NCBI RefSeq assembly: GCF_006483455.1 | Contig: NZ_PPPU01000013.1 | Location: 1 to 64,000 of the forward strand | Direction: 5' to 3' | DNA from: Methylomonas koyamae | Lineage (GTDB): Bacteria; Pseudomonadota; Gammaproteobacteria; Methylococcales; Methylomonadaceae | Length of the DNA stretch: 64,000 nt | Shown: in pieces, positions 1 through 64,000 of the stretch | Position numbering within the stretch: the stretch's first letter is position 1 | Layout of the letters: each line of letters begins with the position of its first letter | Notes under the pieces: model-generated | Told to the model about the DNA's origin: nothing | Database searches by the model: none | What the model saw: only the letters and a program-made list of their open reading frames with translations | Position numbers and translations under genes: made by a program

Positions 1-557
1 GCGCGGCGGTGTTGGATGCGCAAAGCACGCGGAGTTCGCCGCAGGGCGGGCCGGCCGGTTACGATACCCAAAGGGCATAAATGCGGGTAAGAAGGTCAAA
101 GGTCGCAAGCGCAACCTTGTTGTGGATACCTTGGGTTTACTGCTGGCCGTCAGCGTGTGTGCGGCCAACCTGCAAGACCGCGATGCGGGCACCGATGCCG
201 TAGCCAGTGCGGTGGAAAAAGTACCCCACCGTGCAACGGTTGTACGTCGACAGTGCTTATGCCGGACAATGGGCGGCCGCCACTGAGGCGAAACACGGGC
301 TGACGGTCGAAGTGGTGCGCCATCCGGCGAATCGGAATGTCGGCCGTTGGGTGAACGCTGGGCAACAGGACTTGTTTCCCGAAACATTGGCAACCGGCTT
401 CACCGTATTGCCGAAGCGTTGGGTCGTCGAGCGTACCCACGCCTGGAACGAACGTGCCAGACGCCCGGTCATGCACCATGATCGCTTGACCAAAGTATCT
501 GAAGCCTGGGTTTGGCTGGCGGAGGCTAGAATGCTGGCCTGCCGATTAGCCAGGTGA
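1..557 (+). pseudogene. IS5-family transposase remnant, frameshifted, cut by window edge
   Basis: The readable part of a DDE transposase is spread over three frames. The last piece (about 207-557) has YVDSAYAG around a catalytic Asp and KRWVVERTHAWNERARR around the catalytic Glu, as in IS5-group transposases. The preceding piece reads KGINAGKKVKGRKR then NLVVDTLGLLLAVSV in another frame, and a third piece before about position 72 is in yet another frame. At least two frameshifts (near 72 and near 212) separate them, so the gene is dead. The 5' end lies outside the window. Confidence 0.85.
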
Positions 558-670
558 TTTATTTTGTCTACACCCTCTCACGATACCCTGAAAAACAGCC
601 TTTGAATTTTTTGACGCTACGTCAAAATTCAATAGACATTTTTCTGCTTGCTCGAATATCCATTTGATTT

Positions 671-1228
671 CTATATAAATCCAATTTCCATTGTTGGTTG
701 GGAATGCTTTTTTAAGAGCATATTGATATGCGGATTGGGACGACAGCCATAGAAACGGATGTCGAGGTCTTGCCATCTTTCGTTCTTGGGTATTTTCACC
801 GACACCGGCCCGATGCCGGTCTGAATTTCGCGCTCCGGCTGGTAACTGTTCCGAACTACGGCTGGGTAACTTCGATTGACGGTCGATCGTCGCTGTGCGC
901 TCATCCATCCCGCCTTGTTGAGCGCGCCCTCTAAAAAATCGTTTTCCAGGGTCAGTTGGCCGATTTTCGCATGCAGGGCTTGCAGATCGACCGGCGGTGA
1001 TTCGGGCTCCGTTGGCCTCCCAAACACATCGGCCGCCCGCTAGGCCAGTTGCTTTTTCCAATCGACAATTTGATTTTGATGAACCTCGAATTCCAGGGTC
1101 AACTGGGCCAGAATTTTATCGCCCGCCAAGGCCGCCAGGGCAACATTGGCTTTGAAGGCCGGCGAATGTTTTCTTCTCGGTTTTTTGGACATCTTCTGCT
1201 CCATTGCTTTGTCCTCGCGGACGGTCAC
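671..1228 (-). pseudogene. Mosaic transposase remnant: IS3 OrfA joined to an IS256 fragment
   Basis: Reading leftward from 1228, the protein starts as an IS3/IS911 OrfA: a helix-turn-helix with KPRRKHSPAFKANVALAAL and QNQIVDWKKQL. An in-frame TAG follows at about 1040, and the frame continues with the OrfA leucine-zipper region (LHAKIGQLTLENDFLEGAL, MSAQRR). After about residue VNRS the similarity changes to the IS256 (mutator) family: AVVRNSYQPEREIQTGIGPV and VKIPK. Two unrelated insertion sequences therefore meet inside one frame, and neither is functional. Family calls are from remembered motifs. Confidence 0.75.
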
Positions 1229-1749
1229 AAGTAGCAGGGTTTTTCACTTAATCGACTGGTCAATTTTTCGGGGCTAGCTCTTAGGAATTACAGCGACAAA
1301 TGCCATTTCATCCGCCAGCGTAAGTGGCTCTAAGCAAGTCGTGCCGTTTTAGGCCAATATTTCTTAGGTTTGGGGATACCTGTTCACGATCAGTGGATTT
1401 TCCTTGCACAAAATACGATTTATGCAAAAAAGCCGAACTGGCTCGCTAAATGCCGTTTGAGTTTTGGCAATCAGATCGAGTCTGAGCCTAATTTACCACT
1501 ATCGAGGTCGGAAATTAAACTAAGCATGAACATCAATGATACGACCTTTTCCACCATCAGATGATGGGCTATGCACAACCTGTGTTATCTGCTGGACTTG
1601 AGCCTGCTGCTGTTGCGGTTTTGCAATTGTAGGAGTATTGACCATCCCATTACTCCGTACGTGATTTGTGGTTGCAGAACCAATATTCATATAGGTCATG
1701 ATTTTTCCTTATATGTAAAATACCATCGGTCCATTATTTCGTATTGGTG
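1229..1749. other. Gene-poor stretch
   Basis: No convincing gene on either strand. Short open frames here lack ribosome binding sites and recognisable protein character. It probably represents the decayed edge of the insertion sequence cluster. Confidence 0.5.
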
Positions 1750-1935
1750 TCAGTTAAAGAAGTGCTTCGCAGGTTTGTATTCGTGCCGGGCCAGCGATAA
1801 GAGCCCGTAAATAATATCAGGAATTAGACAAACCAAAAACGCCACGATAGCAACAGCCACATCCGAATGATTGCTACCGGCAGTCTCAACTATATAAAGC
1901 GCCAATCCGCCACTTAATAAATATTGCCAATTCAT
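1750..1935 (-). CDS. Small predicted membrane protein
   Basis: A 61-residue protein starting MNWQYLLSGG with two hydrophobic stretches (about residues 4-16 and 24-45, including VAVAIVAFLVCLIPDIIYGLL). The start chosen is the ATG whose ATGA overlaps the stop of the upstream minus-strand gene, which suggests translational coupling and supports both frames. No family recognised. The gene sits between IS remnants and a divergent metal-efflux operon, but nothing ties it to metals. Confidence 0.45.
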   Translation of the reverse strand: MNWQYLLSGGLALYIVETAGSNHSDVAVAIVAFLVCLIPDIIYGLLSLARHEYKPAKHFFN

Positions 1936-2129
1936 AACCCACCCCATCCAATTTTTCTTGGATCCATTATCCGAATACCCAAATTAATTGCTGCATAAAG
2001 CTTCGCAGTTTTGGCATCAATGACCCAGAACAACTGCGGAAATGCAGCGCAATTCTCATATCCAAAGCAATAGTGATGAATTCCGAATAGCTGCTGGTTA
2101 ATCACCGGAATTGATACCTTCCCGAACAT
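1932..2129 (-). CDS. Small hypothetical protein
   Basis: A 65-residue protein with no recognised family; it has three cysteines or fewer and a mildly hydrophobic composition. It overlaps the next gene by 4 bases (ATGA), the main argument that it is real. It is divergent from the response regulator at 2205, so the 75 bases between them should hold promoters for both directions. It could be spurious. Confidence 0.35.
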   Translation of the reverse strand: MFGKVSIPVINQQLFGIHHYCFGYENCAAFPQLFWVIDAKTAKLYAAINLGIRIMDPRKIGWGGL

Positions 2130-2139
2130 TCCGAAGAGC

Positions 2140-2176
2140 CTTAACTATTACTTAAATCTTAATCATTTACACTGTT
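2140..2176 (+). promoter_or_regulatory. Putative response-regulator binding repeats and promoter of the RND operon
   Basis: Three CTTAA boxes occur at 2140, 2151 and 2158 (spacings 11 and 7), followed by a TACACT that could be a -10 element. OmpR-type regulators bind tandem direct repeats of this kind just upstream of the operon they control, so autoregulation by the gene at 2205 is a reasonable inference. Confidence 0.4.
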
Positions 2177-2204
2177 GGCCAGATGAAGAAACTAAAAGGT
2201 CAAC

Positions 2205-2870
2205 ATGCGTTTGATATTAGCGGAAGACGATCCGATGATCGGCCAGTCGATCCGGGATGGATTGCAGATGGATGGCTTCGTGGTCGATTGGGTACAAGAC
2301 GGGGAACAAGCCAAACAAGCCCTATCTCATGCGGCGAGCGAGTACGCTTTATTGCTGCTTGACTTAGGGCTTCCCCGCCTATCCGGCCAGCAGCTACTGG
2401 TCGAACTTCGCAAATCCGGCAACACCATTCCGGTATTGATTTTAACGGCGCGCGATGCACTAAGTGATCGAGTCGCTGGCCTCAATAGCGGTGCCGACGA
2501 CTATCTGGTCAAACCGTTTGCCTTGGAAGAACTCGTTGCCCGTATTCATGCGCTGGTACGCCGGAGTACCGGACGCGGATCATCCGACATTGAATACGGT
2601 GCGTTGCGCATCAATCCGTTGAACCACGAAATTTGGTTGCGCAATGCCCTGATTGATTTATCCCCGCGTGAATTTGCCTTGCTGCATGCCTTGCTGGAGC
2701 AACCAGGGGCTGTGCTGTCCCGCGCGCAATTGGAAGAGCGTCTCTATGGGTGGGGGCAGGAAGTGGCCAGCAATGCGATCGATGTGCACCTACACAACCT
2801 GCGCCGCAAACTCGGTGCGGACATCATATTTAATGTGCGTGGCGTTGGCTTCAAAGTGGTGAAGCCATGA
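2205..2870 (+). CDS. OmpR-family response regulator (metal type)
   Basis: A 221-residue two-component regulator. The receiver domain (1-115) shows the acidic pair EDD at 7-9, the phosphoacceptor Asp at 53 in LLLDLGLP, and the conserved Lys in LVKPF. The winged-helix effector domain (about 125-220) contains LSPREFALLHALLEQPG and a typical C-terminal hairpin, VRGVGFKV. The start has AAAGG upstream. It overlaps the kinase gene by 4 bases and heads an operon with an RND efflux system, as in CusR, CopR and CzcR. The inducing metal is not evident from sequence. Confidence 0.93.
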   Translation: MRLILAEDDPMIGQSIRDGLQMDGFVVDWVQDGEQAKQALSHAASEYALLLLDLGLPRLSGQQLLVELRKSGNTIPVLILTARDALSDRVAGLNSGADDYLVKPFALEELVARIHALVRRSTGRGSSDIEYGALRINPLNHEIWLRNALIDLSPREFALLHALLEQPGAVLSRAQLEERLYGWGQEVASNAIDVHLHNLRRKLGADIIFNVRGVGFKVVKP

Positions 2871-4192
2871 GCACCTCTATCCGCCAACGGCTAACTTATT
2901 GGTTAATGCCTGTTTTGCTGCTTTCCGGCACCGCGTTTGCCGTACCGACTTGGCTGAACGTTCACGAAGAAATTGATGAACTGTTCGACAAGGTGTTGCG
3001 TGAGGCGGCTTATTCCCTGTCTCATGCAAACCACGCGCAAGGTGCCAAACCGGATTCGAACGGCCTCGCATTGCACGGTGATGGTATTGATTTGGTCAGT
3101 CAGATTCGCGATCCAGAGGGGCGAATTCTATTTCAATCTCATCCGTTCTCGCCCATTCCACAAGGCGGAAAGCCGGGCTACGACACCGTGAACTGGCAAA
3201 ACCAAGCGTGGCGCGTCGTGACTTTAACAACTGATAAGGGTTTGGTTCAGGTCGCGCAAGCGCTGCAAGAGCGCCGTGAAACCGCCAATGAAATCACCCT
3301 GCATTTATTGACGCCGCTGCTGATTTTGCTGCCGGCACTGACCTTATGGCTCGGTTGGGCGATTGGTCGCGGTTTAGCGCCGCTGGCTCAAGTCGCCGCT
3401 GCTGTGGCGCATCGCAATCCTCATTCGTTAGACCCCATCCCAGACAATGGTTTGCCCGCAGAAGTCAGCATTCTAGTCGGCGCATTGAACGGGTTACTGA
3501 GCCAATTGGATCAGGCACTGGCTACGCAGCGACAATTCACCGCCGATGCCGCCCACGAGTTGCGTAGTCCGCTCACCGCACTGTCTTTGCAGGTACAACT
3601 GGCCGAGCGTGCCACTGACTCGGATCGGCGTGCTCAGGCGTTGCAAACCTTGCGGCAAGGTATAGCCCGTGCCGGTCATTTGGTGCAGCAATTACTGACC
3701 CTGGCTCGCCTCGATCCGAAAGCCGGCGATTCTCCGCTTATACCGTTATTTCTGGATGATCTGGCACGGAACGTAGTGGCCGACTTTGCCCCGCTCGCCG
3801 CCAACCGCCATATCGATCTTGGCCTTTCACGAGCGGATCGGGTCAGGGTTACCGGTATTGACGAATCACTGCGGATTCTGCTTGGCAATCTAATCGATAA
3901 CGCCATCCGCTATTCACCGGCAAACGCACGGATTGACGTCAGTGTCATTAATGATGCCAAGACGGTTCGCCTGGAAGTCAATGATACCGGCCCCGGCATT
4001 GCCTTGAATGAGCGCGATCGCGTGTTTGACCGATTTTATAGAGTTTTGAATAACGCCGAATCCGGCAGTGGTCTTGGCTTGGCTATTGCCAAGAGGATTG
4101 CCGAGCAACATCAGGCTGATATTACGCTGAGCGATGGGGATGGCGGGATGGGCTTGAAAGTGATCGTCACATTCCCGGAGATCAGAGCATGA
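2867..4192 (+). CDS. Sensor histidine kinase of the RND operon
   Basis: A 441-residue membrane kinase with an N-terminal transmembrane helix (about 10-27), a periplasmic sensing segment of about 110 residues, a second helix (about 146-168), a HAMP-like linker, the H box with phosphorylated His at about 230 in DAAHELRSPL, and an ATPase domain with N box LGNLIDNAIRYSP, G1 DTGPGI and G2 GSGLGLAIAKRI. It overlaps both neighbours by 4 bases. Genetic coupling with the regulator at 2205 makes them cognate partners. The periplasmic region shows no obvious His or Met cluster from which to name a metal. Confidence 0.92.
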   Translation: MSTSIRQRLTYWLMPVLLLSGTAFAVPTWLNVHEEIDELFDKVLREAAYSLSHANHAQGAKPDSNGLALHGDGIDLVSQIRDPEGRILFQSHPFSPIPQGGKPGYDTVNWQNQAWRVVTLTTDKGLVQVAQALQERRETANEITLHLLTPLLILLPALTLWLGWAIGRGLAPLAQVAAAVAHRNPHSLDPIPDNGLPAEVSILVGALNGLLSQLDQALATQRQFTADAAHELRSPLTALSLQVQLAERATDSDRRAQALQTLRQGIARAGHLVQQLLTLARLDPKAGDSPLIPLFLDDLARNVVADFAPLAANRHIDLGLSRADRVRVTGIDESLRILLGNLIDNAIRYSPANARIDVSVINDAKTVRLEVNDTGPGIALNERDRVFDRFYRVLNNAESGSGLGLAIAKRIAEQHQADITLSDGDGGMGLKVIVTFPEIRA

Positions 4193-5511
4193 CACCGTTT
4201 GTTTCCGGTCGTTTCCCGTTAACGCTTCTCGCTTTGTCGCTGGCGGCCTGTACCCCGCAAGGCGTGGGTTTAATCGACGTTGCCAACGATCTGGAACAGC
4301 GCACGGGACAGCGTTTTGCCGAAACGCGTGCCGACGAAACCGCATGGCCCGCCAATGTAACTTTGGATGACGGCTTGTCCGAAGACGAATTAGTCAGCTT
4401 GGCACTGTGGAACAATGCGGCCTTTCACGCGACCTTGGCCGATTTGGGCTTGTTCCGGGCCGATCTCGTGCAGGCGGGTATGCTGCCCAACCCTACCTTC
4501 TCGATGTTGGTGCCATGGGGCGCAAAACCCTTGGAACTGACGCTGCGCTACCCGTTGGAAATTTTCTGGCTGCGTCCGCAACGGGTCGAGTTGGCAAAAT
4601 TGGATGTCGAACAAACTGCACAACGTTTGGTGCAAACCGGATTGGACTTGATTCGCGATGTTCGCATCGCCCACGCCGAATTGAGCTTAGCCAAGCGACG
4701 CGTGGAATTGGCTGAATCTGCTGTCACATTGAGTCATGCTATCGCCGAACTCACGCAAGCCCGATTTAAAGCTGGCGATGCCAGCGAACTGGAAGTGACC
4801 AATGCTCGAGTCGATGCGCTGCAAGCCCTGGAACAAAAAGGCCGCCTGCAACGCGATTGCGAGATTGCCGACGAGCGCTTGCGGCACCTGGTCGGATTGA
4901 GCCTGGAGCAGTGGCCGAAAAACGTTAGTGCGGAACTGATAGCCCATGATGACCGGTTCGATACCGAAAAGCTGGTCGAACAGGCGCTACTGGCACGTCC
5001 CGATCTACGTGCCGCAGAAATCATTGTACAAGGCGCGGGCGAACGCATTGGCCTGGCGCGCGCCGAAATCTTTACTATCACCGCCAGCCTCAACGCCAAA
5101 CAAATCAATGGGCCTTTGCTGGCAGGACCGGGCTTGGACCTGACGTTACCTATCGTCAATCAGAATCAAGGTGGCATCGCGCAAGCCCAGGCGCGCTTCG
5201 ACAAGGCCGCCAGGCAATATGTCGCCACCCGGCAACGGATTGCGCTGGATGTCCGCGAAGCCCATGCCCGATTGCAACAGGCCGGCCAAAGCCTGCAACA
5301 GTGGCAACAAACTATTTTGCCGCCGCTGCAAGCCGCCATACAAGACGCTGAAAACGCTTATGCGGCCGGTAATGTCACCTATCTGTTCGTACTCGAAACT
5401 CAACGCCGCTGGCTGGACGCGCAATTAAAAACCGCGCAAGCCGCCGCCGATTTGCGCCGCGCCCGTGCGGAACTGGAACGCAGCGTGGGCCAACGTCTAA
5501 AGCCTGCTTGA
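4189..5511 (+). CDS. TolC-family outer membrane efflux protein (CzcC/CusC-like)
   Basis: A 440-residue outer membrane factor that would form the exit channel of a tripartite pump. The N-terminus is a lipoprotein-like signal (LTLLALSLAAC, Cys at about 21). The two coiled-coil repeats of the TolC fold are visible as long Ala/Gln/Glu-rich helices, for example VRIAHAELSLAKRRVELAES and LERSVGQRL near the end. It overlaps the kinase gene by 4 bases and is followed by the adaptor gene. The partner for channel opening is the RND pump at 6572. Confidence 0.88.
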   Translation: MTPFVSGRFPLTLLALSLAACTPQGVGLIDVANDLEQRTGQRFAETRADETAWPANVTLDDGLSEDELVSLALWNNAAFHATLADLGLFRADLVQAGMLPNPTFSMLVPWGAKPLELTLRYPLEIFWLRPQRVELAKLDVEQTAQRLVQTGLDLIRDVRIAHAELSLAKRRVELAESAVTLSHAIAELTQARFKAGDASELEVTNARVDALQALEQKGRLQRDCEIADERLRHLVGLSLEQWPKNVSAELIAHDDRFDTEKLVEQALLARPDLRAAEIIVQGAGERIGLARAEIFTITASLNAKQINGPLLAGPGLDLTLPIVNQNQGGIAQAQARFDKAARQYVATRQRIALDVREAHARLQQAGQSLQQWQQTILPPLQAAIQDAENAYAAGNVTYLFVLETQRRWLDAQLKTAQAAADLRRARAELERSVGQRLKPA

Positions 5512-5546
5512 CTCATTATTTCCCGGAATTCAAGACTAGAATCTGT

Positions 5547-6575
5547 ATGAACCGCGTGTCTCCAAACCACAAACTGTTGTTGTCGGCTATAGTGCTTGTT
5601 ATTGGTAACCTATTGGCTGCCGAAGCAACTGTGCCGCCTGCCAAAATCGAAAACCCGGTCAAGGAAAGCAATTTGACCCAAGTCGTTTTGGCACCCGAAG
5701 CCGCGAAGCGGCTGAGCATCGTCACCACTAAAGTTGAAAAACGACCGCTGACGCGCACCCGCTTGTTCGGGGGCGAGATCACGCTACCTGCCTTGAACGG
5801 TTCAGGAAAAGCGAACAAGCAATCGGTTTATACCATTCTGCCTTCGCTGGCACCGGCGGAATTGGTGCGTTTGGCGCAATCGCAAATCGACGCCGACGGC
5901 CAAGTGGAACAAGCCAAAGTACAAGTGCAAGCCGCGCAAATAGCCTTGAATCGCGCCGAACAGATGCGCCGCGACAAGGTGGGCACCGAACGCTCGGTCG
6001 ATGATGCGCGAATGCAGCTAGGCTTGGCCGAGGCCAATCTGAAAACCGCGCACGAACGCCGCGATTTGCTCGGCCCCGCGCTGTTGGACGTCAACAACCG
6101 CAGCACGTTTTGGGTGCGGGTGCCGGTCTATGTCGATGATATAGCCGGATTGAATACCGCCGCCCAGGCGCGTGTCGGTGGGCTGACAAATTCGTCCGAG
6201 AATGCCACTCGTCTTGCCTTGCCGGTGGCGGCGCCGCCTTCCGCCAATCCGGCTGCCGCCACGGTCGACTTATTCTATGAAGTCAAGAATTCGGATGCAT
6301 CACTACGTCCCGGTCAGCGCGTTGGCGTGTCCATCCCGTTGCGTAGCGATGACGAAAATCTCGTCGTACCGTGGTCGGCGCTTGTGTATGACGTAAACGG
6401 CGGAAGCTGGATTTATCAAGCACTGCAAGCCAATGTCTACCAGCGCCGGCGGGTACAGGTACTACGGGTGGTTGAAGATCAAGCCGCCGTGATGGGCGAC
6501 ATCGCGGCCGGTATCGAGGTGGTCACCGCCGGCGTGGCCGAATTGTTCGGCACCGAATTTGGAGTCGGCAAATGA
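5547..6575 (+). CDS. HlyD/CzcB-like periplasmic adaptor of RND pump
   Basis: A membrane-fusion adaptor of 342 residues from the chosen ATG. That ATG places a normal signal peptide at the N-terminus (MNRVSPNHK then a hydrophobic core). A TTG at 5508 would instead overlap the upstream stop by 4 bases, as at the other junctions, and cannot be excluded. A coiled-coil hairpin (about 110-170, [19 protein letters not shown] onward) and beta-barrel segments ([14 protein letters not shown]) are present. It is shorter than typical CzcB. It overlaps the pump gene by 4 bases and would link pump and channel. Confidence 0.85.
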
Positions 6576-9500
6576 TGCGCTGGCTGATTTCCGTCGCCTT
6601 ACACCAACGAATATTAGTGCTGGCTTTGGCGATTGTCCTGGTGATTTTCGGTGTGCAAGCCGCCCGGCAAATGCCGCTGGATGTGTTCCCGGAATTTGCG
6701 CCGCCGCTGGTGGAAATCCAGACGGAAGCACCCGGACTATCGACTGAGGAAGTGGAAAACCTAATCACCGTGCCACTGGAAAATGCAGTCAATGGCACGG
6801 CCTGGTTGAAAACCTTGCGTTCCAAGTCGGTGTTGGGCCTGTCTTCTGTGGTCTGTATTTTCCAGGAAGGCACGGATTTGATGCGGGCTAGGCAACTGGT
6901 GCAAGAGCGCGTCGCCACCGTCACTCCACGCCTGCCGGCTTTGGCTCGCGCACCGGTGATGCTGTCGCCGTTATCGTCGACCAGTCGGGCGCTGAAAATC
7001 GGCATTTCATCAAAAAACCTGTCACAGATAGAATTGTCCGAATTGGCGTTATGGACCATTCGCCCAAGGTTGATGGCGGTGCCGGGTGTGGCCAACGTAG
7101 CCATTTGGGGGCAACGTGATCGGCAGTTACAAGTGCTGGTCGATCCGGACCGGCTGGCCGCCAACGGCGTGACGCTGGATGCGGTAGTGCGTGCGGCGGG
7201 CGATGCGGCCACCGTAACGGCTGGCGGCTTTGTTGATTTGCCTAATCAGCGTTTACCAGTGACGCATGTGTCGCCCCTGCAAACACCGGACGATCTGGCG
7301 CGAACCGTGGTGCAATTCACCGGCGGTGTTCCACTGCGCTTGGGCGATGTGGCGGACATTGTCGAAAGCCACCCGCCGCCGATTGGCGATGCAGTGATCA
7401 ATGATGGTCCGGGATTACTGCTGATTGTCGAAAAACAACCCTGGGGTAACACCTTGGATGTGACGCGCAAGGTGGAAGCGACCCTGGAAGCTCTAAAACC
7501 TGGCCTGCACGACGTCGACATCGATCCAACCATCTTCCGTCCGGCAACCTTCATCGAACGCTCGCTGCAAAATTTAAGCGACGCGTTGATCTTTGGTTGC
7601 ATACTGGTCGCAGTGATTCTGATCGCTTTTTTGTTCGAGTGGCGTACCGCCTTGATCAGCCTGTCGGCGATTCCGCTGTCGCTGTTGGCAGCCGCCTTAG
7701 TGCTGTATCTGCGTGGCGGCACCCTTAACACCATGGTGCTAGCCGGTCTGGTGATTGCGGTCGGTGAAGTGGTGGATGACGCGATCATTGATGTCGAGAA
7801 TATCATGCGCCGTCTGCGCCTTAATCGCGAGGCGGGCAGTCCGCGGTCGCCTTTCCGCGTCGTGTTGAAGGCGTCGTTGGAAGTGCGCAGCGCTGTGGTG
7901 TTCGCCAGCCTGATCGTGGCGCTGGTGTTCGTGCCGGTATTCTTCCTCGACGGCTTGGCCGGTACCTTTTTCAGGCCGTTGGCATTTTCCTACCTGTTGG
8001 CGATTTTGGCCTCGCTACTGGTCGCGTTGACGGTGACCCCCGCCTTGTGCCTGATGCTGTTACCCAATGCGAAGCAGCGCCAGGGGGATGCACCGCTGAC
8101 ACGGGTTTTGAAACGGCATTATCGCAAGCTGTTACCGGCAATCGTCAGCCGTCCGCAATGGGCGACGGGTTTTCTGTTAGTGGCGTTTGTATCGACAGCT
8201 ATCGCGTTACCGCGACTTGGCGAATCGTTTCTACCCAACTTTAAGGAAACCGATTTTTTGATGCATTGGGTTGAAAAGCCTGGCACCTCGCTGGAAGCCA
8301 TGCGCCGTATTACGGTACAAGTTAGTAAGGAACTGCGGGCGATCCCCGGTGTGCGCAATTTCGGTTCCCACATTGGCCGGGCCGAAGTTGCCGACGAAGT
8401 GGTAGGGCCGAACTTTACCGAGTTATGGATTAGTTTAGACACGGTGGTTGATTACGACAGTACCGTGGCAAAAATCCAGGCCGTCGTCGACGGTTATCCG
8501 GGGCTTTACCGGGATGTGCTGACGTACCTGCGCGAACGGATCAAAGAAGTGCTGACCGGTGCCAGTGCGACCGTGGTGGTGAGGCTGTATGGCCCAGATT
8601 TGGGAATCCTGCGAGATAAGGCCGCAGAAGTCAGTCAATCCATCGCTGATGTACCCGGCATCGCCAACCTGAAGGTGGAACCGCAAATAGTGGTGCCGCA
8701 GATACAGATGCGACTCAAGCCGGACGTGGCGGCCAACTTCGGCTTGACAGCCGGGCACGTGAGGCGGGCCGCTGCTACCTTGATCAAAGGCAGCAAGGTC
8801 GGCGAAATTTACCGTGACCAAAAAATCGTCGATGTCACGGTTTGGGGTCATGAACGAGTGCGCCATGACCTTGCGGCGCTCAGATCGCTTACTATCGATA
8901 CGCCATCCGGGGCGCGCGTGCCGTTGGGCGATGTGGCCGACATCGATATGGCGCCCACACCTAACGAGATCAAACGGGAAAACGCATCGCGCCGAATCGA
9001 CGTCACCTGCAACGTCAGTGGCAACGATTTAGGCGGCGTGGCGCGGGAAATTGAAAGCCGCGTGAAGAGGCTAACGTTCGCGCAAGGCTATCACCCGGAG
9101 TTTCTAGGCGAATACGCGGCACGACAAGCATCCAGCGAACGGCTGGTCTGGCTGAGTTTGGCTTCATTGCTGGGTATCCTGGTGTTATTGCAGGTCGATT
9201 TTCGCTCACTACGCTTGGTCTGTCTGGTGGCATTAACCTTGCCGTTCGCGTTGATCGGGGGCGTTGTGGGGGCGTTTTTAAGTGGCGGCGTGCTGTCGCT
9301 CGGCTCGCTGGTCGGCTTTATCACCGTGCTGGGTATCGCCGCGCGGAACGGTATCATGTTGTTGAGCCATTACCGACATCTGGAACGGGAAGAAGCTGTC
9401 CTATTCGGACCTGACTTAGCGCAGCGCGGCGCCGAAGAACGTCTGGCACCCATCCTGATGACAGCGGCTTGCGCCGGATTGGCCTTGCTGCCGTTGATCC

Positions 9501-9658
9501 TGAAAGGCAACGTACCCGGCCACGAAATCGAATACCCAATGGCAGTAGTGATACTCGGTGGCTTGATGACCTCGACCTTGTTGAATCTGTTTTTGATGCC
9601 TTCCCTGTATTGCAGGTATGGCAACACTACAGTACAAAAGTTAAAGGAGGTTATGTGA
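6572..9658 (+). CDS. Heavy-metal-type RND efflux pump (CzcA/CusA superfamily)
   Basis: A 1028-residue inner-membrane proton/substrate antiporter, full length for the family, with 12 helices and two large periplasmic loops. Transmembrane helix 4 carries [20 protein letters not shown], which differs from the DFGIIVDGAV of CzcA proper and of the second pump here (33034). From memory this signature belongs to an HME3-like class with poorly defined substrates, so the metal should not be assumed. It is the last gene of the coupled operon from 2205. The C-terminal half carries the matching helix cluster, [19 protein letters not shown]. Confidence 0.88.
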
Positions 9659-9696
9659 ATTGAGTGTCAGGACACGGGTGACGTGCGCCCATTGAC

Positions 9697-10062
9697 AAGC
9701 GTATAAATCGGACTGCAGTGGCCTTGTCAAATCTGTTGTTCACGAACTTGGTGCCAATTTACAAGGGGATACCAACGAGATTTCAGGTTTTATTCAACAA
9801 TTACCACCAATGGGATTACCAGCGCCCCATGGGCGAGTGAGAGTAAATTGGTGCCGGCGGATTTTAAAGGCCAAGAACACGAATCACTTCACACCCATGG
9901 TCATATGGTGGTTGTCGTCGCGGGTCCCCCTGGCTCACAATAAAACATCCTCGGCGGGGACTGCGGGGCCGTCCATAACTTTGCGGAATTTCGCGCGGTA
10001 TTCCTCCAACAAGCCCTTGACCAAATATCGATCATTCCCGATTTAAACTCTACCCCCACGTG
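9697..10062 (+). pseudogene. Possible NlpC/P60-like peptidase remnant
   Basis: Translation across 9700-10060 gives DCSGLVKSVVHELGANL, which resembles the catalytic Cys helix of NlpC/P60-type peptidases. A frame change near 9840 then gives HTHGHMVVVVAGP, which resembles the catalytic His strand of the same fold. An in-frame stop lies after GPPGSQ. No single frame spans both, and there is no good start, so it is a broken copy if the similarity is real. The region otherwise has no gene. Confidence 0.45.
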
Positions 10063-10088
10063 ATCAATCTGCTTTATGATTACACGTG
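10057..10088. promoter_or_regulatory. Inverted CACGTG motif, candidate operator of the toxin-antitoxin locus
   Basis: CACGTG occurs at 10057-10062 and again at 10083-10088, with flanking GATCA/TGATT giving partial dyad symmetry, just upstream of the antitoxin start at 10114. Ribbon-helix-helix antitoxins usually repress their own promoter through such inverted repeats. Confidence 0.35.
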
Positions 10089-10113
10089 AACCACAAATAA
10101 CCAGAGCGTAGCC

Positions 10114-10452
10114 ATGGCCACAGAAGCATTTACCGTTAGAACCGAATCAGACATCGTGCATCAGCTTGATAGCATGGCCGGGGCGTTGGATCGTTCGCGT
10201 AACTACCTTGTCAATCAAGCCTTGCGCGAATACCTGAAAACTCATGCCCGGAAAATTGAGAAAATCACCCAGGGCATAGCCGCTGCTGACCGTGGCGAAG
10301 TCATCGAGCATGAAGACGTGATCAAGGAATTGGAAGTCATCGCACAACCTACAAGCGGCGACGATTTCTTTGACTGTGCCGGCATCTGGGAATCACGAGA
10401 AATCGACCAAACTACCATTCGTGCAAAAGCCTGGCCGGATCAGCGTGGATGA
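10114..10452 (+). CDS. Ribbon-helix-helix antitoxin (VapB-like)
   Basis: A 112-residue antitoxin. The N-terminal ribbon-helix-helix (about 4-45: AFTVRTESDIVHQLDSMA, RSRNYLVNQALREYL) would bind DNA as a dimer. The C-terminal tail DFFDCAGIWESREI with IRAKAWP is the type that wraps around a PIN-domain toxin. The stop overlaps the toxin start by 4 bases, the usual coupling. The start has CCAGAG upstream. Because the toxin is truncated, this may now act only as a DNA-binding protein or anti-addiction factor. Confidence 0.8.
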   Translation: MATEAFTVRTESDIVHQLDSMAGALDRSRNYLVNQALREYLKTHARKIEKITQGIAAADRGEVIEHEDVIKELEVIAQPTSGDDFFDCAGIWESREIDQTTIRAKAWPDQRG

Positions 10453-10676
10453 TTCTCTGCGACACCAATATCTTGATTGAATTCTACAAAGGCAATCCAG
10501 CTATCGTCCAAACTCTCAGAACGATAGGGCCGGCTAATATAGCGGTTAGCGTCATCACCAAAGCCGAACTGTTTTACGGCGCTAGAGATAAACAAGAGCT
10601 GTCCAAAATTGAACGCCATCTTGGTCAATGCCATTGCTATGGCCTGAATTTCGGTCATGGTTACTCCTCAAAGTAA
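10449..10676 (+). pseudogene. VapC-type PIN-domain toxin, C-terminally truncated
   Basis: The first 65 or so residues match a VapC RNase: MILCDTNILIEFYKGNP with the first catalytic Asp at position 5, and VSVITKAELFYGA with the catalytic Glu. Family members run to about 130 residues, but this one ends at 75 after an unrelated tail (FGHGYSSK). The distal half with the remaining acidic residues is missing. The break at about 10640 looks like a deletion or recombination joint. RNase activity is unlikely. Confidence 0.8.
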
Positions 10677-10789
10677 GTGCAGTGTCCTGCCTAATGACCG
10701 TTTACACAAAAATTCTTACACCCTCACCAGCCGTTATCGGTCTTGAATTACTTGGCTTTGGGAGTTTTTCACCAGCCTGCTAATATCAA

Positions 10790-11296
10790 TTAACGACAAT
10801 AACGCATACGAATCCATTCCAAGTCCCACAGGCGTTCGGCATCGGTGGTTCGAATAATTTCATTCACCAACTCGCACTGGCGCATGAATGTAGTCATCTC
10901 TTGAGTTCCCTGGCGAAAACGAATTCCTGCACATATCGAAGCAGTTCGGTCTGTTGCATTGATAGGGATCCACGCCGGATCTGCCGGACCGGTTGCGTCA
11001 AGAAAATGAGCTTTGTGGAATTTATTAATGAGTTTTTCCAAAGTAGACTTATCAATACGATGTTCGTCACGTCCCAAGACTTCGACGTTTTTTACACCCT
11101 TGTATTGAACGAGACCGTCTTCAAATATTTTAATAATAAAAGAAGGCTCGCATTTTACGCCACATGCCAGATAGGGCGTTCCATACGACAAGGTAATAAT
11201 CGGTTTATTTTCCGCATATGCCATTTTCGTTTGGCAATTCATCGCAAGCAATGTCGAAAAGATCAACACATTTGGTAGGCTCGTTATTATTTTCAT
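10790..11296 (-). CDS. Exported DUF6438-like protein
   Basis: A 168-residue protein with a signal peptide (hydrophobic core LPNVLIFSTLLAM) and a body resembling DUF6438: ITLSYGTPYLACGVKCEPSFIIKIFEDGLVQYKG (shown here only as a positional description, residues about 33-67), followed by the L-x-L-x-x-x-F segment LEKLINKFHKAHFLDAT. GAGGTG lies upstream of the ATG. The function of this domain is unknown. It may be cotranscribed with the exported protein upstream at 12193, 9 bases away. Confidence 0.6.
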   Translation of the reverse strand: MKIITSLPNVLIFSTLLAMNCQTKMAYAENKPIITLSYGTPYLACGVKCEPSFIIKIFEDGLVQYKGVKNVEVLGRDEHRIDKSTLEKLINKFHKAHFLDATGPADPAWIPINATDRTASICAGIRFRQGTQEMTTFMRQCELVNEIIRTTDAERLWDLEWIRMRYCR

Positions 11297-11305
11297 GGTT
11301 ACACC

Positions 11306-12193
11306 TCAATGTGTTAATAATATATACATACCAAATACTTGATACTCGCAGATTCTGTTATTCTGATTTCTATCGTGCATAAAAACCCCGAAATAATAGG
11401 GTTCGGATAGACTACTAGTTAAATAGGCTCCGTATCCCCTAGAAACAGACAAATTAGTGAAAAAACCATCGAAATAATATTTGCCCTTATACCCAAATAC
11501 GTTTATCGGAAATGCCAAGACAGGAAAAGAAATCAGACTAGGCCAGTCCAGCGCCTCCTGATCCGCAAATATACGTTTCATTTTATCTTCGGTGATTTGC
11601 TGCATTGATGGATCAACAATGTAAACGCCTTGCTTGTTTTTGATAACCACATCGTCGGCTATGCCATCATTATCCAAATCCAGTTGAGTTTGATACCTTA
11701 CAAACGGTGTCTTTTGGTTCACAAGGATATTGGCATTTATTGCCTCTAGGCTATTGGCAGGCAAGCCTCTTATCCCCTTTGGACCACCTTCAAGTACTCC
11801 GCCAACTTTGGTCCGGTATTCGTATTGTTTATTCGATAATTTTTCAATCAAGTCCTGATCCTGATAGCGATCGAAGCTTATGGTTTTGTAATTGATGCGT
11901 TGAATCTCCTCCGCTGTCAGCGGTACTGGTTTAAGGTCAACAAACCCCTCTAGCAACGGTTCTGTGACTCGACCTTTAACCGGATTATTGTCGAGAAATT
12001 CGGTGGCATTGAGCCGCTGCAAATAAGCCTCGCAGACTTCGAGACCATGGCCTTTAATCAATTCAAAAACTGGTTTGCTGGGTAAAGGCTCATCCGCGTG
12101 CGCTGATTGCTCCCAAAAAATCGTTAGGGTGCAGCCAAGAATCCAGGCACAAATACGTGGACTACGGTTTTCCGGTGTTTTTAATTTTGTCAT
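11306..12193 (-). CDS. Exported protein of unknown function
   Basis: A 295-residue protein with a signal peptide (ICAWILGCTLTIFWEQSAHA). The middle contains LDLDNDGIADDVVI, an Asp-rich turn reminiscent of calcium-binding FG-GAP-like or dockerin-like repeats, and is followed by short beta-rich segments. AAAAGAG precedes the ATG. The gene runs into the DUF6438-like gene on the same strand. No family recognised. An extracytoplasmic role is all that can be said. Confidence 0.55.
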   Translation of the reverse strand: MTKLKTPENRSPRICAWILGCTLTIFWEQSAHADEPLPSKPVFELIKGHGLEVCEAYLQRLNATEFLDNNPVKGRVTEPLLEGFVDLKPVPLTAEEIQRINYKTISFDRYQDQDLIEKLSNKQYEYRTKVGGVLEGGPKGIRGLPANSLEAINANILVNQKTPFVRYQTQLDLDNDGIADDVVIKNKQGVYIVDPSMQQITEDKMKRIFADQEALDWPSLISFPVLAFPINVFGYKGKYYFDGFFTNLSVSRGYGAYLTSSLSEPYYFGVFMHDRNQNNRICEYQVFGMYILLTH

Positions 12194-12311
12194 TGCTCTT
12201 TTCGATTTTTAGAGGGTACGGTGGGTGAGGCATTTGCCTTGCAACAATGGCGAAATGGGCCGTTTATGATCGATATTGGCATGTCTAGTCTGATACCAAG
12301 TTGACACCTAA

Positions 12312-13849
12312 CTAAGGTAACAACTGTAAAGCCCGGTCAGCCTGAAGCAAGCCGAACCCCGTGACGTAATCGTAACCCGGCTCGCCCATATCCAAGGCAC
12401 TGCGCCGCAAGGTGTCGTAAAGTTGTGACGGTGTTAAAACGTGGTCTTTTCTTGCTGCTGCTTGTAATAGCAAACCGCCATTCCCGCCGCATGAGGCGCA
12501 GCATCTGAGGTACCGGTGAAATTGGGTTTGCCGTCTTTTTCCACATCTGGCCGGGTCTTGGAAAAGAAACTGGTATTGACGTTGGTCGGAGCCATCGCTA
12601 CGACGTGCTTACGGGCAACGGGCTCCGACAAACGCTGGCCGTGGTTGTCGAACAAGATCGGCAAGCCGCCGGGGGAGGAGTAATAACTCGGTTGCAGCGG
12701 CTTCTGGCCTGGCGTGGCTTCGACGACGCCGACGCTGAATGCGCCTTCGGCATTGGCATGACCAAACACGGAAGTAACCGATTTTGGCTCGTTGCGATAT
12801 TCGTCGATATTAGGGTGTTCACTGGGTAGTGAACTGCCACTGAGGATATATTTCAGCAAACCGGGTGCGGGTCCGGCCGCTTTCAGGATACGTAAACCGA
12901 CGGTTTTGCGCTGGCGATTGCCTTTGTTGTCGAATCCGACCACTTCGATGGGGTCGCCGCCCAGGTTATCGGTCGAACCGCCAATGACCCAGGCTTTACT
13001 GACATGCTTACAGGCCGGGTCGTCGTAAACCACCACATCCAGATCACTGGCCGAGCCGCTGCCGCCGCTGACTGATTTGGCCGGTTGGTCCCATTACAAA
13101 CTCAACACAGTGAAAGCGTCGGCGCCGACAGTAATCGTTTGGCAGGTATCGGCTTTGCGGGGATCGAGATTGAAGTCGTGGGCGACGCCGTGTTTTTCGC
13201 TCAAAGGGTAGGTACCACTATCGACAAACGCGGATTGATAGCTGTTGAGACCAGCGTTGCCCGCCGACGTAAAAAAGGCGATGCCGCGTTCGAATACCAG
13301 GCGATCGATGGTTTGAGTCGCGGCGCTGTCCTGAAACATCGGTTCGGTGAAATATACCGCATCGTCGACGATGATCTGCGCGCCGTGCTCGGCCACCCGA
13401 TTCAAGGCTTGGGTGAAGTCATCGGCATTGTCGCCCATGGCGTGAAACAGCAATTTGGCGTTGGGCGCCAGGTCGTGAATCACTTCCAGCATCGCCCGGC
13501 CTTCATCTAGGGGCTTTTCATTTTGGCAATTGGCTTCTTTCAGTACTGTCACTGCCGGCGGCAACTCGCCATTGGCTTGTCCCTCGTCCGCGCCGCCCAG
13601 ACAATTGAAACTGTCGCTGATGACGGCAACGGTAGTGCCTTCGCCGGTCAAATCGTAAGCGGCTCTCGCAAAATCGGCGTGGATTAACGCATTGCCCTGA
13701 CTAATTACCGTTTCGTATGAAGCTCCAGATTGAGCGTGCGTTAAATGCAATGTCGAAATGCACAAGGCTGTAAGTCGCAATAACCAACGGGCATTGCGCT
13801 TTATTACTTTTCGATTACCCAGAATCATATAAATCTCCATCAATTCCAT
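12312..13849 (-). pseudogene. S8/S53-like serine peptidase, broken by a stop and a frameshift
   Basis: Three collinear pieces read as one exported subtilase-like protein. Piece one (13849-13094) has a signal peptide, VAVISDSFNCLGGA with a catalytic-type Asp, DEGRAMLEVIHDLAP where subtilisins have their His motif, and FFTSAGNAG. It ends at an in-frame TAA at 13094-13096, and the same frame continues as WDQPAKSVSGG. Piece two ends with GTSDAAPHAAG around the nucleophile Ser. A frameshift near 12480 leads to the C-terminal GEPGYDYVTGFGLLQADRAL in another frame. The DEGRAM motif suggests the S53-like branch. Inactive as read. Confidence 0.75.
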
Positions 13850-14668
13850 CCCTATTCATAGGTAAAAAGAAAGAACGGAGTCGAGTCTTGCAATAATGTA
13901 TTTTTATTTTTCATTCCGCCAATCTTCAAGTTAAATCATTTACTGTCATCGACCACTCAGGCACAACATTGACGCTGCGGCTCTTGCAGTGCTCTAGCAG
14001 CGAGATGTTGTTGTCCCTGGCTTGTCTGGCGCCGGCAGGCCATTGATCTCAAGGCTTATCCGGCGTAGGCGCCTTTGAAAATTAAGGTGCCGGCACTGGT
14101 CCAGATAGCCGGTAAACGGGCTGAGGAAGATGTTTTGCCCTAGGTTGATGTCACCGAGGTTGCCGCCGACCTTGCTCGAAGTGATGCGGATAACGATTGA
14201 GTGCTGGTTTTTGCCGGTGAAGCCGGCTGCCAAATGCGAATCGATGCGGTTGCTTAGGCAGATGTATCCTTACCTGTCGTTTTTCGATTCCATTTGCGCC
14301 ATCGGTTATTCTCTAAACTTGGCTACCGGTTGGTTTGTGGTTTTAGCCCCGCATCTTACTGATGATCATCGGCGTTAGCCAATTGTCGCAAATCGCTTCT
14401 GCGAACAGACTTGTCCTGAAGTCCAATCGGCAACGCCATAAGGCTATTCGCTTTCTCGCGGATCGCCCGCTTGTTCGGCCTTATATTGGCTCTATGGTCG
14501 CCCAGCTACTTTGCGAGTAGTTGTGGCGGTGCTCCGATTCAGATCATTCGGCAGTACATCGAGCAACACCAAACGAACAAACCGGATACTAGCATGTCCG
14601 CGCTATCCATCCCCGCTCTGAACGGCGGGATGTTCCGCGCAATCCGATAAACTCTTACTAATATAGTT
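13850..14668. other. Long stretch without a recognisable gene
   Basis: About 820 bases between the broken peptidase and a lipoprotein gene. Open frames of about 80 codons exist on both strands (for example around 13994-14378), but they overlap each other, lack clear ribosome binding sites and match no family I know. It may be a decayed gene. Confidence 0.45.
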
Positions 14669-15307
14669 TCATTGAAGATAATTTGGCCTATTGCCACGAA
14701 TGATGTGACCCTTGTCATCAATGCGGCCCTCCTTGCGCAACGTTTTAACGAGCAAGCTGCGCAAGTACGCATTCATTGCTATTTTTCGATTTTCATCCGT
14801 TAAATCGGTCATATCGAGTTTGCAATTTCGACCTTGGTCTTGGCACAAGTCGGCCCGGATTTGGTATTGCGGACATTCATCGAGAAACTGGTATTTTTTA
14901 CCACCCCCGCATAACTTCCACATCTGGAAATACTCACCAGCCGTTAAGAACTCGCGTTCTCTGAGAATTTGCCCCCAGATCCGCTCGTCAAGCTCGACAC
15001 CGGGCGGCGGAGATTGTCTGAAACAAGGAAGCTTTCCGACGGCCGCGACATCCAGATCGCCGTCGTCCAAGGTATCGCCCATATTGAACCGAAAAGCCGG
15101 CGTGTTCGGCGAATATGCCCGCCAAGGATAACGACTATGCGTTGGGTACCTTGGCGTAACGGCATACAGACTGTCGGCTTCCTCCCGGCAGGCCGCATAT
15201 TTTTTTGCCCGATCGTCGGCGTCAGGTTTTAGCGCAATGTGAGTCGCGCAGCCGTTTAGACCCATACTGGCCAACAAACCGAATAGAACGCAAGCTTTAG
15301 AACGCAT
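14669..15307 (-). CDS. Predicted lipoprotein of unknown function
   Basis: A 212-residue protein with a lipoprotein signal: FGLLASMGLNGC, with the lipobox Cys at about 21. The mature part has several cysteines (CREEAD, KLPCF, KLCGGG, ECPQY, LCQDQGRNC) that could form disulphides in the periplasm. No family recognised. It sits immediately downstream of the H-NS-like gene on the same strand, with about 58 bases between. Confidence 0.55.
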   Translation of the reverse strand: MRSKACVLFGLLASMGLNGCATHIALKPDADDRAKKYAACREEADSLYAVTPRYPTHSRYPWRAYSPNTPAFRFNMGDTLDDGDLDVAAVGKLPCFRQSPPPGVELDERIWGQILREREFLTAGEYFQMWKLCGGGKKYQFLDECPQYQIRADLCQDQGRNCKLDMTDLTDENRKIAMNAYLRSLLVKTLRKEGRIDDKGHIIRGNRPNYLQ

Positions 15308-15365
15308 AGTCCTGGGCGGATCTAGCTACGGCCGTACAAAGCCCGCCTGGAATGAGCCGGAGAAC

Positions 15366-15683
15366 TCATATTAAAAATTCCTCTTTGCTCCGCCCGGCCC
15401 CTAATAATTGCTTCATCCATTTTGGCGCAACACCACGACCTGTCCAGGTTTGGGTTGCATTAGCCGGGTTGCGATATTTCGGTGCAACTTGGGGGTTGCG
15501 AGAGGCTTTTGTTTTCACGGTGGCATCAATAATCTCCACCGACACATTAATCGAAGCCGCTAATTCTTTAATTTGAGCGATCACCTGTTCTCGCTTTTCG
15601 CTGATTCTCGCACTGAGCTGACTTTTTGCGCTATTGATAATATCGAGCAATTCGCCTTCGGATTTACCATCAAATTCAAGCAT
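15366..15683 (-). CDS. H-NS family nucleoid protein (plasmid type)
   Basis: A 105-residue H-NS-like silencer. Residues 1-50 form a coiled-coil oligomerisation region (AKSQLSARISEKREQVIAQI). The C-terminal DNA-binding motif is clear at about 73-93: KYRNPANATQTWTGRGVAPKW, matching the K-Y-R-(D/N)-P...W-x-G-R-G-x-x-P-x-W pattern. AAGGAAT precedes the ATG. Plasmid-borne H-NS proteins are known to mask horizontally acquired genes, which fits its place at the end of the PRTRC region. Confidence 0.88.
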   Translation of the reverse strand: MLEFDGKSEGELLDIINSAKSQLSARISEKREQVIAQIKELAASINVSVEIIDATVKTKASRNPQVAPKYRNPANATQTWTGRGVAPKWMKQLLGAGRSKEEFLI

Positions 15684-15713
15684 TATTTATTCCTTAATAG
15701 AGAAACTAAAGTA

Positions 15714-15956
15714 TTAACACGTTATCGCGGCTAGCGTATAGCCTCTGCGCTGTTTTATTCGCAGTATGTCATTTTGAGCCTTTATCGCCTCTTCTTCCGA
15801 TTCATACCAATTAGATCGCACGGTTCCTGGCGATCCAACCCGGCCCCACTCCCTTACTAAAGACCAGTCGCTAAAAATACCGGGCGATATCGTCAGCGCA
15901 TAGAATCGATGAATATTCGAATCCGCATCATGGCGTTCCAGGTAAATACCGCACAT
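15714..15956 (-). CDS. Small WGR-domain protein
   Basis: From the internal ATG the product is 80 residues and consists almost wholly of a WGR-like domain: RFYALTISPGIFSDWSLVREWGRVGSPG, with the Trp-Gly-Arg at its centre, then a helix ESEEEAIKAQNDILRIKQRRGY. An earlier ATG at 16016 would add a hydrophobic N-terminus and cannot be excluded. WGR domains bind nucleic acid or protein in PARPs and in bacterial MolR-like proteins. Small stand-alone versions are common on plasmids. It lies between the ThiF and H-NS-like genes on the same strand. Confidence 0.7.
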   Translation of the reverse strand: MCGIYLERHDADSNIHRFYALTISPGIFSDWSLVREWGRVGSPGTVRSNWYESEEEAIKAQNDILRIKQRRGYTLAAITC

Positions 15957-16034
15957 AAGAATAACGTTAGAAAGAAACGACATTATTAATATACGATAAA
16001 AATGAAGAATCGTCATCCGTATTTCTGAAAAAGA

Positions 16035-16772
16035 CTAAGCGATGTTAATCGGTATTTGCGAGCCTTTTGTAATATCAAGATAGGCACCTTGCCAATTTAA
16101 GCCGCCATTGCGCAATAAACCCCAAATCAGTTGCATCGCCACATTTGCGATCGCGCGGTTAATGGGTAACTCTTGGCTGGCTAATGCTTCCTCCATGCTG
16201 CAAGACGGTGTATTCGAATCGACCATTCCATTCAATTCGGGGTGAAAATCATATACGGACGGCAAGGTAATCTGGCAATCATCGTGATGCGACAACCGCC
16301 CTAAAATCACTTGGCCGGTATGTGCGCCATTGCCGGTATCCAACCATAGCGTTCTGCAGTGTTTAGAACGGCAACACTGGCTTAAATCGGCTCTAAATTG
16401 CGCCACGTCCACACACGTAATCACCAGATCGAAATATTCCGGCTTATTGCATGCAATAGAAAACATTTCAGGAATTCCGATCCAATCCTGACCATAGAGA
16501 TAATTAATACGCTGAATGGTGAGTACGGCTTTATTGTGGCCTAAATCGCTCGGATAGAAGGCCTGCCGGCCAATATTAGGCCTTTCGACTTGATCGCCAT
16601 CCCATGCCGTCACATGAAAACCGGCATGTCCCAATTCGCGGATCGCATAATCGATTCTCGCCAAACTGGTCAATACTTCCGATCCAGTGCCACCAACGCC
16701 AATCAGCGCAATCTTAACTCGATTTTCAAGCCAGTTTGCGGGGGTATAGAATTTAAACATAGTCGGTTTCAT
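16035..16772 (-). CDS. PRTRC system ThiF-like E1 enzyme
   Basis: A 245-residue E1/ThiF/MoeB-fold protein. The nucleotide-binding loop GVGGTGSEV is near residue 27, followed by the acidic AWDGDQVERPNIGRQ that binds ATP and positions the substrate tail. There is a downstream Cys-containing loop (VDSNTPSCSMEEALASQE), where E1-like enzymes carry their catalytic Cys. ThiF-like proteins adenylate the C-terminus of a beta-grasp protein. Here the candidate substrate is PRTRC C (20015). The family is known as the ThiF-related part of the PRTRC cassette. An ATG at 16772 was preferred over an upstream TTG. Confidence 0.9.
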   Translation of the reverse strand: MKPTMFKFYTPANWLENRVKIALIGVGGTGSEVLTSLARIDYAIRELGHAGFHVTAWDGDQVERPNIGRQAFYPSDLGHNKAVLTIQRINYLYGQDWIGIPEMFSIACNKPEYFDLVITCVDVAQFRADLSQCCRSKHCRTLWLDTGNGAHTGQVILGRLSHHDDCQITLPSVYDFHPELNGMVDSNTPSCSMEEALASQELPINRAIANVAMQLIWGLLRNGGLNWQGAYLDITKGSQIPINIA

Positions 16773-16836
16773 ATTCAATTTCAAACGTAGTGTTAAATAC
16801 TACCCGGTTCATCACCGATGCAATTAGAATAAGCCA

Positions 16837-17052
16837 TTAGCTTGCTGGCCTATTATTTTCAAGGCGCCCTTGGCTGACCAACAAGTCGCGTTCGTGCGCT
16901 CTGAACACTCGGCTGACATCGTTAATGCCGCAATTTTCAAATACGGCAACAGACCACCAGCCCCAAATAATTCGTGTCATTGGCCCGATTACCTCAATGT
17001 ACGGTCTTTTTGAAAAGCCGCCTCTTTTGTCTTGCTCCAACATAATAATCAT
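16837..17052 (-). CDS. Small hypothetical protein in the PRTRC cassette
   Basis: A 71-residue protein, not recognised, between PRTRC A and ThiF on the same strand. A GGAG lies upstream of the ATG. It contains an aromatic stretch, IIWGWWSVAVFE, and a basic/acidic C-terminus. The tight position suggests it belongs to the operon. It is not the PRTRC C protein, which is at 20015. Confidence 0.5.
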   Translation of the reverse strand: MIIMLEQDKRGGFSKRPYIEVIGPMTRIIWGWWSVAVFENCGINDVSRVFRAHERDLLVSQGRLENNRPAS

Positions 17053-17087
17053 GTCCGAATACTCCCGATCTGAATCCGATCTAGAAC

Positions 17088-17717
17088 TTAATCAAAAAAC
17101 AACCTGAAATCCTCGCAATCGAAAAAATGGCCGTTTACATTCATTCGAGTAGCGTAATTTTTACGATCGTGGCAATGCCCGATCACTCCGGCGACATAAA
17201 AACCGTGCCGATCGGAAACATCGTCCACTCCTGAGAAAAACGCGGGCATCCGGCCGTGGGTATGCACATCCAGGACGATCGCACTACCTTCAGGCAATTC
17301 GTTGCGATAGGACACATGCCCTGGCCCGACGCTCTGAATCTCGGGTTCGATCAATGCGTAGCCCTGGTGCAAAACATCCCAAACCACCCATCCGGCCCAC
17401 TCGTCGGGGCAGGCCGACGTGGCCTTTTGCTCAATGATTTCCAATAACCGAAACGGCATCGCCCCATGTCGAAGCCGAACGCCTTGCGCCCCAAGAACCC
17501 CATAGGGCAATTTGATGATCGACTGAGCCACCGGGAGCCTGACTTCGAACACTTCATTGATGGCCTCTAACACCACACCTTCTTGGCCAATCACAAAGCG
17601 GTGTTTGCCGAGTTCCGGCGCCGGCAGCTTTTCGCCAAACAGCGGCTGCATATAGGTGGGCGTTTCACCAAACAAAATCCGGTCGCGCGGGTCGGTTAGA
17701 TAGGCATTCATCATCAT
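17088..17717 (-). CDS. PRTRC system protein A (JAMM/JAB-domain protease candidate)
   Basis: A 209-residue protein. The C-terminal half holds a JAMM-type metal site: LDVHTHG (two His ligands) followed, with the right spacing, by SGVDDVSD (Ser and Asp). An upstream Glu would be the catalytic acid. JAMM proteins remove ubiquitin-like tags or trim their tails. The N-terminal half (about 1-90) is specific to PRTRC A proteins. It is directly downstream of PRTRC B (11 bases). Pairing with a ThiF E1 and a small beta-grasp-like protein in the same operon supports a deconjugation or tail-processing role, which remains inference. Confidence 0.85.
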   Translation of the reverse strand: MMMNAYLTDPRDRILFGETPTYMQPLFGEKLPAPELGKHRFVIGQEGVVLEAINEVFEVRLPVAQSIIKLPYGVLGAQGVRLRHGAMPFRLLEIIEQKATSACPDEWAGWVVWDVLHQGYALIEPEIQSVGPGHVSYRNELPEGSAIVLDVHTHGRMPAFFSGVDDVSDRHGFYVAGVIGHCHDRKNYATRMNVNGHFFDCEDFRLFFD

Positions 17718-17728
17718 CTTCAGTCTGC

Positions 17729-18499
17729 CTATGCGTGTCTGCTGATAAAGTCTGTAACGGACATTTTTAACGGGTTTAATGCGCTGTTTGGAAATCGCAC
17801 TGTGTTTTGCGTGGCCAGATCGGCCCAGAATTTGAAACAGTCTTTGGTTTCGACGGCGTCTGCTTGATGGCCGACTTTCAGGCTATGCGGATGATTGACA
17901 TGGGTGAATGCGCTTTCGAACATTACCGCTTCCCAGGCCGTTAATTGCTCGGCATCGCAATAATCCGGCAATGGCGCACTGCCAGTACACACTCTGCCAA
18001 CCTGATTAACGTTCATCAAGGGCGCGTGGTAGAGCTTCGTATGCGCCGTAATCCTCCGGTTGCTCGCTAATGCCGCAACCGAGAAATGACTGTTGCTGTT
18101 AGCCACCATCAGTAAACGCGGCCAAGGCACCGTCAGCGTTTGCGGCTTCAATCCTACCGGCTTGAATATCATGGGGCGAACTGCGGCCGGGGTCGTCCAT
18201 GCGATATGCGTGCTGCTGATCGAGACCACCGCCGTTGGCAATAGCGTCGCTTTTCGCAGCGATCTATTCAGGATTTCCCGGAGCAAGTTTTCCAGATCGT
18301 CACGCCCCATTAGCTTGCCGGCGCCCACGACCAGCTTACCGTCATCGCCCTCGAAAAACTCATGCGCGGATGAAATTAGTCTGCTACCGCTAACGCCGCT
18401 CGCCCCAGTCCCTATATGTTTCAGTTCGTGAACGAGAATGGCGGTCATCGGGCTAATTCTGGCCGACGGTTCGACACAGTGTGCAAAAAATTCAGTCAT
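17729..18499 (-). CDS. PRTRC system protein B (E2-like candidate)
   Basis: A 256-residue PRTRC B protein. The C-terminal half contains the family-typical LYHAPLMNVNQVGRVCTGS, with a conserved Cys after a His/Asn stretch. From memory this family is grouped with E2/UBC-fold proteins (Prok-E2 family D), with the Cys as possible thioester acceptor. The start at 18499 was chosen because AAGGTG is correctly spaced. A GTG at 18505 is the alternative. It overlaps the end of PRTRC F, indicating coupling. The biochemical role is unproven. Confidence 0.85.
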   Translation of the reverse strand: MTEFFAHCVEPSARISPMTAILVHELKHIGTGASGVSGSRLISSAHEFFEGDDGKLVVGAGKLMGRDDLENLLREILNRSLRKATLLPTAVVSISSTHIAWTTPAAVRPMIFKPVGLKPQTLTVPWPRLLMVANSNSHFSVAALASNRRITAHTKLYHAPLMNVNQVGRVCTGSAPLPDYCDAEQLTAWEAVMFESAFTHVNHPHSLKVGHQADAVETKDCFKFWADLATQNTVRFPNSALNPLKMSVTDFISRHA

Positions 18500-19712
18500 C
18501 GTCACCTTGCTGGTTTATTTGAATCATTTCGGCCAACCGAATTAACCCTCTCGCTTTAGCCAGTATCATCAGTTTGTCAGCGGTCTGGTTTAACGCAATA
18601 GGGTTCAACGCGATTGAACTCATGGGCGTTTCACCGGCATTGGCAATGTCTTCGTACAGTTCGGCAGCGAGTGTTTCTTCCCAGTCAAAGCCAAAGCCGA
18701 TAGCATGACCCACCCCAATGCCGCAATCGCTATAAAAAGACCCGGTGGAGTCAAATATCGTGAATTCGGGGTGATGGTTCTTTTTTATTTTTTCAACGAA
18801 CCGAATAAACGCGAGGCTTTCTTCGATAAACGGCCACCAGGGGCTGGTGACATAAGCGTCCTGCTGCTTGTGTAAGCGATGAAACGCTCGAATACCTTTC
18901 AAATCCGGAATGTCGCCGAAGAGTTTCTCCGGGTCATTGTTAATGATTCGCCGCAGTAATTCGATGCGCTCTTCCAGATAATCCGCATCATCGGTGAATT
19001 CGCTGAAGGGATACTGGCCTCGTTCTAGAAACAACTCGGCGAGTTCCCGATCACTGGCGTTATTGCCGCCATTGATTTCGGCTTTCAATTCGCTCAGCTC
19101 GTCTTCAAGGAAAAAGCCAATCCCCGTCCGCTGGATATCGCAGGCACAGATGCCGATTTCGCCGAAATCTTGGATATAGCGAATACAGCCAATAACCACC
19201 TTCGCCAACGCCCGATCGACTTCGATTAAATCCAACTGCGTGAATCGCGGATTCAGGGCCATCACCAAATCCACAGGCTGTGGGCCGGCCTCGTTACGGC
19301 CGTATTCTTCCCTGACTCGGAACTCGAAGGCGATCACTTCAAAATCGTCGTCATCCTCGCCGACGATCGCTTGCGCGACCGCATTCAACTTGGCGTCAAT
19401 CCGCTTTAAACTTTCCCGGTACAGCCCGGTAAGCGCCTGTGATCCGCCGGCGAAGTGCTCGTCAATTTCGGCTGGCGTTACCAAGCCCATTTCATAAGCT
19501 AACAGTATCGCGGTGCTGAACACTGCTCTGTTCTGCCGGAATAACTGGATCGCTTGCTGTTCGACAATCCCGCCAACCAACAACTGCAGGTCGAAGTCCA
19601 GGCGCACTTCCTTAAACAATACATTCAAATCAAGGGCAAGGTTTGCGCGGGGACATGGGTTAACGCCGTTCGCTTCAATTTGATCGTTCTCGAAAGCAGG
19701 AACAGAACACAT
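18492..19712 (-). CDS. PRTRC system protein F
   Basis: A 406-residue protein assigned to PRTRC F by position between C and B, by size and by overall character. It has no catalytic motif I can name. The C-terminal half contains long acidic helices and RFVEKIKKNHHPEFTIFDSTGSFYSDCGIGVGHAIGFG. It ends QGDDD, overlapping PRTRC B. The start is uncertain: the ATG at 19712 has a weak ribosome binding site, and another frame with good coding character (about 19849-19625) lies directly upstream, so a frameshift in the N-terminal part is possible. Confidence 0.75.
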   Translation of the reverse strand: MCSVPAFENDQIEANGVNPCPRANLALDLNVLFKEVRLDFDLQLLVGGIVEQQAIQLFRQNRAVFSTAILLAYEMGLVTPAEIDEHFAGGSQALTGLYRESLKRIDAKLNAVAQAIVGEDDDDFEVIAFEFRVREEYGRNEAGPQPVDLVMALNPRFTQLDLIEVDRALAKVVIGCIRYIQDFGEIGICACDIQRTGIGFFLEDELSELKAEINGGNNASDRELAELFLERGQYPFSEFTDDADYLEERIELLRRIINNDPEKLFGDIPDLKGIRAFHRLHKQQDAYVTSPWWPFIEESLAFIRFVEKIKKNHHPEFTIFDSTGSFYSDCGIGVGHAIGFGFDWEETLAAELYEDIANAGETPMSSIALNPIALNQTADKLMILAKARGLIRLAEMIQINQQGDDD

Positions 19713-19799
19713 ACGCTTGAATCCATTAGGCCGTTGTCGCTGTCATCGGTAGTGGGCAAACCACTCGCCCACTGCTGTAATAGGGCAAGATTACCCGTA

Positions 19800-20015
19800 C
19801 TATCCTTTGGTTTTGACTTCATGGGTTTTAATCGGAAAGTGCAATTCATCGCCGATCAGTTGCGGCTCGCCCAGCACCGCATTCGCTAAATGCGGATAGG
19901 CTTTTTCGTAGAGTTTGACGGCATCGATGGGCGGCAAATTCGGGGCCGGATCGGCCAGCCTGATCGCACCCATTTTGAATACACGCGTGGGTCTTGTCAC
20001 AATGGCGCCGGACAT
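19800..20015 (-). CDS. PRTRC system protein C (small ubiquitin-like candidate)
   Basis: A 71-residue protein starting at an ATG preceded by TGAGGT. The pattern is a beta-hairpin (TRVFKMGAIRLADP), a helix (PPIDAVKLYEKAYPHLA), a further hairpin (AVLGEPQLIGDELHFPI) and a free tail ending KTKG. This fits a beta-grasp fold. From memory the PRTRC C family is the Pfam Prok_Ub family. The terminal glycine is where an E1 such as the ThiF protein at 16035 would adenylate it. It lies 12 bases after PRTRC E. A conjugation or sulphur-carrier role is inferred. Confidence 0.85.
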   Translation of the reverse strand: MSGAIVTRPTRVFKMGAIRLADPAPNLPPIDAVKLYEKAYPHLANAVLGEPQLIGDELHFPIKTHEVKTKG

Positions 20016-20026
20016 ATTGGCTGACC

Positions 20027-20461
20027 TCAAAATAAGCTTTTGCTATCGGTGGGAAGATTGGCGCCGACCGGCGCCGTGTCGTTGTCGTCGTCCTCGGCTT
20101 TTTTTGGCATTTGCGCGGCCTTCTCGTTCGCGGTCGATGCCGTTGTGAGACTATTGGCTGTTTTTGCGGCCTCTCTAATGCGAGACATGGACTCAGCAAA
20201 TACACTCTTACCGTCCGACACCACGTCCACGTACTGCATTAAACAGGCCGGAAAATCCCGGTCCAGATTCGCGGCCATATCGGTGACGCAAAGTGGCATC
20301 GAAAGTGCCGCTCTGACCTGTTGCAATTGCGGGTCGTCAATGCCGGGGTCAGGCCCGTTGAAGCAGGGTTGAATCAACACCGTTAAACGATTGCCTTGGC
20401 GGCAGATGGAAAAATCGATTCTTTCGCCATCGCCTAAAATTGTTTCGAACTGTGCAAACAT
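20027..20461 (-). CDS. PRTRC system protein E
   Basis: A 144-residue protein assigned to PRTRC E by position after ParB and by the N-terminal pattern: MFAQFETILGDGERIDFSICRQGNRLTVLIQP (described by position 1-32), then PLCVTDMAANLDRDFPACLMQY. The C-terminal 60 residues are low-complexity, Ala/Lys/Asp-rich and probably disordered. It begins 2 bases after ParB ends. Function unknown. Conserved association with ParB suggests a role in partition or stability of the element. Confidence 0.8.
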   Translation of the reverse strand: MFAQFETILGDGERIDFSICRQGNRLTVLIQPCFNGPDPGIDDPQLQQVRAALSMPLCVTDMAANLDRDFPACLMQYVDVVSDGKSVFAESMSRIREAAKTANSLTTASTANEKAAQMPKKAEDDDNDTAPVGANLPTDSKSLF

Positions 20462-20463
20462 GG

Positions 20464-22401
20464 TTAAACCTCTAATTCAGGGTCTAGTGTGTAGTCTTGA
20501 TTGGCGATGCGCTCGTCGTCATCGTCATCGAACCAACCCGACTCAGGGATGCTGTTGGTCGCCGACAAAGCTAACGCGCTGCTGGTCGTAGCGGCTGTGT
20601 GCGTTGAGTTCGGATCGGAGACGGGTTTATCCTCTCCCATAAATTGGATAACGCAAGCCGGGACGAATCCGGCAAAGTCATAGCCACAGCCAAAGACCTC
20701 GTCCAAAATTTCGCCATTTTTCTTTTTCATCAGGTTGGCGAAGGTGTTTTTCTCGTTGATACCCTCGTAATAGGTGACAAAAGCCACCCCTTTTCCATTG
20801 ATCGCTTCCCGTAACAAACCCTCCATCCCCGATTTGGTGAAAGCGCTCAGAAACTCGCGGGTTACGATAAACTCGTCCTGGAGCGCAATATCCATGAACT
20901 TGCAAACCCCGGCGGAACCCATCGCCCAAGCTTTGCTCATGGTGGTGTTGATACGTTCATGCTGTCCCAGCAAATGCGTCAGCATCCTCTCGTTGAAGGC
21001 CATCATTTCTTCAATACTGAGATAGCCGAATGCGTCGACAAAGTCGCGCAGGGTGCCGAACATTGGCCAACTCGCTTGTTTCGTTCCGGCGGCAATCGGT
21101 AAGGCCTCTTTGGGAAAGGTAGTTTGCACTAGCCGGTATAATGCATAACTGTTGACCAACAGTTTACCGTGCCGATGTTGGACAATGTATTTGGCGCCGG
21201 TATCTCGGAAAAAGCCTTCGATGTGTTCGAGCACTTTACCCGGTGTGGCGCCGCTGGTTCCGTCCGATGGCTTATGAGCCGAATCGGCTCGGCCGGGGTT
21301 GGCGCCCTTCTTCGCATCGGCACCCGTCGCTGTGACTGTATTCCCGGTCATCGTGGATGAACCCGGATTCGATAAGCTTGCTTGATATCCCCGCACTTTT
21401 TGGCCGTGGCAATCCAGGTCAAAACAACAGTCTTCGCTGACTTTCCCCAGCGAATTGGGATTGGTCGAAAGAAGGGCTCCAAAATGTCGACACTGACTAC
21501 ACCCCTTTTCGAATTGCGTTTTGCCCACGCCGTTTTGCCCCGTTTGTATCACGACCACAAAGCTCTGCGGCGGCTTTTCGGTATCGAGAAACACCGCCGC
21601 GTACCGGTCGTGCAAATCGCACTTCCGGGCTTCGACGGCATCCTGGGTTTTTTGGTTGAAACAATCGGGGTTGGCGCATAGGCCGCTTTCAACATGCTCG
21701 TCGAACAAGTTCGCTTGCAAATACGAATTGTGATGGCAGGACGCACACTCGGTCCGATCGAAAATCGCGCTTTCCAACGGTCTGGCAAATCGACTCAATC
21801 GCGCTTTCAATTCAGGAACCGAATACTGGTGCTCGATTAATTTCTCCAGCGTGGCATTTTGAAAATCGGACGGTAGCTGGCATAGCAATTCAGCGTGACC
21901 CAGCCGAATAGCTCTCGCTGTCAGGGCATTCAAGACCTCTGTCGAGGCATGTAACAACAGCAGCCTCGCCTCGAACTTCTTGGCAGACCACCCTAGTAAC
22001 CGCAATGCTTCCGCTCTATCACCGTCGCAGTCGCTGAGTACATTTCGGGCCGCGATCGCTTCTTCGCCTGGACTCATATCGGCTCGCTGGGTGTTTTCAA
22101 TGGTAGCCACCAGCCGCGCCTGTTTATCGTCCAGGTGACGCACAACGGCCGGAATTTCGGACAGTCCTGCCGCAACGGCGGCGCGATAGCGGCGCTCGCC
22201 GGCCACGACCCAATAGGTTTTGTTGTCCGGTTGAGGCCTAACAACGATTGGTTGCAGAACTCCTTCGGATTTAATTGATGCGATTAGTTCTTGCATTTCA
22301 CCATCACTAAAATAAACCCTGGGATTAAACTCATCTTGGATTGATATTAAATTGATCGGCATACTTTTAAATTGAATGGTACTTTTTTTATTCGCGGCCA
22401 T
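20464..22401 (-). CDS. PRTRC system ParB-like partition protein
   Basis: A 645-residue ParB of the PRTRC type, about twice the length of chromosomal ParB. The N-terminal CTPase/ParB domain (about 10-100) shows GVLQPIVVRP and the signature GERRYRAA. A helix-turn-helix region follows (about 115-185). Then come cysteine clusters, CASCHHN, CANPDC, CSQCRHFG and CCFDLDC, that look like one or two zinc sites. The long C-terminal region is PRTRC-specific. It heads the cassette. Upstream lie two ATTCGAAT palindromes that may be its binding site. No ParA is visible in the window. Confidence 0.92.
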   Translation of the reverse strand: MAANKKSTIQFKSMPINLISIQDEFNPRVYFSDGEMQELIASIKSEGVLQPIVVRPQPDNKTYWVVAGERRYRAAVAAGLSEIPAVVRHLDDKQARLVATIENTQRADMSPGEEAIAARNVLSDCDGDRAEALRLLGWSAKKFEARLLLLHASTEVLNALTARAIRLGHAELLCQLPSDFQNATLEKLIEHQYSVPELKARLSRFARPLESAIFDRTECASCHHNSYLQANLFDEHVESGLCANPDCFNQKTQDAVEARKCDLHDRYAAVFLDTEKPPQSFVVVIQTGQNGVGKTQFEKGCSQCRHFGALLSTNPNSLGKVSEDCCFDLDCHGQKVRGYQASLSNPGSSTMTGNTVTATGADAKKGANPGRADSAHKPSDGTSGATPGKVLEHIEGFFRDTGAKYIVQHRHGKLLVNSYALYRLVQTTFPKEALPIAAGTKQASWPMFGTLRDFVDAFGYLSIEEMMAFNERMLTHLLGQHERINTTMSKAWAMGSAGVCKFMDIALQDEFIVTREFLSAFTKSGMEGLLREAINGKGVAFVTYYEGINEKNTFANLMKKKNGEILDEVFGCGYDFAGFVPACVIQFMGEDKPVSDPNSTHTAATTSSALALSATNSIPESGWFDDDDDERIANQDYTLDPELEV

Positions 22402-22440
22402 CGATAAGCTCCATCATTATTTGGATTATTGGTATGGTTT

Positions 22441-22463
22441 ATTCGAATAGGCAATATTCGAAT
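22441..22463. promoter_or_regulatory. Paired ATTCGAAT palindromes upstream of parB
   Basis: The 8-base palindrome ATTCGAAT occurs at 22441-22448 and 22456-22463, 15 bases apart, about 40 bases before the parB start. The same palindrome is also at 15915-15922 and 16212-16219 within the cassette. It is a candidate ParB or regulator site. The rest of 22402-22678 shows no gene. Confidence 0.45.
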
Positions 22464-22678
22464 CACGAAATAACTGTTACATGGCTTTTTGAATATGCAA
22501 CACCAAAAATCAACGGATATGCATTGTGAAAGCGGGGCCGGCGAATAGTATTCAGATCACAACACTCGCAACCTGATGTCCGAATAAGATGAAAGCGACC
22601 GAGATTAGATAAAGAGAGTAAGATCTAAATGCCTCGGCAAACGCCGATGGCTTGTCTTTTAATGACTTATGGATTTAT

Positions 22679-23038
22679 TCAATATTCGCCGGACAACAGT
22701 AATACCCTGTCCGTCCAGTAGAATATCCAACGTCCGACCTGTTGGTCGGGCCACGACAAGGAATCCTCGGTCACCCGCTTACCCTTTTCGTCGGTCACCG
22801 ATAACAACGCCTGTCCGGCGCTGCTAGTTAATTCGATCCTGAGCCACGGATAACAATTTGAAAGCGGCGGCAAAACCGACACCACCCAAGCCAATAGTTC
22901 AGTCTGTCCGGCGGCCTCGACAAACTCTTTCACGCCTGTGGTAATCCGAATCGAGCTGTGCGCACCGCAGCCATGCCATAGACCGTCGTCGGCTAGACGA
23001 TAAAGCGTAAGAATCGCGACTAAATTGACTGTGTTCAT
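22679..23038 (-). CDS. Hypothetical protein of the PRTRC region
   Basis: A 119-residue protein not recognised. It starts MNTVNLVAILTLYRLAD, has a central RIELTSSAGQALLSVTDEKGKRV that looks like a beta-hairpin, and ends with a Trp-rich WPDQQVGRWIFYWTDR. An ATG at 23038 was preferred over the TTG two codons earlier. It follows the DUF1173 gene on the same strand and precedes parB, in line with the cassette. Confidence 0.55.
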   Translation of the reverse strand: MNTVNLVAILTLYRLADDGLWHGCGAHSSIRITTGVKEFVEAAGQTELLAWVVSVLPPLSNCYPWLRIELTSSAGQALLSVTDEKGKRVTEDSLSWPDQQVGRWIFYWTDRVLLLSGEY

Positions 23039-23081
23039 GACCAATTAGGCCTCAATTCCTAAAGTCGTTGTGGATTGAAGG

Positions 23082-24308
23082 TTATACAGTTGCGGCATAG
23101 GCGATTTGAGGTTTCCCCTGTTGTGGTTCGAACGGTAAACCCGGTTGTTTTGGATCCCAGATGTACGACGCCGTCTGGCTTTCGGCGATCAAACCATCGA
23201 TTCCATCCGCTGATTCATCCCCGGCGCCTTCTCGGGCAATATAAAGTGCCAAGGGCATTCTGATATCGACCAGTACCGCCGACGCTAACGGTTTCGTTCT
23301 GGCCAGGTTGTAGCGCAAACATTTGCTGAACGAGCGGCCCTCCGCCACCAAATACTCGATTAGCGCCAATTCCTCGGCAGTTTCGAACGGAATCCATTGC
23401 GACGAGACATTCATCAAGCTGAGGTTGTCCAACTCCGCGTAGCCGGCTTGGTTAATCGAAAAAGTCGCAATAACAATCAAGTGGCTGGATTCGATCCCTC
23501 GCCACAAAAGCAATTCCGCATCGAACTGCTTAACCATGCGCTTATAGGTCTGGTCGTTTAGATAAAACGGGTGCTCCGGCAGATGCTTGATAACCAGCTT
23601 ATGTCCGAAGCGGGCCGGCTTGATCTCCTTGAGTTCGCCAATTAACATCCGAAAGCGATTTTGGTTGTCCGAGCAAGCCAAGGACTTCGCCGTTCTGGCG
23701 CTGATTTCATCCTTTCTTTCGAGGATGAACGTTTCCGGAATGAACACGATTTCATCCAGTGGCATGGCTTTGGCGACTTTTCCGGCGCAGGCCCCCAACA
23801 GGGCTTTGCGCAACCCATGCCAATTGCGCCGTGACTCGGTCGCTGGCGTCCAGCGCTGCCAACCGCTTTGCTCCCAGAGATAATGCAGCAAACCGCGCAG
23901 GCCGAGTTTTGCTTCGGACGCTTTAATGCTGGTCGGCTTGGCCGCTTCATCGGTTTCGGATGCTAGGGCCGGCGTTCGGCTTTTCCCCGGAGCCAGACGA
24001 AAGTCGAACTTCAATTGGGTAACGCCGGTATCGAGATTTTCTTTGATGGCCGATCCGTACACCTGGCCCAAGCCGGACAATTCGGCCGGCGGTTCGTAGG
24101 ATTCGCAGCCCGGATGATGGCGTTCGCCGGAATTGGGCATCCGTTTCAGCCAATATCGTTCATGGGCATAGGCAATATACAGTTCGACGCCGTCCGCCAT
24201 GCACAAGCACATCGGCCGTTGCTTATTGGCGTACGCTCGGGCCAATATGTTTTGAAACTCCTCGTGAGCTTCGGTGAATTCGATACCGTCTAATCGATAA
24301 TGGCTCAT
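23082..24308 (-). CDS. DUF1173-family protein
   Basis: A 408-residue protein of the DUF1173 type, a family seen mainly on plasmids and integrative elements. The N-terminus RAYANKQRPMCLCMADGVELYIA is followed by RHHPGCESYEPP; the Cys and His residues could form a metal site. The C-terminal half has alternating strands and helices with no catalytic motif I can name. The ATG overlaps the stop of the small upstream gene (ATGA). Function unknown. Frequent linkage to PRTRC genes suggests a backbone role. Confidence 0.75.
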   Translation of the reverse strand: MSHYRLDGIEFTEAHEEFQNILARAYANKQRPMCLCMADGVELYIAYAHERYWLKRMPNSGERHHPGCESYEPPAELSGLGQVYGSAIKENLDTGVTQLKFDFRLAPGKSRTPALASETDEAAKPTSIKASEAKLGLRGLLHYLWEQSGWQRWTPATESRRNWHGLRKALLGACAGKVAKAMPLDEIVFIPETFILERKDEISARTAKSLACSDNQNRFRMLIGELKEIKPARFGHKLVIKHLPEHPFYLNDQTYKRMVKQFDAELLLWRGIESSHLIVIATFSINQAGYAELDNLSLMNVSSQWIPFETAEELALIEYLVAEGRSFSKCLRYNLARTKPLASAVLVDIRMPLALYIAREGAGDESADGIDGLIAESQTASYIWDPKQPGLPFEPQQGKPQIAYAATV

Positions 24309-24517
24309 GGTTTGTCTGTTTTGTCAGAGGGTGAAGCAGCGTCTTCGGCATAGCTGCCAGTGCCACAGGCGCGGCACGACATATCCGGATGATGGGAACC
24401 CGGATTACAGATGTGGGGTTTGACATGAATGATCGCGAACGGCCTCTGCACGTCGGTACGGTTGGATTCAATCCCTTCCAATGAAGGAGAATGCCCGCCA
24501 TGTTCCGCTTGACTCAT
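24305..24517 (-). CDS. Small protein with a CxxC motif
   Basis: A 70-residue protein, MSQAEHGGHSPSLEG at the start, with HPDMSCRACGTGS in the second half and an acidic tail. The Cys-x-x-Cys and several His residues suggest a metal-binding knuckle. Its stop overlaps the DUF1173 start by 4 bases, so the two are probably translated together. Not recognised. An earlier start at 24559 would add a hydrophobic lead, but the internal ATG is favoured. Confidence 0.5.
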   Translation of the reverse strand: MSQAEHGGHSPSLEGIESNRTDVQRPFAIIHVKPHICNPGSHHPDMSCRACGTGSYAEDAASPSDKTDKP

Positions 24518-24551
24518 AAAACCCACCCCAGAGGCCGCCAGGAATAAGGTG

Positions 24552-24574
24552 CATCCCATGAAACATGGGATGCG
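24552..24574. repeat. Perfect 10-base hairpin
   Basis: GCATCCCATG at 24552-24561 is exactly complementary to CATGGGATGC at 24565-24574 with a 3-base loop. It lies between two minus-strand genes. There is no U tract on the minus side, so it may be an operator, an RNA processing site or an attenuating hairpin rather than a simple terminator. Confidence 0.6.
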
Positions 24575-24584
24575 ATTCGGTAAA

Positions 24585-24893
24585 TTACATTCTCAAGTGA
24601 TCCAAAATCAGATCACGCATTACTTCAAAATCGACACCTTCCGACTCGCAGCAGACTCGAAACGAAAACGGCGACGTGTCGTCACTTATCAACCATTCCA
24701 AGGCATCCGCCTTTTGTTCGTCGCAGACCCGTAAGTCTTTCAGCGAACTCAACATCGCCAGCAACAAACGGTAACGCAGCTCGTCGAATTCCGATTCCGT
24801 GAATTGAGGCAGTGCGTCCCAATCGATCACGAAGATATCGAACTGTTCGACGCTGGGATGAACCTGCACCGCTGTGTCTTTGCGCATTTTCAT
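24585..24893 (-). CDS. Hypothetical acidic protein
   Basis: A 102-residue protein with a strong ribosome binding site (AGGAGG, 5 bases before ATG). Acidic, with DIFVIDWDALPQFTESEFDELRYRLLLAML in the middle (described by position 20-49) and FEVMRDLILDHL at the end; mostly helical. No family recognised. The leader upstream folds like the switch-type leaders found at 58-64 kb, which suggests shared control. Confidence 0.6.
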   Translation of the reverse strand: MKMRKDTAVQVHPSVEQFDIFVIDWDALPQFTESEFDELRYRLLLAMLSSLKDLRVCDEQKADALEWLISDDTSPFSFRVCCESEGVDFEVMRDLILDHLRM

Positions 24894-24956
24894 GAGATCC
24901 TCCTAAATTAGACGGAGGACTCCCCCTAAACGGAGAATTCCCCCGTTTAGGGTTTA
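24894..24956 (-). ncRNA. Switch-type leader (decoy RBS), minus-strand copy
   Basis: On the minus strand, CCCTAAACGG (24952-24943) pairs with CCGTTTAGGG (24933-24924), a 10-base outer stem. The enclosed loop has a purine run GGGGGA (24944-24939). The following TCCTCC (24919-24914) is complementary to that run and to the GGAGGA of the ribosome binding site (24903-24898). This is the same three-part logic as the leaders at 58-64 kb. Confidence 0.55.
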
Positions 24957-25056
24957 AATTGACTGCCCGTCGCCGGGAGTCGTTAGATATGCTGATTATT
25001 TAGGGAAGCCAGCTACCTCCTTGAACGTTAGCGCGAACCGTTATATCAAAAACCGG

Positions 25057-25089
25057 AATTCAAACCCGCTGGCTAAATGCCTCTGAAAT
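25057..25089. repeat. 33-base direct repeat, copy 1
   Basis: Identical over 33 bases to 25868-25900; the repeat includes CCCGCTGGCTAAATGCC. The two copies bracket the AcaB-like gene with a period of 811 bases. This copy lacks the second arm of the inverted repeat present at copy 2. Confidence 0.85.
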
Positions 25090-25126
25090 TCACCTGCACG
25101 TCATCCCTGCCACGAAAGCTTAAAAG

Positions 25127-25816
25127 TTAGCCGTACCGCCGCGTCGATTTCGGCGCCACAGCCTCTGTCTCTTCCTCGCCATCTGTCTCGATATCCGCTA
25201 GATCTTTCCCATCGTCGGTATCGAGGTCGACACCTTTGTCAATCAAGGCTTGTGTAGCGGTTTCGACTTCGGTCGTCTTGCCGCGGGCACGTGCTTCTCT
25301 GTAAGCGCTACCGCGGAGGCTAATGATCCGGCGGGCCAGTTTCTGAATCCGCAGTTGCCATTGACGCTCGGTGTCCGCGCGCTTGTCGTTCGGGATGATG
25401 TTGCTTAGCCAAAGGGTGTCGACCAATTTCATGGCGTCGTCCATTTTCAGCATCAACGAGACGAACTGCGACACCTGAGGCGAGACAATTTCGATATCGT
25501 ACCGACCGGGATTACTGTATTTGGGCGTTCCGGAAACACCGTTATCGTCTCTCAATTTCTCCAGCCGCTCGATTTCTCTCAGCAGATCTTGAGTACACGC
25601 ATCGATCAACCCGGACACCGCCTCTTGTACCTGATCGATATGGTCCTTTTCGCCGATGATGTATAAAATCGTGTCGATCATGTACAGCGCGGACACGACG
25701 GGCTTGAAGTAGCGTTGATGGACGCGTTTGCTATATTCGCTGTTGAGCACCAGCGACTGCGTAAAGCTGGGGCGACTATAGAGGTCTGTTCCGGATCCGG
25801 ATTGGGTTTCGGCCAT
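25127..25816 (-). CDS. AcaB-like (DUF1845-type) protein of mobile elements
   Basis: A 229-residue mostly helical protein. The middle, KYSNPGRYDIEIVSPQVSQF then LMLKMDDAMKLVDTLWL, and the basic LARRIISLRGSAYREARARGK resemble the DUF1845/AcaB family of integrative elements, some members of which act as transcriptional regulators. The C-terminal 40 residues are very acidic (DTDDGKDLADIETDGEEETE). The match is from memory and tentative. The gene is flanked by 33-base repeats and has a structured leader. Confidence 0.5.
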   Translation of the reverse strand: MAETQSGSGTDLYSRPSFTQSLVLNSEYSKRVHQRYFKPVVSALYMIDTILYIIGEKDHIDQVQEAVSGLIDACTQDLLREIERLEKLRDDNGVSGTPKYSNPGRYDIEIVSPQVSQFVSLMLKMDDAMKLVDTLWLSNIIPNDKRADTERQWQLRIQKLARRIISLRGSAYREARARGKTTEVETATQALIDKGVDLDTDDGKDLADIETDGEEETEAVAPKSTRRYG

Positions 25817-25917
25817 GGCTCACCTTCCTTTACTAAATTGAAAGGCTGCCATGCTAGCGTATTTGAAAATTCAAACCCGCTGGCTAAATGCCTCTGAAAT
25901 GCACTTTGCCAGCGGGT
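25817..25917 (-). ncRNA. Putative switch-type leader of the AcaB-like gene
   Basis: Minus-strand ACCCGCTGGC (25917-25908) pairs perfectly with GCCAGCGGGT (25884-25875). The loop contains AGAGGC (25895-25890). The later GCCTTT (25846-25841) is complementary to that segment, and its CCTTT portion also pairs with AAAGG (25831-25827) in the ribosome binding region. The antisense pairings are short, so this member of the set is less certain. Confidence 0.4.
25868..25900. repeat. 33-base direct repeat, copy 2
   Basis: Second copy of the repeat at 25057-25089. Here it overlaps a perfect 10-base inverted repeat (25875-25884 with 25908-25917) that forms the outer stem of the leader upstream of the AcaB-like gene. 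Confidence 0.85.
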
Positions 25918-26034
25918 CAGCTTCTGCATATTGCCACCCCTCCATCTGAAACGGACCAACGAGAAGGTTAGATTGGCGTGCCGGTCCCTGTTGCATGCCG
26001 TGAATTTCGTGCGAAGATGAATCATCTGTGAATT

Positions 26035-26964
26035 ATGATTTCATCCATGTCTAATAGAACCGATACCTATGCCCTCGCTTACGAATGCTGCGATACCGTG
26101 TTAAGGGAAGACGGCCGCTTTCCGACCATCGACGCGATTCGGGATCGAATCGGTGTGAATAGTCCGACCGTGATCAGCCGAGCCATCAAAGACTGGACAC
26201 TGCATTTCGCCAACAAGCACAAAGAAACCTTCGAGAGGCCGGATATGCCGGCCGTAATGTTGGATACAGCCGTTTCGCTCTGGCAACTGGCCCTGAAGGA
26301 AGCCAGTAAACAGTTTGACGAACAGCGACAACAACTCGAAGAAAACGCCCGTAACGACCAAGCGCTGATTGTCCAATTGCAACAGCAGCTAGTAGACCAA
26401 CAAACCCAATGGGACACCGAGCGATCGCAACTGAGCCAACACAACGAGGAACTTCGGCACACGAATGCCGAATTGGCGACTGCGCTGGCAGAGGCACGCC
26501 AATCGCTCAGCCACACCAACGCCGAATTGGCGAGCACCCGAGAAGCGTTGTCCAGAGCGGAAGGCAGTTTATCGGCGTCCAAAGCGGCACTGCAGGCACA
26601 GGAATCAGCCTGGTCGAATCGCTTCGATCAGCAACACAATTGGCATTTGGCTCGCATTGAGGAAGAAAAGAACGCCGCGCGTCAGGAACATGCGCGGACC
26701 ATTACCGCACTTGGACGCGAGCTGGAGGATTTTAGACTCGAACTGGCCACGGCTCAGGCGCGGATTACCCAATTGATGCAACAACTCAGCGATCGACATG
26801 AACACCAACTCAAGTGGGAAGCCGATCTGGCCACCTTACGCGCACAACTAGCTGCTCGGGAAGCGGAGCTTCAGGCCGAGAAGGACAAATGCCAACGATT
26901 ACACGAATTGGTCAGAAAGCAACGCCGGCCGGCCCAGAATACCCCCGATAAGGCGGCCGGATGA
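26035..26964 (+). CDS. KfrA-like DNA-binding coiled-coil protein
   Basis: A 309-residue protein with the KfrA N-terminal DNA-binding domain (about 10-120: ALAYECCDTVLREDGRFP, IDAIRDRIGVNSPTVISRAI, a helix-turn-helix) followed by about 180 residues of coiled coil rich in Gln, Glu, Ala and Arg with repeated segments (SHTNAELASTREALSRAE and a near copy just before it). KfrA proteins autoregulate and help partition plasmids. Its stop overlaps the integrase start by 4 bases, so the two form an operon, divergent from the AcaB-like gene. Confidence 0.85.
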   Translation: MISSMSNRTDTYALAYECCDTVLREDGRFPTIDAIRDRIGVNSPTVISRAIKDWTLHFANKHKETFERPDMPAVMLDTAVSLWQLALKEASKQFDEQRQQLEENARNDQALIVQLQQQLVDQQTQWDTERSQLSQHNEELRHTNAELATALAEARQSLSHTNAELASTREALSRAEGSLSASKAALQAQESAWSNRFDQQHNWHLARIEEEKNAARQEHARTITALGRELEDFRLELATAQARITQLMQQLSDRHEHQLKWEADLATLRAQLAAREAELQAEKDKCQRLHELVRKQRRPAQNTPDKAAG

Positions 26965-28667
26965 CCCCCAACGAACTCGGATTACTACGGGGATGGATAC
27001 AAGGCTTATCCTGGCCAGTGCTCGGTGAGGCGTACTTGGATGACGCCGGTACCGCTGAGACCCGTCGCACGGTCATGGCCCTGTCCCGCACCCTCGCGCG
27101 CAAAGCCGAGCTGTTGAATTTGACAGCCGATGCAGCCATTTGGCAACAGCCGTGCACCGGCAGTGCCGAGTGGATTGACAAAGCCTTGAAGTCTTTGGAT
27201 CGCCTGAAAAGCAAACCGGCGCCATTGCCACAACCGAATGAAGCCTGTAGCCGTTGGCTGCCAGCCGCGGCCGCGGCGCGCTTAGCGCAAACCGAAAACA
27301 TTCACAGCCTGACCCAGTTGGCGGATTTCATCAACCGACATGGCCAGCGCTGGTGGTCGCAAATCCCGCGCTTGGGCCAAACATCCGCCACCGAGATTCA
27401 GGCTTTTTTTGCCGATTATGCGGAGGTATTGGGCCTCAGGCTGGATTTGGCTAGAAAACCCCCGGCACGCCCCCCGGTAACAGTGGGTTCGTCCGATATC
27501 GCCCCCATCGAACGATTCAGACCACCCGAGCATCTGAGCGGGCAATCCGGCTCAAACCGCGCTCCGGTCGCTAGGTGTCTATTGGACGCCGGCAACGATT
27601 TCGAGGCGATTTTGGCCTGGTTGTCCTTATACGACGCCGGAACCCCAACCCATCGCACCTACCGGAAGGAAATAGAGCGGTTTTTGTTGTGGGCGATCTT
27701 TGAGCGCGGCAAGGCGATATCGTCGCTGACCACGCCGGATTGCGCCGAATTTCGCCGTTTCCTCGAAGACCCGCAGCCGGCCGAGCGTTGGATCGGTCCC
27801 TCTGGACAACGTTGGTCACCGCAATGGAAACCGTTCAAAGGTCCGCTGAAACCCAGTAGTGCTCGCCAAGCCGAAATCATTCTCAGTGCCTGCTGCGACT
27901 GGCTGGTAGGCCAGCGCTATTTGGACAGCAACCCCTTCGCCGGCTTAAGCAAGCGCGGCTACGGGCGGCGCCAGGGCACCGATCGATTACTGTCGCCCCC
28001 ACTCTGGGACTATTTGATTGGCTTTGCCGAACGGCAAGCCAACAACTCCGCTACCCCGGACAATAAGCGGGCCGATCACCGGCGAACCTTGTTCATTCTG
28101 CGCTTCGCTTACTTAACCGGTTTACGTCTTCACGAATTGACCAAAGCGAGAATTGGCGATCTGGAACGCCTCACCGGTTACGACGGCGACCAATGGTGGT
28201 TAAATGTCGTCGGTAAAGGTAAGGTGCATCGCCAGGTCCCGATTGCTCCGCAGCTGATTGACGAAATCAATGCTCATTTGCGAGACCGGCAACTCAAACC
28301 AATTGGTTATGCTGCGCCGAACACCCCGATTGTCGGCAAATTACGCAATCGCTTAAGGGATGCGCCTGACGACGCGCAAAGCGCCGTTTTCCTCAGCGAA
28401 TCGGCGCTGTACCAAAAGCTCAAGGCCTTTTTTGAAGCCGCTGCGGACGATATCGGTCCAACCGACCCCGTCGCGGCGGACAAAATCCGCCGGGCCAGTA
28501 CCCATTGGCTACGCCATACGCATGGTAGCCACGCCGTTTACAAAGGGGTTCCGCTGGAAATAGTGCGAGACAATCTCGGCCACAAAAACATCTCCACTAC
28601 CTCGATTTATGTACATTCCGATAAAGACTCGCGGTACAAAGCCATATTGGGAATGTCAGGTGATTAA
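26961..28667 (+). CDS. Large tyrosine recombinase/integrase (DUF3701-type N-terminus)
   Basis: A 568-residue site-specific recombinase. The first 110 residues resemble the DUF3701 domain found in plasmid-borne integrases. A SAM-like core-binding domain follows (about 215-330). The catalytic domain (about 355-565) has all expected residues: Arg in YLTGLRLHELTKARIG, Lys in GKGKVHRQVP, His-x-x-Arg in THWLRHTHG, His in LGHKNISTT and the nucleophile Tyr in SIYVHSD. It could resolve multimers or move the element. Coupling with a KfrA-like gene argues for a replicon maintenance role. Confidence 0.9.
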   Translation: MTPNELGLLRGWIQGLSWPVLGEAYLDDAGTAETRRTVMALSRTLARKAELLNLTADAAIWQQPCTGSAEWIDKALKSLDRLKSKPAPLPQPNEACSRWLPAAAAARLAQTENIHSLTQLADFINRHGQRWWSQIPRLGQTSATEIQAFFADYAEVLGLRLDLARKPPARPPVTVGSSDIAPIERFRPPEHLSGQSGSNRAPVARCLLDAGNDFEAILAWLSLYDAGTPTHRTYRKEIERFLLWAIFERGKAISSLTTPDCAEFRRFLEDPQPAERWIGPSGQRWSPQWKPFKGPLKPSSARQAEIILSACCDWLVGQRYLDSNPFAGLSKRGYGRRQGTDRLLSPPLWDYLIGFAERQANNSATPDNKRADHRRTLFILRFAYLTGLRLHELTKARIGDLERLTGYDGDQWWLNVVGKGKVHRQVPIAPQLIDEINAHLRDRQLKPIGYAAPNTPIVGKLRNRLRDAPDDAQSAVFLSESALYQKLKAFFEAAADDIGPTDPVAADKIRRASTHWLRHTHGSHAVYKGVPLEIVRDNLGHKNISTTSIYVHSDKDSRYKAILGMSGD

Positions 28668-28890
28668 GGCATTGCTTGGTGGGTGTTGTATTGTGGAAGC
28701 GACTGCTTTCGGGCGATGAAACAGAAGGTCTGGCCGGCTCTTTTCGACCCACAAGCGACATTCGGCGTCTGACAAACGATTGTCCGGTTCCACTACAGCA
28801 GTAGACGGTCACGGACCCTGTAGGCATTTAAGCGGAGGGGGACTTCAATTGGGATGGGCTAAGCCCACTTTGGCTTTTATCCACTGGCGG

Positions 28891-30099
28891 TTATTTCGAG
28901 ATAGTAATCTCTGGCGCACCCTGTTGTGATAATTCAGTCATGGTCATTTGGAATATCTGATGTAGCAAGCGAAAGCTCTCCCGATTCCATTGATAACCTT
29001 CTTCTGGCTTAACGGCATAGTGTAATCCTCCGTACGTTATGCTCATATCCACATCATCTGGCTCACTTTCCAATGCCAAAACTTCCAGGGTATGGATCGG
29101 GTTTTCGCTGACGAAGGGTGATCGAGGATCTTTATCTACGTTAAATTCAGGTTCGTCGCTGATGTCGCGGCCAATAAAATTCACGATATTATAAAAACTG
29201 CGCAACCGGAAAAAACCATGTAATGGCACTTCACCACCCGGATAGCCAGGGCGAATATCAACCATCACATCATTGCTGGCACCATTATCGGCTTCTTCGT
29301 TGAGTTTGATACGCTCCTCGTTGCTCAGCGACTGTGGATCATAGTTTGTCAGGATAATATGCCCGGTAACCCGTTTACTTAGCGTCAAATGATGCTTGTC
29401 AGCGTTATAGTCAACTTTGAATTCCTTTAGTAGTTCAACCTGTCGCTCCGGCGACAGGGATTCTGTTGAAAAATCCCAATTAGAATCAAACAGCAACGGC
29501 TCTACGAATAAAGCATTTCGATCTTGAATAGATGAAATGTGGGACACGACTTGCCGGAACAACTTGTAGCCGTCTTTATCGGACGGCTTGTTGTTATAAA
29601 CCTTATCTTGATGATCGTTTTCAATACGTAATTCGCCAGCCAGTAATCGCAGGATAAGATCGACGTCGGCGCCTTGTCGCAACAACATCGTCAGTTTGCT
29701 TTCCTGAAAAGGCGTTAACAAGCGTTTGGTAAATTCTTCGCCTTCCATCGGTACGATGCTGATCGTAGGATTTTCGGAGACCGTTCCGCCGAATATTGGC
29801 GTTATCAATGAGCCGGTTGGACCGGTCACGGCTGGCGTAGCCCCCGCATTGAACTGAAAATTAAATGTGGCGGCGATATTTGATACGCCCGTGAAATGTA
29901 AGGGCTGATGCTGATGGGCACGGGCAATGTTAAGCAAGAGCAGTTCAGATAGGATTTCGGAGGTCGACTGGTCATAGGCTATGACAGCGTGATCCAGTGC
30001 CGATGGAGAAACGCAGCCTTGCATCCATGTCAAATTGGCAACAACAACTAGTCGCACAAATTTATGTTTGGAAGCGACTAAATAGTCATAGCCTTTCAT
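28891..30099 (-). CDS. Predicted lipoprotein of unknown function
   Basis: From an ATG preceded by CCAAGGA at good spacing, the product is 402 residues. It starts with a signal ending in a lipobox-like ANLTWMQGC. The mature part opens HAVIAYDQSTSEILSELLLLNIARAHQHQPLHF (described by position), then GVSNIAATFNFQFNAGATP and a Gly/Pro-rich region. The body is a mix of strands and helices. I do not recognise a family. It is divergent from the czcCBA operon at 30408 and may be cargo. The 28668-28890 interval before it has no gene. Confidence 0.6.
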   Translation of the reverse strand: MKGYDYLVASKHKFVRLVVVANLTWMQGCVSPSALDHAVIAYDQSTSEILSELLLLNIARAHQHQPLHFTGVSNIAATFNFQFNAGATPAVTGPTGSLITPIFGGTVSENPTISIVPMEGEEFTKRLLTPFQESKLTMLLRQGADVDLILRLLAGELRIENDHQDKVYNNKPSDKDGYKLFRQVVSHISSIQDRNALFVEPLLFDSNWDFSTESLSPERQVELLKEFKVDYNADKHHLTLSKRVTGHIILTNYDPQSLSNEERIKLNEEADNGASNDVMVDIRPGYPGGEVPLHGFFRLRSFYNIVNFIGRDISDEPEFNVDKDPRSPFVSENPIHTLEVLALESEPDDVDMSITYGGLHYAVKPEEGYQWNRESFRLLHQIFQMTMTELSQQGAPEITISK

Positions 30100-30407
30100 T
30101 GCAAATTTCCTTGGAGTGAGTCTGACAAAATTGTAACCGTGCCCCGCTTTTTTAGCTCTATTTTTCAACCCAATCTTTACCAAGTCCTCCTTTAACTCTC
30201 ATGACCTGCTGACTCAGATCAGGTCATATTCCCCGAACGATACGGCTGGCACATTTATTTTCATACAGACCCTATTTGCAGACTTTATAATCGATAATTT
30301 TGGCACTTTTAAGATGTGCATATTTATAAAACTCCCACTAGCGCCTGACGATGAATTAAGCCTCTAATCGCCTATGGAGTAACGTTATTAAGGACACTGC
30401 CAGCTCC

Positions 30408-31859
30408 ATGTGGAATATCTATTTTTGCTTCGGCCAAGACAATTCTGGCCATGCTATAAACAATCTCGTCTTACCATTAATAGCCTGTGCTGTTTTGGCA
30501 TTGACCGTTACTGACTCAACAGCTGAGGAGTACAAAGCGGTCCCTTTGCCCATGTTCATGCATGATGCTGATTTGCTGACCACCGAATCCGCAGCCAACA
30601 TACCTCCCATTAAGACAACCGACGAAGGGCTTCCCAGCGAAGCGCATACCTATACGCTGGATGCCGCAATCAAACAGGCTCTGGATGCCGACCCGCAAAT
30701 TCGTGCAGGCGTTGAAACGGTTCGGCAGGCCGAGGCCGATCTGGTAACTGCCGGCTTACCCCCCAATCCCAGCCTGTCCACCAGTGGCTCATTAATGCCG
30801 TTGAATAAACCCTTCACCGTGGACCGTCAGGGTGGCCCGCCACAGCTTGATGTTGGCGTGTCCTTTCCGGTGGATTGGTTTCTGTTCGGTAAACGTGCTG
30901 CCGCCGTCATTGCCGCCGAGAAAGGTGTGGATGTCGCTACCGCCGGTTTTTCCGATCTGGTTCGCCAACGCATCGCCGGCACGATCTCCGCTTTTTATGA
31001 CGTTCTGGAAGCGCAGTCGTCACTGGAATTGGCTCGCGAAGACTTACAAAATCTTTCCGAAGTCGAAAAGATAACCGCCAACCGCGTTGAATTAGGCGGT
31101 GTCGGCACGGTCGAACTGGATCGTGTTCGCTTGTCTATTTTTAGTAGCCGCCGTGAAGCTCGGGCACGGGAAGTGGCCTTGGAAGGCTCACTCAGCCGCC
31201 TGCGTAGTTTTCTTGGCTATACCCAATCCATTGCACTGAAAATCAATGGCAGTCTTGACGTCTCATCCCCTGCAGCGCCTTTAGCACCGGAAACTGTTTT
31301 TGCCGTGGCTGAGGAAAACCGACCCGACATCATCGCACTTAAGAACCAGGTTACTCAGGCTGAAGCCACTGTGGAACTGGAAGAAAGGAATGCTTACCCC
31401 GTGGTGACACCAAAAATCGGGTATACCCGCCAATTCCAGGAAAAGGCAATTGGCTATCCCGACGCTAACTCCTGGGGCATTGGGGTCGATATGACGGTCC
31501 CCCTATTTGATCGTAACCAGGGCAACATCAACAAGGCAAAGTCAGCCAAGGTTCAGACCGAATACACTTTAAATGCGCAACTCGTAGCATTGCGTGCTGA
31601 AATCGACCAAGCCCTGAAAGCCTATGAGAGTGCCTATCAGGTGCTGACCACCGATGATCCCGGTCAGCTCGAAGCGGCACGTAATGTACGCGATAAGATT
31701 CGTACAGCCTACGAATTAGGCGGCAAAACCCTGATGGAGGTCTTGGATGCTCAGCGGACCTACCGTGAAACCTACCGACTTTACATTGCCGGCCGTTCCA
31801 ATTACTGGCATTCGCTCCATGCACTCAATGCCGCCATAGGCAAACAGGTTGTACGATGA
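30408..31859 (+). CDS. czcC: CzcC-like outer membrane factor
   Basis: A 483-residue TolC-family protein with an N-terminal hydrophobic segment (LVLPLIACAVLALTVTDSTA). Two long coiled-coil repeats are visible: ALDADPQIRAGVETVRQAEADL with QRIAGTISAFYDVLEAQSSL, and RPDIIALKNQVTQAEATVELE with VPLFDRNQGNINKAKSAKVQ. It is the first gene of a czcCBA-type operon, overlapping the adaptor by 4 bases. As CzcC it would export divalent cations across the outer membrane. Confidence 0.85.
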   Translation: MWNIYFCFGQDNSGHAINNLVLPLIACAVLALTVTDSTAEEYKAVPLPMFMHDADLLTTESAANIPPIKTTDEGLPSEAHTYTLDAAIKQALDADPQIRAGVETVRQAEADLVTAGLPPNPSLSTSGSLMPLNKPFTVDRQGGPPQLDVGVSFPVDWFLFGKRAAAVIAAEKGVDVATAGFSDLVRQRIAGTISAFYDVLEAQSSLELAREDLQNLSEVEKITANRVELGGVGTVELDRVRLSIFSSRREARAREVALEGSLSRLRSFLGYTQSIALKINGSLDVSSPAAPLAPETVFAVAEENRPDIIALKNQVTQAEATVELEERNAYPVVTPKIGYTRQFQEKAIGYPDANSWGIGVDMTVPLFDRNQGNINKAKSAKVQTEYTLNAQLVALRAEIDQALKAYESAYQVLTTDDPGQLEAARNVRDKIRTAYELGGKTLMEVLDAQRTYRETYRLYIAGRSNYWHSLHALNAAIGKQVVR

Positions 31860-33037
31860 CTTACCGTGTTTCAATGCAAAAACCGACCGATCCCAAACAA
31901 TTGAAAAAACTCATTTGGCTGGCGGGTGCTGGACTGATAGCCGTTTTAGTTTGGCAATTTTGGCCCTTCGCCGATGAACCAACAATGACACCAACTGCTA
32001 AAGCCGAGGCTGTATCCTTGGCAGGACCAGGTCTCATTGCCGTACAGCCAGGCAATCCGCTGGAAAAAAAGCTCGAATTAACGCTTGTGCAAAAAGAACA
32101 TCTCACCTCACCGCTATTGTCGGTAACCGGTGCCGTTATGGCCCGCCTTCGTTCCGGTGCAGGCTCATTAGAAGATCGTTGGCAATTTAGCAGCGTCGAG
32201 CTGTCAGGGATTTATGCGGATTGGCAAAAGGCTGGTACCGAAATGGAATTCGCAGCCAAACAGTTAACCAAGACCCGTGAACTCACAGCGGCGCAACTCA
32301 ATTCACAAAGTAAAGCCGTGGATAGGTTACGTAAATTGGTGGCAACCGGTACCGAAGCTGCTCGCGACTTGAGTGCCGCCGAGTCCAACCTGTTACAAAC
32401 ACAACTGGAAGGACAAAAGGCTGTATTCGAAGCCGAAAGTGCATTGACCCAAGCCACCCATAGTCACGCCGATTTTGAGCGGCATCTGCTACAGGCGGGC
32501 GTCGATCCAGCTTTGCTGCAACAAGTTCCGGCGGGGGCCTCGCTAGTTATGGCCGATGTTCCGGAAGTCAGAATTGGTCTAGTCGCCACAGGACAAGCCT
32601 GCGAAGCGCGTTTTTATGGGTTGTCGAATCAGTTGTTCAAAGGTGTTGTCCGTAGTTTATCGCCGGCTCTGTCACCTGAGCGACGAACGCTACGGGTTTT
32701 CTTTGAACTCAATGATCAGGAAGGCAAGCTGAAGCCGGGTATGTATGCGGAAATTGGTCTAGGTACCGATCCCCGAGAAGCCGTGCTTGCACCTGCCGAT
32801 GGCATCTTACACATCGCCAATGCCGATTACGTCTTAACCGAAGCAAAACCTGGCGTATGGAAAGTGACCGAAATTCAAGTGGGTGAGCGGGCAGGGGACC
32901 GCGTGGAAATATTGGATGGCCTGCAAGGCGGTGAACGCATCATCGGTAGCGGCGCAATTTTGCTGAAACCATTAGTGGTGCAGTCACTATTGCAGATCAA
33001 ACAAGCGCCAACCGCAGCAGGATCAACCAAGCCATGA
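31856..33037 (+). CDS. czcB: CzcB-like periplasmic adaptor
   Basis: A 393-residue membrane-fusion protein with one N-terminal transmembrane anchor (about 15-35, LIWLAGAGLIAVLVWQFW). A coiled-coil hairpin (about 120-210: KQLTKTRELTAAQLNSQSK) is followed by barrel and membrane-proximal domains with RTLRVFFELNDQEGKLKPGMYAEI. It overlaps both neighbours by 4 bases. It lacks an obvious His-rich metal-binding extension. Role: link pump and outer membrane channel. Confidence 0.85.
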   Translation: MTYRVSMQKPTDPKQLKKLIWLAGAGLIAVLVWQFWPFADEPTMTPTAKAEAVSLAGPGLIAVQPGNPLEKKLELTLVQKEHLTSPLLSVTGAVMARLRSGAGSLEDRWQFSSVELSGIYADWQKAGTEMEFAAKQLTKTRELTAAQLNSQSKAVDRLRKLVATGTEAARDLSAAESNLLQTQLEGQKAVFEAESALTQATHSHADFERHLLQAGVDPALLQQVPAGASLVMADVPEVRIGLVATGQACEARFYGLSNQLFKGVVRSLSPALSPERRTLRVFFELNDQEGKLKPGMYAEIGLGTDPREAVLAPADGILHIANADYVLTEAKPGVWKVTEIQVGERAGDRVEILDGLQGGERIIGSGAILLKPLVVQSLLQIKQAPTAAGSTKP

Positions 33038-36000
33038 TTGCCTTGCTTATTCGTACTGCACTGCATTATCGGTGGATAGTCCTGATCAGTACCTTAGTCC
33101 TGGTCAGTTTGGGATTGTGGTCGTTCAGCCAAATGAAAATCGACGCCTACCCTGACATCTCTTCCCAGATGGTACAGGTAATCACCACCTATCCGGGACG
33201 AGCACCGGAAGAAGTCGAAAGACAGGTCACCATCCCGGTCGAAATTGCCATGCGTAACGTACCTAATGTTGAGACGATACGCTCCAGAACCATTTTCGGC
33301 TTGTCCGTCGTCCAGATGATTTTCGAGGAAGGCACTGAAAGTTACTGGGCACGCCAACGTGTTCAGGAGAAGCTTTCCAGTCTTGGGCTGCCAGAAGGTG
33401 CCGACGCTGAACTCGGTCCACTGGCCACAGCTTACGGCGAGATGCTGCGTTATGAACTGGTTTCCGATGGACGTTATGACTTAATGGAATTGCGAACACT
33501 TAACGACTGGGTGGTGATTCCTCGTTTTCTGCGCGCGGCGGGTGTTGCTGAGGTGTCTAACTTTGGCGGTTATGAAAAACAGCATGGGGTTCTGCTTGAT
33601 CCGGCGCAACTGCTCCGCTTCGGTTTGTCGGTAAATGACGTGGTGGACGCCATTCAGACCAATAACGCCAGTGCCGGCGGCAGCGTGTTGTCTCGTGGCA
33701 GTATGTCCTTTGTGATTAGAGGTCGTGGGGCACTGCAAAGCGAACAGGAAATTGGCTCGATCTTTATTAAATCTATTGGCGGTACCCCCATCTACGTGCG
33801 AGATGTTGCCGATGTGCGCTTGGATTCCAAAGTACCTGCCGGCATTTTCAGCAAAAATCTGACCGATGAAGCTGTCGAAGGCATCGTGCTATTACGCAAG
33901 GGCGAAAACCCATCCGAAGTGCTGGCCAGGGTGAGGATTGCAGTCGATGAACTCAATGCCGAGGGATTGCCTGAAGGTGTGCGAGTCGAACCCTACTATG
34001 ACCGCAGCAATCTGATCGACAGCACGCTACATACCGTGAGTCATAGTGTGACGCTAGGTATCGGCTTGGTGGTACTGGTATTGTTGGCCTTCTTGGGGCG
34101 TCCGTCCTTGGCGATGCTGGTCGCATTGACCATTCCATTCTCATTGCTGTTCGCTTTGGTGCTGATGTACGGTGCCGGTATTCCCATCGGCTTGTTATCG
34201 ATTGGGGCTATCGATTTTGGGATCATTGTAGACGGTGCGGTGATCATGTCGGAAAACATCGCTCGTCGACTCGACGAACGCGAACACGCTGAGTCCAGCG
34301 AGCAAACCAGCGTCGGACAAACGGTGCTTGCGGCGGCGTTGGAAGTGGAGCGACCGGTGTTTTTCTCCATACTGATGATTGTCGGCGCTTTTCTACCCTT
34401 ATTGACGTTAACCCGCATCGAGGGCTTGCTGTTTAGACCGATGGCCATGACCATCGTGTTCGCTTTAATCGGAGCCGCGATGTTCGCGCTACTTGTGGTG
34501 CCGGTGCTGGCAACCATGCTGTTCCGCAACGGCTATCGAGAATGGGAAAATCCGGTACTGATATGGCTGTCCGAACATTACTCGGCGCTGCTCTCTTGGC
34601 TGATGCATCACCGCTGGCCGATGGTCATCGGCTCGACTGCGGTGTTGCTCGGGGTACTGGCTTTAGTCGTGCCGCGCATGGGTACCGAGTTCTTGCCGTA
34701 TATGGACGAAGGCGTTGTCTGGGTGCGGGCTAATTTCCCAGAAGGCACCTCGTTGCAGCAGACCTCCCAATTTGGCCAGCGCTTGCGCCAAGTTGCCCTT
34801 GAGTTTCCTGATGTTGAGTTTGTCGCCGTCCAAACAGGACGGAATGATAGCGGTACCGACCCCTATCCACCGAGTCGTATCGAGATGATGGTAGGACCCA
34901 AACCCCGCGATACCTGGACGCAGTTTAAACGCAAGCAGGAACTGGTGGCGGCGCTAGGCGCACGCTTTCGTAGCGAATTTCCAACCACCCGCTTTAACTT
35001 TACTCAACCAATTATCGACAGCGTCACTGAAGATGCCAATGGCACCTCGGCCAACATGGCTATTGAATTCTCTGGTTCGGACTCTGAAGTGTTGTTAGGT
35101 TTGGCTCGTCGTGCTGAAACCCTACTCAAAAAAGTGCCCGGTGCCATGGATGTCAATATTGAGCAGGAAGGACCGCAACCGCAATTGATCATCGAACCTG
35201 ACCGCTCGCTGTGCGCCCGTTATAACGTCAGTATCGAGGACGTTACCTTGTTAATCGATACCGCAATCGGTGGCGCACCGATAGGGACGCTCTATGAAGG
35301 CGAGCGCCGGTTCGACATCGTCACCCGCTTCGCGCCTGAACATTTAGGTTCGCCTCAGGCGTTGGGTAGACTGCCGGTTTACAACTCTGATGGTGTACCC
35401 ATTCCTCTGGCTCAGGTTGCCCGAATTAATATTGTCGATGGTCAAACCATGATTGCCCGCTCTGACGGACGTCGTCGACTGACGGTTCGTAGTGACATCG
35501 TTGGGCGTGATCAGGGTGGCTTTGTTGCTGATGCACAGCGGTTGTTTGAGCAGGAAATTCAAGTGCCGCCAGGCTATCGTGCCACTTGGCTAGGCATGTT
35601 CGAGAATCTAAAGCGTGCCGGAGAACACTTCAAGTTACTGGTTCCAGCCACCATCGCAGTGATCTACTTATTGCTACTGGCGATGTTCGCTTCCCAGCGA
35701 GCCGCCTTGATTCTACTGCTGGCTATCCCGTTTGCTTTCGTCGGAGGAGCGGTTGCTTTGTATTTGCGTGACATGAATATCAACGTGTCATCGGGCGTGG
35801 GCTTTGCCGCTGTGTTTGGCGTTTCAATTATGAACGGCGTGCTGATCGTTCGGACTATCACTGATTTACGTTTGCAAGGACAGCCGCTGGAAGATGCAAT
35901 TCGGCAAGGATCAGTGAGATGTTTGCGTCCCATCCTGATTGCGTCTTTAGTGGCTATCCTTGGCTTGGTGCCTGCGTCCTTGGCTACAGGCTTGGGCTCC

Positions 36001-36150
36001 GATGTGCAGCGTCCGCTAGCCACGGTTATTGTGTGGGGATTGTTCAGCGCTACCGTGATGACCCTGCTATTGGTGCCCATTCTGTACCGGCTTTTCGTAC
36101 CACGCTTACCGGAATCGGATACAGACAAAAACGAGTGGGCAGGTGTTTAG
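33034..36150 (+). CDS. czcA: CzcA-type heavy-metal RND efflux pump
   Basis: A 1038-residue proton-driven pump. Helix 4 has AIDFGIIVDGAVIMSENIARR, the signature of the CzcA/CnrA branch that exports Zn, Co, Cd or Ni, unlike the first pump in this window. Two periplasmic lobes, the C-terminal SSGVGFAAVFGVSIMNGVLIV and PLATVIVWGLFSATVMTLLLVP are typical. It ends the czcCBA operon and converges with the magnesium ATPase gene; about 100 bases separate them. Exact metal not deducible. Confidence 0.88.
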   Translation: MIALLIRTALHYRWIVLISTLVLVSLGLWSFSQMKIDAYPDISSQMVQVITTYPGRAPEEVERQVTIPVEIAMRNVPNVETIRSRTIFGLSVVQMIFEEGTESYWARQRVQEKLSSLGLPEGADAELGPLATAYGEMLRYELVSDGRYDLMELRTLNDWVVIPRFLRAAGVAEVSNFGGYEKQHGVLLDPAQLLRFGLSVNDVVDAIQTNNASAGGSVLSRGSMSFVIRGRGALQSEQEIGSIFIKSIGGTPIYVRDVADVRLDSKVPAGIFSKNLTDEAVEGIVLLRKGENPSEVLARVRIAVDELNAEGLPEGVRVEPYYDRSNLIDSTLHTVSHSVTLGIGLVVLVLLAFLGRPSLAMLVALTIPFSLLFALVLMYGAGIPIGLLSIGAIDFGIIVDGAVIMSENIARRLDEREHAESSEQTSVGQTVLAAALEVERPVFFSILMIVGAFLPLLTLTRIEGLLFRPMAMTIVFALIGAAMFALLVVPVLATMLFRNGYREWENPVLIWLSEHYSALLSWLMHHRWPMVIGSTAVLLGVLALVVPRMGTEFLPYMDEGVVWVRANFPEGTSLQQTSQFGQRLRQVALEFPDVEFVAVQTGRNDSGTDPYPPSRIEMMVGPKPRDTWTQFKRKQELVAALGARFRSEFPTTRFNFTQPIIDSVTEDANGTSANMAIEFSGSDSEVLLGLARRAETLLKKVPGAMDVNIEQEGPQPQLIIEPDRSLCARYNVSIEDVTLLIDTAIGGAPIGTLYEGERRFDIVTRFAPEHLGSPQALGRLPVYNSDGVPIPLAQVARINIVDGQTMIARSDGRRRLTVRSDIVGRDQGGFVADAQRLFEQEIQVPPGYRATWLGMFENLKRAGEHFKLLVPATIAVIYLLLLAMFASQRAALILLLAIPFAFVGGAVALYLRDMNINVSSGVGFAAVFGVSIMNGVLIVRTITDLRLQGQPLEDAIRQGSVRCLRPILIASLVAILGLVPASLATGLGSDVQRPLATVIVWGLFSATVMTLLLVPILYRLFVPRLPESDTDKNEWAGV

Positions 36151-36248
36151 CTCAGGCTTCTGAGAAAAACGGTGATCATGCAATTTTATGGATTTGTGAG
36201 GCCGAGATTCCCCCAATAAAGCTTTTGCAATAATGGAATTCGAATTTC

Positions 36249-38993
36249 TTAGTTATACCCGTAACGCCTGACAAACCAAGTTTTCACCAATTGCGTCAGC
36301 ACACAATAACAGGATAAAAATAATGCCAGCCACAAAAAATATTCAGCGGGTAATGGAACGAACCCAAGACCTGATGCAATTGGCGAGAAGGGTAAATAAA
36401 TGGCAACAGCCATGATGGTAAGCGTAATCAGCAGCATCGGCAGCGCAGGACGGCTTTGGAAGAAAGGAATTTTCGGTGTGCGAATAATGTGAACGATCAA
36501 GGTCTGAGTCATCAGGCTTTCCACAAACCAGCCGGTTTGAAACAGCGCTTGCTGGTCGACGGTGGTGGCTTGAAACACAAACCACATCAACGCATAGGTG
36601 GCGTAGTCGAAGATCGAACTGATCGGACCAATAAACAACATGAACTTTTGAATGTCGCCTACCAACCATTTCCGAGGTTTGGCCAGGTACTCCTGGTCGA
36701 CATGATCAAATGGAATCCCGGTTTGCGAAAAGTCATAAAGCAGATTATTCAGCAAGATCTGCACCGGCTGCATCGGCAAGAATGGCAGCAAAGCACTGGC
36801 GCCCAACACGCTGAACATATTGCCGAAGTTGGAACTGGTACCCATCTTGATATATTTGACGATATTGCCGAAGGTTTTGCGGCCTTCGACCACGCCGGCT
36901 TCCAGCACCAACAGGCTTTTTTCCAACAAGATAATATCGGCAGACTCTTTGGCAATATCGACAGCCGTATCCACCGATATACCGACATCGGCTTCTCGTA
37001 ATGCTGCTGCGTCATTGATGCCATCGCCCATGAATCCGACGATGTGGCCTTTATGGCGCAACACCTGAATAATGCGGGATTTTTGCAATGGCGATAATTT
37101 GGCGAAAATGGTGGTGGTTTCAGCGACATCGGCTAGTTCCTGATCCGAAAGATTTTCAATGTCACTGCCCAACAACGTGTTTTGGACGGCTAATCCGACA
37201 TCCTTACAGGTTTTGCGGGCGATGATGGGGTTGTCGCCGGTCAACACTTTGACCTGCACACCGCCATGGTGCAGCGCGGCGATCGCGGTGGCCGCCGAAT
37301 CTTTGGGTGGGTCCAGAAATGCAATCAAGCCCATCAGGACTAGGTCATGCTCATCGGACACCGAATAGCTGCGCTGATCCAGCGGCATCTCTTTGTAAGC
37401 CACAGCGATGACTCGCAAACCATCCTCGTTGAGTTGCTGATTTAAGCGAGTGACTTGCTCCAGAATCGTGGCATCAACCGTCAAAATCTGCTCATTGACC
37501 TTGACTTGAGTACAGGCTTGCAGAATTTCCTCGACGGCGCCTTTACAAATCAGCTCGTGATGATGATTTTCCTCTTCAATCACCACGGACATGCGGCGCC
37601 GCATGAAATCGAAAGGGATTTCATCAATTTTTTGAAACGCCTTTTCAATTTTTAATGCTTCGTGGAGTTCAATGTGTTCCAGAACGGCCACGTCTAATAG
37701 GTTTTTCAGACCCGTTTGATAAAAGCTATTGAGAAAGGCAAATTCCAATACCTCATCATTTTCTTCGCCATAAATGTCCAGATGCATTTCCAGAACAATT
37801 TTATCTTGAGTGAGGGTGCCTGTTTTATCGGTACAGAGGATATCCATCGCACCAAAGTTTTGAATGGCATCGATATTTTTGACGATGACTTTTTTGTTGG
37901 ACATGGCCAGTGCGCCACGCCCCAAGTTTGCCGTGACGATCATCGGCAACATTTCCGGGGTTAGGCCGACTGCCACGGAGAGTGCAAAGAAAAATGCCTC
38001 GGTCCAATTGCCTTTGATCAAGCCGTTGATTAAAAACACCACTGGCGCCATCACCAACATGAAACGTAATAAAAGCAAACTGACATCGTTGATGCCTTTA
38101 TCGAAGCCGGTAACCGTTTTATGCGTAACAATGGTTTTCGCCAACGACCCCAGGTAGGTATTGCTGCCGGTTTCGATCACTACGGCAGTGCCAGAACCAC
38201 TGATGACATTGGTGCCCAGGAAACACAGATTGATCAGGTCCAGGGGGTTCTGACTGTGTAACTGCTCCTCGGGCAATGCGGCATGTTTCTCGATCGGTAG
38301 CGACTCGCCGGTTAAAGTGCCCTGGCTGACAAACAAGTCTTTGGTTGCGATCAGTCGCACGTCTGCGGGAATCATGTCACCGGCGGATAGGAAAATCACG
38401 TCGCCGGGAACCAGCAGTTTAATGGGAATTTCCTGCCGGTCTGGAGCATCCAGGTCAAGTGTCAGTCCCATATCCCTGGCCAAACTCGGAGAGATATCCT
38501 TACGGGGATCTTTTCGGCTCACCGTCGCCGTGGTATGTACCATGGCTTGAAGTTTTTCAGCGGCCAAACTAGAACGAAACTCCTGAGAGAAGCGCAGAGC
38601 AACACTAAAGATCACCATGCTGAAGATAATGACGGCAGCCTTGGTGTCTTCCGTCAACCAAGCGATCACTGCCAGTGTGAGTAACAAGATGACCAGTGGA
38701 TTTTGAAAAGTCTTCAAAAATTGGATATACCACTTTGGCGGCTTTTCATGGGCTATTTCATTCAGACCTATTTTGTTACGACGCAGGTTTGATTGGAGTT
38801 CGCTTAAACCTTCGGCAGAGGTATTCAGCGCATCGAACAGTGCGTCCGGATGGCTTTGCGCAAACTGAACCAGTTTGGTCGGGACCAATGATGATGCGAA
38901 AGTGGCGGTTTGGAGTTCGCTAGCTGATTTGCCCTCCCATCCCCAGATACGCCGGAATACCATTTTATTATGGGCGTCGGGTTTCATGGCCAT
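36249..38993 (-). CDS. mgtA: Mg2+-importing P-type ATPase (MgtA/MgtB type)
   Basis: From the ATG preceded by GAAGGAG, the product is 914 residues, the usual length for MgtA. Motifs: GTLTGESLPIEK (actuator), CTDKTGTLTQDK with the phosphorylated Asp, and MGDGINDAAALREADVGISV (hinge). Ten membrane helices are expected. P3B ATPases import Mg2+ at low supply. It is downstream of three other cation transporter genes on the minus strand, with a 140-base gap before it that may contain its own promoter. Confidence 0.9.
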   Translation of the reverse strand: MAMKPDAHNKMVFRRIWGWEGKSASELQTATFASSLVPTKLVQFAQSHPDALFDALNTSAEGLSELQSNLRRNKIGLNEIAHEKPPKWYIQFLKTFQNPLVILLLTLAVIAWLTEDTKAAVIIFSMVIFSVALRFSQEFRSSLAAEKLQAMVHTTATVSRKDPRKDISPSLARDMGLTLDLDAPDRQEIPIKLLVPGDVIFLSAGDMIPADVRLIATKDLFVSQGTLTGESLPIEKHAALPEEQLHSQNPLDLINLCFLGTNVISGSGTAVVIETGSNTYLGSLAKTIVTHKTVTGFDKGINDVSLLLLRFMLVMAPVVFLINGLIKGNWTEAFFFALSVAVGLTPEMLPMIVTANLGRGALAMSNKKVIVKNIDAIQNFGAMDILCTDKTGTLTQDKIVLEMHLDIYGEENDEVLEFAFLNSFYQTGLKNLLDVAVLEHIELHEALKIEKAFQKIDEIPFDFMRRRMSVVIEEENHHHELICKGAVEEILQACTQVKVNEQILTVDATILEQVTRLNQQLNEDGLRVIAVAYKEMPLDQRSYSVSDEHDLVLMGLIAFLDPPKDSAATAIAALHHGGVQVKVLTGDNPIIARKTCKDVGLAVQNTLLGSDIENLSDQELADVAETTTIFAKLSPLQKSRIIQVLRHKGHIVGFMGDGINDAAALREADVGISVDTAVDIAKESADIILLEKSLLVLEAGVVEGRKTFGNIVKYIKMGTSSNFGNMFSVLGASALLPFLPMQPVQILLNNLLYDFSQTGIPFDHVDQEYLAKPRKWLVGDIQKFMLFIGPISSIFDYATYALMWFVFQATTVDQQALFQTGWFVESLMTQTLIVHIIRTPKIPFFQSRPALPMLLITLTIMAVAIYLPFSPIASGLGFVPLPAEYFLWLALFLSCYCVLTQLVKTWFVRRYGYN

Positions 38994-39132
38994 CGATAAA
39001 ACTCCTTCTGCTTGAATCGTTAAGAACATGTCAGAGCTTGGGCTCTTAAGTCTGCAGCTACCCTATCACGCCCCCAAGAATAGAGTATTACCGTGAATCA
39101 ATCGCTTGTCGTTCATCCATTAGAATGTTGAA

Positions 39133-40173
39133 TCAATGGTCATGTCGATGGTGAATATCGGGAAAATGCGGATGCTTGTGGGTGATATGCGCATGCAGAT
39201 GCATATGCATATGCGGTTCTGAACTATCCCATTTAAAGTCATGCGCGTGTTGATGATGCTGATCATGGACATGACGGTGGTTGTGTTCAATTGCTGTATG
39301 GGTGTGCTCATGCAAATGCCGTTCGGATATATGCAGCAATACACCAAGTCCCATTAAACCCGATGCTATCCAAAATGCCGGGCTGGTCACTTCATTTAAT
39401 AATGCCAGCGCAACCACGGAGCCGATAAACGGCGCGGTCGAAAAATACGCCCCAGTACGGGCAGCACCCAAGCCACGCAATGCCAGCACGAATAATGTCA
39501 AACTAATGCCGTAGCCCACAAATCCAATTGAAAGTGTTGTCAGCAAAATATCTGCATGTGGCGCAGTCACACCAAGGCTCAGGGCAATCATACAGTTGGC
39601 CATTCCAGCAAACAGTCCTTTGCTGGCTGCGATAAACAATGAATCCGCAGCAGACACTTTCCGCGTCAGGTTGTTATCAATCGCCCAACATAAACAGGCA
39701 ACAGTGATGGCAACTGGCCCTAACCAGTTTGCTGAGGATAAGTCACCGGACGGCCAAGACAGCACAATCCCGCCAGCAACGATAGCGAGCATCCCCAAAA
39801 TGACACGCCGGTCAGCATGTTCTCGAAAAACGATCCAGGCGATTAAGGCGGTGAACACGGCTTCCAGGTTCAACAAAAGCGATGCAGCTGAACCACTGGC
39901 ATGGGATAAACCGAGCATCAGTAAAACAGGTGCCAAAATACCACCAAATACAATGCTGCCAATTAACCAAGGCCATTCCGATGGTAATAGTCCCGGAGGA
40001 TTCCAGGCAGAATCTCTGATTAGCCGGGTGATGCTCAGGCCAACTCCACTCCCAAGATAGAGTAGTCCCCCCAGCAATATGGGCGGTACTTCGCCCACCA
40101 GTAGCTTTGCAAATGGGGTGCTGGCGCCGAATAAGACCGCCGCCGCCAACGCATAAACGACACTACGGTTCAT
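39133..40173 (-). CDS. EamA/DMT-family transporter with a His-rich tail
   Basis: A 346-residue protein. Residues 1-280 are a ten-helix DMT permease with two EamA repeats (YALAAAVLFGASTPFAKLL; LGAARTGAYFSTAPFIGSVVAL). The last 65 residues are an extreme His tail: HLHEHTHTAIEHNHRHVHDQ, HHQHAHDF, HMHMHLHAHITHKHPHF, HHRHDH. Such a tail would bind Zn, Ni or Co at the cytoplasmic face. The ATG sits 2 bases after the antiporter stop, so they are coupled. The combination suggests metal export or a metal-gated permease, but family substrates are usually small metabolites. Confidence 0.8.
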   Translation of the reverse strand: MNRSVVYALAAAVLFGASTPFAKLLVGEVPPILLGGLLYLGSGVGLSITRLIRDSAWNPPGLLPSEWPWLIGSIVFGGILAPVLLMLGLSHASGSAASLLLNLEAVFTALIAWIVFREHADRRVILGMLAIVAGGIVLSWPSGDLSSANWLGPVAITVACLCWAIDNNLTRKVSAADSLFIAASKGLFAGMANCMIALSLGVTAPHADILLTTLSIGFVGYGISLTLFVLALRGLGAARTGAYFSTAPFIGSVVALALLNEVTSPAFWIASGLMGLGVLLHISERHLHEHTHTAIEHNHRHVHDQHHQHAHDFKWDSSEPHMHMHLHAHITHKHPHFPDIHHRHDH

Positions 40174-40175
40174 CG

Positions 40176-41222
40176 TCACATTATCGTTATCAGCAGAAAC
40201 CCGATGTACAAGACCCCATTGATCAGTAACGCCCATAAGGGTAATCCTTTTCCATGAGCATGCGAGTTAATGCGTAGCCAAGTGGCAGCTAGCAAGGTAA
40301 TCAAAACGCCCGCTAAGACTTCGATGCGCGGTTGCCAGGGCGTTAGCATGATACCTATCGCAGGAAGCAGCGTACCCTGAAACACCATTGCGCCGGTAAT
40401 ATTGCCAAAGGCCAGGGTATCTTTGCCTCGTCGAATCCAGAGAATACTGTTGATCTTCTCGGGTAGTTCGGTGGCGATTGGAATAATCAGCAGAGACAAC
40501 AAGAGCGCGGAAATACCGAGCAAATGCGCCGCCCCCTCGACACCTGAGATGAAGCCCTCAGCCCCATAAACCAATAGCACAAGTCCGATCGCCAATTGCA
40601 GCAGAATCGTCAGCAGATTGGTGGGCAGCCCCAGTCGTGCGATATACATTTTCCCTTCGGCTTCAGTCGCATGGCCATCTTGAACCAGATGCGCCGAAGC
40701 ACGTAGGGTCAGCATGATGTAAATAAAATATGTCAGCACCAGCATAATACCCAACGCACCGCGTATGTAGCGCTCCTCTTGAGGAACATACATGGCCGCA
40801 GCTGCCAGCAGGAATGCAAACAGGAAAAAATTAAGATCGCGAACGAAACCGGTTCGTTCCGGACGAATATGGCCGGACACTCCTCTTCGACGTAGAACCG
40901 ATAGCGCCATCAAACACGTCGATAATGTCGACAACATCAATGGGGCACCGAGGATAGCGCCAACACCAATTTCCTCATTGATATTGACATTGGATGTGCC
41001 CGCTAACAACGCCAGTAATGGAACCATGGTTTCAGGTAACGCGGTACCCACTGCGGCAAATAATGAACCCGTTACACCTTCAGAAATTTTGAGTTTCTCT
41101 CCAAGATGTTCCAACGCATTCGTGAACAGCTCCGACGCTACTAAAATAACAATGAGCATCGTGATGAGTGTTAAAAGAAAAACTGTCACTGATTTGATCC
41201 TAAATTGAATTGATTCTGGCAC
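40176..41222 (-). CDS. Na+/Ca2+-exchanger-family cation antiporter
   Basis: A 348-residue membrane protein of the CaCA superfamily. The two alpha repeats that form the ion site are visible: GVTGSLFAAVGTALPETMVP (about 48-67) and LLLSLLIIPIATELPEKINS with NITGAMVFQGT (about 240-285), each with the acidic Glu in a PE pair. It exchanges cations across the inner membrane. It is the second gene of a minus-strand operon after the CorA-like gene (15 bases) and before the EamA permease (2 bases). Confidence 0.85.
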   Translation of the reverse strand: MPESIQFRIKSVTVFLLTLITMLIVILVASELFTNALEHLGEKLKISEGVTGSLFAAVGTALPETMVPLLALLAGTSNVNINEEIGVGAILGAPLMLSTLSTCLMALSVLRRRGVSGHIRPERTGFVRDLNFFLFAFLLAAAAMYVPQEERYIRGALGIMLVLTYFIYIMLTLRASAHLVQDGHATEAEGKMYIARLGLPTNLLTILLQLAIGLVLLVYGAEGFISGVEGAAHLLGISALLLSLLIIPIATELPEKINSILWIRRGKDTLAFGNITGAMVFQGTLLPAIGIMLTPWQPRIEVLAGVLITLLAATWLRINSHAHGKGLPLWALLINGVLYIGFLLITIM

Positions 41223-41237
41223 TCGACCAAAGCCGAT

Positions 41238-42602
41238 CTATTTGCGTCCTTTTCCATTAGACACTTGCTTTATTTTCCGATTTTCAACGTGTTTCAATCC
41301 CACAAAGGTACCCCAGCCGATCAACGCCATGCCAACGATAAAAGCGCTATACGCGAATGGCCAGGGAATGCCTTCCGTCATCATCGAAAACTCCGACATG
41401 CCGCCAATGCCAGCGAGAATATTGATAGGCATAAACACCACACCCAGCACGGTGAGCTGATTAACCCGGCCATTCTGGTTGATATTGATAAAACCAATGG
41501 TCGCGTCCATCAAGAAGTTGATCTTGTCGAACAAAAAAGCGGTATGACTATTCAGTGACTCGATATTCCGCAGAATCTGCTTAATATCGTTCACCTGTCT
41601 TTTGGAAAGGATTCTGCTTTGCATCAAGAAACCCAACGCGCGCTGCGTATCCAAAATGTTGCTGCGGATTTGACCATTCAAATCTTCTTCCTCGGCGATG
41701 TCGGCGAGAACTGACGCCGCTTCCTGGTCGGACATTTTTTCACTCAAGACCTGTTTGCCCACCTTGCTTAAGGTCTTATAGATATCCTCAAGCGAGTCAG
41801 CGGAATATTCCACATCCGCACCATAAAGATCGATCAACAAATCAAAGTTGTCCGTCACATAGCCGGGGCGAGTACGAGCACGTTGACGTTGCAGGCGAAA
41901 GACGGGTAATTCTTCATTACGTAGCGAAAACAAAATACCTTGATGGAGAACAAAGGCCACCGGAACGCTACGAGAGTGGTCATATTTGTCTAGTAGGAAG
42001 TTTGAGTGTAGGTAAATATCATCATTTTCTTTGACGTGAAAACGGTTGCTGACCTCAAGATCGGTTACATCGCCGGGATCCGGCAATTCCAATCCAAAAA
42101 AGCCACCAACGTAAGTGCGCTCCGCTGGACTAGTGCAGATGAGGTCGATCCAAACTGGCTGCAGCCCCTCTAAGTCCTTTCGACAAGTTACTGTAACCCT
42201 GGTGAGTTTGCCGTTGATTAATTCAAACGCATTGATCTCGCTGTCCGAGAAATCGGGTTCCCGGATACCCGTCACCTGTTCACGAATGGCGTCAGAGAGT
42301 TCCCAGAGAACGTCGTGTTTTCGCAGCGCCGGAATGGTTCCCCAAACGCACTTGGCATCGTCAATCGTCATACTTTCGATGATGTCGGCAATCTCGCGAG
42401 CAGACAGTTTGCCCAGTAAGATTTCCATCTCCGTCAAATGCTGTCGATGAACCAGGGTTTCGACGATATTATGGCGCGGCATATCTTGGCTATGGACCAT
42501 GCCTTCCACTAATTTCTGCTTGTTGAGAAGTTCCTGAATTTTTTCTAAGGACATGATGACTGTAATGATCCGAGTTTGATGATACATGTGTAACTTCGCC
42601 AT
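41238..42602 (-). CDS. CorA-family transporter with MgtE-like N-terminal domain and altered GMN motif
   Basis: A 454-residue protein. The N-terminal 110 residues (HNIVETLVHRQHLTEMEILL, KLSAREIADIIESM) resemble the MgtE N-terminal helical bundle. The CorA cytoplasmic domain and long stalk helix follow. Two C-terminal helices end the protein. Where CorA proteins carry Gly-Met-Asn in the loop, this reads FMPINILAGIGGMSEF, so Asn is Ser. Ion selectivity may differ from Mg2+ uptake. A second start at 42551 is possible. It heads the minus-strand cation operon and is divergent from the canonical CorA at 42798. Confidence 0.8.
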   Translation of the reverse strand: MAKLHMYHQTRIITVIMSLEKIQELLNKQKLVEGMVHSQDMPRHNIVETLVHRQHLTEMEILLGKLSAREIADIIESMTIDDAKCVWGTIPALRKHDVLWELSDAIREQVTGIREPDFSDSEINAFELINGKLTRVTVTCRKDLEGLQPVWIDLICTSPAERTYVGGFFGLELPDPGDVTDLEVSNRFHVKENDDIYLHSNFLLDKYDHSRSVPVAFVLHQGILFSLRNEELPVFRLQRQRARTRPGYVTDNFDLLIDLYGADVEYSADSLEDIYKTLSKVGKQVLSEKMSDQEAASVLADIAEEEDLNGQIRSNILDTQRALGFLMQSRILSKRQVNDIKQILRNIESLNSHTAFLFDKINFLMDATIGFININQNGRVNQLTVLGVVFMPINILAGIGGMSEFSMMTEGIPWPFAYSAFIVGMALIGWGTFVGLKHVENRKIKQVSNGKGRK

Positions 42603-42797
42603 TATAAGTTACCCGTTCAACGAACCCTCATCTGACAGATTATCCGGCGGATTTGTCCGGCCAATGCGATCAGACTATCGTGGATGCTGATTCTAGTAAA
42701 ATGCGTAACGAATGATTTCGGGTTTGACCTGACAGGCAAATTTATCCGCACAATACAGCACACCGCAAATCACTATTTCCAAATTAGGAGGGATTTT

Positions 42798-43787
42798 GTG
42801 ACAAATAATATCGACCACAACATGGTGATGAAGTGCGTGGCCTATGAAAATGGTATCAGCATCGGCGATGTTACATTAGAAGACATCAGCGAAGTGTTGA
42901 AACGCGAACATACGTTTGTATGGTTGGGTTTACGCGAAGCGGACAAAGAGTTGCTGTTAAAAATTCAGGAAGAATTTGGGTTACATGATCTAGCGATTGA
43001 AGATGCCTGCAAGGCACACCAGCGACCAAAGATCGAGGAATATCGGGACTCGGTATTTATGGTTCTAAATACCGCTCAGTTGGGTGACGATAACGTGAAA
43101 TTGGGTGAAACACATGTGTTTCTCGGCCCTCGATTTTTAGTCACGGTCAGACATGGTGCCTCGCACAGCCTGAACAAAGTCAGATTGCGTTGTGAAGCTA
43201 TGCCGCAGCAATTAGCCAAAGGACCTGGATTTGCGCTGTATTCGATTATGGACTTCATCGTCGATAACTACATACCAGTAATCGATGGCTTACAGACCCG
43301 TTTCGATGTCTTGGAGTCGGCGATTTTTCAATACAAACCCAGCCGGCAAACCATGGAAGGCCTCTACGAACTAAAACGTGAATTACTCTTATTAGAGGGT
43401 GCTATCACACCGGTCATCGACATCTGCAACGAGTTGATGCGATTTCATAATGGCATGATTCCTAAAGATGTGCGGGTGTATTTCCGTGACATTGCAGACC
43501 ATATAAAACGTATCCACCAAAGTATTCATAGCATGCGGGAAATGCTACTGGCCGCCATGCAAGTCCATTTGACCTTTGAGACGGTCAGGCAGAACGATGT
43601 CGTCAAAAAGCTTGCCGGTTGGGGAGCAATACTTGCGATACCCACCATGGTCTTTAGTTGGTATGGAATGAATTTTAAGTACATGCCTGAACTGGATTGG
43701 GAATACAGTTACCCCATAGTAATTGGCATCGTGTTTTTGGGTAGCGCATTGCTTTATTGGCGTTTGAGAAGAGCTCATTGGCTGTAA
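42798..43787 (+). CDS. corA: CorA-type magnesium/cobalt transporter
   Basis: A 329-residue protein from a GTG preceded by AGGAGGG, a much better start than the upstream ATG. The cytoplasmic domain includes HTFVWLGLREADKELLLKIQEEFGLHDLAIEDA; the pore end has MVFSWYGMNFKYMPELDWEYSYP with the canonical Gly-Met-Asn, then a final transmembrane helix and basic tail. It forms a pentameric Mg2+ channel. It is followed by an MFS permease gene 22 bases away, suggesting an operon. Confidence 0.9.
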   Translation: MTNNIDHNMVMKCVAYENGISIGDVTLEDISEVLKREHTFVWLGLREADKELLLKIQEEFGLHDLAIEDACKAHQRPKIEEYRDSVFMVLNTAQLGDDNVKLGETHVFLGPRFLVTVRHGASHSLNKVRLRCEAMPQQLAKGPGFALYSIMDFIVDNYIPVIDGLQTRFDVLESAIFQYKPSRQTMEGLYELKRELLLLEGAITPVIDICNELMRFHNGMIPKDVRVYFRDIADHIKRIHQSIHSMREMLLAAMQVHLTFETVRQNDVVKKLAGWGAILAIPTMVFSWYGMNFKYMPELDWEYSYPIVIGIVFLGSALLYWRLRRAHWL

Positions 43788-43809
43788 GCAACGATTACCT
43801 GGAATAATT

Positions 43810-45024
43810 TTGCTTAAACATCTGCTATTACCCGCCGGCGTAAACAAGACCATATTACCCTTCATTATTGGACGGGCATTGCGGGCTTTTTCCGATGGCT
43901 TTGTTGCGGTGCTATTGCCCGCATATTTATTGGCCTTGGGTTTTGACACGTGGCAAGTGGGGGCGATAGCAACATCGACACTGTTAGGATCGGCCATGGC
44001 TACACTGGCGGTGGGAGCCTGGGGACATAAAGTCCATGATCGCGAATTACTGCTAGTTGCTGCGCTATTGATGATCTCGACTGGGTTCGCCTTTGCCAGT
44101 CAAACGTCATTCTGGCCATTGTTGACGATTGCCTTCATCGGTACGCTCAATCCCAGCTCCGGTGACGTCAGTTTGTTTCTGCCACTTGAGCATGCCCGAC
44201 TGGCAGAGGCGGCCCACGACCAAGCTCGGACAGCACTGTTTGCCCGTTATAGCCTTACCGGTGCATTGTTCGCTGCTATAGGTGCTTTATCGGCGGGACT
44301 GCCAGATTATCTTGTCCAAACTATTGACACCAGCAGACTTGATGGCTTTCGATTTATGTTTGTCCTTTATAGTCTTATCGGCTTTACTATTTGGCTATTG
44401 TATAGACGTTTACCACAGCCACATACTGAACAGAGAAAGCCAGCGCAGCCATTAGGACCATCCAAGTCAGTAGTGATAAAACTGGCGACCTTGTTTTCAC
44501 TGGATTCCTTCGCTGGCGGATTAGTTGTCAATTCGCTGTTAGCGCTTTGGCTATTCAAGCGTTTCGATTTGTCATTAGCCGCAGCTGGTTCGTTTTTCTT
44601 TTGGGCCGGTTTGCTGACGTCCTTATCCCAGTTGGTTGCACCGCATTTGGCAAAACGGATTGGACTGATCAATACCATGGTGTTCACGCACATCCCTGCA
44701 AATCTCAGTCTAATCGGGGCCGCATTTGCGCCTGACATCGAAACAGCACTCGGTTTGTTGTTGCTGCGATCCTTATTATCCCAGATGGATGTGCCGGCTC
44801 GAAGCGCATTTGTGATGCTGGCGGTGACCCCTGAAGAGAGAGCGGCGGCGGCTAGTTTTACATTGGTACCTCGGAGCTTGGCGTCTTCGCTCAGTCCAGC
44901 GCTAGGAGGTGCTTTATTTACAACTGGCTTTTTTGCGCTTCCATTGGTGGGGTGCGGGGTCTTGAAGATTGCCTACGATCTGATGTTGTGGCGCGCTTTC
45001 AGAAAATTCGAGGCTAAAAATTAG
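43810..45024 (+). CDS. MFS transporter
   Basis: A 404-residue major facilitator permease with 12 predicted helices. The cytoplasmic loop 2-3 motif is degenerate (GAWGHKVHDRELLL). Near the C-terminus LRSLLSQMDVPARSAFVMLAVTPEERAAAASFT is typical of a small subgroup found near metal genes. The start is a TTG with a weak ribosome binding site, 22 bases after corA. Substrate unknown. Confidence 0.8.
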   Translation: MLKHLLLPAGVNKTILPFIIGRALRAFSDGFVAVLLPAYLLALGFDTWQVGAIATSTLLGSAMATLAVGAWGHKVHDRELLLVAALLMISTGFAFASQTSFWPLLTIAFIGTLNPSSGDVSLFLPLEHARLAEAAHDQARTALFARYSLTGALFAAIGALSAGLPDYLVQTIDTSRLDGFRFMFVLYSLIGFTIWLLYRRLPQPHTEQRKPAQPLGPSKSVVIKLATLFSLDSFAGGLVVNSLLALWLFKRFDLSLAAAGSFFFWAGLLTSLSQLVAPHLAKRIGLINTMVFTHIPANLSLIGAAFAPDIETALGLLLLRSLLSQMDVPARSAFVMLAVTPEERAAAASFTLVPRSLASSLSPALGGALFTTGFFALPLVGCGVLKIAYDLMLWRAFRKFEAKN

Positions 45025-45159
45025 CTAAATTGATGTGAAATAGCGTTTACGACATTATCATCAGATGATTATCCTAAGCTCTGAAAAGTACGAAATTTGA
45101 GGATGTGACCGCTTGCGCGCTCAAGAAAAATTGGGAAATCCGTTGCTGGGCCGCCGGGC

Positions 45160-45193
45160 AATAAAAATTCTCCCCAACTGGTCTCTGTTGGGG
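45160..45193 (-). terminator. Rho-independent terminator of the CDF gene
   Basis: CCCCAAC (45172-45178) pairs with GTTGGGG (45187-45193). On the minus strand the stem is followed by AATTTTTATT, as expected for a terminator of the minus-strand gene ending at 45231. Confidence 0.65.
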
Positions 45194-45230
45194 GGATTAG
45201 TAGAGAAAGCAAAAAAGGAAAAATCGCACG

Positions 45231-45854
45231 CTAAGACTTGTCAATGCTGCGCAGCTCTCGGGCTGATTGTCGTAAAACGCCGAATGCAGAATGAAGAAAC
45301 AATCCTGCGATTAGACTTCCAACGATGATGTCCGGCCAACGCGAAGAGAGCTGGTAGCTTGTACCTGCCGCTAACAGAACTCCAACATTGGCGATTAAAT
45401 CATTGCGGGAGCATAGCCAAGTCGAACTCATATTGAGGTTATCGCTGCGGTGCCGGTAAAGCAGGAAAAAGCAGACAAGATTGGCAAACAACGCTAAAGC
45501 ACCAACGATCCCCATCATTTCGATACCTGGCATGATCGGGTTGAATACCTTGTAACCGGCTTCCCCGAGAACCCCAAGACCAAAGGCCAGCATGAAGCAG
45601 CCCTTCAACACGGCCGCCATCGCCTGCCACCGCACCGAACGGGCCAGCACGAAAAGGCTGAAGCCGTATACCAGTGAGTCGCCCAGCATATCCAAAGCAT
45701 CGGCAAGCAACGAAGTGGAGTGCGCCTGGAGTCCCGCTGCACTTTCCACAAAAAACATGGCCGCATTGATGACAAGCACGATCCACAGTACCCGACTGTG
45801 GTTTTGGCGCATGGCGGTTAACTCGCAACTTTTATTTTCACAACAACTGGCCAT
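45231..45854 (-). CDS. CDF-like metal cation transporter
   Basis: A 207-residue cation transporter of the shortened CDF type. A Cys-rich N-terminus (MASCCENKSCEL) may capture metal. Helix 2 carries HSTSLLADALDMLGDSLVYG with the metal-site Asp residues, and helix 5 has CSRNDLIANVGVLLAAG. GAGGA precedes the ATG. It is transcribed from a MerR-type promoter shared with the divergent regulator at 45969, so Cd, Pb or Zn export is the best guess. Confidence 0.82.
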   Translation of the reverse strand: MASCCENKSCELTAMRQNHSRVLWIVLVINAAMFFVESAAGLQAHSTSLLADALDMLGDSLVYGFSLFVLARSVRWQAMAAVLKGCFMLAFGLGVLGEAGYKVFNPIMPGIEMMGIVGALALFANLVCFFLLYRHRSDNLNMSSTWLCSRNDLIANVGVLLAAGTSYQLSSRWPDIIVGSLIAGLFLHSAFGVLRQSARELRSIDKS

Positions 45855-45905
45855 TTTTCGTCCTCACATTGGCTGGTAAGGCAGCAATCTGCCCGATTCT
45901 TGCCA

Positions 45906-45936
45906 ATTTAAGACCCTATAGTTAGTATAGAGTCAA
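45906..45936 (-). promoter_or_regulatory. MerR-type promoter of the CDF gene with 19-base spacer
   Basis: On the minus strand TTGACT (45936-45931) and TTAAAT (45911-45906) are separated by exactly 19 bases, the overlong spacing that MerR-family activators correct. The spacer holds a dyad, ACCCTATAG and its near-complement CTATAGAGT-like arm (45913-45933), as in cadR/pbrR operators. The regulator gene at 45969 starts just beyond. Confidence 0.75.
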
Positions 45937-45968
45937 GTGTGTAATGCAGCTGAGGCAATTGGCTCCAA

Positions 45969-46388
45969 ATGCCCAACAATTTGAAGATTGGTGACCTGGC
46001 CAAAATGGCAGGTTGTCAGGTGGTAACCATTCGTTACTATGAGCGGGAAGGCTTGCTGCCGGAACCAGCTCGGTCCGATGGCAACTACCGTTTGTACACC
46101 GGCAAGCACCTCGAGCAGCTTCACTTCATTCGCCATTGCCGATCGATGGAGATGACGCTTGAGGACATCCGGCTGTTACTCAGATTTCGGGATACGCCAG
46201 AAGAAAACTGTAGTGAAGTAGACGCCTTACTCGATCAGCATATCAGTGCTGTGGTCAACCGAATCGAGCAACTCCAATCACTGGAAAATCAGTTGAGAGA
46301 CTTACGTGGTCAATGCCGTAGTGCCCGAGCCGCCAAGGATTGTAGGATTCTGCAGAGCCTGTCTTCGGAAACAGACGGGCAAACATAA
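45969..46388 (+). CDS. cadR: Cd(II)/Pb(II)-responsive MerR-family regulator (CadR/PbrR)
   Basis: A 139-residue regulator. The winged helix (LKIGDLAKMAGCQVVTIRYYEREGLLPEP, described by position 5-33) is followed by a long dimer helix. Metal ligands are Cys81 (EENCSEVD), Cys116 (GQCRS) and Cys125 (KDC); the 35-residue spacing between the first two is that of CadR/PbrR. It is divergent from the CDF gene with a 19-base-spacer promoter between. It would activate the CDF pump on Cd, Pb or Zn. Confidence 0.88.
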   Translation: MPNNLKIGDLAKMAGCQVVTIRYYEREGLLPEPARSDGNYRLYTGKHLEQLHFIRHCRSMEMTLEDIRLLLRFRDTPEENCSEVDALLDQHISAVVNRIEQLQSLENQLRDLRGQCRSARAAKDCRILQSLSSETDGQT

Positions 46389-46574
46389 CGATGATGTAAC
46401 GACTTGGCTTTTAGTGCCCCACCCAGAATGCTAGTGAGCCCGAACAACCATTTTTGGTGTCAGATTGAGCCAGCCGTCATTCAAGATAATCTTCAGGGTT
46501 ATTTGCAAACAGCTGATGATTGGAAAAATTGGGGGCAAAATATAAAACCACCCGTCAACTTTTGGCTCTATGAA

Positions 46575-46970
46575 ATGTCGCCTTTAAACATCGGCAAACT
46601 TGCCAAGCATACCGAAGTCACCATTGAGACTATCCGCCACTATCAACGTATTGGTTTACTGACGGAACCAGAGAAACCCCAGGATGGCTACCGATGTTAT
46701 TCAGATGATGCGATTACTCGAATCCGGTTCATCAAACGCGCTCAACAGGCCGGATTTACCTTAAAAGAAATTGCCACCCTACTAGCCCTTGATGGGGCGC
46801 ACTGTGCTGATGTTCGACAATTTGCCGAGCAAAAATACCAGCAGATCGATCAACAAATCAAGGATTTAACGACCCTCCGTCAGGTATTGGGAACGCTGGT
46901 CAACGACTGTCAGCAGACAACTTCGTCCGCGCGTTGCGCTATTCTCGATGCGTTTAGCGATGATGCATAA
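46575..46970 (+). CDS. merR: Mercury-responsive MerR regulator
   Basis: A 131-residue regulator from the internal ATG (MSPLNIGKLAKHTEV), which gives a standard MerR length; a longer frame reaches 46404. The Hg(II) ligands Cys77 (GAHCADV), Cys112 (NDCQQ) and Cys121 (SARCAI) have the 35 and 9 residue spacings of classic MerR. Unlike Tn21 and Tn501, merR here lies upstream of merT in the same direction rather than divergent. It is 110 bases from merT, with the mer promoter between. Confidence 0.88.
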   Translation: MSPLNIGKLAKHTEVTIETIRHYQRIGLLTEPEKPQDGYRCYSDDAITRIRFIKRAQQAGFTLKEIATLLALDGAHCADVRQFAEQKYQQIDQQIKDLTTLRQVLGTLVNDCQQTTSSARCAILDAFSDDA

Positions 46971-47007
46971 ACCCAACCCTGATTTTAAGTAAGACCCCAC
47001 TGCCCAC

Positions 47008-47038
47008 TTGACTCTGTGCTAAGCAACAGGGTTTAGAC
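47008..47038 (+). promoter_or_regulatory. mer promoter with 19-base spacer
   Basis: TTGACT (47008-47013) and TTAGAC (47033-47038) are 19 bases apart, with an imperfect dyad CTCTGT/ACAGGG inside the spacer. This is the arrangement on which MerR acts. It drives merT, merP and the metallochaperone gene. Confidence 0.75.
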
Positions 47039-47079
47039 TTCTTACCAACATTGGTAATTGTTTGGTTGAGGAGATTCGG

Positions 47080-47448
47080 ATGAAAACAGACCCTGAAACA
47101 CCTATTAACTCCCCGTCATGGTTAGGTATCGGCGCCATATTGGCCGCTATAGGGGCTTCGGCCTGTTGTGTCGGGCCATTTTTGCTGTTGTCATTGGGTA
47201 TTGGCGGTGCGTGGATCAGCACGTTGACGGCGCTGGAACCGGCCCGGCCATTTTTTATTGTCCTGACCCTGATACTTGTAGGGCTCGGCTATCGAAAACT
47301 CTATCTAACGCCTGATCGCTGTGCGGTAGGTGAAATCTGCTCCACAACCGACAACCAACGCCAACAGCGCCTACTGTTTTGGCTGGGTTCCGCATTCATT
47401 TTGATGCTGCTGGCTTTTCCCTGGGTAGCGCCTTTTTTCATGGCTTGA
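47080..47448 (+). CDS. merT: Mercuric transport protein MerT
   Basis: A 122-residue inner membrane protein with three helices. The first carries the Hg-transferring pair in GASACCVGPFLLLSLG. A cytoplasmic-side loop has a second pair, DRCAVGEIC. The start chosen has GAGGAG 7 bases upstream. It takes Hg(II) from MerP and passes it to the cytoplasm, where a reductase or other thiol protein is needed. Confidence 0.9.
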   Translation: MKTDPETPINSPSWLGIGAILAAIGASACCVGPFLLLSLGIGGAWISTLTALEPARPFFIVLTLILVGLGYRKLYLTPDRCAVGEICSTTDNQRQQRLLFWLGSAFILMLLAFPWVAPFFMA

Positions 47449-47460
47449 GATAATTCCGAT

Positions 47461-47790
47461 ATGACCATTAAATCCGGATTAATACTGATAAGTTTGTTGT
47501 TACCAGCCACCTTGTTGATGCCAGTGGCCTATGCTGAAACTACAGAGGCACTGCCAAACCAACAACAAACGGTGACACTGAAGTTAGAGAATGTAACCTG
47601 CGCCATGTGCACAGTCACCATTAAGAACGCCTTGCAGAAAGTCGAAGGTGTGCAAAAAGTGACTGTCGATTACGATACCAAAACGGCCGTGGTTATTTTC
47701 GACAGTCACAAAACCAATAGCGCCGCCTTGATCAAAGCCACGACGGACGCCGGTTATCCGGGCTCTTTGCTCACACCTATTAGCCAATAA
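47461..47790 (+). CDS. merP: Periplasmic mercury-binding protein MerP
   Basis: A 109-residue protein with a signal peptide (LILISLLLPATLLMPVAYA) and a single HMA domain: NVTCAMCTVTIKNALQKVEGV holds the Cys-x-x-Cys, followed by VTVDYDTKTAVVIFD. It would scavenge Hg(II) in the periplasm and hand it to MerT. It is 12 bases downstream of merT. Confidence 0.88.
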   Translation: MTIKSGLILISLLLPATLLMPVAYAETTEALPNQQQTVTLKLENVTCAMCTVTIKNALQKVEGVQKVTVDYDTKTAVVIFDSHKTNSAALIKATTDAGYPGSLLTPISQ

Positions 47791-47807
47791 GGCCGAGGAT
47801 AGCGTCT

Positions 47808-48260
47808 ATGTCTGATTGTTGCTGCCCCACCAAGTCATCCGCCAAGACCCAACAGATTTGTCCTGAATGCGGTTCTGCGTGCAAAAGCGTCGGCATGCCT
47901 ACGTTGTACCATCAGGTACGATTTCCCGAAAATCAGTCAATCGTCATTGACAGCTATTATTTTTGCCCGACAAAAACATGTTCGATTGCTTACTTTGCCT
48001 ACGCCGGCGGCACCATTCCCAAACAGCACTTACGAAGCTATCAAGCGATTCAGAACGACGCGCTTTGTTACTGTTTTGACATAGACTCCGAGCAGTATTT
48101 ATCGGCATTAAAAAATCGACGGGCAGAACCGATCAAAGGTTTCGTCATGCAACGTACCAAATCCGGCGAATGCGCCTGCGAAATCAGGAATCCGTCAGGC
48201 CAGTGCTGTTTGGCCAACTTCAAGAGTTTTGAAAATGAGCACAATACAGATGTCAAATGA
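47808..48260 (+). CDS. Putative iron-sulphur/metal-binding metallochaperone (CopZ N-domain-like)
   Basis: A 150-residue Cys-rich protein. The N-terminus MSDCCCPTKSS and ICPECGSACKSVG form zinc-type clusters. CPTKTCSIAYFAY and ALCYCFDID look like a BFD-type [2Fe-2S] site, ending with GECACEIRNPSGQCC. This matches the family often found after merT-merP and in CopZ of Archaeoglobus. It ends the mer operon. It could receive Hg or Cu in the cytoplasm. No merA is in the window. Confidence 0.7.
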   Translation: MSDCCCPTKSSAKTQQICPECGSACKSVGMPTLYHQVRFPENQSIVIDSYYFCPTKTCSIAYFAYAGGTIPKQHLRSYQAIQNDALCYCFDIDSEQYLSALKNRRAEPIKGFVMQRTKSGECACEIRNPSGQCCLANFKSFENEHNTDVK

Positions 48261-48302
48261 TCGCTATAAACCAGCCGTTCGGGGAACTGATTTTTGAATT
48301 TT

Positions 48303-48520
48303 TCACAGACCGCTTTTGGCCGTTTGGTTGAGGTCGCCAACGGCTGCTTTGCAGCCCTCCCGTTCGCAGAATCTGGCTTTGGCTGACTGGCCGGTTTGGA
48401 GAAGCGCGACAGGCCGTTTTGGGTCGGTTTGGCTCGGTGACGAACGGCAGCTTTCGGGTATCGGAATTCAATGACGGCTTCCGGGCGATGAATTTGATAA
48501 GCTGACTGTCATCAGGTGTT
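48303..48520 (+). repeat. Diverged repeat copy A
   Basis: About 215 bases sharing an ordered set of words with 50928-51135: GGTTGAGG, CCGGTTTGGAGAA, TTGGGTCGGTTT, GTGACGA, CTTTCGGG, ATCGGAATT. The copies are in the same orientation on either side of the IS91-type element. No coding sense. Confidence 0.75.
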
Positions 48521-48885
48521 AAGGGTTGTCGGATGCCTGCCCTTCACTGCGTAACGGTACTGCTGTGACAAACCGCCGAGGGCAGGCGTCGGACAAGCCC
48601 CGAGGGAGGAAACCGCGGGCCACATAGCAGGGAGTTAGCAGGGATGAACGGCTATGGGGATTTGAATGGTGAGTCTGGTTTTATTCTGATTAAGCCATGG
48701 ATTTGCAAGATCATGATAGGGCTTCAAGCGTGGTTGGCGAAGACGATAATGACCAATCGGATTGCTTTTTTGTGACGTTAGAAGGTGATCATTAAGGATT
48801 TTCAGCCCTCTGGCCAAGCGTTTCCGTATCGGCTTTGGCCGACGAAGTTTGGGTGGGTAGCTCCAGCTTGGGCAGGCGTGTTGGC

Positions 48886-49917
48886 TCATGGCACAGGACC
48901 CTGTGGCGGTGGCGCCCGAATCAACGGTTTGCGCGCCAAGATTTCGATGATCATCATGGCCGCCCCGCAATCCGGACAGACGAAGGTTGGCGGGGGTGTT
49001 CTTTCCAGTGCGTCCGCTTTCGTTTCCGTGGGTTCTGGTACCACCTGCAGCAACTCACGGGCTCTGGCTAGATGATCTCTCCGCCCGCCATTGGCCAGCA
49101 AGCCCACATGGCGAATGCGGTGAAAACCGCTGGGCAGGACATGCAGCAAAAATCGCCGGATAAACTCGTCCGGACTGAGGGTCATGGTTTTCTGCCGCGT
49201 CCTACCTTTGGCCCGATAGTCTTTCCAACGAAAGGTAACGCCACGTTCATCCATCGCGAGCAGTCGTGAATTGGCAATGGCCACACGATGGGTATAGCGT
49301 GATAGATAAGCCAATACCGCTTCGGGGCCTGCAAACGGACGTTTGGCATAAACCACCCATTCGCATTTTCGCAGCGGTGCGAGCCAGTCGGCACCGTCCA
49401 GTGACAAGCCGCCGCCCGGCACGATGCCATGCACGTGCGGATGATGGGTTAAGGCTGATCCCCAAGTATGCAGCACCAGGGTGGCGCCGATCTGTGCGCC
49501 CAGATGTTTCGGATCGGCGGCAATGGTGCGTAAGATTTCCGCCGCGATCTCGAACAACAAGCCATAGAGGATGGTTTTATTGTAATAGGCGATGGCGCTG
49601 ATCGGTGCCGGCACCGTAAATACCACATGCTAATACTCGACCGGCAGCAGATCGGCCTGCCGGGCGTCGAGCCAGCGTTTGGCCGCGCTGGCCTGGCACT
49701 TCGGGCAATGCCGGTTACGGCAGGAGTTGTAGGCGATGTCTTGATGCTGGCAAGCCGGACAGCACAACACATGCCCACCCAATGTCGCGGTGCGGCACTG
49801 TTCAATGGCGGACATGACTTTCAGCTGGCCCAGACTTAAGTGAGCCTGCTGAGCTTGTCGCCAAGCGGGACCGTGGGCGCGGAAAATATCCGCGACCTCA
49901 AGCGCAAGCCGCCTCAT
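48886..49917 (-). pseudogene. IS91-family HUH transposase with in-frame TAG
   Basis: Reading from 49917 the N-terminal zinc domain is intact (CCPACQHQDIAYNSCRNRHCPKC), then LLPVEY is followed by an in-frame TAG at about 49629-49627, and the same frame continues HVVFTVPAPISAIAYYN. Later come the HUH-like HPHVHGIVPGGG, the catalytic Tyr region YLSRYTHRVAI and a C-terminal CPDCGAAMM. One base change explains the stop, where relatives have Tyr. About 343 codons overall. Inactive unless the stop is read through. Confidence 0.85.
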
Positions 49918-49929
49918 GGGCGTGCTCGA

Positions 49930-50805
49930 CTACATTAACGGCAAAGTCTCGATCGGACTGACGACCTCCCGCAGAATATCGGTGGCCACCTGCGCATACA
50001 ATGCCGTGGTCTCCAGTTTCTTGTGGCCGAGCAATACCTGGATGACGCGAATATCGACCTTCTGCTCCAGCAAGTGCGTGGCGAAACTGTGCCGCAGCGT
50101 ATGCATCGATACCCGCTTGTCTATCCCCGCAGCCTCGGCGGCGGCATGGACGGCGCGGGTGAGTTGACGGGTGCTGAGCGGGTCGATAGGGTCCAGGCCC
50201 GGAAACAGCCAACCGCCTGGCAACATTTTGCCTTGGGCGTGCGCGAACTTCCACCAGGCGCGCAAACGCTCCAGTAACACCGGTGACAACATCGCATAGC
50301 GATCCTTGCTACCTTTACCCTGTTCGACGCGTAAAGTCATGCGCTGGCTATCGACGTCGCTGACCTTCAATGCCACCACCTCGCTGGCCCGTAAGCCGGC
50401 GCCGTACGCCACCGATAAGGCCGTTTGATGTTTGAGATTATCGGCGGCGGCGAGCAAGCGAGCCACCTCTTCGCGACTCAAGACCACCGGCAATTTACGT
50501 GGCTCATGCACTGCATGCATCTTGGCCATTAACTCTGGATGATCTAGCGTGTTGTCGAATAGAAACTTCAATCCCGTGAGATTGGCATTTAGGGAAATCG
50601 CCGAAATGCCGGAGTCAACCAAGTACAACTGATAACGGCGTAAATCTTCGGCACTCGCGGTATCCGGCGAACGCCCCAGAAACCTCGCAAATCGCTTCAC
50701 GACGCGAATATAACTGGCTTGGGTTTTTGGCGATAACTTGCGCATCCGCATATCGTCGATCATGCGTTGACGCAAGGGGCTGACGGGTTTATCTGTCGAG
50801 GTCAT
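49930..50805 (-). CDS. Tyrosine recombinase of the IS91-type element
   Basis: A 291-residue integrase. An N-terminal SAM-like domain (about 10-95: LSPKTQASYIRVVKRFARFLG) is followed by a catalytic domain with Arg in YGAGLRASEVVALKV, Lys in QGKGSKDRYAML, His-x-x-Arg in MHTLRHSFATHLL, His in LLGHKKLETTALYA and the nucleophile Tyr in the same stretch. It is 12 bases upstream of the transposase in the operon. Complete and probably active. Confidence 0.88.
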   Translation of the reverse strand: MTSTDKPVSPLRQRMIDDMRMRKLSPKTQASYIRVVKRFARFLGRSPDTASAEDLRRYQLYLVDSGISAISLNANLTGLKFLFDNTLDHPELMAKMHAVHEPRKLPVVLSREEVARLLAAADNLKHQTALSVAYGAGLRASEVVALKVSDVDSQRMTLRVEQGKGSKDRYAMLSPVLLERLRAWWKFAHAQGKMLPGGWLFPGLDPIDPLSTRQLTRAVHAAAEAAGIDKRVSMHTLRHSFATHLLEQKVDIRVIQVLLGHKKLETTALYAQVATDILREVVSPIETLPLM

Positions 50806-50927
50806 GACACGACTCCTATCCTGTACAAGGCGGATTGCCTCGTCGCTTGGATAGGAAAAACACAGGATATGCTGCCGATTATCCTCAGGATTGGCTACAC
50901 AGACTCCATAGCGCGTAGCGGTTTAGT

Positions 50928-51135
50928 CCGGTGGCCGATTGGTTGAGGCCACCACCGTCAGCTTTGTAGTCCTGCAGTTTGATGAATCGGTAATTCACTG
51001 AATGACCGGTTTGGAGAAACTCGATAGACGGGTTTGGGTCGGTTTAACTCAGTGACGACTGGCTGCTTTCGGGAATCGGAATTGAAGGACCGCTTGCAGG
51101 CGATCAATCTGAAGAGCCGACGGTCGCCAGGCGAC
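50928..51135 (+). repeat. Diverged repeat copy B
   Basis: Partner of 48303-48520 on the other side of the IS91-type element, same orientation, with the same ordered words. 51136-51511 beyond it shows no gene. Confidence 0.7.
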
Positions 51136-51511
51136 CCTTTTCCGCCAGTCGCGTTTCTCCAATATAGTCAGTCAAATTCCTAATCTTAAAATTGGATAAC
51201 TACAAAGCTACCCTTGGAATTTGGCCCAATCGACCATAATCCGCCGGCAAGGGTGGGCTATCCAGTGCAGAATACCTGAGAATTTCTACGATTCAGTCAA
51301 CTATTTGGTATCCGGCGAGCTGATTTTTACCGCGTTCCTAGAATTGGAGAAATTTGCGGTACTTATTTGCGTTTGCTAATTCAGACATCCATAAAGTTCT
51401 TAGAAAAGGCAGAACGTCGCATAAGTGAAAGAAATCGCCATCAACTGCATATCGCCGTCTAGTAAACTGTGCCAAATATAACGGTAAGTCTCGAATATTT
51501 GAATCTGCTGC

Positions 51512-54500
51512 ATGCTCATCACCCTGATCAACAACATCGCATTTCTGATTGCTCTGGTGACGACCGGGCAACTTGTCCTCAAGCGATTTCCCAATAACGC
51601 ACTGAATCGCCAGGTATTGCTAGGACTTTTGTTTGGCGGCGTGACCTTGTTAGGTATGCTCAATCCGGTGACTTTTGCTCCTGGACTGATTTTTGATGGC
51701 CGTTCTATCGTGCTGTTAGTAGCTGGCGTTGTGGGAGGCGCAATTACTGCCGCGATTGCGGCGATCATGGCCGCGATTTATCGCTATAACCTGGGCGGCA
51801 TCGGGGCGCCAGTTGGGCTCGTTATCATAGTATTGTCCAGCTTGTTGGGTGTGCTAGCACGACAATGGTGGTTGCAACGTCAAGTGCCTCCGTCAATGCT
51901 GGAATATCTGGCCTTGGCTGTTCTGCTGCAGCTAGTACAACTAGCTGCATTCACGCAGATTCCCGATCAAGTGGGCTTTCCCTTCATTGAACAAGCTTGG
52001 TGGGTACTCTTGTTGCTTTATCCTCCAGCCACTATGCTTTTGTGTCAGATATTCCGCGACCAGGAGCAGCAACTGGAAAATCAGCGGGAATTACAAGCCG
52101 CGCAAGAAGCAGCAATGCGAGAGCGGTCCATGCTGCGCACGCTCATTGACACGCTCCCGAATTTGATCTGGTTGAAAGATTCCAAGGGCATCTATCTAGC
52201 CTGCAATTATCGATTCGAGCAATTCTTTGGCGCTGACGAGCGAGATATTGTCGGCAAGACGGATTACGACTTCGTCGACAAGGAGCTTGGCGATTTTTTT
52301 CGTGCCAACGATCACGCTGCAATGGAAAAGAACGGCCCTTCGGTCAATGAAGAGGAAATCACATTTGCGACTGATGGTCACCGCGAGTTGTTGCAGACCA
52401 TCAAGATACCGATGCGTGACGACAATGGCCAACTCATCGGCATTCTCGGTATCGGAAGTGACATCACTCAGCGAAATAAAGCAGAACGTGCTTTAGAAAA
52501 CAGCGAAAAGCAACTTCGCTTTGTCCTTGAAGGCGCGGAACTCGGTTTTTGGGATTGGGACATCGCGGCTGGCACGGTTTCTCGCAACGAGCGATGGGCG
52601 ACGATGTTGGGGTATAGCCATCAAGAGATCCAACAGACCACCCAACAATGGACGGATTTCATCCACCCAGATGATCGTAGTCGGGCGTGGGATTCGATCA
52701 ACGCCGTTCTTGAAGGTCGTTCGAGCAAGCACCGACTCGAATATCGCATGCTAAGCAAGGACGGCAGCGTCATCTGGATTCTCGACCAAGCTAACGTGAT
52801 GCTCCGCGATGCAGAAGGCAAGCCGTTGCGCATGTGCGGCACACACACCGACATTACCCCTCGCAAACAGGCTGAGGAAGTGCTGCGGAAAAGCGAAGCA
52901 AGGTTTCGTTCGTTGTATAACAATATGACCGAGGGGGTTGCGCTCCACCAACTCGTGCGCGATGAGTCAGGACAGCCAGTCGACTATATTATTCTTGATG
53001 TCAACCCGGCATTCGCAACGCATACCGAGTTGAGCATAAAGGATGTGATCGGAAAAACTGCCACGCAAGTCTACGGCCGTGTGCCCTATCTCGATCAGTA
53101 CGCGCAAGTCGCAACCTCAGGGCAACCCTCGCAATTCGAGACCTATTTCTCGCCTCTCGGCAAGACCTTTTCCATTTCCGCGGTTTCTCCAGCGCCTGAC
53201 CAATTTGCCACTATCTTTCATAATATTAGCGAACGCGTTCGACTTGAAAAGGCTCTGCGACAAGCCTCGGAACGGTTCCAAGCGATCATTGAGGCGTCAC
53301 CCATCCCTATGGCGATAAACGACGATGCGCTGAATATTACCTATTTAAATGGGGCATTCATTCGCACTTTTGGCTATACGTTGAGCGATATTCCCACAGT
53401 CGCCGATTGGTGGCCAAAAGCCTATCCCGACCCCGCTTATCGGACGCAAGTTCAACACGACTGGCAAGATCACATCGATGCCGTTTTACGGAAAGGGGAT
53501 AAATTTAAGCCGCTAGAAGTAAAAATTAACACCCGATGGGGTGATGCCCGTATCGCTTTGGTTGCGGCCACTAAACTGCCGGAGGGACTCGATGAAGTTC
53601 ATTTGGTGACGCTGATCGATATTACTGATGTCCGGCGATCTGAGGATGCCCTGCGAGCAAGCGAAGAGCGTTTCCGAAGACTTCACGAGAGCCTGAGTGA
53701 TGCCTATGCCCAGGTTGATATGTCAGGCAAAATTACGGATTGGAACCACGCCTTTCAGGAGATGATCGGCTATTCGGCCGAGGCGATACCCACTTTGACC
53801 TACAAGCAAATAACGCCTGTAAAGTGGCATGCGTATGAATCCCGTATTCTGGAGGAACAGGTCATCGTCAATGGTCGATCGGAAGTCTATGAAAAGGAAT
53901 ACAGTCGCAATGACGGCACAATCATTCCGGTGGAACTCAGGACGTTCCTGCTTAGAGGAAAAAATGGTGACCCCGAGGCCATGTGGGCAATCATTCGAGA
54001 CATCACAGGCCGTAAGAAGAATGAAGAGAATCTCCGCATTGCGGCAGTGACCTTTCAGAGTCATGAAGGCATCATAATAACCGATGCCGATACCCATATT
54101 ATCCGCGTCAACAGAGCCTTCGAAGAGATAACGGGCTACTCCAAGGACGAGGTAATAGGCCAAAACCCACGGATATTTAAGTCCGGTCAACAAGATACCG
54201 TCTTTTACCAAGCCATGTGGTCAAGCTTGGACAAGAACGACCTATGGTCCGGTGAGATATGGGATAGACGCAAAAATGGTGAAATTTATCCCATCTTCAT
54301 AACAATCTCGGCTATCAGGGACGATCATGGAAAAGTGTCGAATTATGTCAGTGTGTTTACCGACATCAGCCTGCGTAAACAAACCGAAGAGGAAATCCAT
54401 CAACTTGCGTTTTTCGACCCACTAACCAGCCTCCCCAATCGCCGGCTGTTCTTGGACCGCTTGGCACAAGCGTTAGCGGCTAGCCAGCGGAGCGAACGTC

Positions 54501-55711
54501 ACGGGGCCTTGCTCATGCTTGACCTGGATCACTTCAAGAAAATTAACGACACTCTGGGGCATGCTGTCGGCGATGAATTGCTGTCTGAAGTGGGCCTGCG
54601 GCTGAGGAACTTAGTCCGAGAAGGAGACACAGTTGCCCGTTTGGGTGGTGACGAGTTTATCGTTGTGCTTGAGGGGCTGGACCGTCTTCCGATGGAGGCC
54701 GCAAGCCAAGCTGAAAACTTAGCTCAAAAGATTTTAGAGGCATTGGCAAAGCCCTATCGACTGAGTGAGAGGGAGTACCATAACTCGGCGAGTATTGGTA
54801 TTTGCCTATTCCTCGGGCATGTGGAGACTGAGACCGATATTGTCAAACATGCTGATGTGGCGTTATACGAAGCCAAAGCGGCCGGGCGAAATGCAATCCG
54901 GTTTTATGATCCAAAAACGCAAGATTTTTTGGATCATAGAACCGCGCTTGAGGCGGACTTACGTCATGCCCTTAAAAATCAGGAACTTCAGACTCATTAC
55001 CAGGTGCAAGTTGATGGCCATGGCCATTGTCTCGGTGCGGAAGTGCTGCTTCGCTGGCGGCATCCTACACGCGGCTTCGTGTATCCAGACCAATTTATAC
55101 CACTGGCCGAGGAGAGCGGGCTGATCGTACCGATAGGTTTATGGGTGCTGGAAACTGCTTGCGCGCAACTTGTTGCCTGGGCGGGCAATTCGTTAACTAG
55201 AAACCTGACGCTAGCGGTGAATGTCAGCGCCCGTCAGTTCAGCCAAACTGACTTTGTCGCTCAGGTTCGGAAGGTTTTGAATGATAGCGGCGTGAATCCG
55301 GCACGTGTCAAGTTGGAGTTAACGGAAAGCGTGGTTCTTGACAATGTTGAAGATGCCGTCAGAAAAATGCGGACGCTACAAGAGTCAGGTGTAACGTTTT
55401 CACTCGATGACTTCGGCACCGGACATTCTTCCCTGTCATACCTAAAGCGCCTGCCGTTGGAACAAATCAAGATCGACCGCTCTTTCGTTCGCGACATCGT
55501 AACGGACCCAAACGATGCTGCCATCGTCGATACCATCATTGCCATGAGCCGCACCCTAGGCCTGAATGTGATTGCGGAAGGCGTGGAGACAGAGGCGCAG
55601 CGAGATTTTCTCAGTAATCACGGCTGTGAAGCGTACCAAGGGTACCTGTTTGGTAAGCCAGTGGCACTTGACCAGTTTGAGGCTAGCTTAAAGAGACTGT
55701 TCGAGCAATAA
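51512..55711 (+). CDS. Membrane GGDEF/EAL protein with six PAS domains
   Basis: A 1399-residue cyclic-di-GMP protein. The N-terminal 5TM-LYT sensor (about 1-185) includes FAPGLIFDGRSIVLLVAG. Six PAS modules follow at about 205-325, 335-455, 465-585, 590-710, 715-840 and 845-960. The GGDEF domain (about 965-1130) has an intact RLGGDEFIVVLE. The EAL domain (about 1145-1395) has EVL (GAEVLLRW) in place of EAL, with ELTESVVLD and LDDFGTGHSSLSYLKRLP conserved. Both activities look possible. It may link membrane or redox signals to lifestyle. No regulator is adjacent. Confidence 0.9.
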   Translation: MLITLINNIAFLIALVTTGQLVLKRFPNNALNRQVLLGLLFGGVTLLGMLNPVTFAPGLIFDGRSIVLLVAGVVGGAITAAIAAIMAAIYRYNLGGIGAPVGLVIIVLSSLLGVLARQWWLQRQVPPSMLEYLALAVLLQLVQLAAFTQIPDQVGFPFIEQAWWVLLLLYPPATMLLCQIFRDQEQQLENQRELQAAQEAAMRERSMLRTLIDTLPNLIWLKDSKGIYLACNYRFEQFFGADERDIVGKTDYDFVDKELGDFFRANDHAAMEKNGPSVNEEEITFATDGHRELLQTIKIPMRDDNGQLIGILGIGSDITQRNKAERALENSEKQLRFVLEGAELGFWDWDIAAGTVSRNERWATMLGYSHQEIQQTTQQWTDFIHPDDRSRAWDSINAVLEGRSSKHRLEYRMLSKDGSVIWILDQANVMLRDAEGKPLRMCGTHTDITPRKQAEEVLRKSEARFRSLYNNMTEGVALHQLVRDESGQPVDYIILDVNPAFATHTELSIKDVIGKTATQVYGRVPYLDQYAQVATSGQPSQFETYFSPLGKTFSISAVSPAPDQFATIFHNISERVRLEKALRQASERFQAIIEASPIPMAINDDALNITYLNGAFIRTFGYTLSDIPTVADWWPKAYPDPAYRTQVQHDWQDHIDAVLRKGDKFKPLEVKINTRWGDARIALVAATKLPEGLDEVHLVTLIDITDVRRSEDALRASEERFRRLHESLSDAYAQVDMSGKITDWNHAFQEMIGYSAEAIPTLTYKQITPVKWHAYESRILEEQVIVNGRSEVYEKEYSRNDGTIIPVELRTFLLRGKNGDPEAMWAIIRDITGRKKNEENLRIAAVTFQSHEGIIITDADTHIIRVNRAFEEITGYSKDEVIGQNPRIFKSGQQDTVFYQAMWSSLDKNDLWSGEIWDRRKNGEIYPIFITISAIRDDHGKVSNYVSVFTDISLRKQTEEEIHQLAFFDPLTSLPNRRLFLDRLAQALAASQRSERHGALLMLDLDHFKKINDTLGHAVGDELLSEVGLRLRNLVREGDTVARLGGDEFIVVLEGLDRLPMEAASQAENLAQKILEALAKPYRLSEREYHNSASIGICLFLGHVETETDIVKHADVALYEAKAAGRNAIRFYDPKTQDFLDHRTALEADLRHALKNQELQTHYQVQVDGHGHCLGAEVLLRWRHPTRGFVYPDQFIPLAEESGLIVPIGLWVLETACAQLVAWAGNSLTRNLTLAVNVSARQFSQTDFVAQVRKVLNDSGVNPARVKLELTESVVLDNVEDAVRKMRTLQESGVTFSLDDFGTGHSSLSYLKRLPLEQIKIDRSFVRDIVTDPNDAAIVDTIIAMSRTLGLNVIAEGVETEAQRDFLSNHGCEAYQGYLFGKPVALDQFEASLKRLFEQ

Positions 55712-55856
55712 GGCAACATGAAGAGATGTTACCCATATAATGGTAACAAGCAAAAAGTTTTTTTGGGCCTAACCTGGCCTAATTTGCTCGCCAGTTACCG
55801 GACATTTGAACGGATCACCTGATGCCTTATCTATTAAAATTGGGTAATTTCCTAGC

Positions 55857-55920
55857 CGACGGCTTTTGGCCGGTTGGTTGAGATCGTCAACGGCGACTTT
55901 TCAGGCCCCCGGTTCAGCGC
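55857..55920 (+). repeat. Partial third copy of the diverged repeat
   Basis: GGCTTTTGGCCGGTTGGTTGAG and the following CGTCAACGGC match the first 60 bases of copy A (48308 onward), with a few changes. It lies at the junction between the GGDEF/EAL gene and the second backbone block. Confidence 0.6.
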
Positions 55921-55926
55921 AATTAA

Positions 55927-56832
55927 CTAATTACCAATAGCTTTCATTAACTGTTCGACCTGTGTTTTCATAGCCGTTAATTGGCCTGTTAGAAGCGCAA
56001 CCTGTTCCCGCGCGTTGCCAGCCTCTTTTTTAGCGCGATCTGTTTCAGCTTCGAGCTTAATCAGCTTTTCGCCCGTACGTTGAAGTTCCGCAGCGGCTCT
56101 TTGTCGTTCCTCCTTTCGCTGTTCCTCCGCGGTTTCCACTTTGGTCTGCAGTTTGGTCAATTCCGTTTTCAATTGGTCTCGCTCGGCCGCGATAGATTGG
56201 GCGGCTTGTTTCTGAACCGCCACCTGTTGCCGTAGCTTGGCTTGCTCTGCTTCATGCTGTTCGGTTGCTACCTTCGCGTTCTTCTCGACCGCCTCCAATC
56301 GTTCGCGCAAGGTGGCTAGCTCAACCGCCTGTAACTGGTTCGCGGCCTGCGCTTCGGTCAAGCGTTTGGTCAACTCCCCCACCATGGCCTTCTCATCCGC
56401 CAGCATGGTCTCCAATTCATCGACCGCCTGCGAGGCATCGGCCAGCTCGCGCTCTGATTGGGCTTGCTGTTCGCGCGCCGCTCGCAACACATCAGCTACC
56501 CGCCGCTCTTGGGTTTTGACCGCTCTGTCGTTCAGCTCCAGCGCTAACACGTTAATTTTGTCGACCAACCCCTTGGTCAACACCGCCAAGCTTTCGGCCA
56601 CTTCCAGCGGCAACTCGACGACGGGCTCCGAATTTGTCACCGCTTGAGCGGCATTATGCCTGTCCCAAACCTCTTTGAGTCGCTTCGGATCGCCGCCGCC
56701 GGTTAGCTTGCGTAACGCAAATCCGGTGACATTCCGATTCGCCTTCGTCAACGCCTTGCCGGCTTCGATAATTTGGTCGTCGGTAATATCGGCGGGGCGA
56801 CCCAAACTGGATTCAAAGTCTTCTGCTTGCAT
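55927..56832 (-). CDS. Second KfrA-like DNA-binding coiled-coil protein
   Basis: A 301-residue KfrA-type protein. The DNA-binding domain (about 10-110) includes DITDDQIIEAGKAL, NVTGFALRKLTGGGDPKRLKEVW, and a long coiled coil runs from about 115 to 300 (QSERELADASQAVDELETML, LQTKVETAEEQRKEERQRAA). It differs from the copy at 26035. Plasmids can carry several KfrA-like proteins for partition and autoregulation. It stands divergent from the recombination block. Confidence 0.82.
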   Translation of the reverse strand: MQAEDFESSLGRPADITDDQIIEAGKALTKANRNVTGFALRKLTGGGDPKRLKEVWDRHNAAQAVTNSEPVVELPLEVAESLAVLTKGLVDKINVLALELNDRAVKTQERRVADVLRAAREQQAQSERELADASQAVDELETMLADEKAMVGELTKRLTEAQAANQLQAVELATLRERLEAVEKNAKVATEQHEAEQAKLRQQVAVQKQAAQSIAAERDQLKTELTKLQTKVETAEEQRKEERQRAAAELQRTGEKLIKLEAETDRAKKEAGNAREQVALLTGQLTAMKTQVEQLMKAIGN

Positions 56833-57045
56833 GGCGAACTCCCATTCTGATTCAACTGCGGCGGCAGGAGTTTGACATATTAAAAGAAATAAAGAAAGTA
56901 AGAAAGAAAGAAAGTTAATTCCCAGACTTCACATCTCACGCCATCCTGATTGTCAAATTTGCAATCATTGTCGCCACAGGATTGCAACGCACAAAAAACG
57001 TAGCCACAATGTAGCTACCGATTTGAATGTATTTCAGAGGTAACA

Positions 57046-57150
57046 ATGAAAGTTGGATTGCAAACTGCTTTAGGCACTTTTACGGCTGGCGCCGGCCTCG
57101 GGTTAGTCATTTTTGGCGGCGCTATATCGGTCGACAAAGATTTGCATTAA
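57046..57150 (+). CDS. Very small membrane protein
   Basis: A 34-residue frame with GAGG 7 bases before its ATG and one hydrophobic helix (GLGLVIFGGAISV). It lies just upstream of mazE, on the same strand with 24 bases between. Not recognised. It could be a leader peptide. Confidence 0.4.
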   Translation: MKVGLQTALGTFTAGAGLGLVIFGGAISVDKDLH

Positions 57151-57174
57151 GCGCGTTTAACGGGAGTAAATCTG

Positions 57175-57423
57175 ATGCAAACTGAAATTAAAAAATGGGG
57201 TAATAGCGCCGTGATTCGATTGCCGGCGGCGATGCTGGCACAGTTAAAGCTGGAAGTCGGTTCGCCGGTCGAGCTGACAGCGGACGATGCCGGGCTACGG
57301 ATTGTACCGACCACGGCCAAACCTGTTTTTAAGTTGGAGGAATTGCTGGCTGGCATGACTTCCGATAATCGGCATGATTGCATTGACTGGGGGCCGGATG
57401 TTGGCCGAGAAGGTAACAATTAA
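57175..57423 (+). CDS. mazE: MazE-type antitoxin
   Basis: An 82-residue AbrB/MazE-fold antitoxin: MQTEIKKWGNSAVIRLPAAML and the swapped-hairpin KLEVGSPVELTADDAGLRI, followed by an acidic tail (LEELLAGMTSDNRHDCIDWGP) that would occupy the toxin. Its stop overlaps the toxin start by one base. It represses the operon together with the toxin and stabilises the element. Confidence 0.88.
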   Translation: MQTEIKKWGNSAVIRLPAAMLAQLKLEVGSPVELTADDAGLRIVPTTAKPVFKLEELLAGMTSDNRHDCIDWGPDVGREGNN

Positions 57424-57761
57424 TGGCTGTATCGTACGTACCTGAGCGCGGGGATTTGGTGTGGATTGCGTTCGATCCTCAAGCAGGCCACGAACAAGCG
57501 GGGCGCCGCCCCGGCCTGGTCGTTACGCCACGCACTTATAACGTCAAAGCCGGGTTAGCGTTGATTTGCCCTGTAACAAGTCGAGTTAAAGGATATCCGT
57601 TTGAGGTACCATTACCGGTCGGCGACCGTGTGAGTGGTGTGATATTGGCGGATCAGATTCGGAGTCTGGATTGGGCGGCGCGTCAGGCCGAAAAGATATC
57701 TATGGTGGACGGGGCGGTATTGGCCGAAGTCTTGGCCAAAATCGAGGCTCTTATTCAATAA
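57423..57761 (+). CDS. mazF: MazF-type mRNA interferase toxin
   Basis: A 112-residue endoribonuclease: YVPERGDLVWIAFDPQAGHE, the family signature GRRPGLVVTPRTYN and a Thr-Ser-Arg stretch CPVTSRVKGYPF, ending with an alpha helix VLAEVLAKIEALI. All expected motifs are present, so the toxin should be functional. 57762-57959 after it has no gene. Confidence 0.9.
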   Translation: MAVSYVPERGDLVWIAFDPQAGHEQAGRRPGLVVTPRTYNVKAGLALICPVTSRVKGYPFEVPLPVGDRVSGVILADQIRSLDWAARQAEKISMVDGAVLAEVLAKIEALIQ

Positions 57762-57959
57762 TTCAGCCCGTGGACCAGATATTACCTTGCATTGGCTTCG
57801 GTAAGTCAAATAGCGGCTTGCTCCTGTTAAGGCTTCGGGGATATCGCCAAGTGTTTAACCATTCTACCGATTCTTCGAGCAACATGCTCAGGTACCCAGT
57901 CGCCGCTAAAATCCACTTCCACTTCACAATTTCTTTTGTTATAAAGGCCACTAATATTT

Positions 57960-58154
57960 AGCGTTAATCAACGCTGAAGATCCTGCAACAGCAGGCGCTC
58001 CGTCTTTAGGCGGCGGGAACCGATGTTCCCGTACTGAGTGCGTCAATCTCAGCTTTCAATCCATGCGTCATTCAAGACGCCTATACCACCCAACGGGGAA
58101 CGATCCGATTCCCCAATGGGAGTCCGTCGTTCCCTTTTTTTAAGGAGAACGATT
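57960..58154 (+). ncRNA. Long structured leader 1 (six hairpins plus switch), bet
   Basis: Six hairpins follow one another: 57960-57975, 57982-57995 (CCTGC/GCAGG), 58000-58013 (CCGTC/GGCGG), 58015-58030, 58034-58052 and 58065-58080. The switch follows: outer stem CCCA (58089-58092) with TGGG (58117-58120) around a hairpin, then TCGTTCCC (58127-58134) complementary to GGGAACGA (58096-58103) and to the ribosome binding region GGAGAACGA (58144-58152). A run of seven T (58135-58141) follows, so the first pairing also looks like a terminator. A second copy of the architecture is at 60715. Confidence 0.75.
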
Positions 58155-59177
58155 ATGGCTCAAAGCAATCCCGGCAAAAATACCTCCGATACGCCTACTC
58201 GCCCGGCAATGCCGGATGCTGCGAAACAAACCTATGGCCTGACGGAGCAATCCTGGAAAGTATTGACAGAAGTCACCTTTCCCACAGCCAAAACCGCAGA
58301 AGCCATCTTGATGGCTCTGGATTATTGCAAAACCCGAAAACTCGACATCTTCAAAAAACCGGTCCATATCGTCCCGATGTGGAGTACCGCTTTAGGCCGC
58401 AATGTCGAAACCGTCTGGCCCTCCATCACGGAAATCCAGACCACCGCGTCCCGAACCGGTGTTTGGGCTGGCATGGATCGACCGGTCTGGGGGCCCGATA
58501 TCACCAGAACCTTTAAAGGCCGCTACAAGGACGACAACGAGCAATGGCAGGACGTCGATGTCAGCGTAACTTTTCCCGAATGGGTAGCGGTTACCGTGTA
58601 CCGGATCGTCGGCGGCCAACGTTGCGCCTTTACCGAGGAAGTCTATTGGCTTGAAGCCTACAGCACGGCCGGCGGTAAAAATTCGCGAATACCAACCGCG
58701 ATGTGGATCAAGCGCCCCAAGGGGCAATTGGCCAAATGCGGTAAAGCGGCGTCTTTGCGTGCGGCCTTTCCGGAAGAATGCGGTTATGCCGCCGAGGAAA
58801 TGGAAGGCAAAATCATTGATATCGACGGTTCCGATGTAATCGATATCGATCCGTCGGCCGAACCGGCTACCGCGGCACCCGAGCAACAACCTCAAGCTGA
58901 AGTCAAGCCGGAGGTGATCGATGCATCTAAGCTCCATCCAAATTTGATTAAGGCAGTTGAAACCCTGATTAAGCGGACAAAAGATGCAAACGCATGGGCG
59001 GCGGCCGAAGAATTCATCGCCAGCCGATTTACTGGTGTTGACCTGATCTATGCCCGTGCGGAATTAGACAAAGCCAAACCGAAACCCGCGTTAACGCATA
59101 CCGAAGGCATGACTATTCCGCCGCTATCTGCGAAAGACGCCGAGCTTAGCAAGGCTCGTCAAGCACTCAGAAATTAA
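58155..59177 (+). CDS. bet: Bet/RecT-family single-strand annealing recombinase
   Basis: A 340-residue recombinase starting at the ATG with AAGGAG upstream. The core (about 25-200) has AEAILMALDYCKTRKLDIFKKPVHIVPM (described by position), SITEIQTTASRTG, and RPKGQLAKCGKAASLRAAFPEE, typical of phage recombination protein Bet. The C-terminal 100 residues are a Pro/Ala/Glu-rich linker and a small helical part. Together with the YqaJ nuclease at 59612 it would carry out lambda-Red-like recombination, as on SXT-type elements. It has a long structured leader. Confidence 0.9.
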   Translation: MAQSNPGKNTSDTPTRPAMPDAAKQTYGLTEQSWKVLTEVTFPTAKTAEAILMALDYCKTRKLDIFKKPVHIVPMWSTALGRNVETVWPSITEIQTTASRTGVWAGMDRPVWGPDITRTFKGRYKDDNEQWQDVDVSVTFPEWVAVTVYRIVGGQRCAFTEEVYWLEAYSTAGGKNSRIPTAMWIKRPKGQLAKCGKAASLRAAFPEECGYAAEEMEGKIIDIDGSDVIDIDPSAEPATAAPEQQPQAEVKPEVIDASKLHPNLIKAVETLIKRTKDANAWAAAEEFIASRFTGVDLIYARAELDKAKPKPALTHTEGMTIPPLSAKDAELSKARQALRN

Positions 59178-59195
59178 ACCGACTTTCGGTTTTTC
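59176..59195 (+). terminator. Terminator after bet
   Basis: AAACCG (59176-59181) pairs with CGGTTT (59187-59192), followed by TTTC. It overlaps the bet stop codon. It separates bet from the next leader. Confidence 0.65.
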
Positions 59196-59198
59196 TCA

Positions 59199-59267
59199 TT
59201 TACCCATCCAGGGCGTCATGATTCGCCCTGTGGGCTATTCGTGACGCTCTTCTGTTGGAGAAACGTC
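59199..59267 (+). ncRNA. Switch-type leader 2
   Basis: CCCA (59203-59206) with TGGG (59231-59234) encloses CAGGGCG/CGCCCTG (59209-59215, 59224-59230). TCGTGACGCTC (59239-59249) is complementary over 11 bases, with wobbles, to GGGCGTCATGA (59211-59221). Its GTGACG also pairs with CGTCAT (59264-59269), which includes the start codon. The decoy copies the real start: CGTCATGA occurs at both places. Confidence 0.7.
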
Positions 59268-59615
59268 ATGAATGAAATCACTACCTTCGATCAATCCCTC
59301 AACCGGATACCCAGCTTTACCGACTGGAGCCGTTACGACTCACCGACCGTCCTGCGCCGCTATGGGCCGGGATTTCTTGATAAAGCGCTGGATCCGGACA
59401 CGGAAACCCGGCTATTTCATCGCCGGCATTCCTACGCCGACTTGGTCAGTATCGCCGATACCTTAGGCGGCATCTGCACTCTATCGCCGGGTTGCACCTT
59501 GTTGCTATTCGACGATGTCCGTCTCGCACAGCGTTGCCACGCGGTGTTGAAACAACGCAAATTAGAAGGCGTGCTGCACGGATGTCACATCCGGATCGAC
59601 GGAGAGTTCGAATGA
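59268..59615 (+). CDS. Hypothetical protein upstream of the exonuclease
   Basis: A 115-residue protein starting MNEITTFDQSLNRIPSF, with DPDTETRLFHRRHSYADLVSIADTLGG in the middle and TLLLFDDVRLAQRCHAVLKQRK at the end. Not recognised. Its stop overlaps the start of the nuclease by 4 bases, so it is in the recombination operon. GGAG precedes the start within the switch-type leader. Confidence 0.6.
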   Translation: MNEITTFDQSLNRIPSFTDWSRYDSPTVLRRYGPGFLDKALDPDTETRLFHRRHSYADLVSIADTLGGICTLSPGCTLLLFDDVRLAQRCHAVLKQRKLEGVLHGCHIRIDGEFE

Positions 59616-60610
59616 AAATCGTCGATATCGCCCAACGCAGCGATGCGTGGCCGCTATGGCGATCGCAAGGCGTAACCGCCAGTGAAGCAGCAATCATTCT
59701 GAACCGCTCGCCTTACAAAACGCCTTGGCGCTTGTGGGCAGAACGGGTCGGCATCGTCCTGGAAGCCAACCTCGACAACCATCCATTGGTTCGTCGCGGC
59801 CGCGAACTGGAAACGAAGGCGGCGCAATGGTTCGAAGCCACGTGTGACGAACTGTTGTTGCCATTGTGCGGCGAGTGCGATCAATACCCGTTGATCCGTG
59901 CCTCGTTCGATGGCATTACCGGTAACGGCGAACCCGTCGAAATCAAATGCCCGCATCCCAGCACCTACGAAAACGTGGTACAGGAACGTGAGCAGTCGGT
60001 TGCCTACCAATTGTATTGGGTGCAAATGCAGCAGCAGTTGTTGGTCGCCGATGCCAAAAGAGGCTATCTGTGCTTCTATCTCGACGACCAGCATGTCAAG
60101 GTGTTCGACATCGCGCGCGATGACGCCTTTTTGGTGACTTTAATCAACGCGACGATCACGTTTTACGGTTGGGTCATCACCAAAAAAGAACCGCCGAAAG
60201 ACCTGAAGCGGGACTTGTATTTGCCTGAAGGCGACGCCGAAATTCAATGGCATCGACTGGCGGCCGAATACCGTGCCCGGCAGAAGAAACTGGAGGCATT
60301 GAAAGCCGAAGCCACCCAACTGGCCGAACTGCAAGCCAAAACCGAAGCCCAATGGGTAGAGCAAATGGCCGATTACGTCATCGCCGAACATTCCGGCGTG
60401 CGTGTCTGTCGAAGCGTCAGCCAGGGGGGTATCGATTACAAGGCGGCTTTAACGGCCCTGCTCCCGCAACTGACTGAGGCGGAGCTGGCCCCGTACCGAA
60501 AGGCTCCGGCCTCGCGGGTACGCGTGACGTGCCGAGACGACAATGGCAAAAACGCGCAAGTAGCGTTTGACCCGGATTCCTTGGCCGTGACGGAAAGCAG
60601 TTGGTTTTGA
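59612..60610 (+). CDS. exo: YqaJ-type viral exonuclease
   Basis: A 332-residue nuclease of the lambda exonuclease/YqaJ fold: SDAWPLWRSQGVTASEAAIIL, RRGRELETKAAQWFE, YPLIRASFDGITG with catalytic Asp, and EIKCPHPSTYENVV with the Glu-x-Lys pair, then YWVQMQQQLLVADA. A coiled segment and a C-terminal domain (about 245-330) follow. It would resect 5' ends for Bet to anneal. The ATG overlaps the previous stop; an open frame extends further upstream but lacks support. Confidence 0.88.
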   Translation: MKIVDIAQRSDAWPLWRSQGVTASEAAIILNRSPYKTPWRLWAERVGIVLEANLDNHPLVRRGRELETKAAQWFEATCDELLLPLCGECDQYPLIRASFDGITGNGEPVEIKCPHPSTYENVVQEREQSVAYQLYWVQMQQQLLVADAKRGYLCFYLDDQHVKVFDIARDDAFLVTLINATITFYGWVITKKEPPKDLKRDLYLPEGDAEIQWHRLAAEYRARQKKLEALKAEATQLAELQAKTEAQWVEQMADYVIAEHSGVRVCRSVSQGGIDYKAALTALLPQLTEAELAPYRKAPASRVRVTCRDDNGKNAQVAFDPDSLAVTESSWF

Positions 60611-60628
60611 AAACACGTTAGCAACGAA

Positions 60629-60660
60629 CGAACACTACCTCGGTAGTGTTCGTTTCTTTA
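60629..60660 (+). terminator. Terminator after the exonuclease gene
   Basis: CGAACACTACC (60629-60639) is complementary to GGTAGTGTTCG (60642-60652), followed by TTTCTTT. A strong bidirectional-looking hairpin ends the bet-exo block. Confidence 0.8.
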
Positions 60661-60714
60661 AGTCGATTCAGGGCTTGTTTTAAGGTGTAAGCCAAGCCCT
60701 CAACCGACTTTTCT

Positions 60715-60917
60715 AGCGCTATCGTCATCGATACGCTGAAAATCCTGCAGAGCAGGCGTTCCGTCTTCAGGCGGCGATCAAGGCATGTCCTTGGTGGTAC
60801 CGGGTGCGTCAAACCCGGCTTCGTCCGGCCGTTGCTATCAACGGCCTATTTTATAACCCGAATGGGGCATCACGCCCTATCGGGCCATCGGTGCCCCCTG
60901 ATTGTTGGAGGTGCACT
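60715..60917 (+). ncRNA. Long structured leader 3 (six hairpins plus switch)
   Basis: Second copy of the architecture at 57960. Hairpins lie at 60715-60737, 60744-60756 (CCTGC/GCAGG), 60761-60774 (CCGTC/GGCGG), 60780-60792, 60800-60818 and 60827-60846. Stems 1, 4, 5 and 6 differ in sequence from copy 1 but still pair; stem 5 keeps the loop GCGTCAA. The switch follows: CCCG (60857-60860) with CGGG (60881-60884); GGGGCA (60864-60869) and its complement TGCCCC (60892-60897), whose neighbourhood GTGC (60891-60894) also pairs with GCAC (60913-60916) beside the start. Confidence 0.75.
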
Positions 60918-61148
60918 ATGACAAAATCAGAAGCTGTTTGGCTGTTTTTAACCGATCTTAAGAACCGCCGGGATACTACCCGTCGCCTGTTCGAGATGGC
61001 TAAAACCGAGCCCACCCTGGTCACGACGTATATCGCGTCGTTGCCGGACAATTGGCAACACCGTGACGATCCCGAAGTCGACTTGCTCAAGCAGCTGCAC
61101 GCAGTTGCGCTGACCGCGATCGCCGAACGTGCAGTGTCTGTCGGTTGA
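60918..61148 (+). CDS. Hypothetical small helical protein
   Basis: A 76-residue protein, MTKSEAVWLFLTDLKNRRDT at the start, fully helical by pattern, with LFEMAKTEPTLVTTYIASLPDN. The ATG is preceded by GGAGG. Not recognised. It converges tail-to-tail with the gene at 61163-61399 (14 bases between), a pattern repeated by the next pair. Confidence 0.6.
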   Translation: MTKSEAVWLFLTDLKNRRDTTRRLFEMAKTEPTLVTTYIASLPDNWQHRDDPEVDLLKQLHAVALTAIAERAVSVG

Positions 61149-61162
61149 ACGTCAACCGTAGG

Positions 61163-61399
61163 TTAACTGTCGGTCAACTGATCGAAAGTGACCTCGCCAC
61201 GCATTAAAGGACTGCTACCCATTTCCAACGCCTGCAGTAAATCGGCCAGGAACACCGGGGAGCACGCCTGAACCAAGGCGACATCGTACTCCGCTGTCGT
61301 TTTAATCGTATTGACCGCGTAACCGCGCCTGGCGTTGTTGCGTTGTAAGCGGCGAAATTCCGCTCGGGTCAATCGGACTTTACCCGCATGTTTGATCAT
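61163..61399 (-). CDS. Small hypothetical protein, paralog 1
   Basis: A 78-residue protein, MIKHAGKVRLTRAEFRRLQR at the start and TIKTTAEYDVALVQACSP in the middle. It aligns with the product of 61771-61980 (MIRLGDKLRLSDREQHAF; PKTVAEYNAALQVA), so the two are a paralogous pair. Both are on the minus strand at the end of a plus-strand gene. CGAGG precedes the ATG. Function unknown; the basic N-terminus could bind nucleic acid. Confidence 0.6.
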   Translation of the reverse strand: MIKHAGKVRLTRAEFRRLQRNNARRGYAVNTIKTTAEYDVALVQACSPVFLADLLQALEMGSSPLMRGEVTFDQLTDS

Positions 61400-61446
61400 G
61401 CAAACCTCGATCGGTATTGATGTTTAATATCGTTTGATGATTACCC

Positions 61447-61509
61447 ACCCCACCCAGGGAGACCTCTCCCGATGGGGGCGTGTCTCCCTTTTTTATAGGA
61501 GATACGACC
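61447..61509 (+). ncRNA. Switch-type leader 4
   Basis: CCCA (61453-61456) with TGGG (61473-61476) encloses GGGAG/CTCCC. GTCTCCC (61482-61488) is complementary to GGGAGAC (61457-61463), followed by six T. GTGTCTCC (61480-61487) pairs over 8 bases, one wobble, with GGAGATAC (61498-61505), the ribosome binding site. Decoy and real site resemble each other. Confidence 0.72.
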
Positions 61510-61800
61510 ATGAACCTCAATTCTGTTTCGAAATTGCCACGCCGCGAACCCTCCATGTCCACGGCGGATAAGATCCTCGAACTGGCCGCGTTAAAACCGG
61601 CCACGGTCGCAGGCGCTTTATTGAATCATCCCGATATCTTCCGGGATCTCAACGAGTCAATTGCCACCACCTTGGTGCTATCGCTCGTCGACCGCGGCCA
61701 AGCCGACACCTTACGCCAATTGATGGCGAGCAAGGCGATCGGCGAAGCTAAAGCCCACCTTCTGGCCGAATTACTCCTGTTGGAGGCATTCGCCGAGTAA
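61510..61800 (+). CDS. Hypothetical small protein
   Basis: A 96-residue protein with a mostly helical C-terminal part: DKILELAALKPATVAGALLN, DLNESIATTLVLSLVDRGQ and LLAELLLLEAFAE. GGAGATACG precedes the ATG within the leader. Not recognised. Its end overlaps the convergent gene 61771-61980 by 30 bases. Confidence 0.55.
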   Translation: MNLNSVSKLPRREPSMSTADKILELAALKPATVAGALLNHPDIFRDLNESIATTLVLSLVDRGQADTLRQLMASKAIGEAKAHLLAELLLLEAFAE

Positions 61801-61980
61801 CACGGCTTGCAGCAAGCGGGATTCGGCACTCGTGTCCTTATCCCGCACGGCATCGGCCGCGACTTGCAAGGCCGCATTGTACTCCGCCACCGTCTTCGGC
61901 GGCGCGGCGCGATCGGTCATCACCCGAAAGGCGTGCTGTTCCCGGTCGCTTAAACGTAGTTTATCCCCTAGTCGAATCAT
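61771..61980 (-). CDS. Small hypothetical protein, paralog 2
   Basis: A 69-residue protein, paralogous to the one at 61163-61399 (see MIRLGDKLRLSDREQHAF and TVAEYNAALQVAADAV). Shared features are a basic N-terminus and a conserved T-x-A-E-Y-x-x-A-L block. GAGGG lies before the ATG. The paralogy supports it being real despite its length and the overlap with its neighbour. Confidence 0.55.
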   Translation of the reverse strand: MIRLGDKLRLSDREQHAFRVMTDRAAPPKTVAEYNAALQVAADAVRDKDTSAESRLLQAVLLGECLQQE

Positions 61981-62032
61981 ATCGGAGCCCTCAATGGTTT
62001 AGACCATCGTAACCGCTATGACTCATTAATCA

Positions 62033-62111
62033 ACCCCGCAAGGGAGGTTCGCTTCCCTACCGGGGGCGCACGCCTTCTATTTCGGGAGTCACTCTTAAAT
62101 CAGGAGGCAGT
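62033..62111 (+). ncRNA. Switch-type leader 5
   Basis: CCCCG (62034-62038) with CGGGG (62061-62065) encloses AGGGAG/TTCCCT (62041-62046, 62053-62058). GCCTTCT (62072-62078) is complementary, with wobbles, to GGGAGGT (62042-62048) and to AGGAGGC (62102-62108), the ribosome binding site of the AAA ATPase gene. Confidence 0.65.
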
Positions 62112-63053
62112 ATGTACCAACAGTATTCCGTCGCCGATACCTTCGGCGTATCCGCACCGGCCTCGATGACCGTCGAAGGCTTTGTCCCGGCAAATAATCC
62201 ATTCGTGCCGGTCCAAAAACCGTATGTGTTTCGGCGCGAGCCATTGCGCGACGTCCTGGCGTTCTTTCGGAATCCGAATGGCGATGGACTGTATATCACC
62301 GGACCCACGGGCTCCGGTAAAACCTCGTTGGTTGAGCAAGCCGCCGCCCGCTTACACTGGGGTGTGCATGCCGTTGCCGGTCATGGCCGGCTTGAGTTCA
62401 ACGATTTGTTGGGCCAATTCGTCTTAACCGGCAACGGCACGATGAAATGGACCGACGGCCCGTTGACCAGCGCCGTGCGCCACGGCCACGTGCTCTTGCT
62501 CAACGAAATCGATGCGACCGACCCGGCCGAGTTGCTGGGTTTGAACGATATCGTCGAAGGCAAACCGCTGATGATTGCGGCCACCGACGAAGTCGTCATG
62601 CCGCACCCGAAGTTCCGTCTGGTTGCAACCGGCAACAGTGCCGGCGCCGGCGACCAGTCGGGCTTGTATCAAGGGGTGATGCGTCAAAGCGTGGCCTTTA
62701 TGGACCGCTTTCGTTTGATGGAAGTGGGCTATCCGGAACCGGACGACGAAATGAGTATGCTGGAACGCACGGTCCCGACCATGCCCCTGAGCATTCGGGA
62801 ACGCATGATTCAGCTGGCCAACGAGATCCGCAAGGTCTTTATTGGCGGCAGCGATTCGTCTGGTCTGCTCTCGATCACCATGTCGACCCGCAGCTTGTTG
62901 CGTTGGGCCCAGCTCAGTGCCAACTACAAAGGTTCCCCGAACGCCCTGGCCTATGCCTTGGATCGGGCGCTGGTTCTGCGGGGGGATGCGGCCGAACGCG
63001 AGGCCATCCATCGGTTGGCGCAAGACGTGTTCGGCAGCGATTGGCAGGTGTGA
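62112..63053 (+). CDS. MoxR/CobS-like AAA ATPase
   Basis: A 313-residue AAA+ ATPase. Walker A is YITGPTGSGKTSLVEQ (about 61-76), Walker B HVLLLNEIDATDPAEL (about 128-143), and sensor 1 FRLVATGNSAGAGD. It resembles the ATPase halves that work with von Willebrand-domain partners (CobS/CobT, MoxR). The next gene starts 1 base after its stop. The order ATPase, small protein, DUF3150 protein suggests a chaperone/remodelling complex on the element; the partner is probably beyond the window edge. Confidence 0.85.
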   Translation: MYQQYSVADTFGVSAPASMTVEGFVPANNPFVPVQKPYVFRREPLRDVLAFFRNPNGDGLYITGPTGSGKTSLVEQAAARLHWGVHAVAGHGRLEFNDLLGQFVLTGNGTMKWTDGPLTSAVRHGHVLLLNEIDATDPAELLGLNDIVEGKPLMIAATDEVVMPHPKFRLVATGNSAGAGDQSGLYQGVMRQSVAFMDRFRLMEVGYPEPDDEMSMLERTVPTMPLSIRERMIQLANEIRKVFIGGSDSSGLLSITMSTRSLLRWAQLSANYKGSPNALAYALDRALVLRGDAAEREAIHRLAQDVFGSDWQV

Positions 63054-63054
63054 C

Positions 63055-63510
63055 ATGTCGGTGCTGTATTGGCAAGTCGAATGCCGCGCACCGCAACCGG
63101 TCGTCTTTGCCGTAAACCACGCCTTACATCAGTGGCGATCTTGTATCGACCGCTGGCAGCAAGACCTTGGTTTGAGTTATGTGGGTTGGCCGGATTGGGA
63201 CTCGCTGCTGCGTTTAAGTGAAATCGGCCGCGGCTTTGACACCAGCGGCCAAATACACCCGGAACACGGCATTGCCCCCTGGTTATGGCTAACGGCGTTG
63301 AAAAAAGCCGGCTTCGTCGGCATCGACGTGGGCATTGTCACCGATGCGTCTCGCGAAACCTCGACCAACTTACACCAGGAATCCGAGGTGTTACAGCTAT
63401 TCGGTACCGACCTAGTGCAGATCCGGCCTGTGGCTGAAGCGCTAGGCTTGCTGTTGCCGTCCTTGGATCTGGTTGCCGCTTTAGGCGAAATGGACAGTGA
63501 CTGGTTTTAA
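63055..63510 (+). CDS. Hypothetical protein after the ATPase
   Basis: A 151-residue protein, MSVLYWQVECRAPQPVVFAV at the start. Features include FVGIDVGIVTDASRETSTNLHQ and LGLLLPSLDLVAALGEMDSDW. It begins 1 base after the ATPase stop, so it is probably coupled. Not recognised. A longer upstream extension of the frame overlaps the ATPase and is not supported. Confidence 0.55.
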   Translation: MSVLYWQVECRAPQPVVFAVNHALHQWRSCIDRWQQDLGLSYVGWPDWDSLLRLSEIGRGFDTSGQIHPEHGIAPWLWLTALKKAGFVGIDVGIVTDASRETSTNLHQESEVLQLFGTDLVQIRPVAEALGLLLPSLDLVAALGEMDSDWF

Positions 63511-63531
63511 CCGGTCACGGTTTTTACTTTT
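63509..63531 (+). terminator. Terminator after 63510
   Basis: AACCG (63509-63513) pairs with CGGTT (63518-63522), followed by a T-rich tract (TTTACTTTTTT). Similar in form to the terminator after bet. Confidence 0.5.
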
Positions 63532-63557
63532 TTGAACCCGCCTTTCAACAGGCTTTA

Positions 63558-63620
63558 TCAACCCGGAAGGGGCTTACACTGCCCTCCGGGGCTGTCGTAG
63601 GCCTCTTTTAAGGAGGCACT
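63558..63620 (+). ncRNA. Switch-type leader 6
   Basis: CCCGG (63562-63566) with CCGGG (63586-63590) encloses a GGGC/GCCC hairpin. GTAGGCCTCTT (63597-63607) is complementary over 11 bases, with wobbles, to AAGGGGCTTAC (63567-63577), and its GCCTC (63601-63605) also pairs with GAGGC (63613-63617) of the ribosome binding site. Confidence 0.72.
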
Positions 63621-64000
63621 ATGACGCAGTGTAATCAAATATTGGACCGTGTGGTCTTGATCAAAATCCAAGCCAACATCTACGGCGCGCGGAAAAAATT
63701 GCGCAAAGAAGATCTGGTACTGGCCGACGGCAGTGAATTACCGCCCGAGGACTTGGCCAGCTTAGGCTCGAAACGTTTGCTCGATCCCGACCAGTTGGCG
63801 GACTTCAATCGCTTGAAAAAAGCGGCGGAACGCCACTGTTTACGGGTCGGCACCCGCTTCATGGGCGGTTTTGTGGTGCCGGTCGAACACGCGGACGCCA
63901 TCGTGAGCGAGCTGGAAAAAGTCGCTCAGGAATTCGTGGTTAATAAAGCGAAGTTCCTGGCCGGCTACGACGACGCCGTGCGCGATTGGATCAAAAAGCA
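63621..64000 (+). CDS. DUF3150-like protein (partial, runs off the window)
   Basis: The first 126 residues of a protein that continues past the edge. The start has AAGGAGG upstream. It opens MTQCNQILDRVVLIKIQANI, with a basic segment (YGARKKLRKEDLVLADGSELP), then LKKAAERHCLRVGTRFMGGFVVPVEHADAIVSELEKV. This matches remembered features of DUF3150 proteins, which follow a MoxR-type ATPase on mobile elements. Function unknown. Confidence 0.7.
   Translation, partial: MTQCNQILDRVVLIKIQANIYGARKKLRKEDLVLADGSELPPEDLASLGSKRLLDPDQLADFNRLKKAAERHCLRVGTRFMGGFVVPVEHADAIVSELEKVAQEFVVNKAKFLAGYDDAVRDWIKK

Follow-up and report, generated by a model that had tools for sequence, protein, structure and literature searches.

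The window analysed here, 64,000 nucleotides of a Methylomonas koyamae contig (NZ_PPPU01000013.1), carries six leaders in a bet/exo/CobS-like ATPase/DUF3150/VWA/RadC module (Table 1). An initial annotation had ascribed one design to all six: an outer stem, an enclosed mimic of the Shine-Dalgarno (SD) region, and a strand complementary to both the mimic and the real site. The leader sequences that it quoted (61457-61505 and 63567-63617) were exact on rereading, as were the T-runs following the antisense strands at 58127 and 61482, with seven (58135-58141) and six T (61489-61494), respectively. A pseudoknot scan supports the design upstream of genes 58155, 59268, 60918, 61510, and 63621 (scores 32.5 to 39), but not upstream of 62112, where it reaches 24.0 on an unrelated fold. 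This leader, the weakest member with poor mimic pairing, is nevertheless recovered by covariance model R2, and its pUP202 ortholog scores 32.0 in the scan. Gene 59268 encodes 115 aa without a Pfam family, its 3' end overlapping the YqaJ-type exonuclease gene 59612; the product of the minus-strand ORF 24585-24893 (102 aa) likewise lacks a Pfam family. A second RNA motif of four hairpins, with a conserved GGCGYTCCGTCTTYAGGCGGCG and a TGCGTYAA loop, is present in two copies.

Table 1 Leaders and four-hairpin motifs in the window, with bit scores of covariance model R2.
Feature	Position	Strand	Segments	Basis
Leader of RecT/Bet-family gene 58155	58081..58157	+	S1 58089-58092 with 58117-58120; mimic 58095-58103; antisense 58127-58135; T-run to 58141; real SD GGAG 58144-58147, then AACGA	sequence, scan and folds, orthologs; R2 47.3 bits (R2 training row)
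Leader of gene 59268	59196..59270	+	S1 from 59203; antisense 59239-59250; SD region 59251-59267	sequence, scan and folds, orthologs, Pfam; R2 30.1 bits
Leader of gene 60918 (76 aa)	60850..60920	+	hairpin 1 60857-60884; antisense GGTGCCCC 60890-60897; SD region 60898-60917	scan and folds; R2 49.7 bits (R2 training row)
Leader of gene 61510 (96 aa)	61441..61512	+	hairpin 1 61448-61477; mimic GGGAGAC 61457-61463; antisense GTCTCCC 61482-61488; T-run 61489-61494; SD region GGAGATAC 61498-61505	sequence, scan and folds; R2 41.7 bits
Leader of CobS/MoxR-like AAA ATPase gene 62112	62027..62114	+	hairpin 1 CCCCG..CGGGG; antisense GCCTTC; additional hairpin; SD GGAGGCAG	R2 23.4 bits, E 0.0019; scan; orthologs
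Leader of DUF3150 gene 63621	63554..63623	+	hairpin 1 63562-63590; mimic AAGGGGCTTAC 63567-63577; antisense GTAGGCCTCTT 63597-63607; SD region 63608-63620, including GAGGC 63613-63617	sequence, scan and folds, alignment; R2 33 bits
Further leader, ending at the ATG of ORF 24585-24893	24891..24959	-		R2 33.7 bits, E 2.9e-4 over genome; sequence; Pfam
Four-hairpin motif, upstream of bet leader	57970..58061	+		
Four-hairpin motif, second copy, upstream of 60918 leader	60731..60822	+		

A covariance model finds all six leaders and more. In the 4.5 Mb genome, R2 yields at least 13 matches, all on the contig of the window; 150 of 416 candidates were scored, making this count a lower bound, as are those of the other genomes with 16-80 candidates scored each. 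Twelve of the 13 matches, the six reported leaders included, lie within one element, each at a start codon or one base before it, and the thirteenth is the minus-strand match at 24891-24959. Five of the 13 (58081, 60850, 64822, 68691, and 71233) belong to the rows on which R2 was trained; the other eight matches lie outside the training set, which possibly holds orthologs of some. Beyond the window edge, further leaders are found at 64822, 68691, 70603, 71233, 71943, and 74332, and two weaker ones at 66967 and 68004 (C4 coordinates). In the window element, R2 gives one match per start codon on the sense strand, hence no tandem repetition. A first, loose pattern had been uninformative (114 forward and 100 reverse genome places versus 167 and 157 for the reversed control).

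The design precedes unrelated genes in Methylococcales plasmids, the IncA plasmid pRA1, SXT-like elements, and DUF3577/RadC-type elements. A search of 42 sources with the first covariance model, R1, gave 270 matches, the best 150 of which were kept for alignment; these make 143 distinct rows, some repeating one site in overlapping loci. All of the best 150 are sense-oriented and 134 of them lie outside the R1 training set, whereas 9 of all 270 fall on the opposite strand. An ATG opening at least 40 codons is located at or a few bases from the end of 143 of the best 150, and the products behind them form 36 clusters. Most translation units of the DNA-processing module begin with a leader. Among module genes of six annotated loci (excluding L014, L018, L021, and L022), a leader, defined as a match with E≤0.1 ending ≤6 nt from the start or in frame ≤150 nt, is present at 0/22 genes with an upstream gap ≤25 nt, at 49/67 with a gap of 50-130 nt and at 25/42 with a larger one. 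An annotated start lies ≤6 nt away for 71 of 93 sense matches in these loci. In another count, of 53 match ends in six loci, 34 coincide with ATG, 8 have ATG one or two codons on, and 11 neither. In the SXT-like locus L015, the R2 match 12572-12642 (E 5.4e-4), missing from the R1 matches at E≤1, ends at bet 12640, and the pR997 bet leader is identical to it at all but 2 of 71 positions. Both L015 and pR997 we take, by gene content, to be SXT/R391 relatives.

Each leader can be read as four consecutive segments, a mimic GGGGNNNN (segment 1), CCCC inside hairpin 1 (2), a putative antisense strand NNNNCCCC (3), and the SD region GGAGNNNN before AUG (4). The pseudoknot scan, which uses no fixed letters, covered ORFs with an SD-like word before ATG in the related loci other than L001-L011 and L019. 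Scores ≥36 were obtained for 231 of 2280 sense-strand upstream regions compared with 10 for their shuffles, and scores ≥32 for 525 compared with 96; some excess exists on the opposite strand too (20/1223 versus 12 shuffled at ≥36, 75 versus 37 at ≥32).

That both complementarities persist while sequences diverge, as first noted for the six leaders, is borne out by own-versus-other duplex tests in both directions, along with covariation. For 222 leaders selected solely on a pseudoknot score ≥32, remaining from the 525 after similar ones and very short spacers had been dropped, the antisense pairs with its own SD at -8.07 kcal/mol versus -5.69 kcal/mol with SDs of other leaders (z -15; 179/222 beat the median). 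The effect is maintained at score ≥36 (n=105, z -12.3), and wrong-strand matches have none (n=49, z +1.0). The reverse test used non-redundant ortholog leaders chosen only for their antisense:SD hairpin, 147 of 170 after dropping 23 whose SD had no upstream pairing within the last 42 nt, or whose segments were too short. Here, the antisense fits its own upstream 43 nt (-10.99) better than those of other genes (-7.92) or its own shuffled (-6.68; z -15.7; 127/147), with a wrong-strand control of z -0.9 (n=204). The mimic GGGG also pairs with the CCCC inside hairpin 1, a third competing helix; this inner stem reaches -8.08 versus -6.27 (z -10.8; 116/148), in a set of 173 leaders (222 minus 49 without CC in the outer-stem 5' arm) minus 25 with a short loop. 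SD accessibility in nested-only folding is modestly lower, at 0.351 for leaders versus 0.395 for other ORFs (p 0.01) and 0.422 for shuffled sequences. General pairing of the start codon was rejected (26/173 versus 17.5 expected; gapped duplex 68 versus 61.7); individual leaders, for instance C4 68691-68761, do show it conspicuously. Nor is cross-pairing between leaders of the same element avoided (within-element other -5.74, between-element -5.64).

Across the 143 distinct matches, the structure comprising both hairpins has 465 double-change cells versus 129 shuffled, in an alignment fitted to that structure. The mimic:antisense helix, which is absent from the model, has 133 versus 58.6 ± 5.0 shuffled and a covariation score of 0.288, versus at most 0.135 when slid. 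Its paired cells amount to 82.1% in the 143-row alignment, one-column slides being no worse (83.6 and 81.6%), and its number of pairs with a double change is equalled in 164/500 shuffles; the case for this helix therefore rests on the double-change cells and the score. In 24 close VWA orthologs, the pseudoknotted structure has 2 double-change cells, reached in 29/500 shuffles. S1 is paired in 87% of cells, and the SD hairpin is among the best-kept helices (90.7-94.7% paired). Relative to shuffles, A-C cells are depleted more than G-U cells, both in the two-hairpin structure (0.42 and 0.69) and in mimic:antisense (0.45 and 0.79), which, judged from the alignment, is the pattern expected of sense-strand RNA. 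Complementarity and covariation together indicate that both pairings, antisense:SD and mimic:antisense, are real.

Building on the helices, covariation, start-codon position, and distribution observed here, we propose, with a probability of roughly 0.7, that these leaders constitute a family of RNA attenuators acting in cis on translation, with mutually exclusive OFF and ON folds, their shared two-hairpin design probably acting as an on/off translation switch. In the OFF fold, segments 1 and 2 would pair inside the outer CCCN/NGGG stem and segments 3 and 4 would form hairpin 2 and conceal the SD; the ON fold would have 1:3 pairing across the outer stem, an H-type pseudoknot that leaves segment 4 free. 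As segment 3 holds one partner only, the two folds would exclude each other. Under this putative assignment, SD pairing would lower initiation in most members and 1:3 pairing would restore it, with the balance set perhaps by an element factor, a host factor, or co-transcriptional folding. Crude energies place the ON fold 4.1 ± 7.0 kcal/mol above the OFF fold, assuming a penalty of 7 kcal, so that either could be the default state. The mutually exclusive switch of the initial annotation stands as the best reading for translation, given the complementarity, the covariation, and the precedent at SXT bet, while its suggestion that transcription is sometimes decided as well is unsupported.

Were the mimic, or the 3' arm of S1, to form an intrinsic terminator with the antisense and the following T-run, the leaders would act on transcription. 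Of 173 leaders, 49 have such a run of at least five T behind the antisense, and terminator-like matches occur at 58118 and 61474, but most leaders lack the T-run, T-rich stretches often flank the SD instead (by eye), and the region-wide excess of terminator-like matches is small (13 versus 7.5 ± 2.9 shuffled, both strands). We consider this very improbable; on the best reading, termination contributes little or nothing, and it is rejected as the main mode. Even less credible are DNA-level elements, that is, single-strand promoters, recombination sites, or replication starts used during conjugation. The adjoining ssb, bet, exo, and other DNA-processing genes would suit them, as would the suggestion, in passages of PMC2864571, that the STAXI motif possibly acts as ssDNA. 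Against them stand a helix that takes in the SD and stops close to the start codon, the stronger depletion of A-C than of G-U on the sense strand, and the sense orientation of the best 150 matches. For Frpo/ssi single-strand promoters, with -35/-10-like elements in the folded strand, a simple consensus gives one sigma-70-like site between 57800 and 63700, inside a gene and on the minus strand, versus 3.8 expected, which may also count against them.

A more serious rival, though still an unlikely one, holds that hairpin 2 merely fixes a low level of translation, with hairpin 1 insulating or stabilising the mRNA and the mimic pairing being a folding aid or by-product. It accords with the well-kept SD hairpin and with leaders beginning most translation units. 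It does not account for the surplus of mimic:antisense double changes over shuffles and slides, in a helix left out of the model, or for a mimic fit that is also present in leaders chosen without it. The switchable attenuator remains our preferred reading.

Described RNA classes were compared, as the initial annotation had proposed. With Rfam 15 at gathering score, the window, L012, L013, L015, L016, and eight other loci contain group II introns only, outside the leaders; the leaders match no Rfam family at that score. Whalefall-1 scores 20.3 bits on the leader of the L016 exo gene, below its cut-off of 37 (E 1.0; E 0.0033 in a 201-base search, alongside four weaker families). It was rejected as a relative: in this genome no match passes the cut-off, and the four weak ones lie off leaders. 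SnoU82P reaches E 1.0, sub-threshold, on the opposite strand of part of an L125 leader. The DUF3577 motif is another Rfam motif; where DUF3577-like genes follow leaders, in three loci (Pfam on one locus), Rfam gives no match, and a literature search for it found nothing relevant. STAXI (RF01728), the class initially suggested, is absent at gathering score from the same window and loci, at E≤10 from 57700-64000 and L015+L016, and at E≤5 from L118, L120, L124, and L125; a genome scan matched 0/21 genomes, control genomes being silent too. STAXI and the leaders both place pseudoknots close to mobile-element DNA-handling genes, but STAXI consists of two or usually three tandem pseudoknots, described without SD mimics in the relevant passages (PMC2864571). 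With neither a model match nor tandem pseudoknots (one match per start codon), membership of the leaders in STAXI is unsupported and was rejected. Among the open-access literature matches listed, no description of such a leader family was found, the SXT bet attenuator being the only related statement; a term search in PMC3915882 had no match.

If most of the module's translation units are fronted by a common RNA switch, a layer of regulation has so far gone unnoticed, and one RNA design on unrelated genes, each copy keeping its own three-way complementarity, would be an unusual case. The leaders occur in IncA pRA1 and SXT-like elements, relatives of major drug-resistance carriers (IncC plasmids are outside the sample), and the covariance model offers a means of annotating them. 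More tentatively, and with less than even odds, a single trans signal could flip dozens of diverged, identically built leaders at once, as an element-wide RNA regulon; the signal might come from an RNA-binding protein that the element encodes, for example, from conjugation or DNA damage, or from a timed pulse of co-transcriptional folding. IncA/C, SXT/R391, and DUF3577/RadC-type conjugative elements would then switch a whole DNA-recombination module translationally, atop known transcriptional control.

The closest known counterpart precedes bet of SXT: passages of a review citing 2013 work report a strong attenuator of translation there, and for bet/exo control name the transcription activators SetCD/AcaCD and this one attenuator (PMC4542580). 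It is described for bet and reportedly lowers translation, whereas such lowering is a prediction for the window leaders, which belong to a family preceding unrelated genes (36 product clusters behind the best 150 matches) and carrying a mimic strand. Gene and place are the same, since in SXT-like L015 and in pR997 a family member immediately precedes bet; attenuator and leader are matched by gene and position, not by published sequence. Translational attenuators of the ermC type likewise comprise four segments and two alternative folds, one of which hides the SD. By complementarity and covariation, not function, our leaders share alternative helices of which one would hide the SD, but their ON pairing would be 1:3, pseudoknotted with the outer stem, instead of 2:3. 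In the repZ switch of IncI/IncB-type plasmids, a pseudoknot opens an otherwise hidden SD, as proposed for the plasmid-borne leaders; repZ, however, is a single replication gene controlled with an antisense RNA, whereas the leaders described here precede many genes.

In leaders of this family, which stand before a start codon, CCCN is followed after a short spacer by the mimic GGGGNNNN, then by a loop, CCCC and NGGG; a second short spacer leads to the antisense NNNNCCCC, and a further spacer to the real Shine-Dalgarno (SD) region GGAGNNNN and the ATG. They fold into two successive hairpins, hairpin 1 comprising the outer stem and an inner GGGG:CCCC stem, and hairpin 2 pairing antisense with SD (OFF fold). 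The alternative pairing, mimic:antisense, is pseudoknotted with the outer stem (ON fold). The initial annotation had proposed such a decoy design for six genes (bet at 58155, 59268, 60918, 61510, 62112 and 63621), and reading of the sequence confirmed all six leaders in place with exact complementarities. It had also pointed to terminator-like T runs in two of them; stretches of five T were seen in 49/173 leaders, a minority that weighs against a general feature of that kind.

To assess chance, H-type pseudoknots were scanned for without fixed letters upstream of ORFs with SD plus ATG, using dinucleotide shuffles as controls. Scores of 36 or more were reached in 231 of 2280 sense-strand regions versus 10 in shuffles, and in 20 of 1223 on the other strand versus 12; at 32 or more, counts were 525 versus 96 and 75 versus 37, respectively. 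The latter is a mild excess, and the window's other strand holds at least one real leader, at 24891-24959. Five of the six proposed leaders scored 32.5 to 39, whereas that of 62112 was weak (24.0). Both pairings were tested non-circularly, each with leaders chosen by the other pairing alone. When chosen by the pseudoknot only, leaders pair antisense with their own SD at -8.07 kcal/mol, compared with -5.69 kcal/mol for the SDs of other leaders (n=222, z -15; wrong-strand control z +1.0, n=49). With leaders chosen by the SD hairpin only, antisense paired with its own upstream region at -10.99 and with those of other genes at -7.92 (147 of 170 leaders, z -15.7); the 204 wrong-strand controls gave z -0.9. 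For the inner stem of hairpin 1 the values were -8.08 versus -6.27 (z -10.8, n=148). SD accessibility in nested folding is just modestly lower for leader ORFs than for other ORFs, and so small a difference counts against the switch reading. Two further ideas, general start-codon pairing and avoidance of cross-talk between leaders, failed their tests.

Covariation, which the initial annotation had named as a check, was found for the OFF and the mimic:antisense pairings alike, with double changes above shuffles. When 24 VWA leaders were aligned by MAFFT without regard to structure, 92.9% of ON pairs and 90.9% of OFF pairs were kept; double changes are few because these orthologs are similar, with 2 double-change cells for ON (reached in 29/500 shuffles) and 8 for OFF (0/500). 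R1, a covariance model of the OFF fold trained on these VWA leaders only, yielded 270 hits with E<=1 across the 42 loci searched, nine of them on the other strand, each with E above 0.05. The best 150 of the 270, of which 16 overlap training leaders, come from 39 loci and all lie on the sense strand. At the match end or a few bases from it, 143 of them have an ATG opening a frame of at least 40 codons; the downstream products form 36 clusters. Among the best-match rows, the OFF structure shows 465 double-change cells versus 129 shuffled, in an alignment fitted to that structure, and a score of 0.453 versus 0.069 or less when slid. Mimic:antisense, which lies outside the R1 model, shows 133 double-change cells versus 58.6 +/- 5.0 shuffled and a score of 0.288 versus 0.135 or less when slid; its paired-cell share (82.1%) is not above that of one-column slides. 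A-C cells are depleted more than G-U cells in both structures.

In a search of the 4.5 Mb genome at E<=1, a second covariance model, R2, found 13 matches, every one on contig NZ_PPPU01000013.1 (C4); this is a lower bound, as scoring covered 150 of 416 first-look candidates. Five of these sites are among its training rows and eight are not. Twelve matches lie in the element, the thirteenth on the minus strand at 24891-24959; eleven of the twelve finish at the third base of the start codon, and that at 74332-74415 finishes one base short of it. Genes behind the element's matches include bet, 59268, 60918, 61510, those for the ATPase, DUF3150 and DUF4942, and VWA and RadC genes, the last two named from annotated relatives. 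Searching the contig only added two weaker matches in the element.

Features of the leader-bearing element and of contig C4
Feature	Position	Strand	Remark
Lone leader-family member	24891-24959	-	R2 match; precedes 102-aa ORF without Pfam family
Four-hairpin motif	57970-58061		upstream of bet leader
Four-hairpin motif	60731-60822		upstream of 60918 leader
Four-hairpin motif	C4 66854-66945 (L009:10854-10945)		upstream of 67049 leader
RecT	58155		Pfam
YqaJ	59612		Pfam
AAA_5/CbbQ_C	62112		Pfam
DUF3150	63621		Pfam
DUF4942	68759		Pfam

Pfam gave no family for 59268, 60918, 61510 or the frame at 62842. Relatives of the ATPase (E<=1e-40) occur in 961 plasmid records, most often from Klebsiella, Escherichia and Salmonella, and the annotated relatives examined share exo, ATPase, DUF3150 and VWA, to which bet or recT and radC are usually added; the gene order varies. 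By eye, leaders precede most module genes in Methylomonas, Methylobacter, Vibrio and Aeromonas elements and are few or degenerate in an Allochromatium plasmid. Across six annotated loci, a leader precedes 0/22 genes with an upstream gap of 25 nt or less, 49/67 with 50-130 nt and 25/42 above 130 nt; a leader thus marks the start of a translation unit rather than each gene. Module gaps themselves are bimodal (22 at 25 nt or less, none at 26-49 nt, 109 at 50 nt or more; L012, L013, L015, L016, L020, L023).

Counting this genome, R2 matches were found in at least 29/61 relatives and at least 27/274 genomes of the class (both at E<=0.001), and in at least 8/299 of the phylum (E<=1e-4). Twelve regions chosen for having R2 matches hold 89 at E<=0.05; 53 match ends examined comprise 34 ATGs, 8 with ATG one or two codons on and 11 with neither. 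Pfam names behind leaders in three of these regions include DUF3577, DUF3275, DUF6094, DUF6573, DUF932 and RadC, and the ATPase and DUF3150 genes occur in L117 only, among the stretches examined. The family is thus not bound to a single gene set. Leaders before DUF3577, DUF3275, DUF6094, DUF932, RadC and methyltransferase-like genes were seen in L118, L119, L120, L123, L124 and L125. Group II introns sit within leader-bearing elements (L013 8209-10576; L120 568-2923), that of L120 adjoining a helicase-like gene that has a leader. The gene at C4 68070 (L009:12070-12651) encodes a small protein in which a CxxC...CxxC stretch can be read by eye; such a protein stands alongside RadC in 4/12 leader-bearing stretches (L118, L120, L121, L125) and is a candidate for a common factor, nothing more.

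A second structured RNA motif lies upstream of three leaders, those of bet, 60918 and 67049: a block of four hairpins in a row in which GGCGTTCCGTCTTYAGGCGGCG and a TGCGTYAA loop are conserved. The loci collected hold 44 distinct copies, some nearly alike. Compensated changes affect 16/24 predicted pairs (28 aligned copies), and Rfam gave no match to it within the window. The motif may be a regulatory RNA in its own right, or it may mark where transcripts begin.

Crude energies (n=173) average -29.7 kcal/mol for OFF and -25.6 kcal/mol for ON, the latter including an assumed penalty of 7 kcal (standard deviation of the difference 7.0). These modeled values would be near enough for a switch and do not settle its default state. 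As mimic and antisense are transcribed before the SD, an early ON fold could decay to OFF.

Rfam assigned no family at its cut-off to any leader in the loci scanned. Whalefall-1 appeared below cut-off on the exo leader of L016 (17995-18042; 20.3 bits versus 37), the likeness being a short hairpin followed by GAGG; no leader of this genome drew a match of that kind, and the hit is taken as chance. STAXI differs in build from the leaders. No account of such a mimic strand, of the pseudoknotted alternative fold or of leaders spread across unrelated genes turned up in the literature searched. The bet leader of SXT-like L015 belongs to the family by R2 (E 5.4e-4), was not listed by R1 (E<=1), and differs from that of pR997 at 2/71 positions. 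A review reports a strong translational attenuator upstream of SXT bet (PMC4542580), the place where the SXT-like L015 and pR997 carry their leaders. Translational switches that hide the SD are a known kind, and attenuation has been published for the position of one member.
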